Shown one piece after another: positions 1-64,000 of a stretch of DNA of 64,000 nucleotides (its first letter is position 1; each line of letters opens with the position of its first letter). The notes beneath the pieces were generated by a model, which worked only from the letters and a program-made list of their open reading frames with translations, did not search any database and was not told where the DNA came from. The position numbers were made by a program, and so were the translations under genes. Origin of the DNA: an uncultured Methylococcaceae bacterium (GTDB lineage: Bacteria; Pseudomonadota; Gammaproteobacteria; Methylococcales; Methylomonadaceae). The stretch is taken from assembly GCA_903928685.1 (NCBI GenBank), contig CAIYRS010000001.1, forward strand, positions 1 through 64,000, written 5' to 3'.

Positions 1-31
1 GCATCTTGCCCGCAACTGGCGGGCAAGATGC
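1..31. repeat. perfect 13-bp-stem hairpin
   Basis: Positions 1-13 and 19-31 are exact reverse complements (GCATCTTGCCCGC on the left arm) around a 5-nt loop. No T-run follows, so it looks like an intergenic repeat rather than an intrinsic terminator. It sits downstream of the oligopeptidase gene that ends at 98. Confidence 0.6.
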
Positions 32-51
32 CCGCGCTCCAAAAAGATTAT

Positions 52-84
52 TGTTCGTGCTTTTTCGTGCCTTTCGTGGACAAA
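52..84. repeat. single end of the CACGAA inverted-repeat element family
   Basis: This stretch reads TTCGTG three times at about 10-nt spacing and ends in GGACAAA. It matches the right-hand end of the paired elements at 14378, 16918, 19315 and 32425. No left partner is visible, so it is either a solo end or its partner lies before the window. Confidence 0.55.
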
Positions 85-97
85 CAAAAATTAATAA

Positions 98-2137
98 TCA
101 AGCATTAATGCCATTATGCCGTAACAACGCGTCGATGGTCGGTTTGCGCCCACGGAATTGCACAAACAAATCCATGGCGTTTTGGCTGCCGCCTTTTTCT
201 AGGATGTTGGTTAAAAATGCGTCGCCGGTGTCGCGGTCAAAAATGCCGCGTTCTTCAAACAAAGAAAACGCATCGCTGGACAGCACTTCTGCCCATTTGT
301 AACTGTAATATCCCGCTGCGTAACCGCCTGCAAAAATATGTGAGAAGCTGTGGGCGAAGCGGTTGAAATGCGGTGGTTTGATGACGGCGATTTGGTTTCT
401 GACTTGATCTAAAATCTCGTAAATCCGTCCGCCTTTGGTTGGGTCGTATTCGTGGTGGATTTTGAAATCAAACAAGCTAAATTCCAATTGCCTTAGCATA
501 AACATACCTGCTTGGAAGTTTTTTGCCGCCAGCATTTTGGCAAACAAGTCTTCGGGTAGGGGTTCGCCTGTTTGGTAATGCCCGGACATCAGCACCAGCG
601 CGTCTTGTTCCCAGCACCAGTTTTCCATGAATTGGCTAGGCAGTTCCACGGCATCCCATTCCACGCCGTTTATGCCGGATACGCCCAAGTGATCGACTAA
701 GGTCAGCATGTGGTGTAGGCCGTGTCCAAATTCATGGAATAGCGTGGTGACTTCGTCGTGGGTCAACAGGGCAGGGGTGTCGCCTGTTGGCGGGGTGAAG
801 TTGCAGGTTAAGTAGGCGACGGGCAGTTGCACGTCGTTTTCGGTGCGTTTACGGCCTACGCAATCATCCATCCAAGCGCCGCCACGTTTTTTGGCGCGGG
901 CGTATAGGTCTAAATAAAACTGGCCTCGGATGTTGCCGTTTTTGTCGTGGATTTGGAAAAATTGTACGTCGGGATGCCAGCTATCAAATTCGCTGATGGC
1001 TTCTATTTGTAAGCCATAAAGCCGTTCAACCACGGTGAATAAGCCTGCTAATACGCGGTTGGCGGGAAAGTAGGTTTTTACTTCTTCTTGGGAGAGTTGG
1101 TAAAAATGCTGGCGCATTTTTTCTGAGTAGTAGCTCATGTCCCAAGATTGCAAATCGGCGATGCCATAGTATTGCTCGGCGAATTCGCGCAGTTCTGCCA
1201 AGTCTTTTCTGCCTTGCCGCCAAGATTTATCGGCTAAGTCTTCTAAAAAGCTAATGACATCTTCTGGTTTGTCGGCCATTTTTGCGGCTAAGGATAATTC
1301 CGCGTAGTTGTTAAAGCCAAGTAGCTGGGCTTTTTCATGGCGTAACGCTAAGGTTTGTTCCATGATGTCGGTGTTGTCCCAGCGTCCGGCATCGGGGCCT
1401 TGGTCGGAGGCGCGGGTGGCGAAGGCTTGGTAGTGTTCTTGGCGCAATTCGCGGTTGTCGGCGTAAGTCATGACCGCCGAGTAAGACGGGAATTGCAGAT
1501 TAATCAACCAGCCTTCTAGTCCTTCTTGCTCCGCCGCTTGTTTGGCTTGCGCTAGCGCTGAGGGTGGTAATCCGGTCAGTTCCAGTTCGTCGGTGATGTG
1601 TTTTTTCCACGCATTGGTGGCATCCATCAGGTTTTCTTCGTATTTGCTGGCAAGGTTGGACTGTTCTAAGCTGATGGCTTTGTAGCGCTGTTGTTTGTCT
1701 TCGTCTAAGCCTATGCCGGATAAGGTGAAATCACGCAGGGCATTGTTGATGATTTTTTGCTGGGCGGTGGCTAATGCGGCAAAACTGTCGCTGCTGGCAA
1801 TTTGCTGATAAGCCTTGTACAGACCTTGGTTTTGTCCCATTTCAGTCGAGTATTCGCTGAGTTTTGGCAAGCAGGCGTTGTAGGCTTCGCGCAATTCGTC
1901 GCTGTTGACCACGGAATTCAGGTGGCTTACGGGTGACCAAGCTTTGCTCAGTCGGTCTTCGGCATTGGCTATCGGCTCAACGAGGTTTTCCCAAGTGTAT
2001 TCGCTATTGGCTTGCAGGCACTTTTCGACAACGCTACGGGCGTTTGCCAATAATTCATCGATGGCGGGTTCGACGTGTTCGGCGCGGATTTGGGGGAAAA
2101 GTGGTAATTTGGAATCAGCTAATAAAGGATTGTTCAT
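98..2137 (-). CDS. prlC: oligopeptidase A, M3 family zinc metallopeptidase
   Basis: Cytoplasmic zinc oligopeptidase that degrades short peptides such as cleaved signal peptides. The M3 zinc-binding motif HEFGH lies near residue 466, the usual place, and the protein has the family length (679 aa against 680 in E. coli). The N-terminus MNNPLL and the later SPVSHLNSV and NALRDF segments match E. coli OpdA closely. An ATG five codons upstream exists, but the internal MNNPLL start fits the family, so it was chosen. The gene stands alone; the next gene on the same strand, an RDD protein, lies just upstream. Family assignment is secure; substrate range is not visible. Confidence 0.96.
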   Translation of the reverse strand: MNNPLLADSKLPLFPQIRAEHVEPAIDELLANARSVVEKCLQANSEYTWENLVEPIANAEDRLSKAWSPVSHLNSVVNSDELREAYNACLPKLSEYSTEMGQNQGLYKAYQQIASSDSFAALATAQQKIINNALRDFTLSGIGLDEDKQQRYKAISLEQSNLASKYEENLMDATNAWKKHITDELELTGLPPSALAQAKQAAEQEGLEGWLINLQFPSYSAVMTYADNRELRQEHYQAFATRASDQGPDAGRWDNTDIMEQTLALRHEKAQLLGFNNYAELSLAAKMADKPEDVISFLEDLADKSWRQGRKDLAELREFAEQYYGIADLQSWDMSYYSEKMRQHFYQLSQEEVKTYFPANRVLAGLFTVVERLYGLQIEAISEFDSWHPDVQFFQIHDKNGNIRGQFYLDLYARAKKRGGAWMDDCVGRKRTENDVQLPVAYLTCNFTPPTGDTPALLTHDEVTTLFHEFGHGLHHMLTLVDHLGVSGINGVEWDAVELPSQFMENWCWEQDALVLMSGHYQTGEPLPEDLFAKMLAAKNFQAGMFMLRQLEFSLFDFKIHHEYDPTKGGRIYEILDQVRNQIAVIKPPHFNRFAHSFSHIFAGGYAAGYYSYKWAEVLSSDAFSLFEERGIFDRDTGDAFLTNILEKGGSQNAMDLFVQFRGRKPTIDALLRHNGINA

Positions 2138-2196
2138 AGTGTTTGGTGACAATGTTAGTTAAATTTTCAGTCTATCAGCATTCATCCAGCGGGCAA

Positions 2197-2676
2197 TTAG
2201 CGGCTTTTGGGTGGGCGATGGAAAAAAATGGCGGTTTTTGATAGGTGGTCGTGCCAGCTGAAACGGTTTTTATCGAATACGATCCACAAATAGCCTATGC
2301 CGAAAACAGCCCACGATAGTAGGGCGCAGACAAAGCGCAATGCCGCTTGTCGCCAAGTGATCGGTTGTTGGTCTAAAGTGAGTACGCGGATTTTCCATGC
2401 ACGCATGCCGAGGGTTTGTCCGCCATGTATCCAAAACCAGCCGTAAAATGCAAAGCTGACTGCGAGTAAGTACAGCAAATAAAAGGGGTAAAAGACGTGG
2501 TCAGGCGTGAAGGCGACACCGTTATTAAAGGGTAATAATAAGGCGGTGGCAAAAAAAAGTACGGCGATTAGCAGGAAGGAGTCGTAGCAGATGGCTGCTA
2601 GGCGGCGCAAAAGGCCAGGTTTTTCTGAGATGATAAAACCTGGCTTTGCTGTATGGTGCGGAATTGGCCGGGACAA
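2197..2676 (-). CDS. RDD family membrane protein
   Basis: A 159-aa integral membrane protein with three or four hydrophobic segments. The RDD signature is present: the Arg-rich start (LLRRLAAICYDSFLL), the GQTLGMRAWKIRV loop after the second segment, and a C-terminal WHDHLSKT segment. RDD proteins are small membrane proteins of mostly unknown role; some are linked to ion transport. The start abuts the stop codon of the small membrane protein gene upstream (2677-2865), so the two are probably cotranscribed and translationally coupled. Confidence 0.85.
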   Translation of the reverse strand: MSRPIPHHTAKPGFIISEKPGLLRRLAAICYDSFLLIAVLFFATALLLPFNNGVAFTPDHVFYPFYLLYLLAVSFAFYGWFWIHGGQTLGMRAWKIRVLTLDQQPITWRQAALRFVCALLSWAVFGIGYLWIVFDKNRFSWHDHLSKTAIFFHRPPKSR

Positions 2677-2865
2677 TTAATTTTCGATATTTTTAAACAA
2701 CGACAGCTTTTGCCCAAAGTACATACACATCGCCATCAACCCGCCAAGCATGGCTAGTGAAAACAAAAACGGCGGTCTGTGAAACAGAAGAATAAAAAAA
2801 TCTGTGGCAAAAATGCTGGTTAAGAACGGATGGTCAACTAAGCCATTAAGAATCTTCTTGAACAT
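2677..2865 (-). CDS. small hypothetical membrane protein
   Basis: A 62-aa protein beginning MFKKILNGL with two hydrophobic stretches (FATDFFILLF and a second rich in Leu, Met, Gly and Ala), so probably two membrane spans. The ATG at 2865 is preferred over one six codons upstream because GAAGAG lies about 7 nt before it. The stop codon directly abuts the RDD gene start, which supports a real coupled gene. I do not recognise a family. Confidence 0.6.
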   Translation of the reverse strand: MFKKILNGLVDHPFLTSIFATDFFILLFHRPPFLFSLAMLGGLMAMCMYFGQKLSLFKNIEN

Positions 2866-3049
2866 ATCAATCTCTTCAAGCACCCTAGATTTTAGGTGCG
2901 AGTATTTAAAAAAAATGGTTGCCTGATGTTTTATCTGTTTAAATGTGTAGCAAGGACTTGTAAAAATCAGAGTGACGATTCTACTATATTCAAAAGGGTA
3001 ATGTAAAAGAAAAGAAAGTTCCCTGTGGGCTGGAATTTATTCAAATGAT

Positions 3050-4468
3050 ATGATGCGTAGAATTATAAAAATCGACCAAGGTGTGGCAATCATTTTAAGT
3101 TTTTTTAAAAAAATTATCCGTTCAGTTATCGCTGAGCCAGAACAGCCCGTTGCTGAAAAAGTACGGGTTTATAGCCGCGCTGAGCATAATATTTCACGTT
3201 CAAAAATCAGTGAAAATGCCCTGAAAGTTTTGTATCGGCTGCAAAAAGAAGGCTTCGATGCCTACTTGGTCGGCGGTTGCGTGCGAGATTTGTTATTAGG
3301 CCGCGAACCCAAAGATTTCGATGTGGTCACCAATGCCGACCCTGAGCAAGTTAGAAGGGTGTTCCGTAATTGCCGGATTATCGGTCGACGGTTTCGCTTG
3401 GCGCATGTGCATTTTGGTCGGGAAGTGATAGAGGTCGCCACTTTCCGGGGGGCTGCGGACAATCAGCATGACAAGCAGATGCTGAATAAAGACGGTCGGT
3501 TGTTGCGTGATAATGTCTACGGCACGATTGAAGAAGATGTGTGGCGTCGGGACTTCACCGTTAATGCCTTGTATTACAACATTAAAGATTTTACCGTGGT
3601 CGATTATGTCCAAGGTATGCAAGACCATAAAAACGGTGTTTTGAAGCTGATTGGCGATCCAGAAACCCGTTTCCGCGAAGACCCTGTGCGAATGCTGCGA
3701 GCCGTTCGCTTTGCTGTTAAATTGGGTTTTAATCTGGATAATGATTGCCAGCAGGCGATGAGCAAATTGGCGGGCTTGTTATCCAATATTCCTGCCGCAC
3801 GCTTGTATGATGAAGTGCTTAAGCTGTTTTTATTTGGCTATGCTTTGCAGACTTATGAAACGCTACGGCATTATGGCTTGTTCCAAGTATTGTTTCCCGC
3901 CACGGAAAAAAGCTTGGAGCAGAGCGATGAAGGCTTTCCGCGAATGTTAATCAGCAAAGCTTTGCAAAATTCGGATATACGCATTGCTGATGGCAAATCC
4001 ATTACCGCTTACTTTTTATTTGCGGCTTTGCTGTGGGAGCCTGTGCAAATGCTCGCCCAGCAAAGTGTTGCCAATGGTATGCCTGAGTTTCTTGCCTATC
4101 AAGATGCCGCCAATGAAATCATCTCCCGGCAAGTTAAAAGTACCGCGCTGCCTCGGCATATCAGTTTGGCGATACGCGAAGTTTGGAGTTTACAACCCAA
4201 ATTTAACGCCCGTGTTGGCTCAAAACCCAGTCGCTTGATTACCCATCCACGTTTTCGTGCCGGATACGATTTTCTGTTGTTGCGTACCGAAACCGGTGGT
4301 GCAAATCCCGAATTGGCGCAGTGGTGGGATAAATATCAACACGCTGATGAAGGCGAGCAACGCCGTATGACCCAGCCTCCACGCAAATCCCAAGGCGGCA
4401 AATCCACCCGCAGAAGAACTTACCGCAAAAAAGCAGGCAGTGACAGCTCTGCCAGTACTGAAGTTTAA
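3050..4468 (+). CDS. pcnB: poly(A) polymerase I
   Basis: Adds 3' poly(A) tails to RNA and so promotes decay. The nucleotidyltransferase motif GGCVRDLLLG followed by PKDFDVVTNA (the catalytic Asp pair) lies near residues 77-95. The segments ENALKVLYRLQKEG, FRLAHVHFG and REDPVRMLRAVRFA match E. coli PcnB nearly residue for residue. The C-terminus is rich in Arg and Lys (SRRRTYRKK type), the usual RNA-binding tail. At 472 aa the length is normal. The exact start is uncertain because no strong ribosome-binding site precedes the two tandem ATGs. It begins the pcnB-folK-panB-panC-panD run; folK starts 3 nt after its stop. Confidence 0.95.
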   Translation: MMRRIIKIDQGVAIILSFFKKIIRSVIAEPEQPVAEKVRVYSRAEHNISRSKISENALKVLYRLQKEGFDAYLVGGCVRDLLLGREPKDFDVVTNADPEQVRRVFRNCRIIGRRFRLAHVHFGREVIEVATFRGAADNQHDKQMLNKDGRLLRDNVYGTIEEDVWRRDFTVNALYYNIKDFTVVDYVQGMQDHKNGVLKLIGDPETRFREDPVRMLRAVRFAVKLGFNLDNDCQQAMSKLAGLLSNIPAARLYDEVLKLFLFGYALQTYETLRHYGLFQVLFPATEKSLEQSDEGFPRMLISKALQNSDIRIADGKSITAYFLFAALLWEPVQMLAQQSVANGMPEFLAYQDAANEIISRQVKSTALPRHISLAIREVWSLQPKFNARVGSKPSRLITHPRFRAGYDFLLLRTETGGANPELAQWWDKYQHADEGEQRRMTQPPRKSQGGKSTRRRTYRKKAGSDSSASTEV

Positions 4469-4471
4469 TCC

Positions 4472-4975
4472 ATGACTATTTCCAAATCCCCTGTTGTCAC
4501 TGCCTATTTGGGCTTGGGCAGCAATCTTGCGTCACCTTTAGAGCAATTAAAATCAGCCAGGGCGGCGATAGCAGCTACCGTCGGCATTAAAGAACGGGCT
4601 TTTTCTAGTTTGTACCATAGCTTACCGATGGGGCCGCAAGACCAGCCTGATTATGTCAACGCAGTGATGGCGATTGACACCGAACTTTCTGTGTTAGATT
4701 TACTGCAGAGTTTGCAAGTTATCGAAAATGCCCACGGGCGTTGTCGGGCAGGTGAACGTTGGGGCGCGCGCACTTTGGACTTGGACATCTTGATGTATGG
4801 CGACCAACAAATCGATTTGCCGATGTTAACTGTTCCGCATCCTGGTATCGCCGAGCGCTCTTTCGTGCTTTATCCTTGGCATGAAATTGCCCCTGAACTT
4901 TCCATACCCGGCAAAGGCCAACTTACCGATTTATTGGCTAATTGCTCATTGGCTGGATTAAAACGTCTGGATTAG
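4472..4975 (+). CDS. folK: 6-hydroxymethyl-7,8-dihydropterin pyrophosphokinase
   Basis: Transfers pyrophosphate from ATP to 6-hydroxymethyl-7,8-dihydropterin in folate synthesis. The start AYLGLGSN, the central MGPQDQPDYVNAV, and RWGARTLDLDILMYG with the Mg-binding Asp pair are diagnostic, followed by VPHPGIAERSFVL. At 167 aa it has the usual length. It lies 3 nt after pcnB and 1 nt before panB, so expression is almost certainly coupled. The pcnB-folK-panBC order is common in gammaproteobacteria. Confidence 0.96.
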   Translation: MTISKSPVVTAYLGLGSNLASPLEQLKSARAAIAATVGIKERAFSSLYHSLPMGPQDQPDYVNAVMAIDTELSVLDLLQSLQVIENAHGRCRAGERWGARTLDLDILMYGDQQIDLPMLTVPHPGIAERSFVLYPWHEIAPELSIPGKGQLTDLLANCSLAGLKRLD

Positions 4976-4976
4976 T

Positions 4977-5780
4977 ATGCCGAAAACAACTGATAAAGCC
5001 CTGACTATTAAAGATTTAATGGCGATGAAGCAACGTGGCGAGAAAATAACTTGCCTGACTGCTTATGATGCCAGTTTTAGCGCCTTACTTGATCAAGTAG
5101 GCATTGATGTCATATTGGTCGGTGATTCCCTCGGCATGACTGTGCAAGGCCACGATAGCACCTTGCCTGTTACCTTGACCGATATGGTTTATCACAGCCG
5201 TTGTGTCACCCAAACCAAAAAACGTGCCTTAGTAATCGCCGATTTGCCGTTTATGAGTTACACCAATCCCCAGCAAGCCGCCGAAAATGCAGCAAAACTG
5301 ATGCAGCAAGGTGGTGTGCAAATGGTAAAGCTGGAAGGTGCAAAAGTTGACATTATCAGCTTTTTAGTTGCCAACGGCGTTCCGGTTTGTGGGCATTTAG
5401 GCTTACTGCCGCAGTTTATCAACCAACTTGGCAGTTATGCGGTACAAGGACGTGAACCAGCCGCCGCGCAACAAATGATCGACGATGCCCTTAAATTACA
5501 GCAAGCCGGCGCCAGTCTGTTGGTTTTGGAATGCGTACCTGCAAGCTTGGCAAAAGCTATTAGCAGCCAGTTGGAGATTCCTGTGATTGGCATTGGCGCA
5601 GGCGTTGATTGCGATGGGCAAGTCCTGGTGTTGCATGACATGCTCAATATTAGTGTCGGCAAAAAACCCAAGTTCAGCAAAAACTTTATGGAAGGTAATG
5701 GCGCGATTGACACCGCTATAGCCGCTTATCATCAGGCTGTTAAGCAGCAAAGTTTTCCTACAGATGAGCACAGTTTTTAA
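4977..5780 (+). CDS. panB: 3-methyl-2-oxobutanoate hydroxymethyltransferase
   Basis: First committed step of pantothenate synthesis: adds a hydroxymethyl group from methylene-tetrahydrofolate to 2-ketoisovalerate. Family segments include LTAYDASFSALLD, LVGDSLGMTVQGH with the Mg-binding Asp, and VKLEGA. Another is PVIGIGAGVDCDGQVLV. At 267 aa it is full length. It starts 1 nt after folK and panC follows 3 nt after its stop. The folate and pantothenate genes are linked functionally, since PanB uses a folate cofactor. Confidence 0.97.
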   Translation: MPKTTDKALTIKDLMAMKQRGEKITCLTAYDASFSALLDQVGIDVILVGDSLGMTVQGHDSTLPVTLTDMVYHSRCVTQTKKRALVIADLPFMSYTNPQQAAENAAKLMQQGGVQMVKLEGAKVDIISFLVANGVPVCGHLGLLPQFINQLGSYAVQGREPAAAQQMIDDALKLQQAGASLLVLECVPASLAKAISSQLEIPVIGIGAGVDCDGQVLVLHDMLNISVGKKPKFSKNFMEGNGAIDTAIAAYHQAVKQQSFPTDEHSF

Positions 5781-5783
5781 GCT

Positions 5784-6623
5784 ATGGTAGTTGTTGATAA
5801 ATTATCGGGCTTGCAACAGGCCCTTAAAACTTGGCGGCAATCCTCGCAGCGCATTGCTTTTGTCCCCACCATGGGCAATCTGCACGCTGGGCATTTGCAA
5901 TTGGTTACTGAAGCCCGCCAGTTGGCGGAGCGTGTGGTCATCAGTATTTTTGTCAACCCTAGCCAGTTTGGTGTTGGCGAAGACTATGCCAGCTATCCGC
6001 GCACTGAGCAGGATGATATTGATAAGCTCAAGCCTTTGGGCGTTGATCTCGTATTTATGCCAAGCGTAGCGGAGATGTATTTGCCGGATGCCAAAACCAC
6101 GGTGTTGGTTAATGGCATTTCCGATAACTACTGCGGTGCTTTTAGGCCGGGACATTTTGCTGGCGTGGCGACCGTGGTTTGCAAATTATTTAATATGGTG
6201 CAGCCCGATGTGGCGGTGTTTGGCTTAAAAGATTTCCAACAGCTAGCGGTAATCCGCACCATGGTGAAAGACTTAAACATGCCCGTGCAGATAGTTGGTG
6301 TCGATACGGTGCGTGAAGCCAGTGGTTTGGCAATGAGTTCTAGGAACGGTTATTTGTCGGACGGGCAAAAAGCTGTCGCCACTAGCTTATACCAATCCTT
6401 ACTGGCGGCGAAAACAGCGGTTTTAGCTGGAGTTGATTATGAAGACGTTGAGCAGCAAAGTTTGCTGTTTTTACAACAAGCTGGTTTCCAACCGGATTAT
6501 TTTAGTATTTGCCGCAGCCATGATTTAGCCAAAGCCACCGCAGCCGATAATGATTTGGTGTTACTGGTCGCGGCAAAATTGGGCAGTACCCGATTGATAG
6601 ATAATATTTGCTTTACCAAGTAA
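5784..6623 (+). CDS. panC: pantothenate synthetase
   Basis: Joins pantoate and beta-alanine using ATP. The cytidylyltransferase-type motif [11 protein letters not shown] (HxGH) is at residues 29-39; FVNPSQFG and YPRT follow, then [18 protein letters not shown] near residue 187 corresponds to the KMSKS-like loop. At 279 aa it is full length. panD begins about 100 nt downstream on the same strand, so the whole pantoate and beta-alanine branch is in one operon. Confidence 0.97.
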
Positions 6624-6724
6624 GTTTTTGGCAATATCCGATTAGAATATCGGTCGCGGTTGATGAAATAGCAAAATTAATAGATAATCAGCCGCTTTTT
6701 TTAACGTATTTACGGTGTTTAATT

Positions 6725-7105
6725 ATGCAAGTTACGATGCTTAAAGCGAAATTACACAGGGCAACAGTGACCCGTTCTGAATTGGGTTATGAAGGTTCTT
6801 GTGCAATTGCTGGGGATATTCTTGACCTGTGCGGCATCAGGGAATACGAACAGATACAGATTTACAACGTCAACAATGGCGCGCGTTTTACCACTTACGC
6901 CATTCGTGCAGAAGCGGGTACAGGGATATTTTCGGTGAATGGGGCAGCAGCGCGTTTGGCTTGCCCTGGCGATTTGATTATCGTTTGTGCTTATGTGCAA
7001 TTGGACGAACAAGAATTACAGAATTATCAGCCTACCTTAGTGTACTTCGACGCCAACAACCAAGTGTTGCGCCAATCAAACGCCATTCCCGTGCAAGCGG
7101 CTTAA
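6725..7105 (+). CDS. panD: aspartate 1-decarboxylase, pyruvoyl enzyme
   Basis: Decarboxylates aspartate to beta-alanine, the substrate for PanC. Starting at [13 protein letters not shown], the self-cleavage site is Gly24-Ser25 in YEGSCAI, exactly the position known for E. coli PanD. Ser25 would become the pyruvoyl group. The open frame extends upstream to 6608 and overlaps panC, but the N-terminal family signature fixes the start at 6725, giving a normal 126 aa. Confidence 0.96.
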
Positions 7106-7114
7106 AATCTTGCT

Positions 7115-7501
7115 CTAAGCCACTTTTTCCCCAGCAAAATTCAATTCAATCCGTATACCCACAGGGTCATAGAAAAATAACTGTGTCATACCTGGTGGGG
7201 TGCGGTATTCCATGCTGTAATCAACTTGGTGGTTTGCCAAGCGTTCCAGCGCCGCTTCCAGTCCGGAACAGCTAAACGCCACATGGTTAAAATAACTGTT
7301 GATGCTGGTTGCGGGTTGTTCAACCACTTCCGATAAATGGATAATGGCCTGTTCGCCGCCATATAACCACGCACCGTTGCGTTTAGAAACCGTGCGGAAG
7401 CCTTGGTGTAAGCCCAGCACTTGCTCGTAGAATGCCGTCACCACTGGCAATTGCTCAGCGGTGACCACAATATTGATATGATTTATTCCTGCGACCTTCA
7501 T
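7115..7501 (-). CDS. VOC (glyoxalase/bleomycin-resistance fold) family protein
   Basis: A 128-aa single-domain VOC protein. Likely metal ligands are His8 (GINHINIVV), a His in the central strand (YFNHVAFS or IIHLSE) and the Glu in GIRIELNF near the C-terminus. The segment FYEQVLGL and the ending FFYDPVGIRIEL are typical of glyoxalase-like or ring-cleavage-type members. The substrate cannot be read from sequence. Its start overlaps the bcp stop by 4 nt, so it is coupled to a peroxide-detoxifying enzyme and may handle an oxidised or electrophilic small molecule (inference). Confidence 0.85.
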   Translation of the reverse strand: MKVAGINHINIVVTAEQLPVVTAFYEQVLGLHQGFRTVSKRNGAWLYGGEQAIIHLSEVVEQPATSINSYFNHVAFSCSGLEAALERLANHQVDYSMEYRTPPGMTQLFFYDPVGIRIELNFAGEKVA

Positions 7502-7998
7502 GCTTGCTCGGTTAAAACTTCAGGTTCTGGATTGACCAGTTTTTTGATTTTTTCCAACGTTTCTTCAGCATGGCCTTCATGGTTTACCCCATAGTTGACG
7601 TCCGCCAAAATGCCGTCTTTATCAATGATAAAAGTCGAACGCAAAATAGCCATGCTTTTTACGCCATTTTTCTCGCGTTCCCGCCATACGCCAAAGCTCT
7701 CGCAGAGTTGGCCTGTGGTATCGGCAAGCAATTGCACTTTTAAATCGTATTTGCTGATAAAAGCAGCATGACTTTCGCAATTGTCTTTGCTGACACCAAT
7801 AACGACCGCATCTAATTGCGCGAATTCATCCGCCAGACGGGTAAAGTCATTGGCTTCAATAGTACAGCCTGGGGTGTCATCTTTCGGATAAAAATATAAA
7901 ACAATGATTTTTTCGCCTGCATAATCGCCTAAGCTAACTAGCTGATTATTTTGGTTAAATGATCTGAACATTGGTGCATCTTGTTGTTTTTCTAACAT
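7498..7998 (-). CDS. bcp: thiol peroxidase, BCP/PrxQ-type peroxiredoxin
   Basis: Reduces hydrogen and organic peroxides with a peroxidatic cysteine. The active-site segment is YFYPKDDTPGCTIEANDF with the peroxidatic Cys; the resolving Cys position is replaced in the +5 site, as in some Bcp proteins. The WREREKNG and RSTFIIDKDG segments are typical. The ATG at 7998 is chosen over one seven codons upstream because GAGGA lies about 8 nt before it, giving 166 aa. The stop overlaps the downstream VOC gene by 4 nt. Confidence 0.93.
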   Translation of the reverse strand: MLEKQQDAPMFRSFNQNNQLVSLGDYAGEKIIVLYFYPKDDTPGCTIEANDFTRLADEFAQLDAVVIGVSKDNCESHAAFISKYDLKVQLLADTTGQLCESFGVWREREKNGVKSMAILRSTFIIDKDGILADVNYGVNHEGHAEETLEKIKKLVNPEPEVLTEQA

Positions 7999-8148
7999 CA
8001 GTGATTCCTCATAACGCAAACGTTTAAGTGAAACAGCATGATAGAGAGACCCTTAAGGAAAGTCCAGCAGTTAAGGGCGAATTCTGAAGGCTATTTTGTT
8101 TGCGGGCAGTCGTCGCTAATCATTATTTCAGCAACCCAACTTTCGGTA

Positions 8149-11016
8149 CTAAAACATCAACTGCTGCCAAACACCCTCAACCTGGGTTTTTATCGCCAGC
8201 ACTTCCGCTTCTGCAATCAATGCTTTCATACCTTGCAAGGCTTGTTTGTGGCCTAAATCGCGGTAACTGCAATAGGCGGTCTTTAATAGCGAGGCGGTAG
8301 TTGCGGACAGTAATTGGCAGTCAGCCAAACTGGCCAATAGCCGATTATTATCGGTATGGGTGGTCAATTGCGGGTAGTCGGCGGCATAGGCCAATACCAA
8401 AAACTGCACCATAAATTCAATATCAGCAATGCCGCCGTTGCCTTGTTTTAAATCGAACAGTCCCGGTGTGGGTTTGAGCAATACCGCGCGCATTTTCTCG
8501 CGCATTTCCCGTACCTCGGTTTTTAAAGGCTCTAAGGCGCGTGGCAAAGATAAAATCCGCTGTCTAATGGCTTGAAAATCGGATTGTAAATGCGGGTCGC
8601 CAGCGACAAAACGGCTGCGGACTAAGGCTTGGTGTTCCCACGTCCAAGCTTGTTGGCGTAAATAATTTTCATAATAATCGATATGGTTTACTAACAGCCC
8701 AGAATCCCCGTTAGGCCGCAAACGCATATCCACCTCGTAACACACGCCAGATAGCAATTGGGTATCCAGTAAATGGCGGACTTTTTGGCCTAGTCGGCCA
8801 TAAAATTGGCTGCAAGCTATGGCTTTTGCGCCGTTGGTTAAAGCCTGTCCGTCTGGATAAGCGCAGATAAATACCAAGTCCAAATCAGAGCCGTAGCCCA
8901 ATTCCAACCCGCCCAATTTACCAAACGCCAATACCGCAAAGCCGGACGCCGCTGCGGAGGCGTTTGGCGGCAAGCCATGTTTTGCCACCAATAACTGCCA
9001 CGCTTGCTGAACAGCTTGTTTAACAAGGCTTTCGGCGATGTAGCTTAAATAATCGCTGACCACCATCACGGGAATAACGTCGCTAATATCTGCCGCTGCA
9101 ACTTTTAAGACCTGTTGTTGCTTAAATTGCCGCAGTGTATTCATTAATTGTTCTTCGTCGGATTGATCCTGCGCTGCCAGTAATTTGCTTAATTGCTTGT
9201 CTAAATCCGCTGCTTGCAACGGTGTAAATAAGCTGCGCGGGTCGACCAGTTCATCAAATAAAATCGGATGCTGTGCTAGATAATCACTGATCCAAGGGCT
9301 AGCGGCGGTTAAGCGTAGCAGTTGCGCCAAAGCATCCGGGTTTTCTGCCAATAATGATAAATACACGGTACGGCCTGCGACCGCCTCAAAAATGGCTAAT
9401 ACCCGTTGTAGGCAGATGTCGGGATGGCTTTGGCTTTTAAGGGCGCGAAGTAATTGCGGCATCAGCCTATCGACCACTTCTGCGCCTTTGCTGCTAAGTC
9501 GCCGGATGGTTGGGGCGTGTTTAAATTGTTTTAAAGCGGCTAAGGCTTCAGCGCTATTTTGGAAACCGTGGTTTTTTAGGGTGACGAGCAATTCAGCGTC
9601 TTCGTTGCTGGCAAACCACATGTTGGCGGCATCATCTGGTGGCTGTTGGTTTGTTAAGGCAAACACTTGCTCAAAAACACCATGCACTTGCGCCCTGACG
9701 GTTGCTAAGGCGGCGGCGAAACTTTCCCAATCGGGGTAATCCAGTGAATACGCCAAACTGGCTTTGGCGACTGGATTGGTTGGCAGGTCATGGGTTTGTT
9801 TGTCTTGATATTGTTGGATGTGGTTTTCAACACGGCGTAAAAAACCATAGCTGGCAATTAACGCCGTCGCATCGGTTTCTGATAACAAGCCAAGTTCGCC
9901 CAGTTTTGTCAGAACCGCAGTAATACTGCGAATTTGCAAGGATTTCTCGGTGCCGCCGCGAATCAATTGGAATGCTTGGCCTATAAATTCCACCTCGCGG
10001 ATACCGCCTTTCCCCAGTTTGATATTGTCCAAACGGTCTTTGCGCTGTAATTCTTGGCTGATTTGGGCTTTTAAAGACCGCAATTCTGCAAACGCGCCGT
10101 AGTCCAGATAGCGGCGATAAACAAAGCGCTGCAACATCGCCATCAATGCTGCGCCAGCGGTAAAATCGCCTGTTACTTGCCGGGCTTTAATCATCGCGTA
10201 GCGCTCCCATTCGCGGGCTTGGGTTAGGTAATAATGCTCCATGCCGTCAAAGGTCATAATGATTGCGCCGCTATCGCCATAAGGCCGTAAGCGAATATCG
10301 GTACGGAACACAAAGCCATCTACGGTGATTTCATCCAAAACTTTCACCAAGCTTTGGCACAGACGGGTAAAAAATTCCCCGTAACTGCTGGCTTTACGGT
10401 CAGGTAACACGCCATCTTCGGGGTAGGCGAAAATCAAGTCGATGTCGGAAGAAAAATTCAGCTCATACGCGCCCAATTTACCCATGCCCAAAACCACCAA
10501 TTGCTGCGGGCTGCCGTCAGCCAACAACGGTGTGCCACGTTTTAGGCAGGCTTGTTGGTATAAAAACGCCAAGGCAGCTTGAATGCAGGTATCTGCTAAC
10601 AGCGATAAATCCATCAGCGTTTCCGATAAATCCGCCCAACCCGCCAAATCCCGCCAAGCAATTCTTAGCATTTCCCGCCGCCGAAATTGCCGTAATTGCC
10701 GCATTAAATCGGCTTCATCTTGGGGCGATAACCCCGCTAAACGCTCGCTGTAACAGTTGTTGTCGTAGTTATTTGCCAAATCGCCGCTGGTGAATAAATC
10801 AACCAGCATTTCCGGCTGGCGGATGCTGTTTTCAGCAACAAATAAACTGGCAGCCCAAACCTTGCTGAGCGCCGTTTGGGTTACGCTGTTGGCATCAAAA
10901 TTAAGCGCGTTGGCGGCAAGGCACTCATGCCATTGTTGTAACAGGCGCAGGGTGGGTTCGCGTAGTTCAATTGGCAGAAAAGCGACGCTGTCGGCGTTAA
11001 CTGGGTTTGCTTGCAT
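8149..11016 (-). CDS. glnE: bifunctional glutamine synthetase adenylyltransferase/adenylyl-removing enzyme
   Basis: Adds and removes AMP on glutamine synthetase in response to PII, controlling nitrogen assimilation. Two nucleotidyltransferase domains are visible: the N-terminal one (de-adenylylation) with VLGMGKLGAYEL and FSSDIDLIFAY, and the C-terminal one (adenylylation) with AFGKLGGLELGYGSDLDLVF. Helical regulatory segments lie between and after. From the ATG at 11016 the length is 955 aa, matching the family. No good ribosome-binding site precedes that ATG, so the start is uncertain. The frame is open to 11139. It stands alone; ilvE, its neighbour in many relatives, is far away here. Confidence 0.95.
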   Translation of the reverse strand: MQANPVNADSVAFLPIELREPTLRLLQQWHECLAANALNFDANSVTQTALSKVWAASLFVAENSIRQPEMLVDLFTSGDLANNYDNNCYSERLAGLSPQDEADLMRQLRQFRRREMLRIAWRDLAGWADLSETLMDLSLLADTCIQAALAFLYQQACLKRGTPLLADGSPQQLVVLGMGKLGAYELNFSSDIDLIFAYPEDGVLPDRKASSYGEFFTRLCQSLVKVLDEITVDGFVFRTDIRLRPYGDSGAIIMTFDGMEHYYLTQAREWERYAMIKARQVTGDFTAGAALMAMLQRFVYRRYLDYGAFAELRSLKAQISQELQRKDRLDNIKLGKGGIREVEFIGQAFQLIRGGTEKSLQIRSITAVLTKLGELGLLSETDATALIASYGFLRRVENHIQQYQDKQTHDLPTNPVAKASLAYSLDYPDWESFAAALATVRAQVHGVFEQVFALTNQQPPDDAANMWFASNEDAELLVTLKNHGFQNSAEALAALKQFKHAPTIRRLSSKGAEVVDRLMPQLLRALKSQSHPDICLQRVLAIFEAVAGRTVYLSLLAENPDALAQLLRLTAASPWISDYLAQHPILFDELVDPRSLFTPLQAADLDKQLSKLLAAQDQSDEEQLMNTLRQFKQQQVLKVAAADISDVIPVMVVSDYLSYIAESLVKQAVQQAWQLLVAKHGLPPNASAAASGFAVLAFGKLGGLELGYGSDLDLVFICAYPDGQALTNGAKAIACSQFYGRLGQKVRHLLDTQLLSGVCYEVDMRLRPNGDSGLLVNHIDYYENYLRQQAWTWEHQALVRSRFVAGDPHLQSDFQAIRQRILSLPRALEPLKTEVREMREKMRAVLLKPTPGLFDLKQGNGGIADIEFMVQFLVLAYAADYPQLTTHTDNNRLLASLADCQLLSATTASLLKTAYCSYRDLGHKQALQGMKALIAEAEVLAIKTQVEGVWQQLMF

Positions 11017-11192
11017 AATTGGGAGGGAGGTATGAGGGTGGGCGATTGTCTCAATAATGGCAAGATTATCGGTAACAAGGCAGTAAAAATAGTGTTGGCT
11101 ATGAACTATAAATGACTGACAAGGCCTCGTATTATGCAATAATGGGCGGCTTGAAGTGTCCCTAATTAAGATAAAGCGAAAAGGTAAACGAG

Positions 11193-11402
11193 ATGATAGA
11201 AATGATTGCCCTAGGAATGTTGTTTGTCGCCGTTATGGCGGGTGTTACTCCCATGATCCAAGAATACAACCTCAATAAACGTGCAGCGCAGTTGCCAGTT
11301 CCGCAAGATGCCACCTTAAGACGCCATTACATCACCGAATTACGCAACCAAAATGCCCGTTTGGCGGCGGCAGTAGAAAAACGCGTGGCACTGGCTAGCT
11401 AA
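11193..11402 (+). CDS. small single-span membrane protein
   Basis: A 69-aa protein with one N-terminal hydrophobic segment (IALGMLFVAVMAGVTPMI) followed by a basic, helical tail ending VEKRVALAS. It is probably anchored in the inner membrane with the tail in the cytoplasm. AAGG lies upstream of the ATG at a workable distance. The family is not recognised. It is divergent from glnE. Confidence 0.6.
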   Translation: MIEMIALGMLFVAVMAGVTPMIQEYNLNKRAAQLPVPQDATLRRHYITELRNQNARLAAAVEKRVALAS

Positions 11403-11429
11403 AATTATTGCCTAGTACGTCCACGACGA

Positions 11430-11456
11430 CATTCCCAAGCATAGCGCTTGGGAATG
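11430..11456. repeat. 11-bp-stem hairpin
   Basis: CATTCCCAAGC at 11430-11440 and its exact reverse complement at 11446-11456 enclose a 5-nt loop. It lies between the small membrane gene and a convergent unknown gene. No T-run follows on either strand. The rest of 11403-11567 shows no gene. Confidence 0.55.
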
Positions 11457-11567
11457 TAAAGCCCCAGAAAGCTAATCAGCTGTAATGTTTACGGCAGGAT
11501 TATCGCAAAGTCCCCAAGCCTTTTATTGAAAATAAAACGGCATATCATCCATATATAAATCATAAAT

Positions 11568-12101
11568 CTACCGTGCTTTGCCTTGGGCGACATCATGCCA
11601 ATACTGGGCGGATGGGGTTGTGACTTTCAGTATCTTGTCTGCTTGATAAGGCGCTTGCCAAAAAATAACCTCGTAGCGTTCGATTGGCTCTGGCTCGTTA
11701 TCGGATTCCGGCAAATCCTCGGCTTCGTTAAATCGACAGGCGGAGTAACGGACGCGATAGCTGCCAGCGGCGATGGGGATTGGTTGCCAGATTTCCCCAT
11801 TCCAGTCGGAAAGTCCCAATTCCTTGCCTTCCGACATGATGAACGAGGCTTCGACGATCTCTTCCCAAGAATCATCAACAGCGGGTTCTTGCTCGGAGAC
11901 TTTTATACAAAGCCTGACATTACCTGTGTGCAGGCCAAAAGTTAAGAACAGTGTTGTCGCTTGCACCGCGCCAAGCAAGCCATTAACTTGCCCAAGGCGC
12001 ACGTTTTCGGCGTAGTCATAGGTGCCCTTGAAATGTATGTACGCCTGTCCGTAATGTGAGAAGACAATGCCGTCAAAGATAGTGGTCATGTTGGGGGTCA
12101 T
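11568..12101 (-). CDS. hypothetical protein
   Basis: A 177-aa soluble protein, mixed alpha/beta in appearance, with no signal peptide. It is acidic in the middle (SDNEPEPIERYE) and has aromatic-rich segments: IFWQAPYQADKI, and YWHDVAQGK at the C-terminus. I do not recognise the family. The next gene upstream on the same strand begins 198 nt away, so it may be a separate unit. A weak GAGA precedes the first ATG; an ATG four codons in is an alternative start. Confidence 0.6.
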   Translation of the reverse strand: MTPNMTTIFDGIVFSHYGQAYIHFKGTYDYAENVRLGQVNGLLGAVQATTLFLTFGLHTGNVRLCIKVSEQEPAVDDSWEEIVEASFIMSEGKELGLSDWNGEIWQPIPIAAGSYRVRYSACRFNEAEDLPESDNEPEPIERYEVIFWQAPYQADKILKVTTPSAQYWHDVAQGKAR

Positions 12102-12212
12102 AATAGATTCTCTACTCTAGGTATGCTGCAAGGCTATATCCAACGTGCTATGTTGGAAGATTTATTTTTTGGAGGGCAAAAATCAATGTGATGCGATTTC
12201 TCAATGTTGGTA

Positions 12213-12233
12213 TTAAAAAACATATTTTTTGAC
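12213..12233. repeat. A/T palindrome near-match, copy 1
   Basis: TTAAAAAACATATTTTTTGA is a near-palindrome preceded by AATGTTGGT. The same core, with the same AATGTTGGT some way before it, recurs at 16998-17017. The rest of the 12102-12298 gap holds no visible gene. Confidence 0.4.
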
Positions 12234-12298
12234 GCCGTTTTCAGATGACCATTTAAATTTTTACTGCTGCCAATTTTTAAAATGCGTTCTAGCGAATT

Positions 12299-12937
12299 TT
12301 AATAACTATCCTTACCAAGTTTGCGGTTAAATTCCACTTTGGTACAGATACGTATTCCTACGTTACTTGGCACTAGCTTTTTCAAAGCCAAGTAAATGTC
12401 ATCTCGATATTTTTTCGGATAGTCACAGCTTAGATAAGCGCGGCCTTCACCAGACTTTGTGATACCTGAGCCGAGTTCATTTAGCCAGTGTCCCTTTCTA
12501 TGGGCATCGGCAGTAAACAGTAAGATTAATTGATGGCGAAAAAAACCATTATCGTCTGCGTGCCTTTCGGTTATCTGTAGCTTTTCCGTTAGGATAAGTT
12601 CGGACAGAGAACTCCACGCATTATACTTTGCCGCACTACCGAAATAAGGCATCACGCTGATTCCAGTGGGGTTAGTGACCATGATTTGTGCGCCATCGTT
12701 AGCGAAGATTTTTTTGCTTTGCCGAGGCAGCGTTGCCAGCATCGCGGTTCCGATAAATGCAAACATGCCACAAAAAATTATCAAAAAAGCGGGTGGGGCT
12801 TTATCAGCTCCCAGAAAATAGAAGGTGCTGGCGATGGCAAGGCATACGATAGCCAATACCAGTTGTGTAAGGATGGCGTCCCATTTTTCCCGATAAATGA
12901 TAATCGAGTCATCTGTAAATTTTACCTGGAGCTGCAT
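12299..12937 (-). CDS. hypothetical membrane protein with two N-terminal spans
   Basis: A 212-aa protein with hydrophobic segments at about residues 25-45 (LTQLVLAIVCLAIASTFYFL) and 50-68 (FLIIFCGMFAFIGTAML). A soluble C-terminal part of about 140 residues follows, with an EKLQITERH region and a positively charged end (NRKLGKDSY). The layout suggests an inner-membrane protein with a cytoplasmic sensing or scaffold domain. The family is not recognised. It is flanked by unknowns and by nrdJb on the same strand. Confidence 0.6.
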   Translation of the reverse strand: MQLQVKFTDDSIIIYREKWDAILTQLVLAIVCLAIASTFYFLGADKAPPAFLIIFCGMFAFIGTAMLATLPRQSKKIFANDGAQIMVTNPTGISVMPYFGSAAKYNAWSSLSELILTEKLQITERHADDNGFFRHQLILLFTADAHRKGHWLNELGSGITKSGEGRAYLSCDYPKKYRDDIYLALKKLVPSNVGIRICTKVEFNRKLGKDSY

Positions 12938-13069
12938 AGCTTAGAGATTTTGAAGGTGAAGCGGGTGAATAAGTTTTCAGGCATAAATCCTGCCAAACCG
13001 CAAAGGATTGGCAGGTTTGTACTTATGTATCCGGCGGCTAGCTTGCGTTGATTAAGTACTTGAGCAGCC

Positions 13070-13768
13070 TTAGCCGCACTTACTATCGCCACAATTCAAA
13101 CAAGTCATACAGCCATCCATTAGCACGACAGCTTTGGTTTGGCATTTGCTGCATAACAAGGCTTGTGCGGGGAATGCGCCTTCGTCATCCAAATTGGTGC
13201 TGTCGGCATAGATAGCATCAAATTCTTGGCGTTTAGCGGCTAAGAAGTTTTTGTGGTCTACGCTGAGTTCTGAGTCTTGCAACATGCCGATGCTTTTTAA
13301 GTGCGATTCAATCGCGCAGCCGATTTCTGCCACTAATGACGGCATAAATACCCCGCCTTTTTTGAAATAACCGCCTTTCGGGTCAAATACCGCTTTTAAT
13401 TCATCCACTAAAAAGCAGGTGTCGCCGCCTTTACGGAACACGGCGGAAATAACCCGCGTCAACGCCAATACCCATTGGAAATGCTCCATATTTTTGGAGT
13501 TGATGAACACTTCATAAGGACGGCGTTCTTCATGCTCGGTGCCTTGGTTCAGAATCATGTCGTTGATGGTGATATATAAGGCATGTTCCGATTGCGGGGT
13601 TTTGATTTTATAAGTCGAACCGTACAAGATTTCTGGGCGTGTCACGTTTTCGTGCATGCTTTCCAAATTGTTGGTTTTCGCTTCAAGTTCGGCTTTATTG
13701 GCGGCGGCTTTGTCGTCTTCAGACAGCACTTTGTAACTGGTGATTTTATTGGCTATTTTGTAGGTCAT
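13070..13768 (-). CDS. nrdJb: B12-dependent ribonucleotide reductase small component, NrdJb (TSCPD domain)
   Basis: A 232-aa protein matching the C-terminal part of class II ribonucleotide reductase, encoded separately in Pseudomonas and relatives as NrdJb. The TSCPD-like core (KGGDTCFLVDELKAVFDPKGG) lies near residues 115-135. A Cys-rich tail (CSKCQTKAVVLMDGCMTCLN, then CGDSKCG) would carry redox-active or zinc-binding thiols that re-reduce the catalytic subunit. The NrdJa catalytic subunit is not adjacent: the upstream neighbour is on the other strand. No cobalamin riboswitch was recognised in the 13769-13996 gap. Confidence 0.75.
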   Translation of the reverse strand: MTYKIANKITSYKVLSEDDKAAANKAELEAKTNNLESMHENVTRPEILYGSTYKIKTPQSEHALYITINDMILNQGTEHEERRPYEVFINSKNMEHFQWVLALTRVISAVFRKGGDTCFLVDELKAVFDPKGGYFKKGGVFMPSLVAEIGCAIESHLKSIGMLQDSELSVDHKNFLAAKRQEFDAIYADSTNLDDEGAFPAQALLCSKCQTKAVVLMDGCMTCLNCGDSKCG

Positions 13769-13824
13769 AAGGTTTTTAGAGAGATAAAGGGGTTAAGAAT
13801 GCACTTTGGTTTTACCAATAATGG

Positions 13825-13846
13825 CTAGCCGGGGAGGTGTGGCTAG
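13825..13846 (+). other. hairpin in nrdJb upstream region
   Basis: CTAGCC (13825-13830) and GGCTAG (13841-13846) pair around a G-rich loop and are followed on the plus strand by TTTTTC. It could be a weak terminator or a structured leader element. No plus-strand gene ends just before it, so its role is unclear. Confidence 0.25.
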
Positions 13847-13996
13847 TTTTTCGGTATTAGCATCAAGTACGTTCGGACAGTGTAGTGTTTGTCGGCAAAT
13901 AAGTTAAGTGCTTTTCGGCATAAACCTTTACATGCGGGGCATCAGCGGTAAATTAGCTAATCAACAGCAAAATAATAATAAAGTGAGAGGCTAAAA

Positions 13997-14374
13997 ATGA
14001 AATTAACTAACGCGTTGCTGCTTTTGGTAGTTATGGCGATGAGCAATACGGTTTGGGCTTATGGGAGCAGTAGCAGCAGCAAAAAAGCCTGCGCCAAACC
14101 GAAGTTTTCTGAATTTACCCCTGCCAATAATGCCCAGATTGCGGTTGGCGGACATTTTTCCTTTGTCGCTTCGGCAAATACCAATCCAGATAGCCTAGAA
14201 GTTACCGTTAAAGGCTCGCCCGTGGCTGTGACGGTGACGCCAAAAAATAGCGGTTTTGCCGTTAATGGCAGTTTGCCAGCTTCTATAGCTGCCGATTTTG
14301 TACGGATCAACATCAGCGCCGATGGCCATAACGACTGCAAGGGCAGTGATGGATGGTTGCTGAAAGTGGACTGA
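13997..14374 (+). CDS. secreted hypothetical protein
   Basis: A 125-aa protein with a clear signal peptide (MKLTNALLLLVVMAMSNTVWA, likely cut after VWA), then a Ser-rich stretch (YGSSSSSKK). A ~90-residue beta-rich domain resembling Ig-like or cadherin-type folds follows (FTPANNAQIAVGGHFSFVAS). Cys residues near both ends of the mature protein (KKACAK and NDCKG) could form a disulfide. GAGAGG precedes the ATG. It is probably periplasmic or exported. Function unknown. Confidence 0.7.
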   Translation: MKLTNALLLLVVMAMSNTVWAYGSSSSSKKACAKPKFSEFTPANNAQIAVGGHFSFVASANTNPDSLEVTVKGSPVAVTVTPKNSGFAVNGSLPASIAADFVRINISADGHNDCKGSDGWLLKVD

Positions 14375-14377
14375 GTA

Positions 14378-14527
14378 TTTGTCCACGAACGGCACGAAAA
14401 GACACGAAAAATAGTTTAGATAGCTTTATCCGATTTTGGCTGGGTATTGTGAAATCGACGCTTAATGGTTTTAAGCCAAATTCAACTCATTTAAGTTCGT
14501 GTTTTTTCGTGCCGTTCGTGGACAAAA
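14378..14527. repeat. inverted-repeat-bracketed element 1 (CACGAA family)
   Basis: The left end (14378-14412) and right end (14496-14527) are ~32-bp inverted repeats, beginning TTTGTCCACGAAC and ending GTTCGTGGACAAA. Each end carries three CACGAA units at 9-10 nt spacing. The ~85-bp interior has no coding sequence. The element fills the space between two convergent genes. Confidence 0.75.
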
Positions 14528-14549
14528 AATAACGACAGCAATCATCAGC

Positions 14550-15206
14550 TTAGGCGTCGCCACCCATCACCATCGCTCCGTATTCTTCTGGGGTAATAGT
14601 GCCGCCCAAGGTTTCGGCGGTATTTTGGTCACGTTTTGGCAAGACATCTTGCAGGGCGTCGATGCGTTTCCATTGTGGTAACGGCGTGGCTTTATCGCAT
14701 TGTGGCGCGTATTTTGATATTTGTAGGCGTTGATAGCGATGGATGTAACGCGGGCAGTTGATGAATACTTCGCTAATGGTCACCCGCACCAGCAATTCTG
14801 CGCCGAAAAAATCGGCAAGCAGTGGATCGTTGTCACTCACTGTAGCCTCGCCATGCACGCGTAGGCGATGCGGGGTTTCAAAATCAATAAACAACAGGCC
14901 GACTTTATTGTTGTTGGTGATGTTGCCCATCGACAAAAACATGCCATTGCCATCGTAACTGGGGAAGACAATGGTTTTGCTGTCTAGCACTTTTACGAAG
15001 CCGACGGTGCCGCCTTTGTATGAACAGCTTGGAAAGCCGCGATGGTCAATGGTGGTCAAAAAGAACAAATCGCGGCTTTCGATAAAGCCTTTATGCTGGT
15101 CATCCATTTCCTCGGCAACGATTATTTGCCCGATGCGTTCCGCCATGTTGCGGGTATCAAATTTGTCTTGAAAGGCAAAATGCTGGTCGCCGTATAAATT
15201 GCTCAT
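14550..15206 (-). CDS. pyridoxamine 5'-phosphate oxidase-like flavin-binding protein
   Basis: A 218-aa protein with the split-barrel FMN-binding fold. The segments FFLTTIDHRGFPSCSYKGG and GNGMFLSMGNI followed by LLFIDFETPHRLRVHGEA are typical of the family that binds FMN, F420 or haem. It is probably an oxidoreductase acting on a small molecule; the substrate is unknown. The ATG at 15206 is chosen because GAGGA lies about 9 nt before it. The frame extends 9 codons further. It follows apbE, an FMN transferase, on the same strand, so both genes concern flavins, which may or may not be coincidence. Confidence 0.8.
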   Translation of the reverse strand: MSNLYGDQHFAFQDKFDTRNMAERIGQIIVAEEMDDQHKGFIESRDLFFLTTIDHRGFPSCSYKGGTVGFVKVLDSKTIVFPSYDGNGMFLSMGNITNNNKVGLLFIDFETPHRLRVHGEATVSDNDPLLADFFGAELLVRVTISEVFINCPRYIHRYQRLQISKYAPQCDKATPLPQWKRIDALQDVLPKRDQNTAETLGGTITPEEYGAMVMGGDA

Positions 15207-15233
15207 CAGTTGTCCTCTGGTATGTGCCATCAA

Positions 15234-16256
15234 TTATTTGATGGTGATTGTCGACAAACTGGTCAACGCAGTGCTGGAAAACTCATTAAACGCTTCGCCT
15301 TGGTGTTCAATAAACAAGGCGGCTATTCCGGCTTTGTTGGCGGCAGCTAATCCGGCTTCCCGTCCTAGGCACATTAATGCGGTAGACCAGGCATCGGCTT
15401 TGGTCGGGTCATCATCAATTACAGTCACAGAAACGGTATTGTGGGTTACTGGTACTCCAACTGTGGCATCCAAAATATGGCTGTAGCGTTTGCCATCAAC
15501 ATCAAAATAATGCCGATACGAGCCGGAAGTCATGATGGCAATCGGTTCGCTGCGGTTGATGGTAACCACTTTCTGCATGGTGCGTTGTTCGGAAACCGGT
15601 TTTTCCAAGGCGACGCGCCAAGGTTCGCCGTCCGGCTTTTTGCCACGGGTTTGCAGTTCGCCGCCAATTTCTACCAAATAATCGTTGATGCCTTGTTGTT
15701 CTAATAAGCTGGCAATGCGTTTTACGCTATACCCTTGGGCGATTGAAGAAACATCCACCGTTAAATTGGGATTGAGTTTGCGTAAATGCTCGGCATCGGT
15801 AATTTCCAATTGCTTAAAACCGACTTGTTGCAGCGTGGCTTTCAGGGTTGCCGCATCGGGTGGCGTTAGTTTATCGCCCTTAAAACCCCATAATTTAAAC
15901 AACGGGTTGATGGTCAAGTCATAACAACCGTTGCTGGCTTCACTGACTACCCGCGCTTGAATAATCAGCTCCACGATTTCACCAGAAACCGCTTGGGGAT
16001 CGGTGGTTTTTACGGCGTTAAATTGTTCAATGAGTGAATCGGGACGGTAATTAGATAGTAATTTATCCAGTCTGGCGAATTCGTCATCCGTGCTTTTTTT
16101 GATGGCAGCGGCATCGGTGTTTTGCCCTGTCCAGTAACTGATATGGTAAGTAGTGCCTTGAGCTGCGCCAGAAAATTTTTGCACTTCTGCGGGCGGTTGT
16201 TGGCAAGCGGCTAAAACTAAGGTGGCGGTGAAGGCCAATAGAGGAGCAATTTTCAT
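15234..16256 (-). CDS. apbE: FAD:protein FMN transferase, lipoprotein
   Basis: Attaches FMN covalently to Thr residues of flavoproteins such as Rnf/Nqr subunits, using FAD and Mg. The N-terminus MKIAPLLAFTATLVLAAC is a lipoprotein signal with the lipobox LAAC, so it is tethered in the periplasm. Family segments: GTTYHISYW; VDVSSIAQGYSVKRI and YLVEIGGELQTRG; and the C-terminal YSHILDATVG with the metal-binding Asp. At 340 aa it is normal length. It precedes the PPOX-like gene by about 30 nt to that gene's preferred ATG. Confidence 0.93.
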   Translation of the reverse strand: MKIAPLLAFTATLVLAACQQPPAEVQKFSGAAQGTTYHISYWTGQNTDAAAIKKSTDDEFARLDKLLSNYRPDSLIEQFNAVKTTDPQAVSGEIVELIIQARVVSEASNGCYDLTINPLFKLWGFKGDKLTPPDAATLKATLQQVGFKQLEITDAEHLRKLNPNLTVDVSSIAQGYSVKRIASLLEQQGINDYLVEIGGELQTRGKKPDGEPWRVALEKPVSEQRTMQKVVTINRSEPIAIMTSGSYRHYFDVDGKRYSHILDATVGVPVTHNTVSVTVIDDDPTKADAWSTALMCLGREAGLAAANKAGIAALFIEHQGEAFNEFSSTALTSLSTITIK

Positions 16257-16277
16257 GTTTGCAAAGATAAGTGAAAG

Positions 16278-16868
16278 TTAGTAATCGTTGGGTAAGCGGG
16301 CGGCAAGTTCATCCCAGGTTATCGGCAAATCAGCCAACACGCTGATTGGTGTAATGCCTTGCAGTTCGTACAATTCGGGTTTGCCGTATTCGTGGTTTTC
16401 TAGTCGGTAGATGGTCAGCACTTTATCGACGGGATGCACCAGCCAGTATTCTTTAACGCCGTGGCGTTCGTAAAGTTGGCGTTTTTTGATTTGGTCGTGG
16501 CTGGCGGTAGATGGCGACAGCACTTCCAAAATCCAGTCTGGCGCACCGCGTACGCCACGTCGGTCAAGTTTGCTGGCATCGCAGACTACCAAAACATCCG
16601 GTTGCACCACGGTATCAATTCGCTCATCGGCTTCATCTGCTTTCGGTAGACGCACATCTACAGGCGCAATAAAGGCGCGGCAGGGTTTGCCGATTAAAGC
16701 ATTGGCGATTTGGCGGTAGATTTCTCCGGCAATATCCTGATGCGGCAAATCCGGCGCGGGCGACATGAAATAGGCTTCGCCATCGATGAGTTCGTAACGG
16801 GCATCGTCCGACCAGTTGAGGTAATCGCCGTAGCAGTAGTAATCTGCATTTTTAAGTGCTAAGCCCAT
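16278..16868 (-). CDS. Uma2 family putative nuclease, copy A
   Basis: A 196-aa PD-(D/E)XK-fold protein of the Uma2/DUF820 family. The nuclease-like core is visible: VQPDVLVVCD, then DWILEVLSPSTASHD and IKKRQLYERHGVKEYW, supplying the Asp, Glu and Lys residues. Role in the cell unknown; the family is common in cyanobacteria and is often mobile or duplicated. It is nearly identical to the copy at 17155-17745, except in a patch near residues 49-57 and a few single sites. The two are separated by inverted-repeat element 2. Confidence 0.85.
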   Translation of the reverse strand: MGLALKNADYYCYGDYLNWSDDARYELIDGEAYFMSPAPDLPHQDIAGEIYRQIANALIGKPCRAFIAPVDVRLPKADEADERIDTVVQPDVLVVCDASKLDRRGVRGAPDWILEVLSPSTASHDQIKKRQLYERHGVKEYWLVHPVDKVLTIYRLENHEYGKPELYELQGITPISVLADLPITWDELAARLPNDY

Positions 16869-16917
16869 AATGTTTATTTTTGTGTAAGGTTTAATAGCAG
16901 GCGTTATATCAGTTTAT

Positions 16918-17139
16918 TTTGTCCACGAACCACACGAAAAGACACGAAAGTTGGTAGTGGTAAAAAATAACGTAATGTTGGTTTTCTAAAGATGGCATCA
17001 AAAAACATGTTTTTTGACTCCTCACTAAATTTATATGTTTCGGCTACTCATACTTTGAGCTGGCGGTGGTTGTATGCAGGACGATTTATTCATCATTACT
17101 TGCAGTAATTTTCGTGCCTTTTCGTGTGGTTCGTGGACG
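16918..17139. repeat. inverted-repeat-bracketed element 2 (CACGAA family)
   Basis: The left end is 16918-16950 and the right end 17109-17139, with the same triple-CACGAA ends as the other elements. The interior includes the 20-bp perfect palindrome at 16998-17017. The element sits exactly between the two Uma2 copies. Confidence 0.75.
16998..17017. repeat. 20-bp perfect A/T palindrome, copy 2
   Basis: TCAAAAAACATGTTTTTTGA reads identically on both strands. A related sequence is at 12213-12233. It lies inside inverted-repeat element 2. Confidence 0.55.
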
Positions 17140-17154
17140 AATGCGTAATATCCG

Positions 17155-17745
17155 TTAATAGCCGTTGGGTAAGCGGGCAGCAAGTTCATCCCAGGTTATC
17201 GGCAAATCAGCCAACACGCTGATTGGGGTAATGCCTTGCAGTTCGTACAATTCGGGTTTGCCGTATTCGTGGTTTTCTAGTCGGTAGATGGTCAGCACTT
17301 TATCAACCGGATGCACCAGCCAATATTCTTTAACACCGTGGCGTTCGTATAGTTGGCGTTTTTTGATTTGGTCGTGGCTGGCGGTAGATGGCGACAGCAC
17401 TTCCAAAATCCAATCCGGCGCACCGCGTACGCCACGTCGGTCAAGTTTGCTGGCATCGCATACTACCAAAACATCCGGTTGCACCACGGTATCAATACGC
17501 TCATCGGCTTCATCTGCTTTCGGTAGACGCACATCTACAGGCGCAATAAAGGCGCGGCAAGGTTTGCCTTTTAAGCCTTGGCGGAGTTGGAAATAAACTT
17601 CCCCAGCAATATCTTGATGCGGTAAATCCGGCGCGGGTGACATGAAATAGGCTTCGCCATCGATGAGTTCATAGCGGGCATCATCCGACCAGCTAAGGTA
17701 ATCGCCGTAGCAGTAGTAATCTGAATTTTTAAGCGCCAAGCCCAT
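17155..17745 (-). CDS. Uma2 family putative nuclease, copy B
   Basis: A 196-aa near-identical paralogue of the protein at 16278-16868, with the same PD-(D/E)XK core residues intact. The differences are clustered: near residue 50 this copy reads VYFQLRQGLKGKP where copy A reads IYRQIANALIGKP; elsewhere only a few residues differ, including the C-terminus (PNGY against PNDY). This fits a recent tandem duplication with local diversification or gene conversion. Function is unknown for both. Confidence 0.85.
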   Translation of the reverse strand: MGLALKNSDYYCYGDYLSWSDDARYELIDGEAYFMSPAPDLPHQDIAGEVYFQLRQGLKGKPCRAFIAPVDVRLPKADEADERIDTVVQPDVLVVCDASKLDRRGVRGAPDWILEVLSPSTASHDQIKKRQLYERHGVKEYWLVHPVDKVLTIYRLENHEYGKPELYELQGITPISVLADLPITWDELAARLPNGY

Positions 17746-17825
17746 ATGTTTACCTAAAAAATAAAGTTGCCCAAAACAGCCGATTATTTTTGCCTTTCGC
17801 CAAAATTATAACGCGCTGCCTTTCA

Positions 17826-19271
17826 TCACTTCAGTAAAAACCAGCTCGCCAAACCTAAGACAATAAAAAAGCCCATCGAATCGGTGATGGAAGTCAGGAT
17901 AACGCTAGTACCAACGGCGGGGTCTTTGCCAAATTTATGGCGCAGTAAGGGGATGCTGATGCCGACCATGACCGCGACTAATAAATTAATGAACATGGCA
18001 ATCGCCATCACACACGCGATGGCGGTGTCGCGGTATAACAAAAATCCCAGTAAGCCCATAATCAGCCCAATCAACGTGCCGTTTAGCAATGCTAGGGTCA
18101 ATTCCTTTTTTATCAGCCGATAGACATTGGCGGAGGTGATTTGCCCTAAGGCTAGGGAGCGGATAATTAACATGCTGGTTTGGTTGCCAGAGTTGCCGCC
18201 CATTGCCGCAACGATCGGCATTAACGAAGCCAAGGCGACCAGTTGCAAAATCACGTCTTCAAACAGGCTGATGATGCGCGTGGAGGCAAAGGCAGTGGCG
18301 ATGTTTATCAACAGCCAACCCCAGCGGTTACTGGCGCTTTTCCAGACGCTGGAAAACAAATCTTCATCTTCAACCACGCCCGCTTGGCTGAGCATGTCGT
18401 CATCGCTTTTTTCGCGGATAAAATCCAAGATGCTGTCCACGCATAAACGCCCTTGTAATTCTTGTTGCTCGTTAACTACGGGCGCAGAAATCAGGTTATA
18501 ACGCTCAAAAGCGCGGGCGGCATCGGCGGTGTCTTGGTCGGTTTGGAAGAGCACAAAATCGGTGACCATGACGTCGGCGACTTGTTGCATAGGCGGGTGG
18601 GTCAGCAGCCGTTGCAAGGGCAGAATGCCTTTGACCCGATTGTGTTGGTCAACGACAAACAGTTTGTCGGTATGGCTAGGCAATTTGCCGAGTTTGCGGA
18701 TGTAAGAGGAGATGGCTTTTAGGTTGAGGTCGTCGCGGATGGTAATCATGCCGAAATCCATCAACGCACCCACTTGGTTGTCCTGATATGCCAAGATGCT
18801 GTTTAAATGGCTGCGTTCGCTGCTATTTAACGAGCGCAGGATTTTTAACATCGCCCGCTTTGGCAAATCGGCAGCCAAGTCGGCGAGTTCGTCAGTATCC
18901 AAAGTGCCTGCGACGCTGGCTAATTCTTCCGGTGCCATGCCGGAAATAAGGGTATGCCGTACCGCGTCGGAAACTTCCAACAGCACTTGCCCGTCGTGTT
19001 CGGTTTTGATGGCTTCCCAGGCGATTTTACGTTGGCCTAAAGGCAGCGACTCTAGGATGTAGGCAATATCTGCCGGATGCAATAAGTTGAATTTTTCTTG
19101 TAGCCGCGCTTGCTGCTCTTTATGCAACAAGGTTTCTACCAAGTCATGGTGGGTGGCAGGCCCTCGCTCTACCAATTGCTTTTCCAGCTGCTGTTTTTCA
19201 AGCAAAGTGATGACTTCTTGCAATTGCTGTTGCAAAAACTGGGTGGTATCGAGTTTGTCAGTGTTTGCCAT
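17826..19271 (-). CDS. mgtE: magnesium transporter MgtE
   Basis: Mg2+ channel/transporter of the inner membrane. Order seen: an N-terminal helical MgtE_N domain (residues about 30-130, with ILESLPLGQRKIAWE); two CBS domains (about 135-260) that sense Mg2+; and five membrane spans from about residue 300, including the family pore region (PIVAAMGGNSGNQTSMLIIR). From the ATG at 19271 the length is 481 aa. The open frame runs 30 codons further upstream into inverted-repeat element 3, whose translation is not part of the protein. Confidence 0.94.
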   Translation of the reverse strand: MANTDKLDTTQFLQQQLQEVITLLEKQQLEKQLVERGPATHHDLVETLLHKEQQARLQEKFNLLHPADIAYILESLPLGQRKIAWEAIKTEHDGQVLLEVSDAVRHTLISGMAPEELASVAGTLDTDELADLAADLPKRAMLKILRSLNSSERSHLNSILAYQDNQVGALMDFGMITIRDDLNLKAISSYIRKLGKLPSHTDKLFVVDQHNRVKGILPLQRLLTHPPMQQVADVMVTDFVLFQTDQDTADAARAFERYNLISAPVVNEQQELQGRLCVDSILDFIREKSDDDMLSQAGVVEDEDLFSSVWKSASNRWGWLLINIATAFASTRIISLFEDVILQLVALASLMPIVAAMGGNSGNQTSMLIIRSLALGQITSANVYRLIKKELTLALLNGTLIGLIMGLLGFLLYRDTAIACVMAIAMFINLLVAVMVGISIPLLRHKFGKDPAVGTSVILTSITDSMGFFIVLGLASWFLLK

Positions 19272-19314
19272 AGTAGACCTTAATGTTGAAGCACTGATGA
19301 GGGGGTAAAAGCTT

Positions 19315-19698
19315 GTTTGTCCACGAACGACACGAAAAGGCACGAAAAAGTCGATGGTCATTATCGTCCTATCGTTCCCACGCTCTGCGTCACTGCCATT
19401 AAGTTAAGAATTAACATTTCCTATCAATAGGATAGACTGGATGTGGCAGGATTTTTCCGTTCGTCCTGAGCTTGTCGAAGGATGAATGGAAAAATCCGTG
19501 AGCAGATACTTGAACCATTCATGCTTCGACAAGCTCAGCACGAACGGCTTAAGTCTCTGGTTCATATCATTTTTTCCTTAACTTAATGGCAGTGACGCAG
19601 AGCGTGGGAATGATCGTCAAGCTACATATCGGCTACTCATTACTACTTTGAGTTCCAATCCATTTGTTTTTCGTGTCTTTTCGTGCCGTTCGTGGAAA
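19315..19698. repeat. inverted-repeat-bracketed element 3 (CACGAA family), nested
   Basis: The ends are 19315-19349 and 19668-19698. Inside lies a second inverted pair (19373-19408 against 19577-19612, core CTCTGCGTCACTGCC). Inside that lies a third pair (19457-19489 against 19515-19547, core AGCTTGTCGAAG). The structure is symmetrical, as if elements had inserted within elements. No ORF is seen. It separates mgtE from the ParA-like gene. Confidence 0.75.
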
Positions 19699-19709
19699 AA
19701 AACAGCTAC

Positions 19710-20456
19710 TCAAACCTGCAATCGCGCAGCCACTTCTTCCCACAACGCCTGATAGGCGAGGGTAGACGGACTTTTTTTGGTGAAAGCGGCTAAGGGCATA
19801 CGCTCCAAACCCATGCGTTCAATATCGCTGGCGTAAGGGATAACTGTGCTTAACATGTCTGCATGGCTGTCCCGAAGCTGCTGCATGGTGTCGGTGTGCA
19901 TTTTTTTGCGGCGATCGACCATGGAAAAAAACGGTAGCAGCGGCAAGCCTTCCAGGCCGTTTTCGGCAATAAATTTTTTTAATTGTTCGAGTGTCCGCAA
20001 AGATAGCGTGGTCGGGATGATGGGGGAAACTATGGCATCAGCGGCGACAAAAACGGCTTCGGACAGTAAAGATATATTCGGCGGGCAATCCAAAATGACA
20101 AAATCGTAGTCATCTTCTAAGGATTTCAGGCGTTTTTTTAATTGTTGGGTCGGCTTTTTTTTATCATCCAAGACTAAATCAAAATGCCGGAAAGAGAAGT
20201 CAGCGGGCAATAAGTCTAAATTGTCAAAATCGGTACCTTTGATGACATCGTCCAGCTCGCGCTTGCCTGCGATCAGATTTTTGCCGCCGCCTTTCACTTT
20301 GGGTTTAATGCGGAAATAAAAGCTGCTGGCGCCTTGTGGATCAAGATCCCAAACCAAGGTTTTAAAGCCGTTGCGGGCGGCAAGATAGGCCAGATTGACC
20401 GCGCCTGCGGTTTTGCCGACACCACCTTTAATGCTATATAAAGCCAATACTTTCAT
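19710..20456 (-). CDS. ParA-family ATPase
   Basis: A 248-aa cytoplasmic ATPase with the deviant Walker A motif SIKGGVGKT (residues 7-15), a VWDLDPQGA Walker A' segment, and FVILDCPPN as Walker B. ParA-family proteins position DNA or protein complexes by ATP-driven surface oscillation. The gene has no ParB or cargo partner next to it. It is not near an origin gene set, so it is not the chromosomal ParA. The ATG at 20456 is chosen because AGGA lies 9 nt before it; the frame extends 19 codons further. Confidence 0.85.
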   Translation of the reverse strand: MKVLALYSIKGGVGKTAGAVNLAYLAARNGFKTLVWDLDPQGASSFYFRIKPKVKGGGKNLIAGKRELDDVIKGTDFDNLDLLPADFSFRHFDLVLDDKKKPTQQLKKRLKSLEDDYDFVILDCPPNISLLSEAVFVAADAIVSPIIPTTLSLRTLEQLKKFIAENGLEGLPLLPFFSMVDRRKKMHTDTMQQLRDSHADMLSTVIPYASDIERMGLERMPLAAFTKKSPSTLAYQALWEEVAARLQV

Positions 20457-20489
20457 TACGGGTTCCTGTGGGTTCGGGGGCTGGCGATT

Positions 20490-20596
20490 AGGCGTTTGGC
20501 AAGCAATCTTCATAATGAAGACCTTTCAGGTTTTAAAAACCTGAAAGGTCTGGCGTTTTCTTGATACCAAGCAGAAAGTTTTTTAGCCAAACGCCT
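20490..20596. repeat. nested palindromic repeat upstream of the ParA-like gene
   Basis: An 11-bp outer inverted repeat (AGGCGTTTGGC at 20490-20500; complement at 20586-20596) encloses a 33-nt near-perfect palindrome at 20519-20551 built on GACCTTTCAGGTTTT. It occupies nearly all of the promoter region of the ParA-like gene and may act as an operator, a hairpin or a mobile repeat. Confidence 0.6.
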
Positions 20597-20615
20597 CGGC
20601 AGATTGCAGTAACCG

Positions 20616-21380
20616 TTACATCAGTGGCAATAATTGACCTAATAATTTGCCGTTGGTTGCTAAGATTTGCTTAGGAAAAATCCCGGCATTGCCTTTAAAG
20701 TCGGTGACTGTGCCGCCCGCTTCTAAGGCGATTAATGCGCCTGCGGCAACATCGTATAAATTCAGTTCTTGTTCCCAGAAAGCATCAACTTGCCCGTCGG
20801 CAACTAAACATAAATCCATTGCTGCTGAACCTAAACGCCGTTGTCCGGCGGTTTTTTGGGCGATACGGCAGAAGCGTTCCAGATTGTTTTCCGTTAAGTA
20901 AGAACGCAAACAGGCAAAACCAGTGGCTATCATGCTGTTATCCAAGCTGGTTTCTGGCGATACGCTGATAGCTTTGCCGTTTTTGAATGCGCCTCGGCCT
21001 TTTTCCGCACAATAAAAATCGTCTAACGCTGGCGCGTACACTGCACCCATCGTCAGTTCACCGCCGATTTCTAAGGCGACGCTGATCGACCAAAAATATT
21101 GGCCTTTAGAAAATGAATGTGTGCCGTCAATCGGGTCAACAATCCAGCGGTCTGCTTGGTTGGCAGATTGCCCACTTTCTTCGCCCCAAAAGCCGTATTC
21201 AGGGCAATGTTGCAGCAATTGCGCTTGTAAAAAAGCTTCTACTTCAACGTCGGCAGCCGTAACGTAATCGCGTGGGCTTTTTTTGTTGATAGCCAATTGG
21301 TGCAAATCATTAAAATGCGTTAAGGCTATCTTGCCGGCTTGGCGAACGATTTCTTCAAGGACGGCGAGCGAAATGGACAT
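20616..21380 (-). CDS. inositol monophosphatase family phosphatase
   Basis: A 254-aa Mg-dependent, Li-sensitive-type phosphatase. Metal-binding motifs are in order: GEES (residue about 66), WIVDPIDGTHSF (about 78-89) and LYDVAAGALIALEAGG near the C-terminus. The family includes inositol monophosphatase, 3'(2'),5'-bisphosphate nucleotidase and HisN-type histidinol phosphatase. The segment GTHSFSKGQYFWSIS and the 254-aa length fit the histidinol-phosphatase-like subgroup, but this cannot be decided here. It stands alone on the minus strand. Confidence 0.85.
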   Translation of the reverse strand: MSISLAVLEEIVRQAGKIALTHFNDLHQLAINKKSPRDYVTAADVEVEAFLQAQLLQHCPEYGFWGEESGQSANQADRWIVDPIDGTHSFSKGQYFWSISVALEIGGELTMGAVYAPALDDFYCAEKGRGAFKNGKAISVSPETSLDNSMIATGFACLRSYLTENNLERFCRIAQKTAGQRRLGSAAMDLCLVADGQVDAFWEQELNLYDVAAGALIALEAGGTVTDFKGNAGIFPKQILATNGKLLGQLLPLM

Positions 21381-21435
21381 TGGGATTCCTTGGTTGAGTA
21401 ACTGATATTACGCAGACACTTTCTGCGATATGGAA

Positions 21436-21718
21436 GTCAATAATAATGAATCGCTATCGCGATGTTTTTTAAATCGGGTTCTCGCACCCGAAGGCGAGTT
21501 ACTTTCTTTTGCGCCGCCAAAAGCAAGTAACCAAAGAAAAGGCGGCCCGGTTGCCGCTCATGTCTTGCGCTCCTCGCATTTGTCGGGAGGGCAGCAGAAT
21601 GGGCTTCCTGCCCATCTGCCGCCGTGCGGCATCCCTGCCGCACCCCTTCGGGCTATTCCCGACAAATACTCCGGTGCTCGACGCGGCAAACGGGAAAATT
21701 ACGTTACTGCGTAACGGT
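21436..21718. repeat. ~285-bp GC-rich dispersed repeat, copy 1
   Basis: Homologous over its full length, in opposite orientation, to 38859-39143. Shared blocks include TCGGGTTCTCGCACCCGAAG, CTTTCTTTTGCGCCGCC and GGGCTTCCTGCCCATC, ending in GTTACTGCGTAAC. The open frames across it are by-products of its composition. It is probably a structured non-coding repeat. Confidence 0.8.
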
Positions 21719-21778
21719 GGTAAGTAAAAACCGTGATTATACTACATCAGCCACTGCCAAAACTTTTGATAAGTCCGT

Positions 21779-23407
21779 TTAAGAAAAGAATTTAGCGGCA
21801 TTAATCAAGGTCTTGTATATGCCCCAAGCCAAGGGGATGGCGACTATTGACCACGCTAGCAGTAACCAAATGGGATGGGTGCTGCTGGTTGCTGTAATTG
21901 GCTTTGTGGCGGTTGTGGCAATTGGCAATTCTGGGCTTGCCTGCGGGGATTCACTATCATCAATAAACCATTTGCTGGCGACGGGTTTGATTAACAGGTT
22001 GCAGGCTAAGCCAATCAGCAACATGCCAGCTAACACCAACATGGTTTGGTTGTAGGCTTGTTCGCGCGGGATGCCAATGCTCAGTTGGTATTCGCGCATG
22101 TAGTTGACAATCACGGGCCCTAGGATGCCAGCGGTTGCCCAAGCGGTCAGTAAGCGTCCGTGTATTGCCCCGACCATACGAGTGCCGAATAAATCCGCCA
22201 AGTACGCGGGGATGGTGGCAAAGCCGCCGCCATACATGCTTAAGATGATGCAGAAGGCGCACACGAATAGCAGTTTGTCGCCCGCTTGGGCGCTGCCTGG
22301 TACGCTAATGAACAGCCCGCAACCTAACACAAAGAAGGTGATAAAAGTGAGTTTGCGGCCTAATTTGTCGGACATGCTCGCCCAAAAAAATCGTCCGCCG
22401 ATATTGAATAGGCTGAGTAAAGCGGTAAATCCGGCGGCGACAGCGGCAATGGCGGCTAGCTGGGGTTTGTCTAACTCGTTGTAGGTTTTATCAAGGCCAA
22501 TCAATTTGCCGCCGAAGACTTCTTGCAACATCGGCGACGACATGCCGATAACGCCGATACCTGCGCTGACGTTCATGCACAATACCCCCCACAATAGCCA
22601 GAATTGCTTGATTTTGAAGACATCTTTTACATCGACATGGTGTTGGGTAATCATGCTGTTTTTGGCGATGACTTTGGGCGTCCAGCCTTTAGGTTGCCAG
22701 TCTTCAGCGGGGATGCGGTAACTTAATGCCCCAGTCAACATAAACACCAGATAAATCAACGCCATTACCACAAAAGTCGGCATAACGCCGACATCGGTTG
22801 CGCTAGCAAATTGCTTCATCAATAGCGTTGCTAATGGCGAGCCGATCATCGCCCCACCACCAAATCCCATAATCGCCATGCCCGTTGCCATGCCGCGACG
22901 GTCAGGAAACCATTTGATTAAGGTTGAAACTGGGGAGATATAACCCAGGCCTAAACCGATGCCGCCAATAACGCCAGAACCCAATAACATCATCCAAAAT
23001 TGGTGCAAGTAAATGCCGAGCGCGGAAAATAACATGCCGCCACACCAGCAACAGGTGCTAACCACAGCGGCTTTGCGTGGCCCGACTTTTTCTAGCCATC
23101 CACCCCAAAGCGCTGCAGATGAACCTAAGAACACAAAAAATAAAGTGTACATCCAGCCCAAGGTAGCGATTTTCCAATCGCAATCGGTGACAAATAATTC
23201 TTGAAAAAAGCCAATATCAGCAGCGCAAGCCACCGCTTCTTTAATGCCGACCGCTTTTGACAGCGGCAACCAAAATACCGAGAAACCATAGGCCATGCCG
23301 ATACAGAGGTGGATGGCTAGCGCGGCTGGCGGCACCAGCCAGCGGTTAAAACCGGGGGCGGCAATGGTGCGGTGTTTATCTAAAAAGCCAAGAATGCTGT
23401 CAGTCAT
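21779..23407 (-). CDS. MFS transporter, oxalate:formate antiporter (OFA)-like family
   Basis: A 542-aa inner-membrane protein with about 12 spans plus one extra C-terminal span (WLLLAWSIVAIPLAWGIY). Family features: a start IHLCIGMAYGFSVF; GLGLGYISPVSTLIKWFPDRRG after the fourth span; and MGFGGGAMIGSP. These are typical of the OFA group (OxlT/YhjX-type) that exchanges or takes up small carboxylates. A loop of about 40 residues between spans 1 and 2 (VACAADIGFFQELF) is longer than usual. Substrate unknown. A possible sigma-54 promoter and terminator lie upstream on the same strand. Confidence 0.85.
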   Translation of the reverse strand: MTDSILGFLDKHRTIAAPGFNRWLVPPAALAIHLCIGMAYGFSVFWLPLSKAVGIKEAVACAADIGFFQELFVTDCDWKIATLGWMYTLFFVFLGSSAALWGGWLEKVGPRKAAVVSTCCWCGGMLFSALGIYLHQFWMMLLGSGVIGGIGLGLGYISPVSTLIKWFPDRRGMATGMAIMGFGGGAMIGSPLATLLMKQFASATDVGVMPTFVVMALIYLVFMLTGALSYRIPAEDWQPKGWTPKVIAKNSMITQHHVDVKDVFKIKQFWLLWGVLCMNVSAGIGVIGMSSPMLQEVFGGKLIGLDKTYNELDKPQLAAIAAVAAGFTALLSLFNIGGRFFWASMSDKLGRKLTFITFFVLGCGLFISVPGSAQAGDKLLFVCAFCIILSMYGGGFATIPAYLADLFGTRMVGAIHGRLLTAWATAGILGPVIVNYMREYQLSIGIPREQAYNQTMLVLAGMLLIGLACNLLIKPVASKWFIDDSESPQASPELPIATTATKPITATSSTHPIWLLLAWSIVAIPLAWGIYKTLINAAKFFS

Positions 23408-23548
23408 GGTGGATGTAAGTAGTCGAAGTGGGGAAATAGGCGGGGAATTATACTAAAAACCTGAAAATTTCCGCTTGTTTGCGGCGTTCACGGTCATATT
23501 GCGTGTGATGGCTGAGTGGTTTCGCATTGCGGTTTGCTAATTTTGGAC

Positions 23549-23588
23549 AAAAAAAAGCGCGATACCTAGGAGTTTTAGGTTATCGCGC
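23549..23588 (-). terminator. Rho-independent terminator (minus strand)
   Basis: GCGCGATACCT and AGGTTATCGCGC pair with one bulged base. On the minus strand the stem is followed by eight consecutive Ts. It ends whatever is transcribed leftwards from about 23650. Confidence 0.7.
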
Positions 23589-23650
23589 TATTGCTTCCGA
23601 CAAAAAGCAAAAATATCACGAGGAGGTCAAACACGCAGTTGAGAGCGTGT
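23549..23650 (-). ncRNA. candidate small RNA or attenuated leader
   Basis: A transcript starting near 23650 on the minus strand would be about 100 nt. It would contain a first hairpin (ACACGC/GCGTGT, 8-nt loop), a single-stranded pyrimidine-rich stretch with CCTCCT (complementary to a Shine-Dalgarno sequence), and a terminator hairpin (23557-23588) followed by eight Ts (23549-23556). A sigma-54-type promoter precedes it. No family was recognised. Because the MFS gene starts about 140 nt downstream, it could instead be that gene's leader with an attenuator. Confidence 0.4.
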
Positions 23651-23660
23651 AATACTTAAA

Positions 23661-23675
23661 GCAGAATTGATGCCA
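23661..23675 (-). promoter_or_regulatory. candidate sigma-54 promoter (-24/-12)
   Basis: The minus strand reads TTGGCATCAATTCTGCTTT. The GG and GC doublets are separated by exactly 10 nt, as required for sigma-54, and the flanking TGGCA and TGCT match the consensus. No enhancer-binding site was identified. The rest of 23676-24074 shows a short palindrome (TTTGCACT/AGTGCAAA at 23801-23819) and no gene I can support. Confidence 0.45.
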
Positions 23676-23800
23676 ATGTTGTTTTTAAATTTCAAGTAAT
23701 TGAATTTAATTAAATTATTTTGATTTCTAAAGGCGCGATTAGCGGCGCTAAACCTCGCCAGAAAATTATTGCACCAAATATATTCAACAAAATTAAATTT

Positions 23801-23819
23801 TTTGCACTATCAGTGCAAA
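23801..23819. promoter_or_regulatory. palindrome, possible operator
   Basis: TTTGCACT and AGTGCAAA flank a 3-nt centre. It lies between the divergent MFS/small-RNA unit and the HPPD-like gene, where a regulator could act. Nothing links it to a known regulator. Confidence 0.3.
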
Positions 23820-24074
23820 GGCTGTTTATTCGTAGTGTTTTGCGCCAAAATAGTGCACTTTGTTTGGTATCCATTTTGTCATCACTGCTGTTCATCCTGT
23901 TTAAAAAAATACCTTCAACTATTCAGGCGGCAGCGGTTTTTGGCGATTGGTTGGTTTGCACGGTAAGCGGTTGTTTATGAGTTGAAAAACTCACAACGTC
24001 CAACATGTCGGTACGCGCCGATTAATAGTTGGTATAGTGCTTGCTAAAACATTGGGACTATCTCTGAGGCTTGT

Positions 24075-25325
24075 ATGAACACCCAACTATCTTCCTTATC
24101 GTTTCCTATCTATGAGGATAAAAAAAATTCGGCTTTTTTTTATGAATACCGTCATAAATTACTCGAAGAGCGCGACAGCTTAGGATTAACAGAAAGCATC
24201 CACGAAATTGATGCCATGATGTTGACCGTCGATCCGGGCAAATCCATAGAATACATCGCGGAATTGTCCTTGATGTCGGCGTATTGCTATCTGTATACCT
24301 TAGAAAGCGATTCCCACTGGACGCACGTTATGCGGGCTGATGACAGCAGTCCGGATTTGATAGTGCGGGAAGTTAAGCACGAAGGCATACGCGGCATTTT
24401 CCGCAGTCTCAATGAAGTTTATCCGGTTGGCTCAGAAAAACCCCATAGCCGTTACATTGGCGAAGTGTTGCGGGTGACTGATCTGCAAGAAGTGGTCAAA
24501 CTACAGCAAAAACGCGGTTTTAGCTTTTTCTCGGAATCCGAGATGTTACGGCTGGAGTTGCCGCGCAACTTTGCCATTAGTAAGCCGTCGCCGTATACCC
24601 ATAATATTGTCGCCTATTGCCAACGGCAAAAAGGTGAGGAAAAACACTACCAATTGGGTGTCAGTTTCATCAATACCGAAGCCAGCGAGGTTTGCGCGCA
24701 AGCCAAACAGCGCCAACAAGAGCTGGGTATTTATGGCCTGATATTGCCTGTCGATCACTTGGCTACCCGTATTTATAGCCAAAATCGGGAGGTTGCGGTT
24801 TTGGAATGGTTGTCGTTATCGAGTTATTACTATTGGGGGTCGCTGGATATTGTCGATCAAAATTCCACCACCAATGTCACCAAAAGCATCCATTATGCGA
24901 ATGAATTACATAGCCCGGCTAAGGTGTTCTCTGCCAATAACACCCCGTATTTCGTCAACCATTTGAAGATATTCCCTTCGCCGACAGAAAATTTTGTCCG
25001 CAATTATGGGCCAAGGCTGCATCATATCGCCATGGGTGTAAAAGATGGCGCGGTGCATGGTACGGAAAATATTGATTATGTGGTCGATGCCATCCGCGAG
25101 CAGGGCAAGAGTTTTTTACTGGATGTTATCGGTTCAAAATCCGAAGGGCTAAAACAGATTTTTTCCAGTGCTTCTGAGCATTCATCATTGATAATTGAAT
25201 ATGTGCAGCGCTTTGGTGATTTTAAGGGTTATTTTCATAAAGATAATGTCGCAGAATTGACCTTAGCCGCTGGCATTGAGGAAGAACTGATACGGATAGA
25301 AAGCGAAGCACAAAAATGGCAGTGA
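24075..25325 (+). CDS. HPPD-like two-domain VOC dioxygenase-type protein
   Basis: A 416-aa protein resembling 4-hydroxyphenylpyruvate dioxygenase. The C-terminal VOC domain shows the expected 2-His-1-Glu iron site: His228 (LPVDHLATR), His317 (RLHHIAMGV) and Glu375 (SLIIEYVQRFG). The ending GYFHKDNVAELTLAAGIEEE parallels the C-terminal helix that closes the HPPD active site. The N-terminal half is a degenerate VOC domain. Substrate is uncertain, and it need not be HPPD itself. It is the first gene of the one-strand transglutaminase/ATP-grasp/Anbu cluster, 73 nt before the giant transglutaminase, and may oxidise the small molecule that the cluster ligates (inference). Confidence 0.65.
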   Translation: MNTQLSSLSFPIYEDKKNSAFFYEYRHKLLEERDSLGLTESIHEIDAMMLTVDPGKSIEYIAELSLMSAYCYLYTLESDSHWTHVMRADDSSPDLIVREVKHEGIRGIFRSLNEVYPVGSEKPHSRYIGEVLRVTDLQEVVKLQQKRGFSFFSESEMLRLELPRNFAISKPSPYTHNIVAYCQRQKGEEKHYQLGVSFINTEASEVCAQAKQRQQELGIYGLILPVDHLATRIYSQNREVAVLEWLSLSSYYYWGSLDIVDQNSTTNVTKSIHYANELHSPAKVFSANNTPYFVNHLKIFPSPTENFVRNYGPRLHHIAMGVKDGAVHGTENIDYVVDAIREQGKSFLLDVIGSKSEGLKQIFSSASEHSSLIIEYVQRFGDFKGYFHKDNVAELTLAAGIEEELIRIESEAQKWQ

Positions 25326-25398
25326 AGCGACGGTTATCTGCAAGTTTTATTGCGCTACCAATAATTGAAACAAACAAATCAGGCAACAGGAAAACACT

Positions 25399-28300
25399 AT
25401 GACCATAAAAGTGGCTATTAACCATAAAACCACCTATAGCTTTGACCGTCCGGTCAATTTGTCGCCGCACGTGTTCCGTTTGCGGCCTGCTGTGCATAGC
25501 CGAACGCCTATTAAAGGTTACAGTCTGCGTATTGAACCTAAAGACCATTTCATCAATTGGCAACAAGATCCATTCGGCAATATTTTAGGTCGGGTGGTTT
25601 TTCCGGAAAAATGCCGGGAATTGGTCGTGGAAGTCGAAGTAATTGCCGACATGACCGTCATCAACCCGTTCGATTTTTTTGTTGAAGATTACGCCGAGCA
25701 TTACCCGTTCAACTACGACGAAAATACTTTAAAAGAACTGCAACCGTATCTGGAAATTGCTGAAGACGGGCCATTATTGGCGGGATGGATAGAAAGTTTC
25801 GATTTGAAAAAACGCAATATCAACGATTTCTTGGTGGATGTTAACCGCAGCGTTTATCTGGACATCAGCTACAACATCCGCATGGAAGTGGGTGTGCAAA
25901 CTTGCGAAGAAACCTTGCTGAAACGCAGTGGCTCTTGCCGCGATTCCGCGTGGTTGTTAGTGCAGATTTTCCGGCATTTAGGCTTGGCGGCGCGGTTTGT
26001 CTCCGGCTATTTAGTGCAATTGACTGCCGACATCAAATCCTTGGACGGCCCGTCTGGCCCAGAACAAGATTTCACCGATTTACACGCATGGACAGAAGTG
26101 TATATCCCCGGTGCAGGCTGGATAGGTTTAGACCCAACTTCTGGTTTATTGGCAGGCGAAGGCCATATCCCCTTAGCGTGTACGCCTGATCCTGCCAGTG
26201 CCGCCCCGGTGACTGGCGCGATTGATGAATGTGAAGTGGAATTTGCTTTCAGCAATACCGTACAACGTTTGCATGAAGACCCACGGGTTACCAGACCATA
26301 TTCCGACGAACAATGGTATCAAATCGATGCACTCGGCAAATTGGTTGATAAACAATTGGAAGCCGATGATGTGCGTTTGACCATGGGCGGCGAGCCGACC
26401 TTTGTTTCCATTGATGATATGGAAGGCGACCAGTGGAATACCCTTGCTGATGGTGCACACAAACGCGAGCGCGCCCAAGAACTGACCAAACGCTTACGCG
26501 ATGTGTTTTCCAAAGGCGCCATGCTGCATTACGGACAAGGCAAATGGTATCCCGGTGAACCTGTGCCGCGTTGGCAATACGGTATTTTCTGGCGTAAAGA
26601 TGGCGTGGATATGTGGCGCAATCCGGCATTGCTGGCGGACATCAACAAAGATTACGGGCATACCGTTAACGATGCCGAAACCTTTATCAAACAACTTAGC
26701 CGCCGCTTAGGCATTAATCCGCGTTACGTTGTTGCTGGTTTTGAAGATAGCTTTTACTACGCTTGGCAAGAAAACAGCTTGCCAGAAAACGTCAACCCAT
26801 TAGATAGCAATCTAAAAGACCCGATTGAGCGCAAAACCTTAAGCAAATTATTGAACGGTGACTTGGGTGAGCCAGTGGGTTTCAGCTTGCCGATTAAATG
26901 GAACTGGTTTAACCAAACGTGGAAAAGTGGCCCGTGGCGCTTCCGTCGCGATACTATGTTCCTGATCCCAGGCAATTCGCCGATGGGTATGCGAATGCCA
27001 TTAAACAGCTTGCCATGGGTTGCCCCTGACAAACGCGATACCCAAGAGCCGCAAAGCTTATTCACCGAATTGCCAGCCTTAGGGGATTTTTACGGTGAAG
27101 TCACCCGCCGTTACAGTTATTTTGAAGAACACGGCAAAGACCATCCTGAGGTAATCGCCCAAGAAGCGGCGGATGTGGAAACTGTGCATGTGGAAGTGCC
27201 GCATACCGCGCTAGTCATTGAAGCCCGCGAAGGCCGCATTTATATTTTCATGCCGCCGATGTCGTTGATGGAGCATTATTTAGAGCTGGTTGCTGCCATC
27301 GAAGCCACTGCTGACAACCTAAAAATGCCGGTGGTTCTCGAAGGTTATGAGCCGCCGCGCGATTACCGTATCGAGCGTTTGATGGTTACGCCTGATCCTG
27401 GCGTTATCGAAGTCAATATCCACCCATCGAAAAGCTGGGATGAGCTGGTGGAAAAAACCACCATCCTTTATGAAGAAGCCCGGCAAGTGCGTTTGGGTAC
27501 GGAAAAATTTATGCTGGATGGACGGCATACGGGCACAGGCGGTGGCAACCATATTACCTTGGGTGCAGAAAGCCCAGCGGATAGCCCGCTATTACGTCGT
27601 CCAGATATGTTGCGTAGTTTGTTGACTTACTGGCAGCATCATCCAGGCTTATCGTATTTGTTTTCTGGCATGTTCATTGGTCCAACCAGCCAAGCCCCGC
27701 GTGTTGATGAGGGCAGGGATGAGAAGCTGTATGAATTGGAAATTGCTTTCCAACAAATCCCCGACGGCGAAGTGCCAGCCCCGTGGTTGGTTGACCGTTT
27801 ATTGCGGCATTTGTTGACAGACATTACTGGCAACACCCACCGTTCTGAGTTTTGTATCGATAAATTGTATTCGCCAGATAGCTCGACAGGGCGTTTAGGT
27901 ATTTTGGAATTACGCGCCTTTGAAATGCCGCCACATCCGCGTATGGCCTTGGTGCAAACGCTGTTGTTGCGTACTTTGATTGCGTGGTTCTGGCGTAACC
28001 CTTACAAACATGAGCTTATCCATTGGGGAACAGAATTACACGACCGTTTCATGTTGTCGCATTATGTCGAAGAAGACTTAAAGCAAGTCGTGAAAGACTT
28101 ACAACGTGCAGGTTACGGTTTTGAGTTTGAATGGTTAGCGCCATTTTTCGAATTCCGTTTCCCACGCTACGGCACGGCTTTTATTGAAGGCATGGAATTG
28201 GAAGTGCGCTTCGCTATCGAGCCTTGGCATGTACTGGGTGAAGAAGTCAGCAGCTCCGGTACGGCGCGTTATGTGGATTCTTCGGTAGAGCGTATCCAAG

Positions 28301-28797
28301 TGAAAGTGACTGGCTTCACCGAAGGCCGTTACATCTTGGTTTGTAATGGACGGCGCTTGCCGTTGCGGCGTACTGATCGTAAAGGCGAGTATGTCGCGGG
28401 TATCCGTTACCGCGCATGGCAACCGCCATCGGCTTTACATCCAACCATCAGCCCGCACGTGCCATTAATTTTTGATGTTATTGATAGCTGGAATGGTCAT
28501 GCCATCGGTGGTTGTACTTACCATGTCGCCCATCCTGGTGGACGTAGCTACGATACTTTCCCCGTCAATAGTTTTGAAGCCGAATCGCGGCGGATTAACC
28601 GCTTTTGGGATTATGGGCATACGCCTGGCGTTGTTATCCGTCCGCCGTTGTCGGCGTTGGCCAATACAGCGGTTGACGTACCACAATCAACGCGCTTCGA
28701 GCTCAATGACAGCACACCAAGACCAATGGCACCACCACCAGAAGAGCTCAGTAAAGACTATCCGTTTACCTTAGATTTACGGTATAAGGGGCGATAA
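25399..28797 (+). CDS. transglutaminase-like protein fused to DUF2126
   Basis: A 1132-aa cytoplasmic protein. The N-terminal ~280 residues form a bacterial transglutaminase-like domain with the catalytic triad Cys180 (SGSCRDSAW), His229 (DLHAWTEVY) and Asp245 (GLDPTSG). From about residue 320 comes DUF2126, with GGEPTFVSIDD at 330-340, then GGGNHITLG and a C-terminal LRAFEMPPHPRM region. DUF2126 has been linked to ATP-grasp/COOH-NH2 ligase-like chemistry in comparative genomics; the reaction is unknown. It is a standard member of the Anbu-associated cluster, with ATP-grasp/alpha-E next. Length is normal for the family. Confidence 0.93.
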   Translation: MTIKVAINHKTTYSFDRPVNLSPHVFRLRPAVHSRTPIKGYSLRIEPKDHFINWQQDPFGNILGRVVFPEKCRELVVEVEVIADMTVINPFDFFVEDYAEHYPFNYDENTLKELQPYLEIAEDGPLLAGWIESFDLKKRNINDFLVDVNRSVYLDISYNIRMEVGVQTCEETLLKRSGSCRDSAWLLVQIFRHLGLAARFVSGYLVQLTADIKSLDGPSGPEQDFTDLHAWTEVYIPGAGWIGLDPTSGLLAGEGHIPLACTPDPASAAPVTGAIDECEVEFAFSNTVQRLHEDPRVTRPYSDEQWYQIDALGKLVDKQLEADDVRLTMGGEPTFVSIDDMEGDQWNTLADGAHKRERAQELTKRLRDVFSKGAMLHYGQGKWYPGEPVPRWQYGIFWRKDGVDMWRNPALLADINKDYGHTVNDAETFIKQLSRRLGINPRYVVAGFEDSFYYAWQENSLPENVNPLDSNLKDPIERKTLSKLLNGDLGEPVGFSLPIKWNWFNQTWKSGPWRFRRDTMFLIPGNSPMGMRMPLNSLPWVAPDKRDTQEPQSLFTELPALGDFYGEVTRRYSYFEEHGKDHPEVIAQEAADVETVHVEVPHTALVIEAREGRIYIFMPPMSLMEHYLELVAAIEATADNLKMPVVLEGYEPPRDYRIERLMVTPDPGVIEVNIHPSKSWDELVEKTTILYEEARQVRLGTEKFMLDGRHTGTGGGNHITLGAESPADSPLLRRPDMLRSLLTYWQHHPGLSYLFSGMFIGPTSQAPRVDEGRDEKLYELEIAFQQIPDGEVPAPWLVDRLLRHLLTDITGNTHRSEFCIDKLYSPDSSTGRLGILELRAFEMPPHPRMALVQTLLLRTLIAWFWRNPYKHELIHWGTELHDRFMLSHYVEEDLKQVVKDLQRAGYGFEFEWLAPFFEFRFPRYGTAFIEGMELEVRFAIEPWHVLGEEVSSSGTARYVDSSVERIQVKVTGFTEGRYILVCNGRRLPLRRTDRKGEYVAGIRYRAWQPPSALHPTISPHVPLIFDVIDSWNGHAIGGCTYHVAHPGGRSYDTFPVNSFEAESRRINRFWDYGHTPGVVIRPPLSALANTAVDVPQSTRFELNDSTPRPMAPPPEELSKDYPFTLDLRYKGR

Positions 28798-28906
28798 AGT
28801 ACGATCTGCGTATTTTTATAGGGCGACCAGATAGGTTTCACCTGTCTGGTCACCACTTGCCGAATACCGAGGGCAATCGCTTTGCCTATCTTAGCCTGTT
28901 ATAACC

Positions 28907-31495
28907 ATGCCAATGAAATCCCAGCAATTCTCCTCCAGCACCGCAAGCAGTGATAGTGGCATTGGTGTACAGCACTATGAAACCCGCTTAGGTATCTATG
29001 ACGAAATGCTCGCGACTGAGCATAAAGTCCTGCCTTATTGGGAGCAATTCATCAGTGCCTTGGATACCATGGGCAGCGAAGAAATCGACCGCCGCCGCCG
29101 GGAAGCGCAGCGCTTGTTACGCGAAAATGGCGTTACCTATAACGTCTATGGCGACGACCAAAAACTCAGCCGTCCGTGGCAGCTTGATCCTATCCCTTTG
29201 CTCATCAGCAACGACGAATGGGTAGTGATAGAAGCAGGTTTAAAGCAGCGGGCAAAGCTGTTGGATTTAATCCTAAAAGATATTTACGGCAAACAGACCT
29301 TGCTAAAAAAAGGCCTGTTACCGAGTGAATTGATTTTTTCCCACCAAGGTTTTCTTCATGCCTGTATGGGTACGCTGCAAAACCAGCCCAGACAGCTATC
29401 GGTGTATTCCGCCAACTTAGTACGTGGCGCTAAAGGGCGCTTATGGGTGCTGGATGACCGTACCCAAGCACCCTCCGGATCAGGTTATGCGTTAGAGAAC
29501 CGCACCGTGATGACCCGTATCCTGCCGGATATTTTCCAAGAAACCCGTGTACATCGCTTGGCGGGCTTTTTTAAACATTTCAACAAAGGCCTCAGCGGGC
29601 TTGCCAAACACAATAAAGAAAACCCGCGCATCGTGGTATTAACGCCAGGGCCGTTCAATGAAACCTATTTTGAACATGCGTATTTAGCCTCGTATTTGGG
29701 TTACACCTTGGTGCAGGGTGACGATTTGGCAGTACGCGATGGTTATGTCTGGTTAAAATCTTTAGAAGGCTTGCAGCCCGTCGATGTCATTTTGCGCCGG
29801 GTTGACGACAGCTTTTGCGATCCCTTGTCATTGCGTAGCGATTCTCGCTTAGGTGTTGCTGGCTTATTGGAAGCGGTGCGTAGGGGCAATGTTGCCATCG
29901 CCAATCCGTTGGGCAGCAGTGTTTTAGAAAATCCCGGTTTGTTGGCGTTTTTGCCAAGTTTGGCACGGTATTTTTTAAACCAAGATTTGATTTTACCGTC
30001 GGTGGCAACCTGGTGGTGCGGACAAAAACGTGAGCGCGAGTTTGTGCTGAACAACTTGGAAAAGTTGATTGTTAAGCATATTAATCGGCGGCAAGTCAGC
30101 GAAATTATTTTTGGCAGCACTTTAGACAATGCCCAAAAAGAAGCCTTACGCGCCGCGATTATCGCCAAGCCACATTTGTATATCGGTCAAGAGCGCTTTA
30201 ATTTTTCTACCGTACCTGCGTTTATTGACCACCATATCGAACCGCGCAATGCAGTGTTGCGGAATTTTGTCGTCGCCAATGGCAAAGATTACCAAGTGAT
30301 GCCGGGTGGCCTCACCCGTGTGGCGCGTGAAAAAGACGGCTTGGTGGTTTCTAACCAAGCAGGTGGCATTAGTAAAGACACTTGGGTATTGGCAAGTGAA
30401 GTTGAGCAACCAGTGGTTGTTACCAGCCAAAGCCAACGGCAGCAGTCAATAGACCCCATTTCCGAGCCATTAACCAGCCGGGCTGCCGACCATTTATTTT
30501 GGGTGGGGCGTTATCTGGAACGTGTTGATGGTGGTGCTAGGTTATTGCGGACGATATTGCTTAAATACCGCGACACCTTGGAGTTTAAGGATAAATTGGA
30601 TAGCCAATGTTTGGCGTTACTATTGCCTGCAATTACCCATGTTACCGCCACTTATCCCGGTTTTATCGGCAACCAAGAAGATGGCGTTAAAAATTTAGAA
30701 CATGAATTGTTGGCACTGGCAAAGGATGGCAAGCGTTCCGGCACATTAGCCGCCAATATCAAAATGTTTGTGCAATCGGCGTTTAGTATCCGCGATTTGT
30801 GGTCGCAAGATACCTGGCGCAGTGTTGACCGCATTCAGCACCGCTGGCAGCAACCGATGGCGAATAAGATTGAACCGTTGCAAAGTGATTTGGACGATTT
30901 AATTACTGGCGTAGTCGCCTTTACTGGCTTAACCAACGAAAGCATGACCAGAGAAGCAGGCTGGTTAATGTTGGACAGTGGACGCAGGCTGGAGCGTGCG
31001 TTGGTATTGATTGCCTTGTTGCGGTCGACTTTGGTGTCGCGGCATGAAACGGCGGTATTAAACCAGCTTTTAGAAGCGGTACTGGTGTCTACCGATAGCT
31101 TCACCATTTACCAGCGCCGTTACCGATCAGTCATCCAATTGCCGATGTTATTGCAATTGTTATTGTTCGATGCCACCCATCCGCGTTCGGTTGCTTATCA
31201 GCTACGGTTGTTATCAGAACATATCGCCGATTTGCCAAGAGAAGGCCGAAAAACCCGTTTAAGTGAAGAAGAAGGCATTATTCTTAAAGCCTATACCGAT
31301 TTACGCTTAAGCACCTGCGCGAGTTTGCTGAATGACGAAAGCGATTCTGGCGTGTATGAACAACTGGATACCTTATTGGCAAACACCACGGATTTATTAT
31401 GGAAAATTGCTGATGTCATCGCCCAAGCGTATTTTAACCACGCTCAAGCCACGCAATTGATGACCGCGCCACATAACGCCGAGGATGAATTGTGA
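28907..31495 (+). CDS. circularly permuted ATP-grasp type 2 protein fused to alpha-E domain
   Basis: An 862-aa fusion. Residues about 1-500 match the circularly permuted ATP-grasp family (DUF404/DUF407), with LWVLDDRTQAPSGSGYALEN, TPGPFNETYFEHAYLASYLG and VAREKDGLVVSNQAGGISKDTW. Residues about 520-840 match the all-helical alpha-E domain (DUF403), starting at LTSRAADHLFWVGRYLERVD. In many genomes these are two genes. ATP-grasp enzymes of this group are predicted peptide or amide ligases; alpha-E is predicted to assist or be modified. The stop overlaps the next transglutaminase gene by 4 nt (GTGA), so translation is coupled. Confidence 0.93.
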   Translation: MPMKSQQFSSSTASSDSGIGVQHYETRLGIYDEMLATEHKVLPYWEQFISALDTMGSEEIDRRRREAQRLLRENGVTYNVYGDDQKLSRPWQLDPIPLLISNDEWVVIEAGLKQRAKLLDLILKDIYGKQTLLKKGLLPSELIFSHQGFLHACMGTLQNQPRQLSVYSANLVRGAKGRLWVLDDRTQAPSGSGYALENRTVMTRILPDIFQETRVHRLAGFFKHFNKGLSGLAKHNKENPRIVVLTPGPFNETYFEHAYLASYLGYTLVQGDDLAVRDGYVWLKSLEGLQPVDVILRRVDDSFCDPLSLRSDSRLGVAGLLEAVRRGNVAIANPLGSSVLENPGLLAFLPSLARYFLNQDLILPSVATWWCGQKREREFVLNNLEKLIVKHINRRQVSEIIFGSTLDNAQKEALRAAIIAKPHLYIGQERFNFSTVPAFIDHHIEPRNAVLRNFVVANGKDYQVMPGGLTRVAREKDGLVVSNQAGGISKDTWVLASEVEQPVVVTSQSQRQQSIDPISEPLTSRAADHLFWVGRYLERVDGGARLLRTILLKYRDTLEFKDKLDSQCLALLLPAITHVTATYPGFIGNQEDGVKNLEHELLALAKDGKRSGTLAANIKMFVQSAFSIRDLWSQDTWRSVDRIQHRWQQPMANKIEPLQSDLDDLITGVVAFTGLTNESMTREAGWLMLDSGRRLERALVLIALLRSTLVSRHETAVLNQLLEAVLVSTDSFTIYQRRYRSVIQLPMLLQLLLFDATHPRSVAYQLRLLSEHIADLPREGRKTRLSEEEGIILKAYTDLRLSTCASLLNDESDSGVYEQLDTLLANTTDLLWKIADVIAQAYFNHAQATQLMTAPHNAEDEL

Positions 31496-32391
31496 AATAT
31501 CGCATCACCCATACCACGGTGTATAACTACAGCCAAGCAGTCGGCTTATGCCAGAATGAAGCACGCTTGCAACCTAGGGAGTTTTGGCGGCAGCACTGTA
31601 GCAGCAGTCATTTTGATATTAAGCCCAAGCCGACCGATTTTTTTGAACGGGTGGATTTTTTTGGCAATAAGGTCAGTTATTTCGCTGTCCAACAAAGCCA
31701 TACCAAGTTAGAAGTCACCGCCATTAGTGAGGTGTCGGTTTACCCCAAGCCGCTGGCTAAAATTAGCCAAAATCTATTGGCTTGGGAAGCGGTAAGGGAT
31801 CTTTTGCAAGACCCGAACGGTACTGATGAAGCTCAAGAATTAAGCCAAGAATTGCTCGATGCCAAGCAATATGTGCTGGATTCGCCGATGATAAGCAGCA
31901 ACCAAGCCTTGTTTGATTATGCACATGCTTCGTTCTCACCGGATAAGCCGTTGATTGAAGTGGTGCGGAATCTGATGGAGCGCATTTATCACGATTTTAC
32001 TTATGATCCGAGTTTTACCACCATCGCCACGCCATTGTCTGATGTCTTACTGCATAAGCGCGGGGTTTGCCAAGATTTTGCCCATTTGGCGATAGGCTGC
32101 TTACGGAGTTATGGGCTTGCGGCGCGTTATATCAGCGGTTATGTGGAAACCGCGCCAGCACCAGGTATGCCGCGTTTAGTCGGTGCCGACGCTTCCCATG
32201 CGTGGTTCTCGGTCTATATTCCTGGCACAGGTTGGGTGGATTTTGATCCAACTAATAATAAAATGCCGTTTGACCAACACATTACCTTAGCGTGGGGACG
32301 TGATTACGCCGATGTGACGCCATTAAAAGGCATCGCTTTCGGAGGAGGCCAGCATATTTTGTCGGTGTCAGTCGATGTTATGCGTTTATAG
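31492..32391 (+). CDS. transglutaminase-like cysteine peptidase family protein, second in cluster
   Basis: A 299-aa protein starting at GTG (MKYRITHTTVYNY). It has the N-terminal bacterial transglutaminase domain and a core with catalytic Cys193 (RGVCQDFAHL), His236 (DASHAWFSV) and Asp252 (DFDPTNN). The ending GRDYADVTPLKGIAFGGG, followed by HILSVSVDV, is the usual C-terminus of this family. Such proteins may cut or form amide bonds. The gene is fused by a 4-nt overlap to the ATP-grasp/alpha-E gene, the standard arrangement of this conserved cluster. Confidence 0.93.
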   Translation: MKYRITHTTVYNYSQAVGLCQNEARLQPREFWRQHCSSSHFDIKPKPTDFFERVDFFGNKVSYFAVQQSHTKLEVTAISEVSVYPKPLAKISQNLLAWEAVRDLLQDPNGTDEAQELSQELLDAKQYVLDSPMISSNQALFDYAHASFSPDKPLIEVVRNLMERIYHDFTYDPSFTTIATPLSDVLLHKRGVCQDFAHLAIGCLRSYGLAARYISGYVETAPAPGMPRLVGADASHAWFSVYIPGTGWVDFDPTNNKMPFDQHITLAWGRDYADVTPLKGIAFGGGQHILSVSVDVMRL

Positions 32392-32424
32392 GTTATTTAC
32401 TAGCAGGTGTTACGCAAGCTTTAG

Positions 32425-32700
32425 TTGTCCACGAACAGCACGAAAAGACACGAAAATAGTTAAGGAAGCGCTCTGAACTAATTGCTTCCATTCATGCTTC
32501 GACAAGCTCAGCACGAACGGAATCAATTAGTTACCGTTTGCATGGATGCAGGCGGTAGGGCAACGCATGGAGCAGTTGCTGAGAGCTTGCCGAAGGCTTT
32601 TTTCAGCGATTACTTAATTTACAACCACCAAATATATCAATGAGATATTTAATCCTAATCACAGCGTTTTTCGTGTCTTTTCGTGTGGTTCGTGGACAAA
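32425..32700. repeat. inverted-repeat-bracketed element 4 (CACGAA family), inside the Anbu cluster
   Basis: The ends are 32425-32457 and 32668-32700. The interior carries a 33-bp stretch (32488-32520) identical to 19515-19547 in element 3. It splits the transglutaminase gene from the ParA-like gene, so it has landed inside a conserved cluster. The rest of this ~350-bp gap contains no ORF. Confidence 0.75.
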
Positions 32701-32744
32701 AACGTATATCAATTACTATTTTTTAAAATCAAAAGCGAGGCAGT

Positions 32745-33440
32745 ATGAGTACTATCCATTTTATTGGCGGTGAAAAAGGCGGTGTTGGTAAATCCGTTGT
32801 GGCGCGGTTGTTGGCGCAATATATGATCGACAGCAATGTGCCATTCATTGGTTTTGATACCGACCGTTCCCACGGTGCGCTGATGCGTTTTTATACCGAT
32901 TACGCCTCACCAACGGTGATCGATAATTTTGAAAGTCTCGATACCATTATCGAAACGGCTGTGGCAAACCCTGAGCAACGCATTATTGTCGATTTGGCAG
33001 CACAAACCCATTTTCCACTCGCCACATGGATAGATACTTCCGGGGTATTGGAGTTGGCGGAAGAATTGGGCATCACCTTGTACTACTGGAATGTGATGGA
33101 TTCAGGAAAAGACTGCGTGGATATTTTGGGTAAATTACTCGACCATTACGGCTCGCGGTTTAATTATGTGCTGGTGCAGAACCATTTGCGTGATGATAAT
33201 TTTTCTACCTTGGAGTTTTCCGGCGTGAAGGATAGAGCCTTGGATATGAATGCCAGGGTAGTCACTTTAAAACGCTTGTATACGCCAGTGATGACCAAAA
33301 TAGATGCCAATAGCCTGAGCTTTTGGGCAGCCAGAAACCGTGACCAAGAATATACCAATGTGCTGGGCTTGTTGGACAGACAGCGGGTAAAAATGTGGTT
33401 GAACAATTTCTATAACCAAATCGATTTGTTGGGAATCTGA
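32745..33440 (+). CDS. ParA/MinD-like P-loop ATPase in Anbu cluster
   Basis: A 231-aa protein with the deviant Walker A motif GGEKGGVGKS (Lys11 and Lys16), GFDTDRSHG as the second motif, and a hydrophobic RIIVDLAAQTH as a likely Walker B. Unlike typical ParA proteins it has no DNA-binding basic patch visible at the C-terminus, and the catalytic region reads VDLAAQ rather than LDCPP. It resembles plasmid mobilisation or CobQ/MinD-like ATPases of unknown role. It lies 11 nt before the third transglutaminase, so it is coupled to the cluster. AGCGAGGC precedes the ATG. Confidence 0.8.
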   Translation: MSTIHFIGGEKGGVGKSVVARLLAQYMIDSNVPFIGFDTDRSHGALMRFYTDYASPTVIDNFESLDTIIETAVANPEQRIIVDLAAQTHFPLATWIDTSGVLELAEELGITLYYWNVMDSGKDCVDILGKLLDHYGSRFNYVLVQNHLRDDNFSTLEFSGVKDRALDMNARVVTLKRLYTPVMTKIDANSLSFWAARNRDQEYTNVLGLLDRQRVKMWLNNFYNQIDLLGI

Positions 33441-33451
33441 AGCTTACCGTT

Positions 33452-34249
33452 ATGAAATTAAGGGTGACTTGTGATCTGTATTTTCATGTAGAAGATGCAA
33501 CCGCATTAATTCTGATGCTACGCCCTTATCGCGGGGCGAAGCAAACGCTTACCCGCGAAACTTACACCATTAAGCCAAGCGTAGAAATTATCGAGCATAT
33601 CGACCATTACGATAATGCCTGCCAACGCTTGGTTGCGCCGCAAGGTTTGTTTTATATCCATACTTCATCAGAAGTGTGGGTGGCAGATCATGCCGATAGT
33701 GGCTATGGCGCGGGGTTTGTGGAAATCCAATACTTGCCGGAGCAGGTGCTTAATTATTTAGCGCCTAGCCGCTATTGTGAATCGGATCGCTTTAATGACT
33801 TGGCGATCAGCCTCAGCGCCGATGAGCAGCCCGGTTACGATCAAGTCAGCCGTATGGTTGAATGGATACGAACAAATATCCAATACCTGCCAGGTTCCAG
33901 TGATGTGCCATTGTCCGCCGTAGAAATCCATCAGCGCGGTTATGGTGTCTGTCGGGATTTGGCACATTTGGGTATTGCCTTATGCCGCAGCATTAGTATT
34001 CCCGCACGGATTGTGGTCGGTTATCTGCATAATCTGCATCCCATGGATTTACATGCTTGGTTTGAAGCCTATTTTGGTGGGCGTTGGTATACATTTGACC
34101 CAACCCAGCCGGACTTGCGGGGAGGGCGGGTGATTATCGCATTTGGACGCGATGCCGCCGATGTTGCGGTATTTCACCAGTTCGGCTCAGGATGTCTGCT
34201 AACAGATATGAAAGTACGTGTTGAACATTTGGATAAGCATATGAATTAA
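33452..34249 (+). CDS. transglutaminase-like cysteine peptidase family protein, third in cluster
   Basis: A 265-aa protein with the triad Cys167 (GYGVCRDLAHLG), His201 (DLHAWFEAY) and Asp216 (FDPTQPD). Its N-terminal part (TCDLYFHVEDATALILMLRP) differs from the other two transglutaminases of the cluster, so it belongs to a separate subfamily. It follows the ParA-like gene by 11 nt and precedes Anbu by about 100 nt. It may act on the same modified peptides or amides as Anbu (inference from context). Confidence 0.9.
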   Translation: MKLRVTCDLYFHVEDATALILMLRPYRGAKQTLTRETYTIKPSVEIIEHIDHYDNACQRLVAPQGLFYIHTSSEVWVADHADSGYGAGFVEIQYLPEQVLNYLAPSRYCESDRFNDLAISLSADEQPGYDQVSRMVEWIRTNIQYLPGSSDVPLSAVEIHQRGYGVCRDLAHLGIALCRSISIPARIVVGYLHNLHPMDLHAWFEAYFGGRWYTFDPTQPDLRGGRVIIAFGRDAADVAVFHQFGSGCLLTDMKVRVEHLDKHMN

Positions 34250-34355
34250 AGGTCTTTTGTTTGTAAGGTGATAGTTATCGGCTTACTTTATTATGCTAGG
34301 AACGCCAAAATAGTTTAAAATTAGCACCCCTAAAAGATGGCTTTAAAAGAACACT

Positions 34356-35111
34356 ATGACTTATTGCATCGCTGCTTCTATAAATGAAGGACTAATTTTA
34401 GTCTCCGACTCAAGAACTAATGCCGGTATTGATAATGTCAGTACCCACGGCAAGATGCACGCGTTTGCCACCAATGCTGACCGTAAAATAATTTTGTTGT
34501 GTGCAGGCAATTTAGCCACGACGCAGGCCGTTCTTGAGCAAATGCACCGCGATAAGCTAAAAAATGCCGATGTTAATATCAATACGGTGGAATGCTTGTC
34601 GGAAGCTGCTGATTATTTAGGTCACATCAGCGTTGAAAAACAAAAGCAGCATATCAATCCACAAGGCCAGTCAGCGTTCAACCCTTCTGCAACCTTTATC
34701 TTGGCAGGACAAATCGGTAGCGAACCACATGGTGCTTATATGATTTATCCTGAAGGTAATAGCATCACCAGTTCTGCCAACACGCCTTTTTTGCAAATCG
34801 GCGAAAGTAAGTACGGCAAACCGATATTAGATCGTTTCTTGAAATTAGAAACCTCTATCGATGAAGCCGCGCGTTGTTGTTTGGTGTCTATGGATTCCAC
34901 TATCCGCAGTAACGCCAGCGTTGGCTCACCAGTAGAAATGTTGATTTATCGCACAGATAGCTTTCAGTTGCAGGAATATTATCGCTTTGATGATGGTGAT
35001 GACTATATGCTGCAATTACGCCGCAGTTGGGAAACCAAATTGCGTGAAGCCATTGCGGCACTGCCGTTTTTAGATAAAAGCGCGGTTAAAAATATTCGCG
35101 CAGAGCTTTAA
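34356..35111 (+). CDS. Anbu peptidase, proteasome-type (ancestral beta subunit)
   Basis: A 251-aa self-compartmentalising Ntn hydrolase related to HslV. The start MTYCIAASINEGLILVSDSR and the following THGKMHAF are diagnostic for Anbu. After loss of Met, Thr1 is the nucleophile, with Asp17 and Lys32 at the known active-site positions. Family members assemble into open helical or ring complexes; substrates are unknown. Anbu genes are usually linked to the ATP-grasp, alpha-E and transglutaminase genes found here. Transcription ends at a strong terminator at 35179-35218. Confidence 0.95.
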   Translation: MTYCIAASINEGLILVSDSRTNAGIDNVSTHGKMHAFATNADRKIILLCAGNLATTQAVLEQMHRDKLKNADVNINTVECLSEAADYLGHISVEKQKQHINPQGQSAFNPSATFILAGQIGSEPHGAYMIYPEGNSITSSANTPFLQIGESKYGKPILDRFLKLETSIDEAARCCLVSMDSTIRSNASVGSPVEMLIYRTDSFQLQEYYRFDDGDDYMLQLRRSWETKLREAIAALPFLDKSAVKNIRAEL

Positions 35112-35178
35112 GGTATTTTAAAAAGTCGTATAACAAACTAAAAATTATCCATTTTTTAGAGCAGATAAATAATTTGAA

Positions 35179-35218
35179 GCCAATAAAAAAGCCGCTTAAA
35201 AGCGGCTTTTTTATTGGC
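35179..35218. terminator. strong bidirectional intrinsic terminator
   Basis: Two 19-bp arms (35179-35197 and 35200-35218; GC core GCCGCTT/AAGCGGC) pair around a 2-nt loop, with a run of six As and six Ts flanking the GC core, so it can act from either strand. It closes the Anbu cluster. Confidence 0.85.
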
Positions 35219-35319
35219 TTAATTATAGAAATTTAATTGATGCCATCGCTTTAGCAAATGCTAAGGGTTTGCATGGTTTTGCTTGATCCCACGGCTAGAC
35301 GCACAGATATACAGTGCGC

Positions 35320-35517
35320 TTACGATGGCTGCCATTCCATTGTTTCGTAGTTGTATGCCCAGTAATCTGCTTCACTTAAATCTATCGCTATCAATATCTC
35401 GATTCGCAGCTCAGCCTTCTTCGGCATATATAACTTTGCAGCTTCTTTTGCATCTTCCATTGCTCGATAGTGAGATATTTCTCTACCCACATAAAGCCTG
35501 AAGTTTTCTTTATCCAT
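35320..35517 (-). CDS. small hypothetical protein
   Basis: A 65-aa soluble, charged protein (MDKENFRLYVGREISHY) ending DYWAYNYETMEWQPS. The composition and absence of repeats look like a real protein, but no clear ribosome-binding site precedes the ATG. The overlapping plus-strand frame (35283-35501) looks less protein-like. Family not recognised. It could be cotranscribed with nothing, since waaC lies upstream on the same strand with a different end. Confidence 0.45.
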   Translation of the reverse strand: MDKENFRLYVGREISHYRAMEDAKEAAKLYMPKKAELRIEILIAIDLSEADYWAYNYETMEWQPS

Positions 35518-35579
35518 AGATGAGTCTAACTTTTTTGTTAATTATAACCAGCTTTAACTAAATTGCTATTTATAAACGC

Positions 35580-36752
35580 TCATGTTTCCAAATTAGTGTA
35601 AGGCAATCCAAAAATTTCCCCGCTGAGCAAAAAGAAATCATCCATATCGATATTGATTAAAGAATTGGCAATATCGTCAAGCAAGCTATTGTCGACATCC
35701 TTAACTAAAGAATGCTCTGTTGATGATTGTATATTGGCTTGGTCAGATAGCGATTTTTCAGCTAATAAAGTTTCCGCCATAGCAATAATTTCTTGTTCAT
35801 CAATTTCGCAGATAGAAAAATCTTGTTTGTTGAGTTTGAAGGGATTGACTTCAGACGCGGATTTAATGGTTTTATTGATAGGGGTTTGGTAGACGCGGCT
35901 TACAGGCGTCGGCCCAAAAATGGTGATAGAAGGACGGTTTAACCCCCAAGCCATGTGGGTAGGGCCAGTATCATTGCCAATGACTAAATCCGCTTTTGCA
36001 ATCAAAGCTTTAAGGCTGTTTAAATCCAGTTTTGGCATGATTTGCACATATTCCGTCTGGTCGCACATCCATTCGGCTTTTTTGCGTTCGCTATCGTTAC
36101 CCCAAACAATCAAGCAATTTTGTTTTAACGCTTCGGCAATTTTTACAAATTTCTCAATCGGATAATTTCGGCTTTCCCACGTTGAGCCAATCACTAAAAC
36201 AATATTCTTTATGTTTCTGTGCAAATACAGGTTAATCCGTTCATCTTCATCCTTAAAAAATAAGAACGGTTTTTTTGCCAGAACTTTTTCGCGGTTAATG
36301 CTGATATTTAGTGGTTGCGTCAATACCGTGGTATTGCGGTCTATGGTGTTGGCATCGTAAGGGACGGCAACTTTAACGCTGTAAAGCCAAGAAGCCGCCT
36401 GTTCGCGGATGGAATTGGAATCAAAACCGGAAACATTATTGCCTAATAAACGCGCGGTAATTGACGACTTTAATAAGCCTTGGGCATCAATCACCAAATC
36501 ATAATGTTTGCTGGCATAACGCCTCAGCCGCTTTATTTCTGCCAAAATGCCGATTTTATTGGTTTTTAAGGCTTTTATGTCAACTGTGAGAACGTTGTCT
36601 ATATCTGGCTGATGTTTGAGCACGTCGGCAAAACGTTGCTCTACTACCCAATCTATTTGGGCGTCTGGATGTTGTTCTTTGATGAATTGTAAGGCGACCA
36701 TGGCATGAACAATGTCACCTAGCGCGGATAATTTAACGATGGCGATTTTCAT
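35580..36752 (-). CDS. waaC: lipopolysaccharide heptosyltransferase I
   Basis: Adds the first heptose to Kdo2-lipid A on the inner face of the inner membrane. Family segments: MKIAIVKLSALGDIVHAMVAL; VIDAQGLLKSSITARLLG; and ADLVIGNDTGPTHMAWGL near the sugar-nucleotide site. The protein is 390 aa, about 60 residues longer than usual. The extra C-terminal tail is acidic and Ser-rich (DDIANSLINIDMDDFFLLSG) and has no match I know. The start overlaps waaF by 4 nt in the ilvE-waaF-waaC operon. Confidence 0.92.
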   Translation of the reverse strand: MKIAIVKLSALGDIVHAMVALQFIKEQHPDAQIDWVVEQRFADVLKHQPDIDNVLTVDIKALKTNKIGILAEIKRLRRYASKHYDLVIDAQGLLKSSITARLLGNNVSGFDSNSIREQAASWLYSVKVAVPYDANTIDRNTTVLTQPLNISINREKVLAKKPFLFFKDEDERINLYLHRNIKNIVLVIGSTWESRNYPIEKFVKIAEALKQNCLIVWGNDSERKKAEWMCDQTEYVQIMPKLDLNSLKALIAKADLVIGNDTGPTHMAWGLNRPSITIFGPTPVSRVYQTPINKTIKSASEVNPFKLNKQDFSICEIDEQEIIAMAETLLAEKSLSDQANIQSSTEHSLVKDVDNSLLDDIANSLINIDMDDFFLLSGEIFGLPYTNLET

Positions 36753-37753
36753 GAGGGCAATAATTCCAGAATATGTCCAGGTTTAATGCGGTGTAAACAG
36801 TCGGTATGCCCTAACGGACAGGTGCGCTGGAAACAGGGCGAACAAGGCAAATTTAAAGAGACGATTTTGGCTTTCGCGGTAAGAGGTGGTGTAAATCCGG
36901 GGTCAGATGAGCCATATAATGCAATCACAGGCAAATCTAAAGCCGCTGCTACGTGCATTAACCCGGAATCATTACTGACGACGGCACTTGCCACCGATAA
37001 TAAATCAACCGCTTCAGCTAATGATGTCCTGCCTGTGAAATCAATGCAAGCATTTGATGACAAATGATTAATTTCAGAGGCAATTGCTTGGTCTTTGGTA
37101 GAGCCAAATAGACAAACTTGCCAACCTTGATTTAGTTTTTCCTTCGCCAATTCTGCAAAATGGCTGCTAGGCCAGCGTTTGGCTTCGCCGTATTCGGCGC
37201 CAGGGCAGAGCGCGAGGATATTTGCAGGTAGTTTGATAGCGAATTTATCTAATACCGCTTGGCGTTGCTCAGGGCTGACGCTAAGCAGGGGTGACAGATA
37301 AGGCGTTGGCAATTCAGCTTTTTTCGCATGACCTAAGGCAACAAAGCGTTGCACAGTCATCGTTAACAGGGATTTATCCAGCTTGCGGGCATCATTTAGC
37401 AAGCCCCAGCGGCATTCGCCGACATAGCCAGTGCGGGTTGCGATGTTGGCAAAAAACGGTACTAACGCCGATTTCCACGAGTTGGGTAGAACAATACTAT
37501 GACTGTAGCGTTCACTGCGTAGCTGTTTGCCGAGCTTAACCCGTTCTAGCAAACCCAATTGCCCGTGCGTTAGTGGCATGGCGATGGCGCGGCGCACTTC
37601 CGGCATACGCTCTAGCAAACCGAATGTCCATGCAGGTGCAAGCACATCAATTTGGCAATCAGGCGCGTCTGCTTTCAGTTGTAAAAACAAACTTTGCGCC
37701 ATGACCATGTCGCCGACCCATGACGGGCCGACGATGAGGATTTTCTTAACCAA
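36749..37753 (-). CDS. waaF: lipopolysaccharide heptosyltransferase II
   Basis: Adds the second heptose of the LPS inner core. Diagnostic segments: ILIVGPSWVGDMVMAQSLF at the N-terminus; LCPGAEYGEAKRWPS in the middle; and VVSNDSGLMHVAAALD near the C-terminus. The Cys-rich LPCSPCFQRTCPLGH is the usual tail feature of WaaF. At 334 aa the length is normal. It overlaps waaC by 4 nt and ilvE by 8 nt, so the three genes are translationally coupled. Confidence 0.95.
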   Translation of the reverse strand: MVKKILIVGPSWVGDMVMAQSLFLQLKADAPDCQIDVLAPAWTFGLLERMPEVRRAIAMPLTHGQLGLLERVKLGKQLRSERYSHSIVLPNSWKSALVPFFANIATRTGYVGECRWGLLNDARKLDKSLLTMTVQRFVALGHAKKAELPTPYLSPLLSVSPEQRQAVLDKFAIKLPANILALCPGAEYGEAKRWPSSHFAELAKEKLNQGWQVCLFGSTKDQAIASEINHLSSNACIDFTGRTSLAEAVDLLSVASAVVSNDSGLMHVAAALDLPVIALYGSSDPGFTPPLTAKAKIVSLNLPCSPCFQRTCPLGHTDCLHRIKPGHILELLPS

Positions 37754-38669
37754 CGTAAGTTAACCAATCCGCGTGGTTATCACTGCGCCCATAAACAGCA
37801 TCGAAATACAGCGACTGTAATTGTTGAGTGATTGGCCCACGGCTACCTGTGCCGATGGCGCGGTTATCCAATTCCCGAATCGGCGTGACTTCGGCAGCAG
37901 AGCCTGTGAAGAAGGCTTCATCGGCGCAATAAATTTCGTCGCGGGTAATGCGTTTTTCCACTACTTCGTAACCTTGTTCACGGGCGATTTTCATCACTGT
38001 GTCGCGGGTAATGCCTTCGAGGGCAGAAGTGGTTTCTGGGGTGAAAATTTTGCCGTCGCGGATGATAAACAGGTTTTCCGCACTACCTTCGGCGGCAAAG
38101 CCTTCGTGGTCTAGCATTAAGGCTTCGTCATAACCGTTCGACAAGGCTTCTTGTAATGCCAAAATGGAATTGATGTAATTGCCATTGGCTTTGGCTTTGC
38201 ACATGGTGCTGTTGTGGTGGTTACGCGTGTATGAAGACGTGCGGATGCGGATGCCTTTTTCAATACTTTCTGCGCCTAAATACGCGCCCCAAGGCCAAGC
38301 GGCAACCATGACGTGGACTTTCAAATTATCGGCGCGTAAACCCATGCCTTCAGAACCATAAAAGCACATGGTACGAATATAAGCACTTTCAAGATTGTTT
38401 TTCACCAAGGCATCGCATTGCGCTTGGTTGATGTCGTCTTTGCTGAACGGCATTTTCATATTCATGATATGCGCGGAACGGAACAGGCGGTCAGTATGCT
38501 CTTGCATTCTGAATACCGCAGGGCCTTGGCTGGCGTTGTAAGCACGGATACCTTCAAACACGCCCAAACCGTAATGCAGGGTATGCGTTAACACATGGAC
38601 TTTCGCTTCGCGCCACTCAACCCATTGTCCATCCAGCCAAATAACGCCGTCTCTATCGTCCATCGTCAT
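37746..38669 (-). CDS. ilvE: branched-chain amino acid aminotransferase
   Basis: PLP enzyme that makes valine, leucine and isoleucine from their keto acids. The segment HTLHYGLGVFEGIRAY and the PLP-lysine region CKAKANGNYINSILA are clear, as are GFAAEGSAENLF and FTGSAAEVTPI. At 307 aa it is normal length. The ATG at 38669 has GGAG about 10 nt upstream; a second ATG lies two codons in. Its stop overlaps waaF by 8 nt. It provides amino acids while its operon partners build LPS; the link is conserved in relatives but not mechanistic. Confidence 0.96.
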   Translation of the reverse strand: MTMDDRDGVIWLDGQWVEWREAKVHVLTHTLHYGLGVFEGIRAYNASQGPAVFRMQEHTDRLFRSAHIMNMKMPFSKDDINQAQCDALVKNNLESAYIRTMCFYGSEGMGLRADNLKVHVMVAAWPWGAYLGAESIEKGIRIRTSSYTRNHHNSTMCKAKANGNYINSILALQEALSNGYDEALMLDHEGFAAEGSAENLFIIRDGKIFTPETTSALEGITRDTVMKIAREQGYEVVEKRITRDEIYCADEAFFTGSAAEVTPIRELDNRAIGTGSRGPITQQLQSLYFDAVYGRSDNHADWLTYVG

Positions 38670-38858
38670 CGTTTGTTCTCCACCTTGCAGTAAGTCTATT
38701 GTAAATGGCTTAGTTTACTATAAAGTCCATAGCAGCAATACTGAGTTTGCAGCATAAAATAGCTGAATAAGCAAAGATTCGGTCTTGGGCTGGGATGACG
38801 GATATACTAGAAGGCGAAAGGCGGCGTTGATTTTTTTGCCTTGTGCTTTATTAACTGA

Positions 38859-39143
38859 CGTTACGCAGTAACGCGCTGTTTCCCCGTTTGCCGCGTCGAG
38901 CACCGGAGCATTTGTCGGGAATAGCCCGAAGGGGTGCGGCAGGGAAGCCGCACGGCGGCAGATGGGCAGGAAGCCCATTCTGCCGTCCCCCGACAAATGC
39001 GAGGAGCGCAAGACATGAGCGGTAATCGGGCCGCCTTTTCTTTGGCTACTTTCTTTTGGCGGCGCAAAAGAAAGTAGCTCGCCTTCGGGTGCGAGAACCC
39101 GATTTAAAAACTGTCGCGACAGCGACTCATTATTGTTTACTTT
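38859..39143. repeat. ~285-bp GC-rich dispersed repeat, copy 2 (inverted relative to copy 1)
   Basis: It runs antiparallel to 21436-21718 with the same block order and small substitutions. It fills the gap between ilvE and queF with flanking AT-rich sequence. No real gene is seen in 38670-39307; the 158-aa open frame on the minus strand across it is rejected. Confidence 0.8.
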
Positions 39144-39307
39144 CGTCTCACAAAAGCAAGTGCGTAACATCACCACGCTCCAGCGTAGGAACAATATTCG
39201 TCGCTTTCATAGACAAGCACAAACAACCACCCGCATCACTCGAAAACAGCCAACACTTCGGGTACACTGCCTGATAAACCAATCACCACTTATATAATGG
39301 ATAAACC

Positions 39308-39697
39308 ATGACCACCAGACCAAGTAAAGACTTAGAAACCTTTGAAAACCCACAGCCCAGCCGCGATTACACCATCCGTATCGACATCCCCGAATTCACC
39401 TGTTTATGCCCAAAAACCGGACAACCGGATTTTGCCACCATCCAAATCGAATACGTGCCTGCGGCCTTATGCGTGGAATTGAAAGCCTTAAAATTGTATA
39501 TGTGGGCGTTCCGCGACCAAGGCGCATTCCATGAAGCCGTCACCAACGAAATCTTGAACGACATCGTTGCTGCCATCGCCCCCAACTTTATGCGTATCCG
39601 CGCTGAATTCAATGTCCGTGGCGGCATTTACACCACCGTTATCGTTGAACACAAAAACCCTGACTGGCACGCGCCGGAATTAGTCAATCTGCCTTAA
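39308..39697 (+). CDS. queF: NADPH-dependent 7-cyano-7-deazaguanine reductase, short (YkvM) type
   Basis: Reduces preQ0 to preQ1 in queuosine biosynthesis. The catalytic Cys is in [14 protein letters not shown], and the substrate-binding Glu in [20 protein letters not shown]; the Asp for proton transfer is in the PDFA segment. The single-domain 129-aa form is the short (Bacillus-like) type rather than the long E. coli type. psd follows 7 nt after its stop. Confidence 0.95.
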
Positions 39698-39704
39698 GCC
39701 CACC

Positions 39705-40562
39705 ATGAGCCTAAAAGAAAACCTGATTGCTTTGCCGCAATATTTGCTGCCACAACATACCTTGTCCAACTGGCTAGCCAAACTCACCCACTCAAAAAAT
39801 CCGCTGATAAAAAACCCATTCATCAAGCAGATTATCAAGATTTATGGCGTGGATATGAGCGAAGCCCTAGAGCCAAACCCTAGCCAATACGCCAGCTTTA
39901 ACCAGTTTTTTACCCGCGAATTAAGGCCTGATGCCAGACCGTTGACCACCGAAAAATTCGCAGTTGCCAGCCCTGCCGATGGCGTAGTCAGCCAAGCGGG
40001 AGCGATTACTGACGGCGAAATATTTCAAGCCAAAGGCAAAAGCTTTACCGCCACCGCCTTGCTGGGCAGCGCCGAACGCGCCAGCGCCTTTAACAACGGC
40101 ATTTTCAGCACCATTTATTTATCGCCCAAAGATTACCATCGCCTGCACATGCCGCTAACCGGAACACTGCGGGAAATGGTTCATATCCCCGGCAAATTGT
40201 TCAGTGTCAATGGCGCAACCACCAATGCCGTACCGGGCTTGTTTGCCCGTAACGAACGGGTAGTCGCCATTTTCGACACCGAAGTCGGCCCGATGGCCTT
40301 GGTATTGGTCGGCGCGATTTTTGTCTCCAGCATAGAAACCGTCTGGCACGGCGTGGTAACCCCGCCAACTATCCGCACGGCGCGTAGCTGGCAATACCAA
40401 GATGCCGCGCCGACCATCAATATCGGCGAAGAAATGGGGCGCTTTAATATGGGCTCAACCATTATCATGCTGTTTGGTAAAGACAAAGTTGAATGGCAGC
40501 CGCAACTTGCCGCCGGACGCGCGGTAAAACTCGGTGAATTGATAGGCCACTGCCTCAGGTAA
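39705..40562 (+). CDS. psd: phosphatidylserine decarboxylase, pyruvoyl enzyme
   Basis: Makes phosphatidylethanolamine at the inner membrane. Family segments: FNQFFTRELRPDARP; the catalytic His region YLSPKDYHRLHMP; and the self-cleavage site MGST (after RFN), where the Ser becomes the pyruvoyl group. The usual LGST is MGST here. At 285 aa it is normal length. It lies 7 nt after queF and 8 nt before the ABC transporter gene. Confidence 0.95.
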   Translation: MSLKENLIALPQYLLPQHTLSNWLAKLTHSKNPLIKNPFIKQIIKIYGVDMSEALEPNPSQYASFNQFFTRELRPDARPLTTEKFAVASPADGVVSQAGAITDGEIFQAKGKSFTATALLGSAERASAFNNGIFSTIYLSPKDYHRLHMPLTGTLREMVHIPGKLFSVNGATTNAVPGLFARNERVVAIFDTEVGPMALVLVGAIFVSSIETVWHGVVTPPTIRTARSWQYQDAAPTINIGEEMGRFNMGSTIIMLFGKDKVEWQPQLAAGRAVKLGELIGHCLR

Positions 40563-40570
40563 ATACGCGC

Positions 40571-42193
40571 ATGAACAAACCGCTATTAGTCATAGATCAG
40601 CTTACTATCTGCTTCAACCAACATAACACCGTGGTTGACGGCTTAAGCTTGTCGATAGCGGCAGGCGAAACCTTTGCTTTAGTGGGCGAATCCGGCTCCG
40701 GCAAATCCATCACCGCCTTGTCAGTGTTAGGATTATTGCCCAATGGTGCCAACATCACCCACGGCGCTATCCATTTAAACGGCGTAAACCTCAGCACCAG
40801 CAGCGAAGCGGAATTATGCAAAATTCGCGGACGGCGTATCGGCTTTGTCTTCCAAGACCCGTTCGTGTCCTTGAATCCGGTGATGACCATCGGCAGCCAA
40901 TTGGCAGAAACGTTAAACCTGCATTTTTCGCTAAGCCCTACGGAATTAAAACAACGTTTGCTGGAATTGCTACAGCAGGTGGAGCTGCCTGATCCCGAAC
41001 AAAAACTCCGCGCCTACCCGCACCAATTGTCTGGCGGGCAACGGCAACGGGTCATGATTGCCTTGGCGTTGGCAGGCCAGCCGGATTTACTGATTGCCGA
41101 CGAACCAACCACCGCCTTGGATGTCACCATCCAAGCGCAAATCTTAGCCTTGCTGAAAACCATCCAACAACGTACTGGCATGGCCTTATGGCTGATTAGC
41201 CATGATTTGGCCTTAGTATCGACCATTGCCGACCGCGTTGCCGTCATGCAAACGGGCAAACTGGTGGAAAGCGGCAGCACCGCCGATTTTTTACACACCC
41301 CCAAACACCCCTACACCCGCAAACTACTAGCCGCCTTGCCCGACATCGGCAGCGCCGGAAAATCCACCCGTGCCGCCAGCCCGGTTTTGCTGGAAGTACG
41401 CGATTTCCATTGCCATTACCCTATCCGCAAAGGCCTGTTCAAACGTGTAGTTGGTGCGGTGCGGGCGGTTGATGGCGTTAGCTTGCAAATCCAACGCGGC
41501 AAAACTTTGGCGTTGGTGGGCGAATCGGGCTGTGGCAAAACCACGCTAGGCAAAAGCCTGTTGAATTTACTGCCCGGCATTACCAGCGGACAAGTATGGC
41601 TAGATGGCGTCGAGTTAACCGCTTTGACTGGCGAAGCGTTGCGCCGAAAACGCGCCGATATGCAGATTATTTTTCAAGACCCGTTCGCCTCCATGAATCC
41701 GCGCATGTTGGTCAGCGACATCATCGCCGAAGGTTTGGACGCCTTACATCCTACCGACTCGGAAACCCGCAAAAACAAAATCGCGCAATTGCTGTCCTCA
41801 GTAAATCTGCCAGAAGATGCCGCCTTACGTTATCCGCATGAGTTTTCCGGCGGACAGCGGCAACGGATTTGTATCGCTAGAGCCTTAGCGGTCAATCCTA
41901 AGCTGATTATTTGCGACGAGCCCACCAGTGCCTTAGATGTCTCGGTACAAGCACAAATCATCCAGTTGCTGAAACAATTGCAGCAACACCAAGGCTTAAG
42001 CTATTTATTTATCAGCCATGATTTAGCGGTAGTGGCAGAACTAGCAGATGACATTGCCGTGATGTATCAAGGCAAGATTGTTGAACAAGGGCCGACTGGG
42101 CAAATCATTAACCAACCACAACACCCTTACACCCAAAAATTACTGGCGGCTGTGCCTGTGATGGCTAAAGACGAAATATTGGTAGTGAGTTAA
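40571..42193 (+). CDS. peptide ABC transporter ATP-binding protein, duplicated (YejF/DppDF-type)
   Basis: A 540-aa protein with two complete ABC ATPase domains: Walker A GESGSGKS and signature LSGGQRQRV in the first (residues about 1-260), and GESGCGKT with FSGGQRQRI in the second (about 275-540). This fused form is typical of the Yej/oligopeptide importer family. No permease or binding-protein gene is adjacent, so its partners must be elsewhere. It lies 8 nt after psd, an unusual companion. Confidence 0.9.
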   Translation: MNKPLLVIDQLTICFNQHNTVVDGLSLSIAAGETFALVGESGSGKSITALSVLGLLPNGANITHGAIHLNGVNLSTSSEAELCKIRGRRIGFVFQDPFVSLNPVMTIGSQLAETLNLHFSLSPTELKQRLLELLQQVELPDPEQKLRAYPHQLSGGQRQRVMIALALAGQPDLLIADEPTTALDVTIQAQILALLKTIQQRTGMALWLISHDLALVSTIADRVAVMQTGKLVESGSTADFLHTPKHPYTRKLLAALPDIGSAGKSTRAASPVLLEVRDFHCHYPIRKGLFKRVVGAVRAVDGVSLQIQRGKTLALVGESGCGKTTLGKSLLNLLPGITSGQVWLDGVELTALTGEALRRKRADMQIIFQDPFASMNPRMLVSDIIAEGLDALHPTDSETRKNKIAQLLSSVNLPEDAALRYPHEFSGGQRQRICIARALAVNPKLIICDEPTSALDVSVQAQIIQLLKQLQQHQGLSYLFISHDLAVVAELADDIAVMYQGKIVEQGPTGQIINQPQHPYTQKLLAAVPVMAKDEILVVS

Positions 42194-42237
42194 ATCTGTC
42201 ATTTCGGCCTAGCACTCAGCCAATGTAGATTTCTCTG

Positions 42238-42568
42238 TTATTTTCGTAGGGGCGAGCGGCGGCTCGACTTGTCGCGACAGAATAATGCAATAGGATGCGC
42301 CGAGGAAACACGCGAACGATGCCTCCCCGTTCGGCAAATCCTATAAGCGCATCTTATGGATTTGCACCATTGATAATTTGGATGTTTTTCACCTTATTCT
42401 CCAACTAACGACCAGTAGCGTAGGATGGTTTCGCGCCAGCAAACCGCCATCACTAATGTAACATCAAGGCTTCGAAATGGTGGATTGCTGGCGCAAATCC
42501 ACCTTACATTCATCAGGCTTACAGGTTATTTTCGTAGCGGCGAGCGGCTGCTCGCCTTGTCGCGACAG
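42238..42568. repeat. intergenic repeat block (two copies of a 42-bp GC-rich unit)
   Basis: Two near-identical units (42238-42280 and 42527-42568) share GGCGAGCGGC then GCTCG and TTGTCGCGACAG. Between them lies an inverted pair around GGCGCAAATCC. The 42194-42642 gap otherwise has no gene; the short plus-strand frame at 42425 overlaps the repeats and is not supported. Confidence 0.6.
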
Positions 42569-42642
42569 GGGTTGGTACGCATTCTTAAAATGACAGATAG
42601 CCTACGCCCCCTTCGGGTACGGGATTAGATGAGTAACCACAC

Positions 42643-44277
42643 TTACTCCACCAAAAAGTCCCGCATCATCCCCATGTCCTCATGCTCCAAGTTGTGGCAG
42701 TGGTACATGAACAATCCTTTAAAATCTTGGAACGGTTTGATAATCCGCACCGTCTCGCCCGGCATTACCAATACGGTATCTTTTAATCCGCTGTCAATAA
42801 AACCGTCCCGGACACTGGCATAGGCTTCATCGTGGGCAGGGGCGGTACGGCTGAGGATTTGGAACTGTTGCCCGTGCAAATGGATGGGATGCGCCATCGA
42901 CATCATCCCGCCGCCCATACCACCACGCATGCCTCCCATGCCGTGGCGCATTCCACCCATACCGCCATGCCCCATCATGCCGCCTTCATGGGAAATCTCC
43001 AACAATTGCACTGTGTTGACCGGAATCCGCTCGGATGGCAAAACATCGTTGTAGGCATAAGGCCGACCGTTTAAGGTCATTGCCATCGGCGATTCACCAA
43101 TGGCAATCGGCACTGGCTTTTCGGGATTGGCAGTGTCTTGCAGTGTGTAACGCTTGAAGTGGCTCAATATGGCTGGGAGTTTGGGGCTGTCACTGACTTT
43201 GCGAGTAATTTTGAAGGTAAACACCGGATAATGGCTGCCGACGGGCAAGCCATTGCCTTGCATCATCATACCCATCATTGGCAACACTCCGCTAAATGGC
43301 AAACTGACCATGGTCAGCTCTGTGCCAACCGCCCGACCACTGAAATCCGCCCAAACATCCAAACGTTCGCCAGGGGCAAGCATGACATAAGGTTTCGTTT
43401 CAGGCCGCTCCAGCAAGCCGCCGTCCACACCAAGCACGGTCAACGGTGTGCCGTCATCCCAGGCTAATTTATAAATCCGCGCCGTCGAACCATTGAGCAA
43501 GCGTAAACGGTAAGCACGGCTGTCAACATCGACCTGCAAGTCTGCCCACCCATTAACCAAAATTCGGTCACCATAAAACCCCGCCATGCGGTCGTGCCGA
43601 TTACGCACATAAATCAATTGGTTTTGTGCATCAAATAATCGGTCTTGAATAACTAGCGGCAGCTCATACGCCCCGGACGGCAAACCCAACGCCGCCTCTT
43701 CGTCGTCATGCACAAACAACGCACCTGCCAAACCGTAGTAAACCTGCTTGGCGGTGGTTTCATGCGGATGGGGATGGTAAATATTGAGTCCGGCACGATT
43801 CACTACTTCAAATTCATAAACCCGTTTTTCGCCAGAGGCCACCGCATACAGTGGATGCCCATCCATATCCGCAGGCACATGCAGGCCATGCCAATGGGTA
43901 ATGCTTGTTTCAGGCAAGCCGTTATATAAATGAATGCGTACTTTCTGGCCTTGGTGCAAGCGGATGATCGGCCCTAGATACGAACTCGGAATTTCCGTTA
44001 CCGTTCCTGCCGAGCCATGCAGCAAATGGGCAGAATACTGCCAAACTCGGGTAGGCTCGCCGACCATAATTGCCACTGAACCGGGCTGGCAGCGCAGTTC
44101 AATTTCAACATCAGCCTTAAACGTCGGGTCGGCGCGGCGTTCTGGCATTTTGGGCATTTCCGGCATCCCTTCCATTGCCTGTAACCAGCCCGGTAACCCG
44201 GCATAAGCCAGCAAACCCAACCCAGTTTGCGTCAGAAAGCGGCGGCGGGACTTATCGCCATAAGAATTTGCAAACAT
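42643..44277 (-). CDS. multicopper oxidase, CueO/CopA-type, TAT-exported
   Basis: A 544-aa periplasmic copper enzyme that probably oxidises Cu(I) or organics to limit copper toxicity. The N-terminus has a twin-arginine signal (KSRRRFLTQTGLGLLAYAG). Copper ligands are in order: HWHGLHVPADMDG; HPHPHETT; HPIHLHGQQFQ; and MYHCHNLEHEDMGMM for the type 1/2/3 sites. A Met/Gly/His-rich insert (GGMGGMRHGMGGMRGGMGG) before the third motif resembles CueO's Met-rich copper segment. GAGGAGG lies before the ATG at 44277. Confidence 0.92.
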   Translation of the reverse strand: MFANSYGDKSRRRFLTQTGLGLLAYAGLPGWLQAMEGMPEMPKMPERRADPTFKADVEIELRCQPGSVAIMVGEPTRVWQYSAHLLHGSAGTVTEIPSSYLGPIIRLHQGQKVRIHLYNGLPETSITHWHGLHVPADMDGHPLYAVASGEKRVYEFEVVNRAGLNIYHPHPHETTAKQVYYGLAGALFVHDDEEAALGLPSGAYELPLVIQDRLFDAQNQLIYVRNRHDRMAGFYGDRILVNGWADLQVDVDSRAYRLRLLNGSTARIYKLAWDDGTPLTVLGVDGGLLERPETKPYVMLAPGERLDVWADFSGRAVGTELTMVSLPFSGVLPMMGMMMQGNGLPVGSHYPVFTFKITRKVSDSPKLPAILSHFKRYTLQDTANPEKPVPIAIGESPMAMTLNGRPYAYNDVLPSERIPVNTVQLLEISHEGGMMGHGGMGGMRHGMGGMRGGMGGGMMSMAHPIHLHGQQFQILSRTAPAHDEAYASVRDGFIDSGLKDTVLVMPGETVRIIKPFQDFKGLFMYHCHNLEHEDMGMMRDFLVE

Positions 44278-44296
44278 AAAACCTCCTCAGAAACAC

Positions 44297-44310
44297 TGTC
44301 ATAACTGACA
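44297..44310. promoter_or_regulatory. inverted repeat upstream of multicopper oxidase, possible operator
   Basis: TGTCA and TGACA flank a 4-nt centre, a form seen in some copper-response boxes. It lies about 20 nt upstream of the oxidase ATG, so it would overlap the transcript start or leader. The rest of the 44278-44944 gap is AT-rich with no supported gene; it probably holds the promoters of the oxidase and the methyltransferase. Confidence 0.25.
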
Positions 44311-44944
44311 CGCAGGCACGATTACCCGGCCTTCTGATTATATATTAGCACATATTAATATACGGAGATTATGTAGTAAATCTGGAACTGATAAAGCAAG
44401 TCTTGCAAACAACCACCGATAATAGTTAAAAACGCTTGAACGATTAGCCGCATCAACCAAGTTTTTTAACTAAAAAAATTGTCAACTAAAAAACAAAATA
44501 AAAAATCTGAAAATCTGCCTAAAAATCAGACTTTTTGATAATTTTTTCGATTGCCATCATAGCCTAACGCATTTAACTTAACAGCTAGCTAGCATCACTC
44601 CAATATCATGAATTTATTAGCCAAGTAGCAGGTGAAGTTAATAATCAATCGGATTGCAGCTTTGACATACAACGCCTATTTTTACGCTAAAACCATTAAT
44701 GAACAAATACCCTAAAATCTCATCGATTTTATTCACAAAAACACAGTGTTATCATCTATATGAGTGATTACATCGTTTTATTAATTAAATACAATCCAGC
44801 CAAAGTTTTAAAAATACCCATACTTTAATTTAATAACCCCTAGTAATAAAAAACCTTATTAGGTTTGCAAAAGCTTGCTGAGAATGCGCTTAAGGCATTA
44901 CCAGTAAAAAAATTATAACTACAATAATCAGCAGCCTACCAACT

Positions 44945-45892
44945 ATGTATCATTCAATCACAAGCCCCTTTGTTAATATGTTGAAAACAAACTTTCTTGA
45001 TGATGCCCACAACTTATTGCTTCAACAGGACGCGCATACCGGTATGGATGTGCTGTTTAAAGGATTGAAACAATTGCACACCGCTAGCATTAATGACAAC
45101 TGGCAAAACTTTGTTAACTCAACCGCATTAAAACACCCTATCAAAGAACTGATTCACCAATGTCCATTTACTAACCATGCGTTTTTTAAACCACGTGGTT
45201 ATGTTGGCGATGCCGAATTAATCGACTTTATTTACGGGAAAAGTGCGGAAAAGCAGCAAGCAATGGATAGCTTAGCCGCGTCAATATGCCAATACACACT
45301 GAATACCCCTGCAGCCCGGGCTGTAAGGTATAGAAGGAAGCGACTGGCGCGCTGTATTGATGAGGTGGCAACGAATGAAACAAATCCGTCCATCCTGTCC
45401 CTTGCCGCAGGACACCTTCGCGAAGTTGAACTCAGCCAAGCGATGATAAATGGGCAAATCGGCTGTCTTTACGCATTGGATCAAGACAAAGAAAATATTG
45501 AACTCATACAACGCGAATACGCCGATTATAAGATTTCAGCTGTTGTAGGATCGGTACGCCAGCTTTTTAGCGACCAAATCACTTTTAGCAATCTGTCTTT
45601 GATATATGCCGCAGGTTTGTTCGATTACCTGTCGGACAAAACCGCGCAAAAGCTTATTGCCAAATCCTTTGGGTATTTAAAGCCCGGTGGGCGAATGTTG
45701 GTGGCAAATTTTCTGCCCAACATACCCGATGTCGGCTACATGGAAACCTTTATGGATTGGTTTTTAATTTTCCGTAGCCCCGAAGAAATGGTCGCACTAT
45801 TCGATGTGCTACCAGAAGACCAACTCAGTAGCTTGTTGCTTACGTTTGACCCCGATAACAATATTGTTTTTATTGAGGCCGTTAAAAACTAA
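44945..45892 (+). CDS. SAM-dependent methyltransferase, PhcB-like
   Basis: A 315-aa cytoplasmic class I methyltransferase. The N-terminal part has FKPRGYVGDAELIDFIYG, a motif I associate with the PhcB family (which makes 3-hydroxypalmitic acid methyl ester signals in Ralstonia). The SAM-binding core is ILSLAAGHLREVEL (motif I) and LYALDQD (motif II), with LSLIYAAGLFDYLSD and FGYLKPGGRMLVANF further on. The gene is isolated, with an AT-rich upstream region and no sensor kinase nearby, so a signalling role is only a hypothesis. Confidence 0.75.
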   Translation: MYHSITSPFVNMLKTNFLDDAHNLLLQQDAHTGMDVLFKGLKQLHTASINDNWQNFVNSTALKHPIKELIHQCPFTNHAFFKPRGYVGDAELIDFIYGKSAEKQQAMDSLAASICQYTLNTPAARAVRYRRKRLARCIDEVATNETNPSILSLAAGHLREVELSQAMINGQIGCLYALDQDKENIELIQREYADYKISAVVGSVRQLFSDQITFSNLSLIYAAGLFDYLSDKTAQKLIAKSFGYLKPGGRMLVANFLPNIPDVGYMETFMDWFLIFRSPEEMVALFDVLPEDQLSSLLLTFDPDNNIVFIEAVKN

Positions 45893-45910
45893 GGTTTTGA
45901 AATTCCACAA

Positions 45911-45929
45911 GCCGCATTAATAATGCGGC
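45911..45929. other. hairpin between convergent genes
   Basis: GCCGCATTA and TAATGCGGC pair around one base, covering the slyX stop codon. There is no clear T-run on either strand, but it could halt convergent transcription from the methyltransferase and slyX. Confidence 0.4.
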
Positions 45930-46129
45930 GGAATCTCATGCAAACTCCCTGCATTTTCGCCCTCTGGTCGCTGGCTGGATAAGCTTTTAATCCGCTCATT
46001 CAGCAACGTACAAGTCATTTCCAAGCGGTCAATTTGCTGCTGCTGTTGGCTGACGACATTATTCAACGCTTGCAACAAATCTTCCTGATATGCCGCTTTT
46101 ATTTCCAGCTCGATAATCCGGTTTTCCAT
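45917..46129 (-). CDS. slyX: SlyX protein
   Basis: A 70-aa coiled-coil protein of unknown function conserved in proteobacteria. The heptad pattern (IIELEIKAAYQEDLLQALNN, then QQQQQIDRLE) and the C-terminal PPHY ending are diagnostic. It is translationally coupled to ccmI: its start codon and the ccmI stop share position 46129. It is the last gene of the ccm transcription unit. Confidence 0.9.
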   Translation of the reverse strand: MENRIIELEIKAAYQEDLLQALNNVVSQQQQQIDRLEMTCTLLNERIKSLSSQRPEGENAGSLHEIPPHY

Positions 46130-47370
46130 TATTTGACCCGCGAATTAATGACGATGCTATGGCTGGTTTTGTCGCTCGTTGCAGCAGATTCCACACTGCC
46201 CAGCAAATCACCCGCTTGCGTTATCGCCTCGCCGGATTTTGACACCCGCGCCAACAGTTTTACCTCGGCAAAATTGGATAGCTTCATGGCGGGCATCATC
46301 GCCTGTGCATCCGTTAAGGTTACCGTAAGCGGCAAATCCGAGACTTGTTTGCGGACAATTGCCAGCGGCATTTTTGGCCCTGAAATCGCTTGGGCATAAA
46401 CGAAAACCGTATCGTTAGCGGCAACCGCGCTTTGCAATTCCGGCGCAAGGCTGACATTGATAGTTAACGCTACAGCTGCTGTTGATGCCGTGGCTGCGGC
46501 GGTTTTGTCTGGCGCAGAAGCAGGTACGCCACCGGGTACAGAGGCTTCCAGTTTGCTGAGCAAGGTTTGCACTTCTTGCTGCGCTTGCGAGTTCGGCGGT
46601 AAAATCATCAACAACTTACGCCACAACTTCACACCTTCCTCCGCTTCGCCCGCTTGCGCTTTCGCCATGCCGCCGTACCATAACGCGGTAACGTTGTCGG
46701 GTTCGCGCGCCAAAACTTTAAACACCAATTCGGCGGGCTTACCGTCCATTTGTTCGTTGTTGGCAAAGGCCAACGCATCGGCGTACAGCAACATGATTTC
46801 CGATTGCTCGCCCAATAACGCATAGGCTTTGCCGAAAGCTTCGGCGGCTTTGGGGAATTGTTGCAAGTATTTGTAAGACTTGCCCAGCATCGTCCAACCT
46901 TCCGCGTCATCGGCGTGGGTTTTCATGCGCTCGGCAAGCTTTTCGACCATTTTTTTCATTTCCTCGATGTTGGGCACGGCGTTTTGCGTGCTGCCCAACA
47001 TTTCCGGCGTCGGTTCGACGGCTTGGTAAGTGCCTAGGCCGCCGTAAAAACTTAACGCCACCAACGGCAACAAAATCGCCAACACGGTGGCTATCCAGCG
47101 ACCTTGTGCGGGGGTGGCGTTGCCTGTGGCGATGTCCAAATCATCCGCCAAAGCCAATTCCAACTCGGCGCGTTGTTCTTGGTATTGCTCCTCGGTTAAC
47201 GCGCCAGTGGCTAGTTGCGCTTGCAACTCCGCCAAGCGGGTTTTGGCGATGGCAATGTTGCGGCTGTCCATGTCGGCAGCCGCAACGGTGCGTTGCCGCC
47301 ACAACGGCGGCAGCAAGATGGCTAGGGCGATTAAAATCAATAGGCCGATCAGCAGCCAAAATACAGTCAT
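46129..47370 (-). CDS. ccmI: cytochrome c maturation protein CcmI
   Basis: Binds apocytochrome c and presents it for haem attachment. At the N-terminus there are two membrane spans (LLIGLLILIALAILLPPLW and a second near residue 95, IATVLAILLPLVALSFYGGL). A periplasmic TPR region follows (residues about 150-290: WTMLGKSYKYLQQFPKAAEA and later ALWYGGMAKAQAGEA). A C-terminal domain, VALTINVSLAPELQSAV, is typical of the larger CcmI forms. At 413 aa it is of that type. Its start shares a base with the ccmH stop. Confidence 0.9.
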   Translation of the reverse strand: MTVFWLLIGLLILIALAILLPPLWRQRTVAAADMDSRNIAIAKTRLAELQAQLATGALTEEQYQEQRAELELALADDLDIATGNATPAQGRWIATVLAILLPLVALSFYGGLGTYQAVEPTPEMLGSTQNAVPNIEEMKKMVEKLAERMKTHADDAEGWTMLGKSYKYLQQFPKAAEAFGKAYALLGEQSEIMLLYADALAFANNEQMDGKPAELVFKVLAREPDNVTALWYGGMAKAQAGEAEEGVKLWRKLLMILPPNSQAQQEVQTLLSKLEASVPGGVPASAPDKTAAATASTAAVALTINVSLAPELQSAVAANDTVFVYAQAISGPKMPLAIVRKQVSDLPLTVTLTDAQAMMPAMKLSNFAEVKLLARVSKSGEAITQAGDLLGSVESAATSDKTSHSIVINSRVK

Positions 47371-47843
47371 TAAGAAGCATCCTCTTCATCTAAGATACGG
47401 CGGATTTTCGCCAATTTTTCGGCTTGCGTGGCTTCGGCACTGTTATCGCCAAGCGACGAACGGGAACGGCGCTGGTGAATCACCAAAAACACCGCCACCA
47501 ATCCCACCACCAAAAACGCCATCGGCCCCAACCACAACAAACTGGTTTTGGCCTTAAACGGCGGTTTATACAACACAAAATCGCCGTAGCGGTCGGTCAT
47601 AAACTGGACAATCTGCTCGCGCGATTTGCCCTGTTCCAACATTTCCTGCACTTGCCGACGCAAATCCGCCGCCAGCTCGGCATTGGAATCGGCAATGGTT
47701 TGGTTTTGACACACCAAGCAGCGCAATTCCGAAGTCAAGGTTTCGTAGGCTTCTTGCTGTTCGGGATTGGCAAATTGGCGCGAGTCTATCGCTTGCGCCA
47801 GCGGTGATAGCACAAGTAGCAATAATAATAGGTAGCGACTCAT
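47370..47843 (-). CDS. ccmH: cytochrome c maturation protein CcmH
   Basis: Thiol-reductase partner that keeps the apocytochrome CxxCH reduced. After a signal peptide (LLLLLLVLSPLAQA) comes the active-site motif LRCLVCQNQTI, then a C-terminal membrane span (LLWLGPMAFLVVGLVAVFLV). From the ATG at 47843 the length is 157 aa. The upstream extension of the frame is inside ccmG. It overlaps ccmG by 4 nt (ATGA). Confidence 0.94.
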   Translation of the reverse strand: MSRYLLLLLLVLSPLAQAIDSRQFANPEQQEAYETLTSELRCLVCQNQTIADSNAELAADLRRQVQEMLEQGKSREQIVQFMTDRYGDFVLYKPPFKAKTSLLWLGPMAFLVVGLVAVFLVIHQRRSRSSLGDNSAEATQAEKLAKIRRILDEEDAS

Positions 47844-48373
47844 GGCATTTCCTCTTGCAGTTTGGCAATTAGCGGCAAGAACACCGTCTGCACATCGTTC
47901 CATGACACCGGCCCCGTGTGTTTGTAACGCACCACGCCTTTTTTATCGATTACAAAGGTTTCCGGCACGCCGTACACGCCCCAATCCAAGCCGATGCGCC
48001 CATCCTGATCCATCATGCTGACGTTATAAGGGTTACCCAAAGTCTCCAACCAATTTTTCGCAGCAGCGGCTTCGTCTTTGTAATTAAGCCCGACAATCGT
48101 CACTGCCTGTTGTTTGGCGAATTCATTCAGCACCGGATGTTCTTCCCGGCAAGACACGCACCACGATGCCCAAACATTGAACAGCCAAACTTTGCCCATT
48201 AAATCGGCATTGGTGAGTTTTTCGGTGGGCGCAAGTAATTTCGGCGCGGCAAACGCAGGCGCAGGCTTATCCAACAACGGCGACGGGATTTCGCTGGGGT
48301 TTAGGTTTAAGCCCACAGCGAGGAAGATCGCCATGACGATGAACAGGATTAGGGGGAGGAGGTATTTAAGCAT
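47840..48373 (-). CDS. ccmG: thiol:disulfide interchange protein CcmG/DsbE
   Basis: Periplasmic membrane-anchored thioredoxin-like protein that supplies reductant for haem attachment. N-terminal anchor MLKYLLPLILFIVMAIFLAV, then active site WASWCVSCREEHPVL, then the GVPETFVIDKKG segment with the cis-Pro. From the ATG at 48373 the length is 177 aa. Its 5' end overlaps the stop of an inserted PIN toxin gene by 8 nt, an unusual junction in a ccm operon. Confidence 0.94.
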   Translation of the reverse strand: MLKYLLPLILFIVMAIFLAVGLNLNPSEIPSPLLDKPAPAFAAPKLLAPTEKLTNADLMGKVWLFNVWASWCVSCREEHPVLNEFAKQQAVTIVGLNYKDEAAAAKNWLETLGNPYNVSMMDQDGRIGLDWGVYGVPETFVIDKKGVVRYKHTGPVSWNDVQTVFLPLIAKLQEEMP

Positions 48374-48815
48374 GGGGAATATTCTTGGTAGAAACGGAAT
48401 AAGACGGAAAAATATCAAAACCTAATAATGAAAAGTGATAATCAAAGCTAAAAACCTGCTTTATTCCCAAACGCTGCATGGTTACAAATGATAAACAATC
48501 GGTGAAACTTACTTTTTGGTCGGCATATTTTTGAAATATCGCCAATGCTTCGTGCTCATCCAATTCATTGCTTCGCTCAATAACGACCAGCTCAGAAGCA
48601 TAAATCTGCGCTATTTTCCTAGCCGCAAAGGCATATTCAGTGCGTCGCCCTAAAAGAGTAGCCAATTCATCAATCACATGATTGGTGGTTATGATAATCC
48701 GTTGCTGGTTCTCTAATTCTTGCCATGCCTTACAAGCCAACTGATGGCATTGATCGGCTTTATGGAAAAGTGCTAAATAAGCTCCCGTATCAACAAAAAT
48801 ACGGCGATCCTTCAT
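48366..48815 (-). CDS. PIN-domain toxin (VapC-like), inside ccm operon
   Basis: A 149-aa PIN-fold RNase-like protein with the acidic residues: Asp9 (FVDTGAYLALF), Glu about 50 (NHVIDELATLL) and the pair around SFTDCLSFVTMQ. In such toxins Mg-dependent cleavage of tRNA or rRNA is typical. Its start overlaps the 79-aa upstream gene by 4 nt, the usual arrangement with an antitoxin first. Its stop overlaps ccmG by 8 nt, so the cassette is built into the ccm operon. Confidence 0.85.
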   Translation of the reverse strand: MKDRRIFVDTGAYLALFHKADQCHQLACKAWQELENQQRIIITTNHVIDELATLLGRRTEYAFAARKIAQIYASELVVIERSNELDEHEALAIFQKYADQKVSFTDCLSFVTMQRLGIKQVFSFDYHFSLLGFDIFPSYSVSTKNIPHA

Positions 48816-49051
48816 GGTTGATCGTATAAGTAATGGTCATGATTGTCCGCCAAATCCGCCGGGGCATCACCTTCCCAAACATCATGATTTAAAAATGCGT
48901 AAGCAGTTTTGGTTGATGGCTCAATCTGCTCGGTTTGCTGCCAAATTAAATGCTCAAGCAAGGTTTTGATATGCTTTTTTTGTACAAGACTGGCATGTTG
49001 ATAAGCAGAAACCGCATCCGCATTCATGTCTTCAATTTGTAAGCTTGGCAT
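48812..49051 (-). CDS. probable antitoxin of the downstream PIN toxin
   Basis: A 79-aa acidic protein (MPSLQIEDMNADAVSAYQHA; later HDVWEGDAPADLADNHDHYL). It overlaps the PIN gene start by 4 nt. I do not recognise a DNA-binding domain class, but the size, acidity and position before a PIN gene are those of an antitoxin. It fits type II TA gene order. Confidence 0.6.
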   Translation of the reverse strand: MPSLQIEDMNADAVSAYQHASLVQKKHIKTLLEHLIWQQTEQIEPSTKTAYAFLNHDVWEGDAPADLADNHDHYLYDQP

Positions 49052-49123
49052 TGTCTATTCCTCCAATATGTTCTATTAATCGTAAGACTTATAAGCCATC
49101 CATAGGCGCATCAAAATCATCAG

Positions 49124-49285
49124 TTATTTGAAATGTGCCTTTGGCGCAGCCAAATTTTGGGATTTTTTAGGCGTTGCTTCGCTAGATTGTCTAGTCAGCA
49201 AATAATCCAGAAAAAACTCTAATTCTTGTTGGAGTTTTTCTGAATGGATTTGCTGGATTTTACTGGTGATGGTTTGTTGGTTCAT
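49124..49285 (-). CDS. short DUF2281-like antitoxin-type protein
   Basis: A 53-aa protein beginning MNQQTITSKIQQIHSEKLQQ and followed by FFLDYLLTR, with a basic tail. The helical LQQELEFFLDYL pattern resembles DUF2281-type antitoxin partners of PIN toxins. No toxin gene sits next to it in the usual order; the next gene on the strand is the 79-aa antitoxin-like one. It is 27 nt after the unknown gene upstream. Possibly an orphan or decayed antitoxin. Confidence 0.45.
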   Translation of the reverse strand: MNQQTITSKIQQIHSEKLQQELEFFLDYLLTRQSSEATPKKSQNLAAPKAHFK

Positions 49286-49312
49286 AGTTGTTTGATTTTA
49301 AAAGATTGCCTG

Positions 49313-49939
49313 TTAATCAAGATTGACAAGCTGAATACTTTCCACGATTGAAACCTCTTCATAAGGCCGCTCATAAAAAACAACGATATTGTCTTTGCCA
49401 AGCATTTTTAACCGCTTTGCAAGTGCTAAGCCCGTTTGATTATATTCTTGCCAGCTAAAAGTAATGATGGGTATGGCATATTTTCCTATTTCAATACCCT
49501 CAAATATCCGATGCCATGCTACAAAATCTTTATGTAATTGTCCGGCGACAGGATCATCTGGATATGCCCAATCAACAGACCAAAATCCGTCGTATTCATC
49601 CCAAGCATAAGACAAATCATCAGGTCTTATGATGATTCGATACGGCAATTCATGTTCTGGGCGTTCACGCCATTCTACGCTTACCCCTGCCTCATCATGA
49701 CAAACAAAGCCGCGTTTCTCCATAAAAAGCACGGGGTCTTCATTTTCTAATACGATGTAAACCGATAGCGTAAAACAATGGGCTGCATTTTCTGCATCAG
49801 CGGGAATAAAATCTTTAAGGCGAAAACGATCTTCTGTAATTTCATACGCCTTGCGATAAACCAAATAGCCATCGGAAAAGTTTTCAGGTTCTAAAACTAA
49901 TTGTCCTGCTAGGTTAGTGATTTCTAAAATCCATGCCAT
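49313..49939 (-). CDS. hypothetical protein between ccmF and TA genes
   Basis: A 208-aa soluble, acidic protein (MAWILEITNLAGQLVL) without signal peptide or membrane span. It has several Trp/Tyr-rich segments (YAWDEYDGFWSVDWAYPDD). I do not recognise a family. It follows ccmF by 27 nt on the same strand, so it is probably cotranscribed with the operon but is not a known Ccm component. Confidence 0.55.
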   Translation of the reverse strand: MAWILEITNLAGQLVLEPENFSDGYLVYRKAYEITEDRFRLKDFIPADAENAAHCFTLSVYIVLENEDPVLFMEKRGFVCHDEAGVSVEWRERPEHELPYRIIIRPDDLSYAWDEYDGFWSVDWAYPDDPVAGQLHKDFVAWHRIFEGIEIGKYAIPIITFSWQEYNQTGLALAKRLKMLGKDNIVVFYERPYEEVSIVESIQLVNLD

Positions 49940-49966
49940 TGTTGTTTCTCAGGATAGCTCAGTGTT

Positions 49967-51904
49967 CTAACTGGTTTTTCCGATCCGATACCGCCGATCA
50001 CAAGCCGCGCACAATCCGCCTGCTGCCATAAATAATGCGCCTAACCAAATCCAGCGGATGAAGGATTTGTAATAAATCCGCAAACTCCACGCGCCTTCAT
50101 TCCCTAGCGGTTCGCCGATGGCGACGAATAAATCGCGGAATAAACCTGCGTCAATTGCCGCTTCGGTCATGGGCATGGTTTGGACTTGGTAGACGCGTTT
50201 TTGTGGTTCGAGCTGGGCGATTTGTTCGCCGTTGTGGCTGACGGTCAGAAACGCTTGTTGGGCGACGTAGTTAGCGCCTTGGGTTTCTTTTACGCCGTGG
50301 AATTCAAAGATGTAACCGGACATGTCCAGCTTTTCATTCGGTGCCATGCGTACATCTTTTTCGACGCTGTAGACGCTGGTTAAGGTGATGCCAGTGACGA
50401 ATACGGCAATGCCCAAATGCGCTAAGGTCATGCCGTAAAAGCCGGATGGGATGCTGGCAAGTCGCTGTAAAGAAAAACCTTTCACGCCTAAGCGGTCGAT
50501 AAAGGCCAACACGCTGATAGCGACCGTCCACAAGGCCAAAGTCAAACCCAACACTGCGCCCCAAGAATAAAACGGCATCAACAACGGTAAAGCCAAGCCG
50601 CCAGCGACACAGCCGCCGACTAGCCAGCGCACCCGTGCCACCAATGCGCTGATGCTGTCTTTTTTCCAGCGCAACAACATGCCAAAGCCAACAGCAACAG
50701 CGAGCGGCGCCATCAACGGGATAAACACGGCGTTGAAATACGGCGGGCCGACGGAGATTTTGCCTAAGCCCAGCGCGTCGATGATGAGCGGGTACAGTGT
50801 GCCAAGCAAAATACTGGCGGCGGTAACCACCAGCAACACGTTGTTGAGTAAAATCACCGATTCTTTGGAAACCATTTCAAAGGTCGCGCTGCTTTTTACG
50901 TAAGGCGCACGGATGGCGTACAACAGCAGTGAACCGCCGACAACGATTGCTAAGAAGATCAACACAAACAAGCCGCGTGTCGGGTCGCTGGCGAAGGCGT
51001 GGACGGAGGTCAACACGCCAGAACGGACGAGAAAAGTACCGAGCAAGCTTAGTGAAAACGCAAAAATTGCCAATAACACAGTCCAGGTTTTGAACACACC
51101 GCGTTTTTCCGTCGCCGCCAGCGAGTGCATCAAGGCCGTGCCGACTAACCAAGGCATGAATGAGGCGTTTTCGACCGGATCCCAAAACCACCAACCGCCC
51201 CAACCGAGTTCGTAATACGCCCACCAACTGCCCAGCGCAATGCCGATGGTCAGGAACATCCACGCCATATTCGTCCACGGACGCGACCAACGCGCCCAAG
51301 CGGCATCGAGTCGGCCTTCCAATAAAGCGGCAATCGCAAAAGCAAAGGCGACAGAAAAACCGACATAGCCCATGTACAACATCGGCGGATGGATGGCGAG
51401 GCCAGGGTCTTGTAGCAACGGATTTAAATCGCGGCCTTCTGGCGGGGCGGGGAACAAGCGTTCGAACGGGTTGGAAGTCAGCAATAAAAACAGCAAAAAA
51501 CCAATCGACACTAATCCCATCACACCCAACACCCGCGCCACCGTGGTTTCGGGAATGGCTTTGCTGAACTGCGCGACCAAACCCGTCCAGCACGACAACA
51601 CCAATGCCCACAACAGCAACGAGCCCTCATGTGCGCCCCAAACGCCCGACACTAAATATAAAGTCGGCAACGCGGTGTTGGAATTTCTGGCGATGTAAGC
51701 GACGGAAAAATCATGCACTAAGCTGCTGTAAGTGAGGCAACCGTAAGCAATGGCGATAAACAACAACTGCCCAAAAGCGGCGGGTTTGGCAACGGCTATC
51801 CAGCCGGAAATATTGCGGAATGCGCCGATAATCGGCAACGTGCCAAGGATAAACGCCATGCACAGGGCGAGGATGAGGGAAAAGTGGCCTAGTTCTGGGA
51901 TCAT
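49967..51904 (-). CDS. ccmF: cytochrome c haem lyase subunit CcmF
   Basis: Large inner-membrane protein that accepts haem from holo-CcmE and attaches it to apocytochrome c with CcmH/I. The WWD haem-handling domain is WGWWWFWDPVENASFMPWL-like (here ELGWGGWWFWDPVENASFM). WGAHEGSLLLWAL and HPPMLYMGYVGFS are typical. About 15 spans are visible. At 645 aa it is normal. Its start overlaps the stop of an inserted PIN toxin by 4 nt, so toxin and CcmF translation are coupled. Confidence 0.97.
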   Translation of the reverse strand: MIPELGHFSLILALCMAFILGTLPIIGAFRNISGWIAVAKPAAFGQLLFIAIAYGCLTYSSLVHDFSVAYIARNSNTALPTLYLVSGVWGAHEGSLLLWALVLSCWTGLVAQFSKAIPETTVARVLGVMGLVSIGFLLFLLLTSNPFERLFPAPPEGRDLNPLLQDPGLAIHPPMLYMGYVGFSVAFAFAIAALLEGRLDAAWARWSRPWTNMAWMFLTIGIALGSWWAYYELGWGGWWFWDPVENASFMPWLVGTALMHSLAATEKRGVFKTWTVLLAIFAFSLSLLGTFLVRSGVLTSVHAFASDPTRGLFVLIFLAIVVGGSLLLYAIRAPYVKSSATFEMVSKESVILLNNVLLVVTAASILLGTLYPLIIDALGLGKISVGPPYFNAVFIPLMAPLAVAVGFGMLLRWKKDSISALVARVRWLVGGCVAGGLALPLLMPFYSWGAVLGLTLALWTVAISVLAFIDRLGVKGFSLQRLASIPSGFYGMTLAHLGIAVFVTGITLTSVYSVEKDVRMAPNEKLDMSGYIFEFHGVKETQGANYVAQQAFLTVSHNGEQIAQLEPQKRVYQVQTMPMTEAAIDAGLFRDLFVAIGEPLGNEGAWSLRIYYKSFIRWIWLGALFMAAGGLCAACDRRYRIGKTS

Positions 51905-52350
51905 TGCGGGGTTCTGGGGCTGGAAGTTTCTGGGGCTGCCGCTTTAAACGGGTTGAGTATCAGTGTTTGTTGCTCAATCAGTTGCTCGTGTTGCATGTCT
52001 TCTGAATACAACACTGGGCAGGATTGGCTCAACGCAGCCGCCAAAATTAGGCTGTCGTAATAGGAATATCGGTAAATTTTAGTCAGCTTTATCGCGTGTT
52101 CTATCGTGCTTGGCTTTACGGTAACTATTTGAAATGAGGCTTGCATTTCTTTAATAACATTGGCGACCGTCTGATGATCCAACTTAAATTTTCTAAGTAA
52201 GGTATTGCTCAACTCGCTTAAAACTTGGGTACTTAGCCAACGGTTTTCAGTCGATTCAATGTGTTTTAAAGCCTGACGCTGCTTTTCTGGTTCATCATTG
52301 GAGTAGAGATATACCAGCACATTGGTATCGAAAAATGCCTTAGCGTGCAT
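51901..52350 (-). CDS. PIN-domain toxin, between ccmE and ccmF
   Basis: A 149-aa PIN-fold protein beginning at MHAKAFFDTNVLVYLYS; the DTN motif near residue 8 gives the first catalytic Asp, LSTQVLSELSNTL the conserved Glu, and YRYSYYDSLILAAAL the C-terminal Asp. The ATG at 52350 is preferred over one six codons earlier because it matches the PIN N-terminus. It overlaps the antitoxin gene upstream and, by 4 nt, the ccmF start. Confidence 0.9.
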   Translation of the reverse strand: MHAKAFFDTNVLVYLYSNDEPEKQRQALKHIESTENRWLSTQVLSELSNTLLRKFKLDHQTVANVIKEMQASFQIVTVKPSTIEHAIKLTKIYRYSYYDSLILAAALSQSCPVLYSEDMQHEQLIEQQTLILNPFKAAAPETSSPRTPQ

Positions 52351-52546
52351 TCGCGTCTTCACGGTCAAAATGGAAATTTTGGGTGTTTATGCTCGCAGCG
52401 GAAAACCGTAACGGCTGGCTAACTGGCGCAGATTCTTCCGTATCCAGCAAAATCACCCGTACGGTTTTATTTTGCCATGCACGGTACTGGGTGGGTATTT
52501 CAACTACGCCGTTATGTATTTTTGTTTCAAATTCAATAGTATTCAT
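52340..52546 (-). CDS. AbrB/SpoVT-like antitoxin of PIN toxin
   Basis: A 68-aa protein starting MNTIEFETKIHNGVVEIPTQ, with the swapped-hairpin (SpoVT/AbrB-type) look and a C-terminal tail (FSAASINTQNFHFDRED) that would wrap the toxin. It overlaps the PIN gene by 11 nt. Together they form a type II TA module. Confidence 0.7.
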   Translation of the reverse strand: MNTIEFETKIHNGVVEIPTQYRAWQNKTVRVILLDTEESAPVSQPLRFSAASINTQNFHFDREDANAR

Positions 52547-52636
52547 GTTTTTTCCTAAATGGCGGCTATGCCCTGCCATGAATTAATGGTGGATCAAAAA
52601 GCGAATATGATGCCTTGGGATTTGATGGGTGGGACA

Positions 52637-53137
52637 TTATTCTTTGCTATTATGGGCATCTTCTAAATAATCAAGCCATTCGCTAAGCGTATCTCTAATC
52701 AACAGCAAAGTAGAAACAAGCATTGAAGTTGCAAAGACCGAAACAAAAATACAAAAAAAAGTTGCTAGCCAAGATTGAATCAGGCCTATCGACAGCTGAG
52801 ATACAGAGGCTGTTAGTGCAGATGAAATGGTTAGAAAAAGCAACGAACTTAATCTTTTAACTGGGCCGTAGAGAGTAAGCTTGGAGTTTAGCTTTTTTCG
52901 TTCTTTCAATTTTTCTTTGTATATATCCGTGTCAAATATATTTTCTTTTAGCTTTACAACAATAAATGCCTTGAGAGAAAGAAGAAAACTACCAACAGTT
53001 AAAAAACCACTAAACAAACTACTACGGATATTTTTGGCATAATATTCTGGAACCATGTCAAGACTTGGACATAGAAAATAGATTAATGCTAAAGATATGC
53101 TCGCTATTAAAGCTGAGAGAAGAACCCTCAACGTCAT
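52637..53137 (-). CDS. hypothetical membrane protein, second gene of RexAB-like pair
   Basis: A 166-aa protein with four predicted spans: residues about 5-25, 42-62, 96-118 and 122-148, with a charged loop (KLKERKKLNSK) in the middle and a cytoplasmic C-terminus (LSEWLDYLEDA). The size and topology resemble lambda RexB (144 aa, four spans). Its start overlaps the 312-aa gene by 4 nt. The DNA is AT-rich relative to the flanking ccm genes, a sign of transfer. No homology was computed, so the RexB link is a format-based hypothesis. Confidence 0.6.
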   Translation of the reverse strand: MTLRVLLSALIASISLALIYFLCPSLDMVPEYYAKNIRSSLFSGFLTVGSFLLSLKAFIVVKLKENIFDTDIYKEKLKERKKLNSKLTLYGPVKRLSSLLFLTISSALTASVSQLSIGLIQSWLATFFCIFVSVFATSMLVSTLLLIRDTLSEWLDYLEDAHNSKE

Positions 53138-54072
53138 TTTGTCTTGACCTCAAAAATATGTTTGTATTCGTTACATTTACTTAATAACTCTTGAACTACC
53201 CAAGATTTTTCAAATTGCTCTATATCAAGAGAATTAATTTTTGTAGCCACGGTATCGTAGGCATATTCTCCAAAATTATCAGGGTTGTTTGTAATTCGTA
53301 ATATTCTTTCAATACCATCCTGGTCAATTCCTGTTACTTTCCCTTTGTCTATGTCGTTTGTACGCACAATATCGGAAATAGCGTCCGCAAGAATAGTGAC
53401 TGGTGACTTCGAATTAAATGAAAATCTAGTAAGCTTCTTTTTTATATAATTGTTTAATGGCTTAAATTCAGGTTCTTCAACTGTAGGTGTAAAGAAACTA
53501 AACTCAAATGTTTTGACACGCTGAAACTCCTGAATCAAATTTTTTAGATTCTCTGAACGAACAAGAATCTCCCAACTCAATTTACCTCGATATTTAAATT
53601 TTATGCTTTTTTCTTTGGCTGGAGTCCTTAATTGTTGAGGCGTTTCTGCAATCTCCGTTTCTATCATGTAGTCGTTGAATTCAGAAAATCTACGGTTATT
53701 AAAATGGCCGAAGGAATTTAAGCTACATGACTGATGATAGTATTGGTAAACACCTAAGCCCGTAACTTTATTTATGATAAAAAAGTTAAAGTCCATCAAA
53801 TTAGTATTTTCATCAAGCTCATTTACTCTAACGACAAGCTTCCCTGAGTTTCTTACAAGCTCACAAAATGTTTTCTGATCCTTTACCGTAACGAGAAGAC
53901 CGACATAATAATTTTCAGAATATGTTGAGTTGAAATAAAGAAATCTATCATGTTCGCTTAGTTTATATGACTGACCATGTCTGCCAATCATATTATTGAC
54001 ATAGTCATCAAGGGTTAGGCTTTTACTATCAATAGAAAAATTGAATCCGAGAAAACGAACTTGCATAGACAT
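53134..54072 (-). CDS. hypothetical soluble protein, first gene of RexAB-like pair
   Basis: A 312-aa soluble protein without a known domain to my eye. By eye the region FLYFNSTYSENYYVG to NFFIINKVTGLGVYQYYH (residues about 45-115) lines up with the corresponding RexA region (beta-rich, F/Y-rich, then FARTVFGPTTSDLTDFL-like), and the order soluble-then-membrane is that of rexA-rexB. The C-terminal half (about 160-312) is charged and helical with many Lys/Glu. AT-rich DNA sets it apart from neighbours. Alternative: an unrelated abortive-infection or unknown pair. Confidence 0.55.
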   Translation of the reverse strand: MSMQVRFLGFNFSIDSKSLTLDDYVNNMIGRHGQSYKLSEHDRFLYFNSTYSENYYVGLLVTVKDQKTFCELVRNSGKLVVRVNELDENTNLMDFNFFIINKVTGLGVYQYYHQSCSLNSFGHFNNRRFSEFNDYMIETEIAETPQQLRTPAKEKSIKFKYRGKLSWEILVRSENLKNLIQEFQRVKTFEFSFFTPTVEEPEFKPLNNYIKKKLTRFSFNSKSPVTILADAISDIVRTNDIDKGKVTGIDQDGIERILRITNNPDNFGEYAYDTVATKINSLDIEQFEKSWVVQELLSKCNEYKHIFEVKTK

Positions 54073-54118
54073 CCTTATTTAAAAACGTAGCATTTTGGTT
54101 GAGCGGAAATTTATAACA

Positions 54119-54304
54119 TTATTCCTCGTTGGCTATAATTTCTCTAAATTCAATCCGCTCGCCAAGGACGCGAAGTGCCAGCACTTCGGCTTTCGCCATC
54201 GCTTCGTTAGCCGTTGTGCCGTAGGTGAGTACGCCAGGAATTTCAGGCACTTCTGCCAGCCAACGACCATCGGTTTCGCGTTCGTATTCAATATGAAAAT
54301 TCAT
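54119..54304 (-). CDS. HicB-like antitoxin, orphan
   Basis: A 61-aa protein with the HicB core (MNFHIEYERETDGRWLAEVP followed by EIPGVLTYG). It lacks the usual C-terminal DNA-binding extension. The HicA gene nearby already has its own HicB partner (54798-55049), so this looks unpaired. It follows the DUF2442 gene on the strand. Confidence 0.7.
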   Translation of the reverse strand: MNFHIEYERETDGRWLAEVPEIPGVLTYGTTANEAMAKAEVLALRVLGERIEFREIIANEE

Positions 54305-54335
54305 TTAGTCTCCAGAAAGTAAACTATTGAAGCAA

Positions 54336-54584
54336 TTAGACTAATGGCTGTCCATTACACCATAACTCATACTCGCTAATATCAATATCCTCATTCCAAA
54401 CCACCGCATAACCGCCCGTATCAACCTTAACCGATTTAAAAAGGGCCACATTTTTTAATGGCAAAAACATAGCTTTGGATAACAAAGGCGAGACGTCATA
54501 TTGACGTTTTTGTTGGTTATCAAATTCCACCAACAAAATATGACTGTCGATTGCTTGTACCGATTTTACTTTTGGGGTGTTCAT
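54336..54584 (-). CDS. DUF2442 domain protein
   Basis: An 82-aa protein matching DUF2442 (ISEYELWCNGQPL ending and LLVEFDNQQKRQYD region). DUF2442 proteins are usually paired with DUF4160 toxins, probably as antitoxins. No DUF4160 is seen here. It overlaps the HicA gene by 4 nt, so it may be translated with the HicAB module. Confidence 0.75.
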   Translation of the reverse strand: MNTPKVKSVQAIDSHILLVEFDNQQKRQYDVSPLLSKAMFLPLKNVALFKSVKVDTGGYAVVWNEDIDISEYELWCNGQPLV

Positions 54585-54805
54585 TTTTTAATGCCCAACC
54601 AAGCATCTCGATCAATATCAGCCTGTTTCAATAATCTTTTCAGTAAATCGACGCTGATTTCTTGCTTGTGTGGATTTGGCAAGGTTAAAACCAAGCGGCC
54701 TTTAATCATATAAGGATGTTTGCCGCCTTCATAAGGGCCACTGAAGCCCAAGGCTTTTAAATTGGCGATTAGCTCTCGCCACGAAATAGGATTTAATTTA
54801 GGCAA
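54581..54805 (-). CDS. hicA: HicA toxin (mRNA interferase)
   Basis: A 74-aa double-stranded-RNA-binding-fold toxin that cleaves mRNA. The motif GGKHPYMIKG contains the catalytic His; the N-terminus (ISWRELIANLKALGF) is typical. It overlaps HicB by 8 nt and DUF2442 by 4 nt. Translation of toxin and antitoxin is therefore coupled, and the cassette lies between ccmE and the next ccm gene. Confidence 0.9.
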   Translation of the reverse strand: MPKLNPISWRELIANLKALGFSGPYEGGKHPYMIKGRLVLTLPNPHKQEISVDLLKRLLKQADIDRDAWLGIKK

Positions 54806-55049
54806 CTTCCAACACCTTGGGCGTGATTAGCCGACAACCATTTATTTCTGGTATATCAATGCCTTGGCTGGTACAAATCAATAGCCAACCTTCCAAATTA
54901 CCCAGCAAGTTATCTCGGCATTCTTCTAAGGTTTTGCCGGATGCCCAAACGCCTTTTAATTGGGTGATTTCACCATAATACGGGTCTTCGTCATCGATGA
55001 TTTCGTAATGGGCGGTGGTCATTGCCGCTTTTAAATATTCTTCAATCAT
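54798..55049 (-). CDS. hicB: HicB antitoxin
   Basis: An 83-aa antitoxin with the HicB core (YYGEITQLKGVWASGKTLEE, later NLEGWLLI). It overlaps HicA by 8 nt. Order is antitoxin first. It starts about 30 nt after the ccmE stop, so the cassette lies directly downstream of ccmE. Confidence 0.85.
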   Translation of the reverse strand: MIEEYLKAAMTTAHYEIIDDEDPYYGEITQLKGVWASGKTLEECRDNLLGNLEGWLLICTSQGIDIPEINGCRLITPKVLEVA

Positions 55050-55079
55050 GCCTGCATACCTCTGGATGTCTTAGCTTGT

Positions 55080-55514
55080 TTACTTACCTTCAACCTGCTT
55101 TTTCAAACTCGCCTTAACCTCAGGCGGCATGTAATTTTCATCATGTTTCGCCAATACTTCTTGGGCAACAAACACGCCACGTTCGTCGAGTTTGCCGTTG
55201 GCGACGATGCCTTGGCCTTCGCGGAATAAATCCGGCAGGATGCCTGTGTATTCCACTGCCACTTCTTTGCTGAAATCGGTGAGTTTAAAGTGGACTGTCA
55301 AACCATCCCCTGGGCGTTGTACCGAGCCTTTTACCACCATGCCGCCTAAGCGGAACAGCGCGTCTTTGGGGGCTTTGCCCGCCATAACATCGGTGGTGGA
55401 GAAAAAATACATCAGGTTTTCGTTAAAGGATTTCAGTGCGAAACCGACGGCTGTGCCGATGCCAACCACCATCAAAATAATCAAAATCAAACGTTGTCTG
55501 CGTATCGGTTTCAT
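55080..55514 (-). CDS. ccmE: cytochrome c maturation haem chaperone CcmE
   Basis: Membrane-anchored periplasmic carrier that binds haem covalently through a His. N-terminal anchor (LILIILMVVGIGTAVGFAL), beta-barrel OB-fold domain, and the haem-binding motif LAKHDENYMPPEV with the haem-linking His near residue 122. From the ATG at 55514 the length is 144 aa; the longer frame is spurious. Its start overlaps the ccmD stop region by 4 nt. Confidence 0.95.
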   Translation of the reverse strand: MKPIRRQRLILIILMVVGIGTAVGFALKSFNENLMYFFSTTDVMAGKAPKDALFRLGGMVVKGSVQRPGDGLTVHFKLTDFSKEVAVEYTGILPDLFREGQGIVANGKLDERGVFVAQEVLAKHDENYMPPEVKASLKKQVEGK

Positions 55515-55675
55515 GGATTTTGGCGTTTTTGTTTTAAGGCGAGTTGACGTAAAAATTGTTTTCGCTGGAGGATGGGCAGGACGATATTTGCCAGCAGCAC
55601 GACAAAGCAAATGCCGTAGCTTGTCCAAACATAAAAGGCGTAACCGCCCATCGCGAAGAATTCTTGTAGGTTCAT
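55511..55675 (-). CDS. ccmD: cytochrome c maturation protein CcmD
   Basis: A 54-aa small membrane protein needed to release holo-CcmE from the CcmABC complex. Sequence MNLQEFFAMGGYAFYVWTSY then a single span (GICFVVLLANIVLPIL) and a basic cytoplasmic tail (RKQFLRQLALKQKRQ) is typical CcmD. It overlaps ccmC (ATGA) and ccmE by 4 nt each, which fixes both ends. Confidence 0.9.
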   Translation of the reverse strand: MNLQEFFAMGGYAFYVWTSYGICFVVLLANIVLPILQRKQFLRQLALKQKRQNP

Positions 55676-56433
55676 TTTTGTTCCTCGATCAATTTTTTCA
55701 CCCAATTGGCTGTACGTTCGCGTTGCAGCAATTCCAACTTCGCGCGTTGCAGCATGGCAATCACATAGTAAAACTTGAACGCCAAAGCCATCAGCAGCAG
55801 CGGCACTAACATGCTGACGTGGATGGAGGGTTTGTCCATTTTGGTAACGGTCGGGCCTTGGTGCAGCGTGTTCCACCACTCGACTGAATAATGGATGATG
55901 GGGATATTGACCACGCCAACTAAAGCCAAAATCGCCACAGCTTTAGAGGCGGTGCGTTTGTCGTCGATGGCGTTATATAGGCCTATAACGCCCAAATACA
56001 AAAACAGCAAAATCAATTCTGAGGTCAGCCGCGCATCCCACACCCACCACGTTCCCCACATGGGTTTGCCCCACAGTGAACCTGTCACCAAAGCAATAAA
56101 GGTAAAACTGGCGCCGACGGAGGCGCTGCTGATGGCGACAATTTCTGCCAATTTAATGCGCCAGATTAAGCCAATCGCGCCCGCTACTGCCATCATCATA
56201 TAAATAAACAACGACATCCATGCGCTGGGGACGTGGATATAAATGATGCGGTAGCTATCGCCTTGTTGGTAATCGGGCGGGGCGAGGTATAAGCCGCCGT
56301 AAAGGCCGCAAGCCAATAAGATCAGGAAAATGCCTGTTAACCAAGGTAGGAGCTTTTCGGTGAAGGCGTAAAAATGTGGCGGTGAGGCCATGCGATGGAA
56401 AAAGCGGCCTACCGAATCGGGAATGAGGAACAT
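55672..56433 (-). CDS. ccmC: haem exporter protein CcmC
   Basis: Six-span inner-membrane protein that loads haem onto CcmE. The WWD motif is WGTWWVWDARLTSEL, and haem-binding His residues flank it (YIHVPSAWMS and IIHYSVEWWNTLHQ). At 253 aa it is normal. ccmD follows with a 4-nt overlap. About 260 nt separate it from the upstream DUF1796 gene, so a separate promoter is possible. Confidence 0.96.
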   Translation of the reverse strand: MFLIPDSVGRFFHRMASPPHFYAFTEKLLPWLTGIFLILLACGLYGGLYLAPPDYQQGDSYRIIYIHVPSAWMSLFIYMMMAVAGAIGLIWRIKLAEIVAISSASVGASFTFIALVTGSLWGKPMWGTWWVWDARLTSELILLFLYLGVIGLYNAIDDKRTASKAVAILALVGVVNIPIIHYSVEWWNTLHQGPTVTKMDKPSIHVSMLVPLLLMALAFKFYYVIAMLQRAKLELLQRERTANWVKKLIEEQK

Positions 56434-56587
56434 AGCAACTCAGTGTCTAAATAAAAGCGGCTATTGTAAGGGATAATCGGCTTTAAAATGCACTTTGCCA
56501 ATCAACGGCCTAACTTTAGTGTGTTAGCAAAAGCAATCTTAATTTTGAAATAAGCTGTTAGTTGTGACTTTTTGTTTAATCTTTGTA

Positions 56588-56617
56588 CTGGAATCCAAAA
56601 CATGTTTTGGATTCCAG
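56588..56617. repeat. 30-bp perfect palindrome
   Basis: CTGGAATCCAAAACA and its exact reverse complement meet without a loop (56588-56617). It lies in the 56434-56691 gap between the DUF1796 gene and ccmC, so it could be a terminator-like hairpin, an operator or a repeat. Nothing else is seen in the gap. Confidence 0.6.
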
Positions 56618-56691
56618 CAGTAGACGCTATAGCAACAGCCTGAACTACGATTTTTTAAAAAAACTTTGTTGGCAAAGCCATGCCTTAAAAT

Positions 56692-57318
56692 TTAATCCGT
56701 AAATACAAACTCAATATGTTGATTTAGATAAACGCTTAGTTCGTCAGGCAATTCTTTTCTGAAAATATCGCCAGGGTCTTTTTCAACATCGAAGATTTTT
56801 AAAATAAAATCTTTATTTTTTATTGTGCCTAACGTGCTTTCCGAATTTTTTACCAGAATTAACTTAAAGTTATCGTTAGACTTTTTTACTATGTCAATAA
56901 ACCTATCAATCTCGGCGGCTTCATCCATATCAAGTCGGGTTACATACCTAATAAACAGTATGCTTCCGGAATAAATGGCTTCATAAAAACGTTCTATCCG
57001 CCTAGCATATTTGGTTTGGACATCAATTAACTGCCCTTCTACCGCTATATGGCTTGAGAAATCATGGATAAAGCCAATTTTGTATTTAGTATTTTGATAA
57101 TTTATAAATTTGGACTTTCTCTTTCCGGGAATTAAATATTTCTTCTCTAAAAAATCAGTGAAATTATTTTCAATAAGGTCATTAGTGCGGCGTAAATCAG
57201 GTGTCAATATCCAGTCCAGAGGATAGGAACAATTTCTCAAGCCTAATTCTTTTATCCATAAAGCAGGACTACAAAAACAACCTAAAGAGATAACCTTTGC
57301 AAAGGTAATTTTTGACAT
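56692..57318 (-). CDS. DUF1796 putative papain-like cysteine peptidase
   Basis: A 208-aa protein with the DUF1796 start KVISLGCFCSPALWIKELGL followed by CSYPLDWILTPD. Cys14 or Cys16 would be the nucleophile, and His85-Asp86 in FIHDFSSH the partners. The family is annotated as putative peptidase; activity is unproven. The DNA is AT-rich compared with its neighbours, suggesting recent transfer. It lies just after the ferritin-like gene, in the middle of the ccm operon. Confidence 0.75.
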   Translation of the reverse strand: MSKITFAKVISLGCFCSPALWIKELGLRNCSYPLDWILTPDLRRTNDLIENNFTDFLEKKYLIPGKRKSKFINYQNTKYKIGFIHDFSSHIAVEGQLIDVQTKYARRIERFYEAIYSGSILFIRYVTRLDMDEAAEIDRFIDIVKKSNDNFKLILVKNSESTLGTIKNKDFILKIFDVEKDPGDIFRKELPDELSVYLNQHIEFVFTD

Positions 57319-57332
57319 AAAACGTCAAAAGT

Positions 57333-58238
57333 CTAAATCGAATGGCTCGCCTTGCAATACGAAGGAACCCAGCTTTTCTCAATCATCCGTTCAGGCACTT
57401 GGTTAAAATCAAACGCCAAGCCGTCTTTAATCATTTGTTCAACATCCATCAACGCGCCTACTTCAGGAATATCGGCGAAGAACATTTTATACAGCGGGCG
57501 TACCATCATTTTTGAGGCTTTCATGCCGTTTGGGCCAATAAAATTGCGGCGTTGTCCGACATGGGCAATTTCGTCGATAGTGATTTCATCCAACAAGTCG
57601 TGCATACGTTGGCAAACTTCTGGCTCATCCGCCAACACGTCATCGAACAATTTGTGCAAATGGAAGTAATAAGACACGCCCATCAATTCAGTGACAAACG
57701 CAGGCGGATCCATCAACAAGCCTGGCACTTTCGGGAATTGTTCGTAAATCCATTCTTTAACAGGCGTTAACGGTACCCATTCCACTTTATCCAAGCCACA
57801 AGTCCGCAGCATTTCGTCAAACAAACGCCAATGGCAGAATTCTTCCGCCAAATGTACGCGGCTGATTTTGTCTTCCACACTGTGCGAATTCGCCATATTC
57901 GGCACCACATCCCACGCGCCTTTAATGCCTACCCATTCGTGGCGGGCAAATTTGTACATGCCGGTCAGCATTAAGGTCATGCGGTCTAAGGATTTGATGT
58001 CGTCATGCAATTCAATGTAATTACGGTAGAACGAATCCGGGTCTGCCAAGGGCGTGCGTAATTGCACGGGATTGTTTTTAAAGTATTCCAGCTTGGCGCG
58101 TTTTTTGGCTAAATCTTGCTCAGCTTCAAACAATTCACCACCGTGGTTTTGGGTAAATTGCCAATAATCCGCAAAATTTTCTTGTCGTTGTTGTTTGTTT
58201 GCGGGGGTAAATATGGATAAAAATTTAGGGGACTCCAT
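57333..58238 (-). CDS. ferritin-like di-iron-type protein
   Basis: A 301-aa helical protein with motifs that look like a di-iron site: residues 132-136 (EEFCHWRLFDEML) and 223-226 (EIAHVGQRR), giving two ExxH pairs, with further candidates Glu76 and His100/Glu101 (ARHEWVG). It fits the ferritin-like superfamily of oxidases or oxygenases; the exact family is not identified. It sits between ccmB and the DUF1796 gene on the ccm strand. Its place suggests a role near haem or oxidation chemistry, but this is inference. Confidence 0.6.
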   Translation of the reverse strand: MESPKFLSIFTPANKQQRQENFADYWQFTQNHGGELFEAEQDLAKKRAKLEYFKNNPVQLRTPLADPDSFYRNYIELHDDIKSLDRMTLMLTGMYKFARHEWVGIKGAWDVVPNMANSHSVEDKISRVHLAEEFCHWRLFDEMLRTCGLDKVEWVPLTPVKEWIYEQFPKVPGLLMDPPAFVTELMGVSYYFHLHKLFDDVLADEPEVCQRMHDLLDEITIDEIAHVGQRRNFIGPNGMKASKMMVRPLYKMFFADIPEVGALMDVEQMIKDGLAFDFNQVPERMIEKSWVPSYCKASHSI

Positions 58239-58284
58239 AAGGCCTGGCTCCGATGGTTTAGGAAAATGATTACTACAAAAGGGA

Positions 58285-58959
58285 TTAATTCATACTCATT
58301 TTTAACGCGGCAGCAGTGGGCCAAGGGGCTAGCACTAACGCCATAAATAACATAGACAACAAGATATTGATTTGCGCGGACACAGGCAAGCCAACGCCTG
58401 CCATATCAACCGCATTACTGGCAAAAATCAGCACAGGCACATACAGCGGCAACACCAGCAACGACAAAATCATACCGCCGCGCCGCAAGCCCACCGTAAG
58501 GGCGACACCAATCGCGCCAATCAGGCTTAACACAGGCGTACCCAGTAATAAGGTCAACAGCAACACGCCTAATGCTTGCGACGGCATGCCTAAAAATACC
58601 GCCAGCAACGGCGCAATCACCAACAGCGGCAAGCCTGTTACTAACCAATGGGCGAAAATTTTACCTAAAATTAAAATAGACAGCGGATGCGGGCTTAACA
58701 GCATTTGCTCTAGTGAGCCATCATCAAAATCCGACCGAAACAGGCTATCTAAAGACAACATTGCCGCCAATAACGCCGACACCCAGATAATACCTGGCGC
58801 AATCGCCTGCAATAAATGCGGTTTTGCACCCACACCTAAGGGAAATAAGGTAATAACCAGCACGAAAAAAAACAGGGGATTGGCAATTTCAGAACGGCGG
58901 CGCAGCGCTAAAATCAAATCGCGGCGAATAATGGCAAAAAAAGCGGCAGTTAAAGACAT
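58285..58959 (-). CDS. ccmB: haem exporter protein CcmB
   Basis: Six-span membrane subunit of the CcmABCD ABC-type complex. The start FAIIRRDLILALRRRSEIAN followed by FFVLVITLFPLGVG is typical, as are DSLFRSDFDDGSLEQML and LLLTLLLGTPVLSLIGA. At 224 aa it is normal. Its start meets the ccmA stop (sharing 58959). Confidence 0.96.
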   Translation of the reverse strand: MSLTAAFFAIIRRDLILALRRRSEIANPLFFFVLVITLFPLGVGAKPHLLQAIAPGIIWVSALLAAMLSLDSLFRSDFDDGSLEQMLLSPHPLSILILGKIFAHWLVTGLPLLVIAPLLAVFLGMPSQALGVLLLTLLLGTPVLSLIGAIGVALTVGLRRGGMILSLLVLPLYVPVLIFASNAVDMAGVGLPVSAQINILLSMLFMALVLAPWPTAAALKMSMN

Positions 58960-59573
58960 CAGGATAAACAGATACGCTGCACATCGACAGTAGGCAAATT
59001 TAATTCGTGGTGAGAGGTTAGCACAATCATACCGCCCCGGTCACAATGTTCCGCCATCAACGCTTCAATCAACGCGATACCTTGCCTATCCAAGGCGGTA
59101 AACGGCTCATCCAAAATCCACAAAACATTGTCAGTCATCAACAACCGCGCCAAAGACAAACGCCGTTTTTGCCCTGCCGACAACGCTTGTGCAGGCATAT
59201 CATCAAAACCCGCCAACTGCACCCGCGCTAAAGCGTCATTAATACTGCAATCGCCAACCTTTGCCAACGCCAAGGAAAACTTCAGGTTTTCCAACACCGT
59301 AAGTTCTTTTTTGATGCCATCCAAATGTCCAATGTAAGCCATATCGGCGCGGTATTGCTCATCGCCAATCAGCTCGCCACACCAACGCACCTCACCTGCA
59401 TCCGCTTCCCGAAAACCGCACAAAATCCGCAGCAACGAGGTTTTGCCGCTGCCGTTTTTGCCTTCTAAAAGCAACACTTGTTGATTGTGCAGGGTAAAGC
59501 CCAAATCGCTGAACAACACCCGGTCATCGCGGATGCAGCTCAGGTTTTCGGCTTGTAAGATATGTTGATCCAT
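58959..59573 (-). CDS. ccmA: haem exporter ATP-binding protein CcmA
   Basis: ATPase of the CcmABCD complex; ATP hydrolysis releases holo-CcmE. Walker A is GKNGSGKTSLL, signature LSAGQKRRLSLARLL, Walker B LWILDEPFTALD. At 204 aa it is normal. It is the first ccm gene; mazEF lies about 210 nt upstream on the same strand. The 59580-59787 gap has no supported gene. Confidence 0.96.
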   Translation of the reverse strand: MDQHILQAENLSCIRDDRVLFSDLGFTLHNQQVLLLEGKNGSGKTSLLRILCGFREADAGEVRWCGELIGDEQYRADMAYIGHLDGIKKELTVLENLKFSLALAKVGDCSINDALARVQLAGFDDMPAQALSAGQKRRLSLARLLMTDNVLWILDEPFTALDRQGIALIEALMAEHCDRGGMIVLTSHHELNLPTVDVQRICLS

Positions 59574-59787
59574 GCGGGGGATTGGTCAGATTGCGGCAAC
59601 ACAGCCGCTATGCAGCAGGCTTAGATAAAAACAAGCGGGAACTATAACCGAAAGGTGGGGATTGCGCCAAAGTGGTTGCCAATTTAATGCCAGACCAATC
59701 GGCCCAAAGCAAACCACAAGAAACAACCATGTATGCCGTAGAATTTGAAACCCATATAAATAATCGAAGATAAGTAAATACCGACCA

Positions 59788-60096
59788 TTACGCCAACATT
59801 TCCAGCAACAGCGGATGCCATAACGCCAACTCAATATCCCCCATTTTCCCCAACAGACGGGATTTATCCACCGAACGTAATTGATCCAACAAAATACGCG
59901 CCGACTTGCCTTCGAAAGAAACCACGGGGCGACAAGCTAATGGCTGGCCTTGGCTGGTCAAGAGCGCAACAATCACACGGGGCAAGTGGGCATTAAGATC
60001 GTCAGGGGAAACAATCAAAGCTGGTCGTGTTTTTTTGATTTCCGTGCCGAGGGTCGGATCAAGATTGACCCAATACACCTCACCGCGCTTTACCAT
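59788..60096 (-). CDS. MazF/PemK-like mRNA interferase toxin
   Basis: A 102-aa endoribonuclease toxin. It has the PemK fold signature KRGEVYWVNLDPTLGTEIKK then RPALIVSPD, and RSVDKSRLLGKMG near the C-terminus. The ATG at 60096 fits the family N-terminus. It overlaps the antitoxin gene by 7 nt. It is upstream of ccmA on the same strand, so a read-through ccm transcript would start in or after this module. Confidence 0.92.
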   Translation of the reverse strand: MVKRGEVYWVNLDPTLGTEIKKTRPALIVSPDDLNAHLPRVIVALLTSQGQPLACRPVVSFEGKSARILLDQLRSVDKSRLLGKMGDIELALWHPLLLEMLA

Positions 60097-60326
60097 TGCC
60101 AATCCTCGGCATCGGCATCGACAGGCAAATCGCCCCAAGCTGCTTCATCTTTTTTGGCATCATACTGCTCAAACCAACCTTTACGCGGCGTGTGCAGAGC
60201 TTCAATCACCAAGGTTTTACCTTCCAATCGCAAATCCACCTCATCCCCTAAGCCACACGTTTCTAAAAAACCAAGCGGAATAATCACCCCACGCGAATTG
60301 CCAATTTTTCTTAACTGCGTACGCAT
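60090..60326 (-). CDS. MazE-like (AbrB-fold) antitoxin
   Basis: A 78-aa antitoxin with the AbrB-fold start MRTQLRKIGNSRGVIIPLG and an acidic C-terminus (DADAEDWQW) that would bind the toxin. The ribosome-binding site AAGGAGG lies just before the ATG at 60326. A TTATAAC/GTTATAA palindrome 18-34 nt upstream is a likely autoregulatory operator. Confidence 0.92.
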   Translation of the reverse strand: MRTQLRKIGNSRGVIIPLGFLETCGLGDEVDLRLEGKTLVIEALHTPRKGWFEQYDAKKDEAAWGDLPVDADAEDWQW

Positions 60327-60343
60327 AAAGCCTCCTTGTAAAA

Positions 60344-60360
60344 TTATAACAATGTTATAA
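60344..60360. promoter_or_regulatory. candidate MazE operator
   Basis: TTATAAC and GTTATAA flank a 3-nt centre immediately upstream of the mazE ribosome-binding site, where AbrB-type antitoxins bind to repress their own promoter. Binding is inferred from position only. Confidence 0.45.
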
Positions 60361-60480
60361 CCATTACTATGTTTCGACAAGTTTTAAAAAACCAACTTAA
60401 AATCTATAAATTAAAGTGCGTATTCCGCCGGATGATGAATCTCCACCATGCGGGGCAATACGTCTATCGGCTATTGCGCC

Positions 60481-60558
60481 CTACTTGCTGACAAACCGTT
60501 GGATTTGCGGGCGGGTGTCTAAAAAAATCAGGTAAATATCTTCTTCGGTAAACGTCAT
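60481..60558 (-). pseudogene. N-terminal fragment of a FecI-like ECF sigma factor
   Basis: Reading from an ATG at 60558 gives 25 residues MTFTEEDIYLIFLDTRPQIQ then RFVSK and a stop. The segment resembles the start of FecI-type sigma factors (a short lead then RPQLLRFL-like). The stop coincides with the edge of a repeat (GGGCGCAATAGCC), so the rest was probably lost by insertion. It lies in the 60381-60766 gap beside the PepSY and TonB receptor genes, where such sigma factors often sit. Weak evidence because the fragment is short. Confidence 0.3.
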
Positions 60559-60766
60559 CTGCGGAAAAGGACAAGCGGGTAGCCGTGTTGTGGTTTTCTA
60601 CAAGGCATGGATTGTGCCAATGCAGGTGGGCTGGTGTGCAGGGTACGGCTAGATTGGGGTTCGTTGAAAATAGCTAAAAGATTTGCTTAAGCAACGGTTA
60701 CATAATTGCGGGAAATGCCTTACATGCCTGTGGCATATCCCTTGTTTTTGGTTAAACCTTAACTAC

Positions 60767-61912
60767 CTACATAAACTTAGCCTTACGCTTTTGCAACCAC
60801 CGCATCACCCCCGTGACATACAACACACACGGCACAAAACCACTGAAAAACACCAGCCAACGTCCAATCAGGCCCGCGATTTCGCCGCTGTGCAAGGGAT
60901 GCAACCAAGTTATGAAAGTATCTCCGGCACTTTGCAAGTTAGGGTCACGGTTTGCCAAGACTTTGCCGCTGTATTGATCGACCCAAACCGTGGTTTTAGG
61001 AAAGCGCATGCTGGGTTCGCCTTGTTGGTAGAGCATGATCCGATAAGCGGCTTGGCTATCTTTTGGGGTTTCCAACCAGCGTAATTGGCTTTCTGGATAC
61101 CTTTTCAAGGCGATTTGCGCGGCTTGATCCAGCGAAATTCTCGCCGCATTGGCAGACAAATCCGAGTGGTAACTGGGGATTTTATAAAGCGGTGACAGTT
61201 TATTGATGTAGGGATTGAAAAAATCCGGCAATTCCAGCAACACGCCGCTAATCACTAAAATCAGCAATATGGCAAAGCTGTAAACGCCGTTGGTTTTGTG
61301 CAAATCGTAAATGAATCGGGTGGTGCTGGCATGACGTTTAAAACTCAGCGCGGTTTTGAATTTGCCCGTTTTCGGCCACCACAGGTAAATGCCCGTCAAT
61401 AACGGAATCAGCAAAATGCCGCCGATAATGCACATGACGGTTTTTCCGGTCGTGTCCAATAGCAGGCTGTAATGCAAATCGTACAGCCAAGTCATCAGAT
61501 ACTCACCCCAAAAACGGCTGCTGACCACTTCGGCAGTGTACGGATTAACCCAAGCGATCAGCGGCGCGAAATGCAGATGCTCAGTTTCGGCGGGTTTGTA
61601 GTACCGCGCCATCAACATGGCTTGCGTATGGCGCGGCATTTCCAAACGCCACGCGCCACCACGCTCAGGATGGCGGTCGCGTAGAGCTTGGAAGATGGCC
61701 TCGTAAGCTTGCGGGGTTTGCTGGCTTTGTGTGGCGCTGATCTGTAATTCAGGATTGATGAATTCGTCCAGCTCTACATAAAACACCAGCAAGCTGCCCG
61801 TCAGCCCTGCCAACACAAACACCAAGCCTAACGTCAAACCCAGATACAAATGCCAAGCCAGCCAAAATTGCCGCCAACGGATTTTACTTGGCAAAAGTTT
61901 TGGGAATCGCAT
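60767..61912 (-). CDS. PepSY-associated membrane protein (PepSY_TM)
   Basis: A 381-aa inner-membrane protein with four spans: near residues 15-45 (FWLAWHLYLGLTLGLVFVLA), about 155-175, about 205-230 and about 345-365, and PepSY-type periplasmic segments between. The family often works with siderophore TonB receptors as a ferric reductase or processing protein. The gene lies 8 nt after the TonB receptor on the same strand, so the two form an uptake operon. Confidence 0.88.
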   Translation of the reverse strand: MRFPKLLPSKIRWRQFWLAWHLYLGLTLGLVFVLAGLTGSLLVFYVELDEFINPELQISATQSQQTPQAYEAIFQALRDRHPERGGAWRLEMPRHTQAMLMARYYKPAETEHLHFAPLIAWVNPYTAEVVSSRFWGEYLMTWLYDLHYSLLLDTTGKTVMCIIGGILLIPLLTGIYLWWPKTGKFKTALSFKRHASTTRFIYDLHKTNGVYSFAILLILVISGVLLELPDFFNPYINKLSPLYKIPSYHSDLSANAARISLDQAAQIALKRYPESQLRWLETPKDSQAAYRIMLYQQGEPSMRFPKTTVWVDQYSGKVLANRDPNLQSAGDTFITWLHPLHSGEIAGLIGRWLVFFSGFVPCVLYVTGVMRWLQKRKAKFM

Positions 61913-61920
61913 GTGCTGGT

Positions 61921-64000
61921 CTACAAGTCATATTTCACATTGACCGCGCCGTAAAAGGCGATGCCGTCACCGGGTGAATGCAAGGTTTGGCTGCCGTCGT
62001 ACCAAGCGTATTCCCAATAGGTATCGGTGAGGTTTTTCGTTTGGAATTGCACTTCCACTTGTTTGGTGACCTGATAACCTAAGTTGAGATTTAACAGGGC
62101 GTATTCACCAAAACCGCTTTGCGTGTTGGCTTGGTCAAGGTAGTAATTGCCCTGTCCTGTTGTCCATAACGACGCTTTAAACAACGGTGTAACGCGATAA
62201 TCGACACCACCTGAAAAAATATAATCGGGGACATGATCGACCTTATTGCCTGCTTTGACCCCAACAGCGCCTGGTGTTTTGATAATGGCTTCTTGCAAGG
62301 AATACGAAGCCCAGACTTCAAACGGCAAATCGGGCGTGTAACGGGCTTCGATATCGACACCTTGGCGGTCAGTAGCGCCGACATTGATGGAATCGTTATT
62401 GGGATTATTTAAATCCCGCCCCCATTCACTGGTTGCCGATTGTTGCCAATAGGCGATGCGGCTGTTCAACCACGGTGTCGGTTCGAGTTTGAAGCCAATT
62501 TCCCAACCGTCATTAATCGATGGCGCTAGGCTGTTGACGCGTGGCGCAACCAAATACGATGCCGCCCCAACGGCAACTTGGAATGTCCGCCCCCAGTTAC
62601 CGTATAAGCTATAACCTTTGATAGGCGTGACCACGGCACCAATTTTTGGTTGCCAAATAGTGCCGTAATCATTGATGGCGGCAGTCGTTCCGGTAAGACG
62701 GTTGGTGAAATTGCCCTCCACTTGGTCGGCCCGGAAACCTGGGGTAATGCGTAGCCATTTGTAGGGTTGGATTTTAGCTTGCATATAGCCGCCCAAGACT
62801 TGGAAATCAAACACCTGATCGCGGGTTTGCTTGGTTCTGAGCCGCTCAATGGTCGTGTAACGCGGGCTTTTGTTGTCCTGTTGTTGGATGTCAAAACCGC
62901 CTTCCAGAGAAAAGTCATCCAACCAAGCGATTTTTGGGCGGTAGGTCATTGAGGTAATGCCGCCATATTGGACTTCTTCCACCTGCCGTTCTTGCTGGGA
63001 AGCGCCCGCACTGAATTTTACAAAACGCTGGTCATCTAGGGTGTTAACGTAACTTTTGGTTGACCAGAACAAATCTTTGCTCAACGCCACATCAAAATGC
63101 CCGCTGACTTGACCGATTTGGCGATGGTCGCCATCGGTGGCGTTATAAGGGTTGGTCATGGTCGGGCGGGCGCGGGAATCGGCAAACGTCAGATACCCTG
63201 CTTCTTGCGCGACCGATTCATTCCAACGTGCGCTTAGGCCAATCCGAAATTTTTCACTCTCTGGGGTATAAAACCATTTGCCGGAAAACGTTTTTTTATC
63301 GGAATTGGAATGGTCACGATAGCCGTCGGAACTGCGATAACCCACCGAATAATTTTGCGAAAATCCGTTTTTTTCATAGCCAGCACCTGCTTGTACATCG
63401 TGGCTGTCAAAACTGCCGTAGCTGCTGCGGACTTTGGCATAATTTCCGCCTGTTTGCGTAAGAATATTGGCGCTACCTGCAATGGCGTGCAAACCATAAC
63501 GCGGATCGTTAGTACCGCGTACCACCTCAATAGAATCTATATCTAAAGGAAACAAGCTATCTATAAAAGGCATGCTGCCATCATTAGAATTGCTGGGAAT
63601 GCCGTCAATCAACAGTTTGACGGCGTTGATATTGCCCTCACCATTGAAACCCCGAAACGATAATTTCCCGTTGGTTGTACCCTGGTTAAATTGGGTGATT
63701 TGTACACCGGGCATACGGTGGAACAATTCATAACTGTTTTGGACGTTTTGGTCTTCGATTTTGTCGGCGTACATCACGTCAACGGAAGTGAGGATGTCTT
63801 TGCTCTCTAAGGCGCTGAATTTATTATTAGCCGTCACGGTAACCGTACCTAGGTCAAACACCGAATTGTCCGCCGCTTTGGTTTTAGATTTCTGTTTTTC
63901 TTCAGCTTTTTCTTCAAGCTTGTCTTTTGCATAGAGGGTGGTTGGCAAAACAGACATCGCCAAACCGGAAATTAATAATGCACTGACGGCATTTAGATGA
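61921..64000 (-). CDS. TonB-dependent receptor, 5' end beyond window
   Basis: Outer-membrane beta-barrel receptor for a siderophore or other iron or metal complex. A signal peptide is visible at the right edge (SALLISGLAMSVLPTTLYA), and the frame runs on past 64000 without a start, so the protein is truncated by the window. The plug domain (VTVTANNKFSALESKDILTS, then RMPGVQI and VVRGTNDPRYG) and the C-terminal barrel ending in YGAVNVKYDL are present. The substrate is not evident. The downstream PepSY gene supports siderophore uptake. Confidence 0.92.
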   Translation of the reverse strand, partial: HLNAVSALLISGLAMSVLPTTLYAKDKLEEKAEEKQKSKTKAADNSVFDLGTVTVTANNKFSALESKDILTSVDVMYADKIEDQNVQNSYELFHRMPGVQITQFNQGTTNGKLSFRGFNGEGNINAVKLLIDGIPSNSNDGSMPFIDSLFPLDIDSIEVVRGTNDPRYGLHAIAGSANILTQTGGNYAKVRSSYGSFDSHDVQAGAGYEKNGFSQNYSVGYRSSDGYRDHSNSDKKTFSGKWFYTPESEKFRIGLSARWNESVAQEAGYLTFADSRARPTMTNPYNATDGDHRQIGQVSGHFDVALSKDLFWSTKSYVNTLDDQRFVKFSAGASQQERQVEEVQYGGITSMTYRPKIAWLDDFSLEGGFDIQQQDNKSPRYTTIERLRTKQTRDQVFDFQVLGGYMQAKIQPYKWLRITPGFRADQVEGNFTNRLTGTTAAINDYGTIWQPKIGAVVTPIKGYSLYGNWGRTFQVAVGAASYLVAPRVNSLAPSINDGWEIGFKLEPTPWLNSRIAYWQQSATSEWGRDLNNPNNDSINVGATDRQGVDIEARYTPDLPFEVWASYSLQEAIIKTPGAVGVKAGNKVDHVPDYIFSGGVDYRVTPLFKASLWTTGQGNYYLDQANTQSGFGEYALLNLNLGYQVTKQVEVQFQTKNLTDTYWEYAWYDGSQTLHSPGDGIAFYGAVNVKYDL

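Follow-up and report, generated by a model that had tools for sequence, protein, structure and literature searches.

A conserved candidate sigma-54-dependent small RNA with an exposed anti-Shine-Dalgarno segment in gammaproteobacterial methanotrophs

Introduction

Qrr small RNAs (sRNAs) are about 100 nt long, have a 5' hairpin and a terminator and occur in several copies; the RNA type from the 3' untranslated region (UTR) of enteric glutamine synthetase mRNA is named GlnZ. In an abstract related to Qrr, as far as it was available, LuxO is termed an NtrC homologue. In Pseudomonas aeruginosa, according to the text compared, NrsZ is a nitrogen-regulated sRNA under NtrB/C and RpoN (PMC9308961). 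Literature searches found no paper for Methylovulum with sRNA, only a Nitrospira paper for methanotroph small RNA with sigma-54, and, for methanotroph sRNA with Hfq, a synthetic sRNA in Methylomonas and an Escherichia coli paper. For Methylosinus sporium, an alphaproteobacterial methanotroph, the transcription map contains, in the portion consulted, the small RNAs EcpR1 and alpha-r45, which are conserved among Alphaproteobacteria (this map and the Methylomonas work, as a pair, from partial texts of PMC7720504 and PMC12403871).

Here, we describe a predicted sRNA gene in a 64-kb stretch of DNA from an uncultured Methylococcaceae bacterium (the window, analysed over its full length). We think it likely that the gene encodes a trans-acting, independent sRNA of about 100 nt, controlled by NtrC and sigma-54, that represses translation by pairing of CUCCU(C) with Shine-Dalgarno sequences. 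As a conserved gene, it is a concrete candidate for nitrogen control at the post-transcriptional level in gammaproteobacterial methanotrophs and, being present in cultured species, is directly testable.

Results

Features of the locus are listed in Table 1. The first-pass annotation had described a well-spaced GG-N10-GC promoter on the minus strand, a T8 intrinsic terminator about 100 nt past it, and an RNA of no known family with a 5' hairpin and an open CCTCCT. The promoter is present, and it is conserved upstream of the RNA in relatives; its location (23661-23675) was correct, with the conserved element slightly longer (23659-23676). The terminator is present as described, and fold and element order agree with the hairpin and open segment. 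A known Rfam RNA was ruled out, as no family (Qrr included) matched the window above its gathering cut-off, matches at E up to 10 were at chance level, and 20 homologous loci yielded one tRNA only. The pattern TTGGCAYN6TGCTT has its sole exact match in the window at this promoter (minus strand); with up to one mismatch it has 3 matches versus 1.45 expected, and 20 of 100 shuffles reach at least 3, so the promoter motif by itself is not significant. On the minus strand, 8 nt separate the promoter TTGGCATCAATTCTGCTT from hairpin P1 ACACGCTCTCAACTGCGTGT, and the RNA would start about 12 nt past the promoter GC (about 23650).

Table 1. Coordinates of the predicted sRNA locus and of related candidates
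Feature	Position	Strand	Basis or remark
NtrC-type upstream site TGCACTATTTTGGCGCA, 9/10 key positions	23841..23857	-	Pattern; site type enriched upstream of homologues
Palindrome TTTGCACTGATAGTGCAAA, perfect	23801..23819	-	Spacing differs from NtrC type
Second NtrC-type site TGAATATATTTGGTGCA, degenerate, 8/10	23770..23786	-	Pattern
Putative sigma-54 promoter TTGGCATCAATTCTGCTT (GG-N10-GC)	23659..23676	-	Pattern match; GGCA and TGCTT invariant in 10 sequences
Predicted small RNA, ~100 nt	23549..23650	-	Fold, homologues, alignment, covariance model
5' hairpin P1 (ACACGC/GCGUGU), ACACGCTCTCAACTGCGTGT	23631..23650	-	Fold; diverged copies
Open anti-Shine-Dalgarno segment ACCUCCUCGUG	23617..23627	-	Alignment, pairing probability
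Hairpin P2 (UUGCUUUU/GGAAGCAA), TTGCTTTTTGTCGGAAGCAA	23591..23610	-	Fold; weaker support
Intrinsic terminator hairpin and T8	23549..23589	-	Sequence, fold, alignment, covariation
Paired copies	L052:1061-1197 and 1501-1631; L054:1501-1639 and 1944-2061; L057:1501-1629 and 1991-2126		Methyloglobulus-type
Second-class candidate, own genome	G000:C66:17965-18068 = L068:966-1069		29.5 bits, E 0.018
Further second-class candidates	L069, L076, L077, L070, L209, L214		

The predicted RNA (23650-23548) folds at -32.6 kcal/mol versus -17.7 ± 3.0 in shuffles (z -4.92), and 0 of 200 dinucleotide shuffles fold as well. Its elements run from the 5' hairpin through the open CCUCCUCGUG and a second hairpin to the terminator (34-nt hairpin, then the T-run) with T8; the minus-strand open stretch after P1 reads TTGACCTCCTCGTGATATTT. 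Among 26 homologues with CTCCTCGT[AG], scored against shuffles that keep single bases only, mean z was -2.24 for P1 (23/26 below -1) and -2.37 for the terminator segment, cut at a fixed length (20/26 below -1); P2 was weaker (-1.06; 12/26) and little above shuffle stability. P1 stems of Methyloglobulus-type copies differ in sequence (ACGAAA/UUUCGU, UGAAAG/CUUUCA) and keep the same position. CUCCU occurs in 43 of 52 homologues examined, with a mean unpaired probability of 0.84 versus 0.45 for all 5-mers. As read from its letters, CCUCCUC is complementary to Shine-Dalgarno sequences, and we take the single-stranded segment to resemble the 3' end of 16S rRNA; the predicted U-tail is compatible with an Hfq-dependent sRNA. 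A coding or dual-function RNA was ruled out, as no open reading frame is common to 26 homologues.

Of 60 relatives, nine carry a DNA homologue of the 151-bp stretch (E 3.2e-4 or better); eight belong to the same genus and the ninth to a different one. In the ten-sequence alignment (mean column identity, 76%), GGCA, TGCTT and CCTCCTC are invariant, as are six T in the T-run, and its consensus fold keeps seven pairs through two-sided changes (six in the terminator, one in P1). Covariance model R1 includes promoter, CCTCCTCGTG and terminator, so its weak matches are selected for all three, and the GGCA/TGCT "pairs" in it are promoter letters, not a stem. Scoring 14 first-look candidates per genome, the family search matched 119 of 237 genomes at E up to 0.05 and 30 of 237 at 59 bits or more; the latter span 8 genera, comprise 13 of the 20 genomes of the genus and include Methylovulum miyakonense, M. 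psychrotolerans, Methylocucumis and Methyloglobulus. Seven genus genomes had no match of at least 59 bits, six of them at least 92% complete. The search reached as far as an order sample (151 genomes), in which eight genomes outside the family matched, all at E 0.0068 or weaker. Such a covariance search had been proposed with the first-pass annotation, which staked its case on conserved promoter and stem; among the genomes searched, strong matches occur only in the family, and both elements are present in relatives. Because it is conserved in relatives, the observation is not attributable to chance, and the locus has the appearance of a genuine, conserved gene.

Scanning named genomes with a sequence pattern returned 24 stretches, 19 of them from methanotrophs (Methylovulum miyakonense HT12, M. 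psychrotolerans Sph1, Methylocucumis oryzae Sn10-6, Methyloglobulus morosus KoM1 and metagenome-assembled genomes) and 5 from unrelated phyla, which look like chance matches. A phage or plasmid element was rejected (viral contigs gave no exact match to the pattern; own sequence unmatched in plasmids). Some Methyloglobulus-type genomes carry two diverged copies on the same strand, 0.4-0.5 kb apart.

Upstream sites were compared in 53 rows (best match of 30 genomes, second matches in the same loci and 20 hand-chosen places, with the five weakest of 58 rows left out and related sequences counted separately). The same five rows are missing from the counts of CUCCU, diverged P1 stems, hairpin stability, shared reading frames and exact 11-mers. 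The NtrC consensus is TGCAC-N7-GTGCA. The 300-bp regions preceding the matches lie outside R1, which makes the comparison independent of the model. A site with at least 9/10 matches was present in 16 of 53 regions, as it is in the window's own, whereas 100 rounds of shuffling averaged 0.47 and never exceeded 2; spacings of 3-6 and 8-11 instead of N7 gave 0 or 1 of 53. The sites are uneven among genera and absent at this threshold from 37 of 53 regions and from 7 of 13 core orthologues; a further 21 matches had NtrC-type sites in 6. With up to one mismatch, the own genome holds 49 NtrC-type sites versus 35 for a control pattern, so the window site (23857-23841) alone proves little. Nitrogen control of the RNA is supported by NtrC-type sites independently of the model, and expression of the gene is probably induced by nitrogen shortage. 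The palindrome TTTGCACTGATAGTGCAAA sits between the two NtrC-type sites of the window.

The own genome encodes NtrC (E 1.7e-220, above the curated cut-off) and Hfq (E 6.1e-28). In the own genome and seven relatives (G003-G009), a promoter of this same sigma-54 type lies 55-57 bp ahead of the start of a glnK-type gene, next to which an ammonium transporter gene lies downstream; NtrC-type matches at glnK of the genus are 6-8/10 only, so that glnK control supports sigma-54 more than NtrC, for which it is weak evidence. An sRNA of the same sigma-54 design whose main activator is an enhancer-binding protein other than NtrC would account for the single site of at least 9 matches among 11 Methyloglobulus-type copies, and it could draw on the ten further matches in the own genome spanning the NtrC-like central domain (NifA included) and on the differently spaced palindrome at 23819-23801. 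As the enrichment is specific to the NtrC spacing and includes the window site, we hold this reading to be rather unlikely.

A direct search for targets was unsuccessful, with no clear excess over controls and no conserved target, which points to short pairing (6-9 nt) with several targets or to another partner. The pattern ACGAGGAGGTN{3,9}ATG had 1 site in 20 genomes and its reversed control also 1; CGAGGAGGTN{3,9}ATG had 14 sites in 8 of 20 genomes versus 10 for the control, not clearly above it, and apart from one small protein common to two genomes (L131, L136) its sites were unshared. Duplexes examined at 121 start sites (window and some other loci) included no convincing target, and start regions of glnK, amtB and ntrB in seven loci showed nothing specific by eye. 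Pairing of the RNA with the start region of the own nifA is poor; among 15 of 16 nifA-like loci, the complement occurs in G006 alone, and at L150, L151, L154 and L156 the start used is probably not the true one. That of G006 (L130) reads CGAGGAGGTTAGCGTAATG, complementary to the open segment. Near 44277 (minus strand) of the window, a gene whose product shows, by eye, a Tat-like signal has the start region GAGGAGGTTTTATG, an 8-nt perfect complement of the RNA.

The complement of the 11-mer, CACGAGGAGGT, occurs 11 times in the 20 genomes, 9 of these being the sRNA gene itself; its reversed control has 0 occurrences, so avoidance cannot be claimed. The open CCUCCUCGUG might instead mainly bind a protein, another RNA or mRNA sites away from start codons. 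The 11-mer ACCUCCUCGUG is exact in 11 of 53 model matches and has two perfect complements elsewhere in the 20 genus genomes, an exactness beyond what short Shine-Dalgarno pairing seems to need, and Shine-Dalgarno-type complements are not clearly above control. On the other side, more distant relatives often retain CUCCU(C) while the flanks drift, as Shine-Dalgarno pairing predicts, with the qualification that the selecting model contains those letters and that 9 of 21 have no CTCCT in the stretch viewed. We regard another partner as unlikely and favour translational repression.

The predicted RNA lies beside a gene of the major facilitator superfamily (MFS; Pfam MFS_1; 23407-21779) on the same strand, 140 nt past the terminator, and a transglutaminase/DUF2126 gene on the other side, the latter arrangement recurring in 9 of 19 loci examined. 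Of these nine, three (L098, L103, L104) have the same MFS gene after the terminator and L106 has a different transporter of the superfamily. A circularly permuted ATP-grasp gene takes this place in L090 (by Pfam) and L101 (by BLAST likeness) and an unclassified gene in L109, while the contigs of L089 and L111 end. The next gene of L108 is on the opposite strand, and several Methyloglobulus-type copies adjoin a NamZ-like gene instead. Promoter, open segment and terminator are kept at L090, L101, L109 and L108 despite these other neighbours, the picture of a stand-alone gene with its own terminator, tied to no single downstream gene. A sigma-54-driven leader attenuating the MFS gene, the alternative offered by the first-pass annotation, would suit the order kept beside transporters, but it is highly improbable given that the gene keeps its form beside other downstream genes, and was rejected on gene order across loci.

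Weaker model matches include a second sequence class of sigma-54 sRNA candidates, spread over several genera of the family. Its members share the promoter, often have CUCUCCUG and carry a terminator (GGCGYCCTATTTTCTCG...) of type GGCGYCCTATTTTCTCGRNTAGGRCGC-T8; NtrC-type sites are present in part. A third candidate type without CUCCU occurs in two genomes (L071:982-1114, L072:1054-1186) with strong NtrC-type sites 154 bp upstream of the promoter, and L071 has TGCACATGCTTGGTGCA. Quite speculatively, and with little confidence, we raise the idea that methanotrophs of the family possess a set of NtrC/sigma-54 sRNAs of at least two sequence classes, in several copies in some genomes, which share little but an exposed CUCCU and which, as mimics of the 16S rRNA 3' end, would act as a joint nitrogen-starvation brake on mRNAs with strong Shine-Dalgarno sequences rather than as single-target regulators.

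Discussion

The idea of a sigma-54 sRNA with an exposed anti-Shine-Dalgarno segment is strongly backed by conservation, and its nitrogen control is backed by the NtrC-type sites, while the MFS leader offered beside it fell away. In the mechanism that we propose, phosphorylated NtrC, bound about 110-180 bp upstream under nitrogen shortage, would activate sigma-54 RNA polymerase at the GG-N10-GC promoter, and the transcript would stop at its own terminator. The 5' hairpin would shield the end and keep ACCUCCUCGUG single-stranded, Hfq would bind the U-tail, and CUCCU(C) would pair with the Shine-Dalgarno sequences of a set of mRNAs, whose translation would be repressed. The observations behind this scheme are sequence, conservation, predicted structure, motif enrichment, varied downstream genes and the ntrC and hfq genes of the own genome, from which we infer transcription, dependence on NtrC and Hfq, and repression as the outcome.

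In the literature searched, this sRNA family is apparently undescribed so far, new but of a known kind. The Qrr core sequence is unlike the present RNA. Qrr of Vibrio are likewise sigma-54-dependent sRNAs and differ in serving quorum sensing with LuxO or SypG as activator, in the text available (PMC10162802). NrsZ shares nitrogen control via NtrB/C and RpoN, but it is at least 226 nt long, processed, adjoins ntrC, carries the motif ACAGGCAG and activates rhlA; a CCUCC segment, present here, is not named for NrsZ in the text compared (PMC9308961). Rhizobial NfeR1/alpha-r14 resemble the present RNA in an exposed anti-Shine-Dalgarno motif and nitrogen control; as described in the sections consulted, they belong to Alphaproteobacteria, have three hairpins, each with CCUCCUCCC unpaired, and are transcribed from a sigma-70 promoter, with LsrB as activator and NtrC as repressor (PMC10746234), whereas the present locus has one CCUCCUCGUG segment between hairpins and a predicted sigma-54 promoter. 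The enteric RNA is also an sRNA tied to nitrogen limitation but, according to the part of the source seen, is released from the 3' UTR of glutamine synthetase mRNA (PMC9731577). NrsZ, NfeR1, Qrr and the enteric 3'-UTR RNA thus each share one side of the present design.
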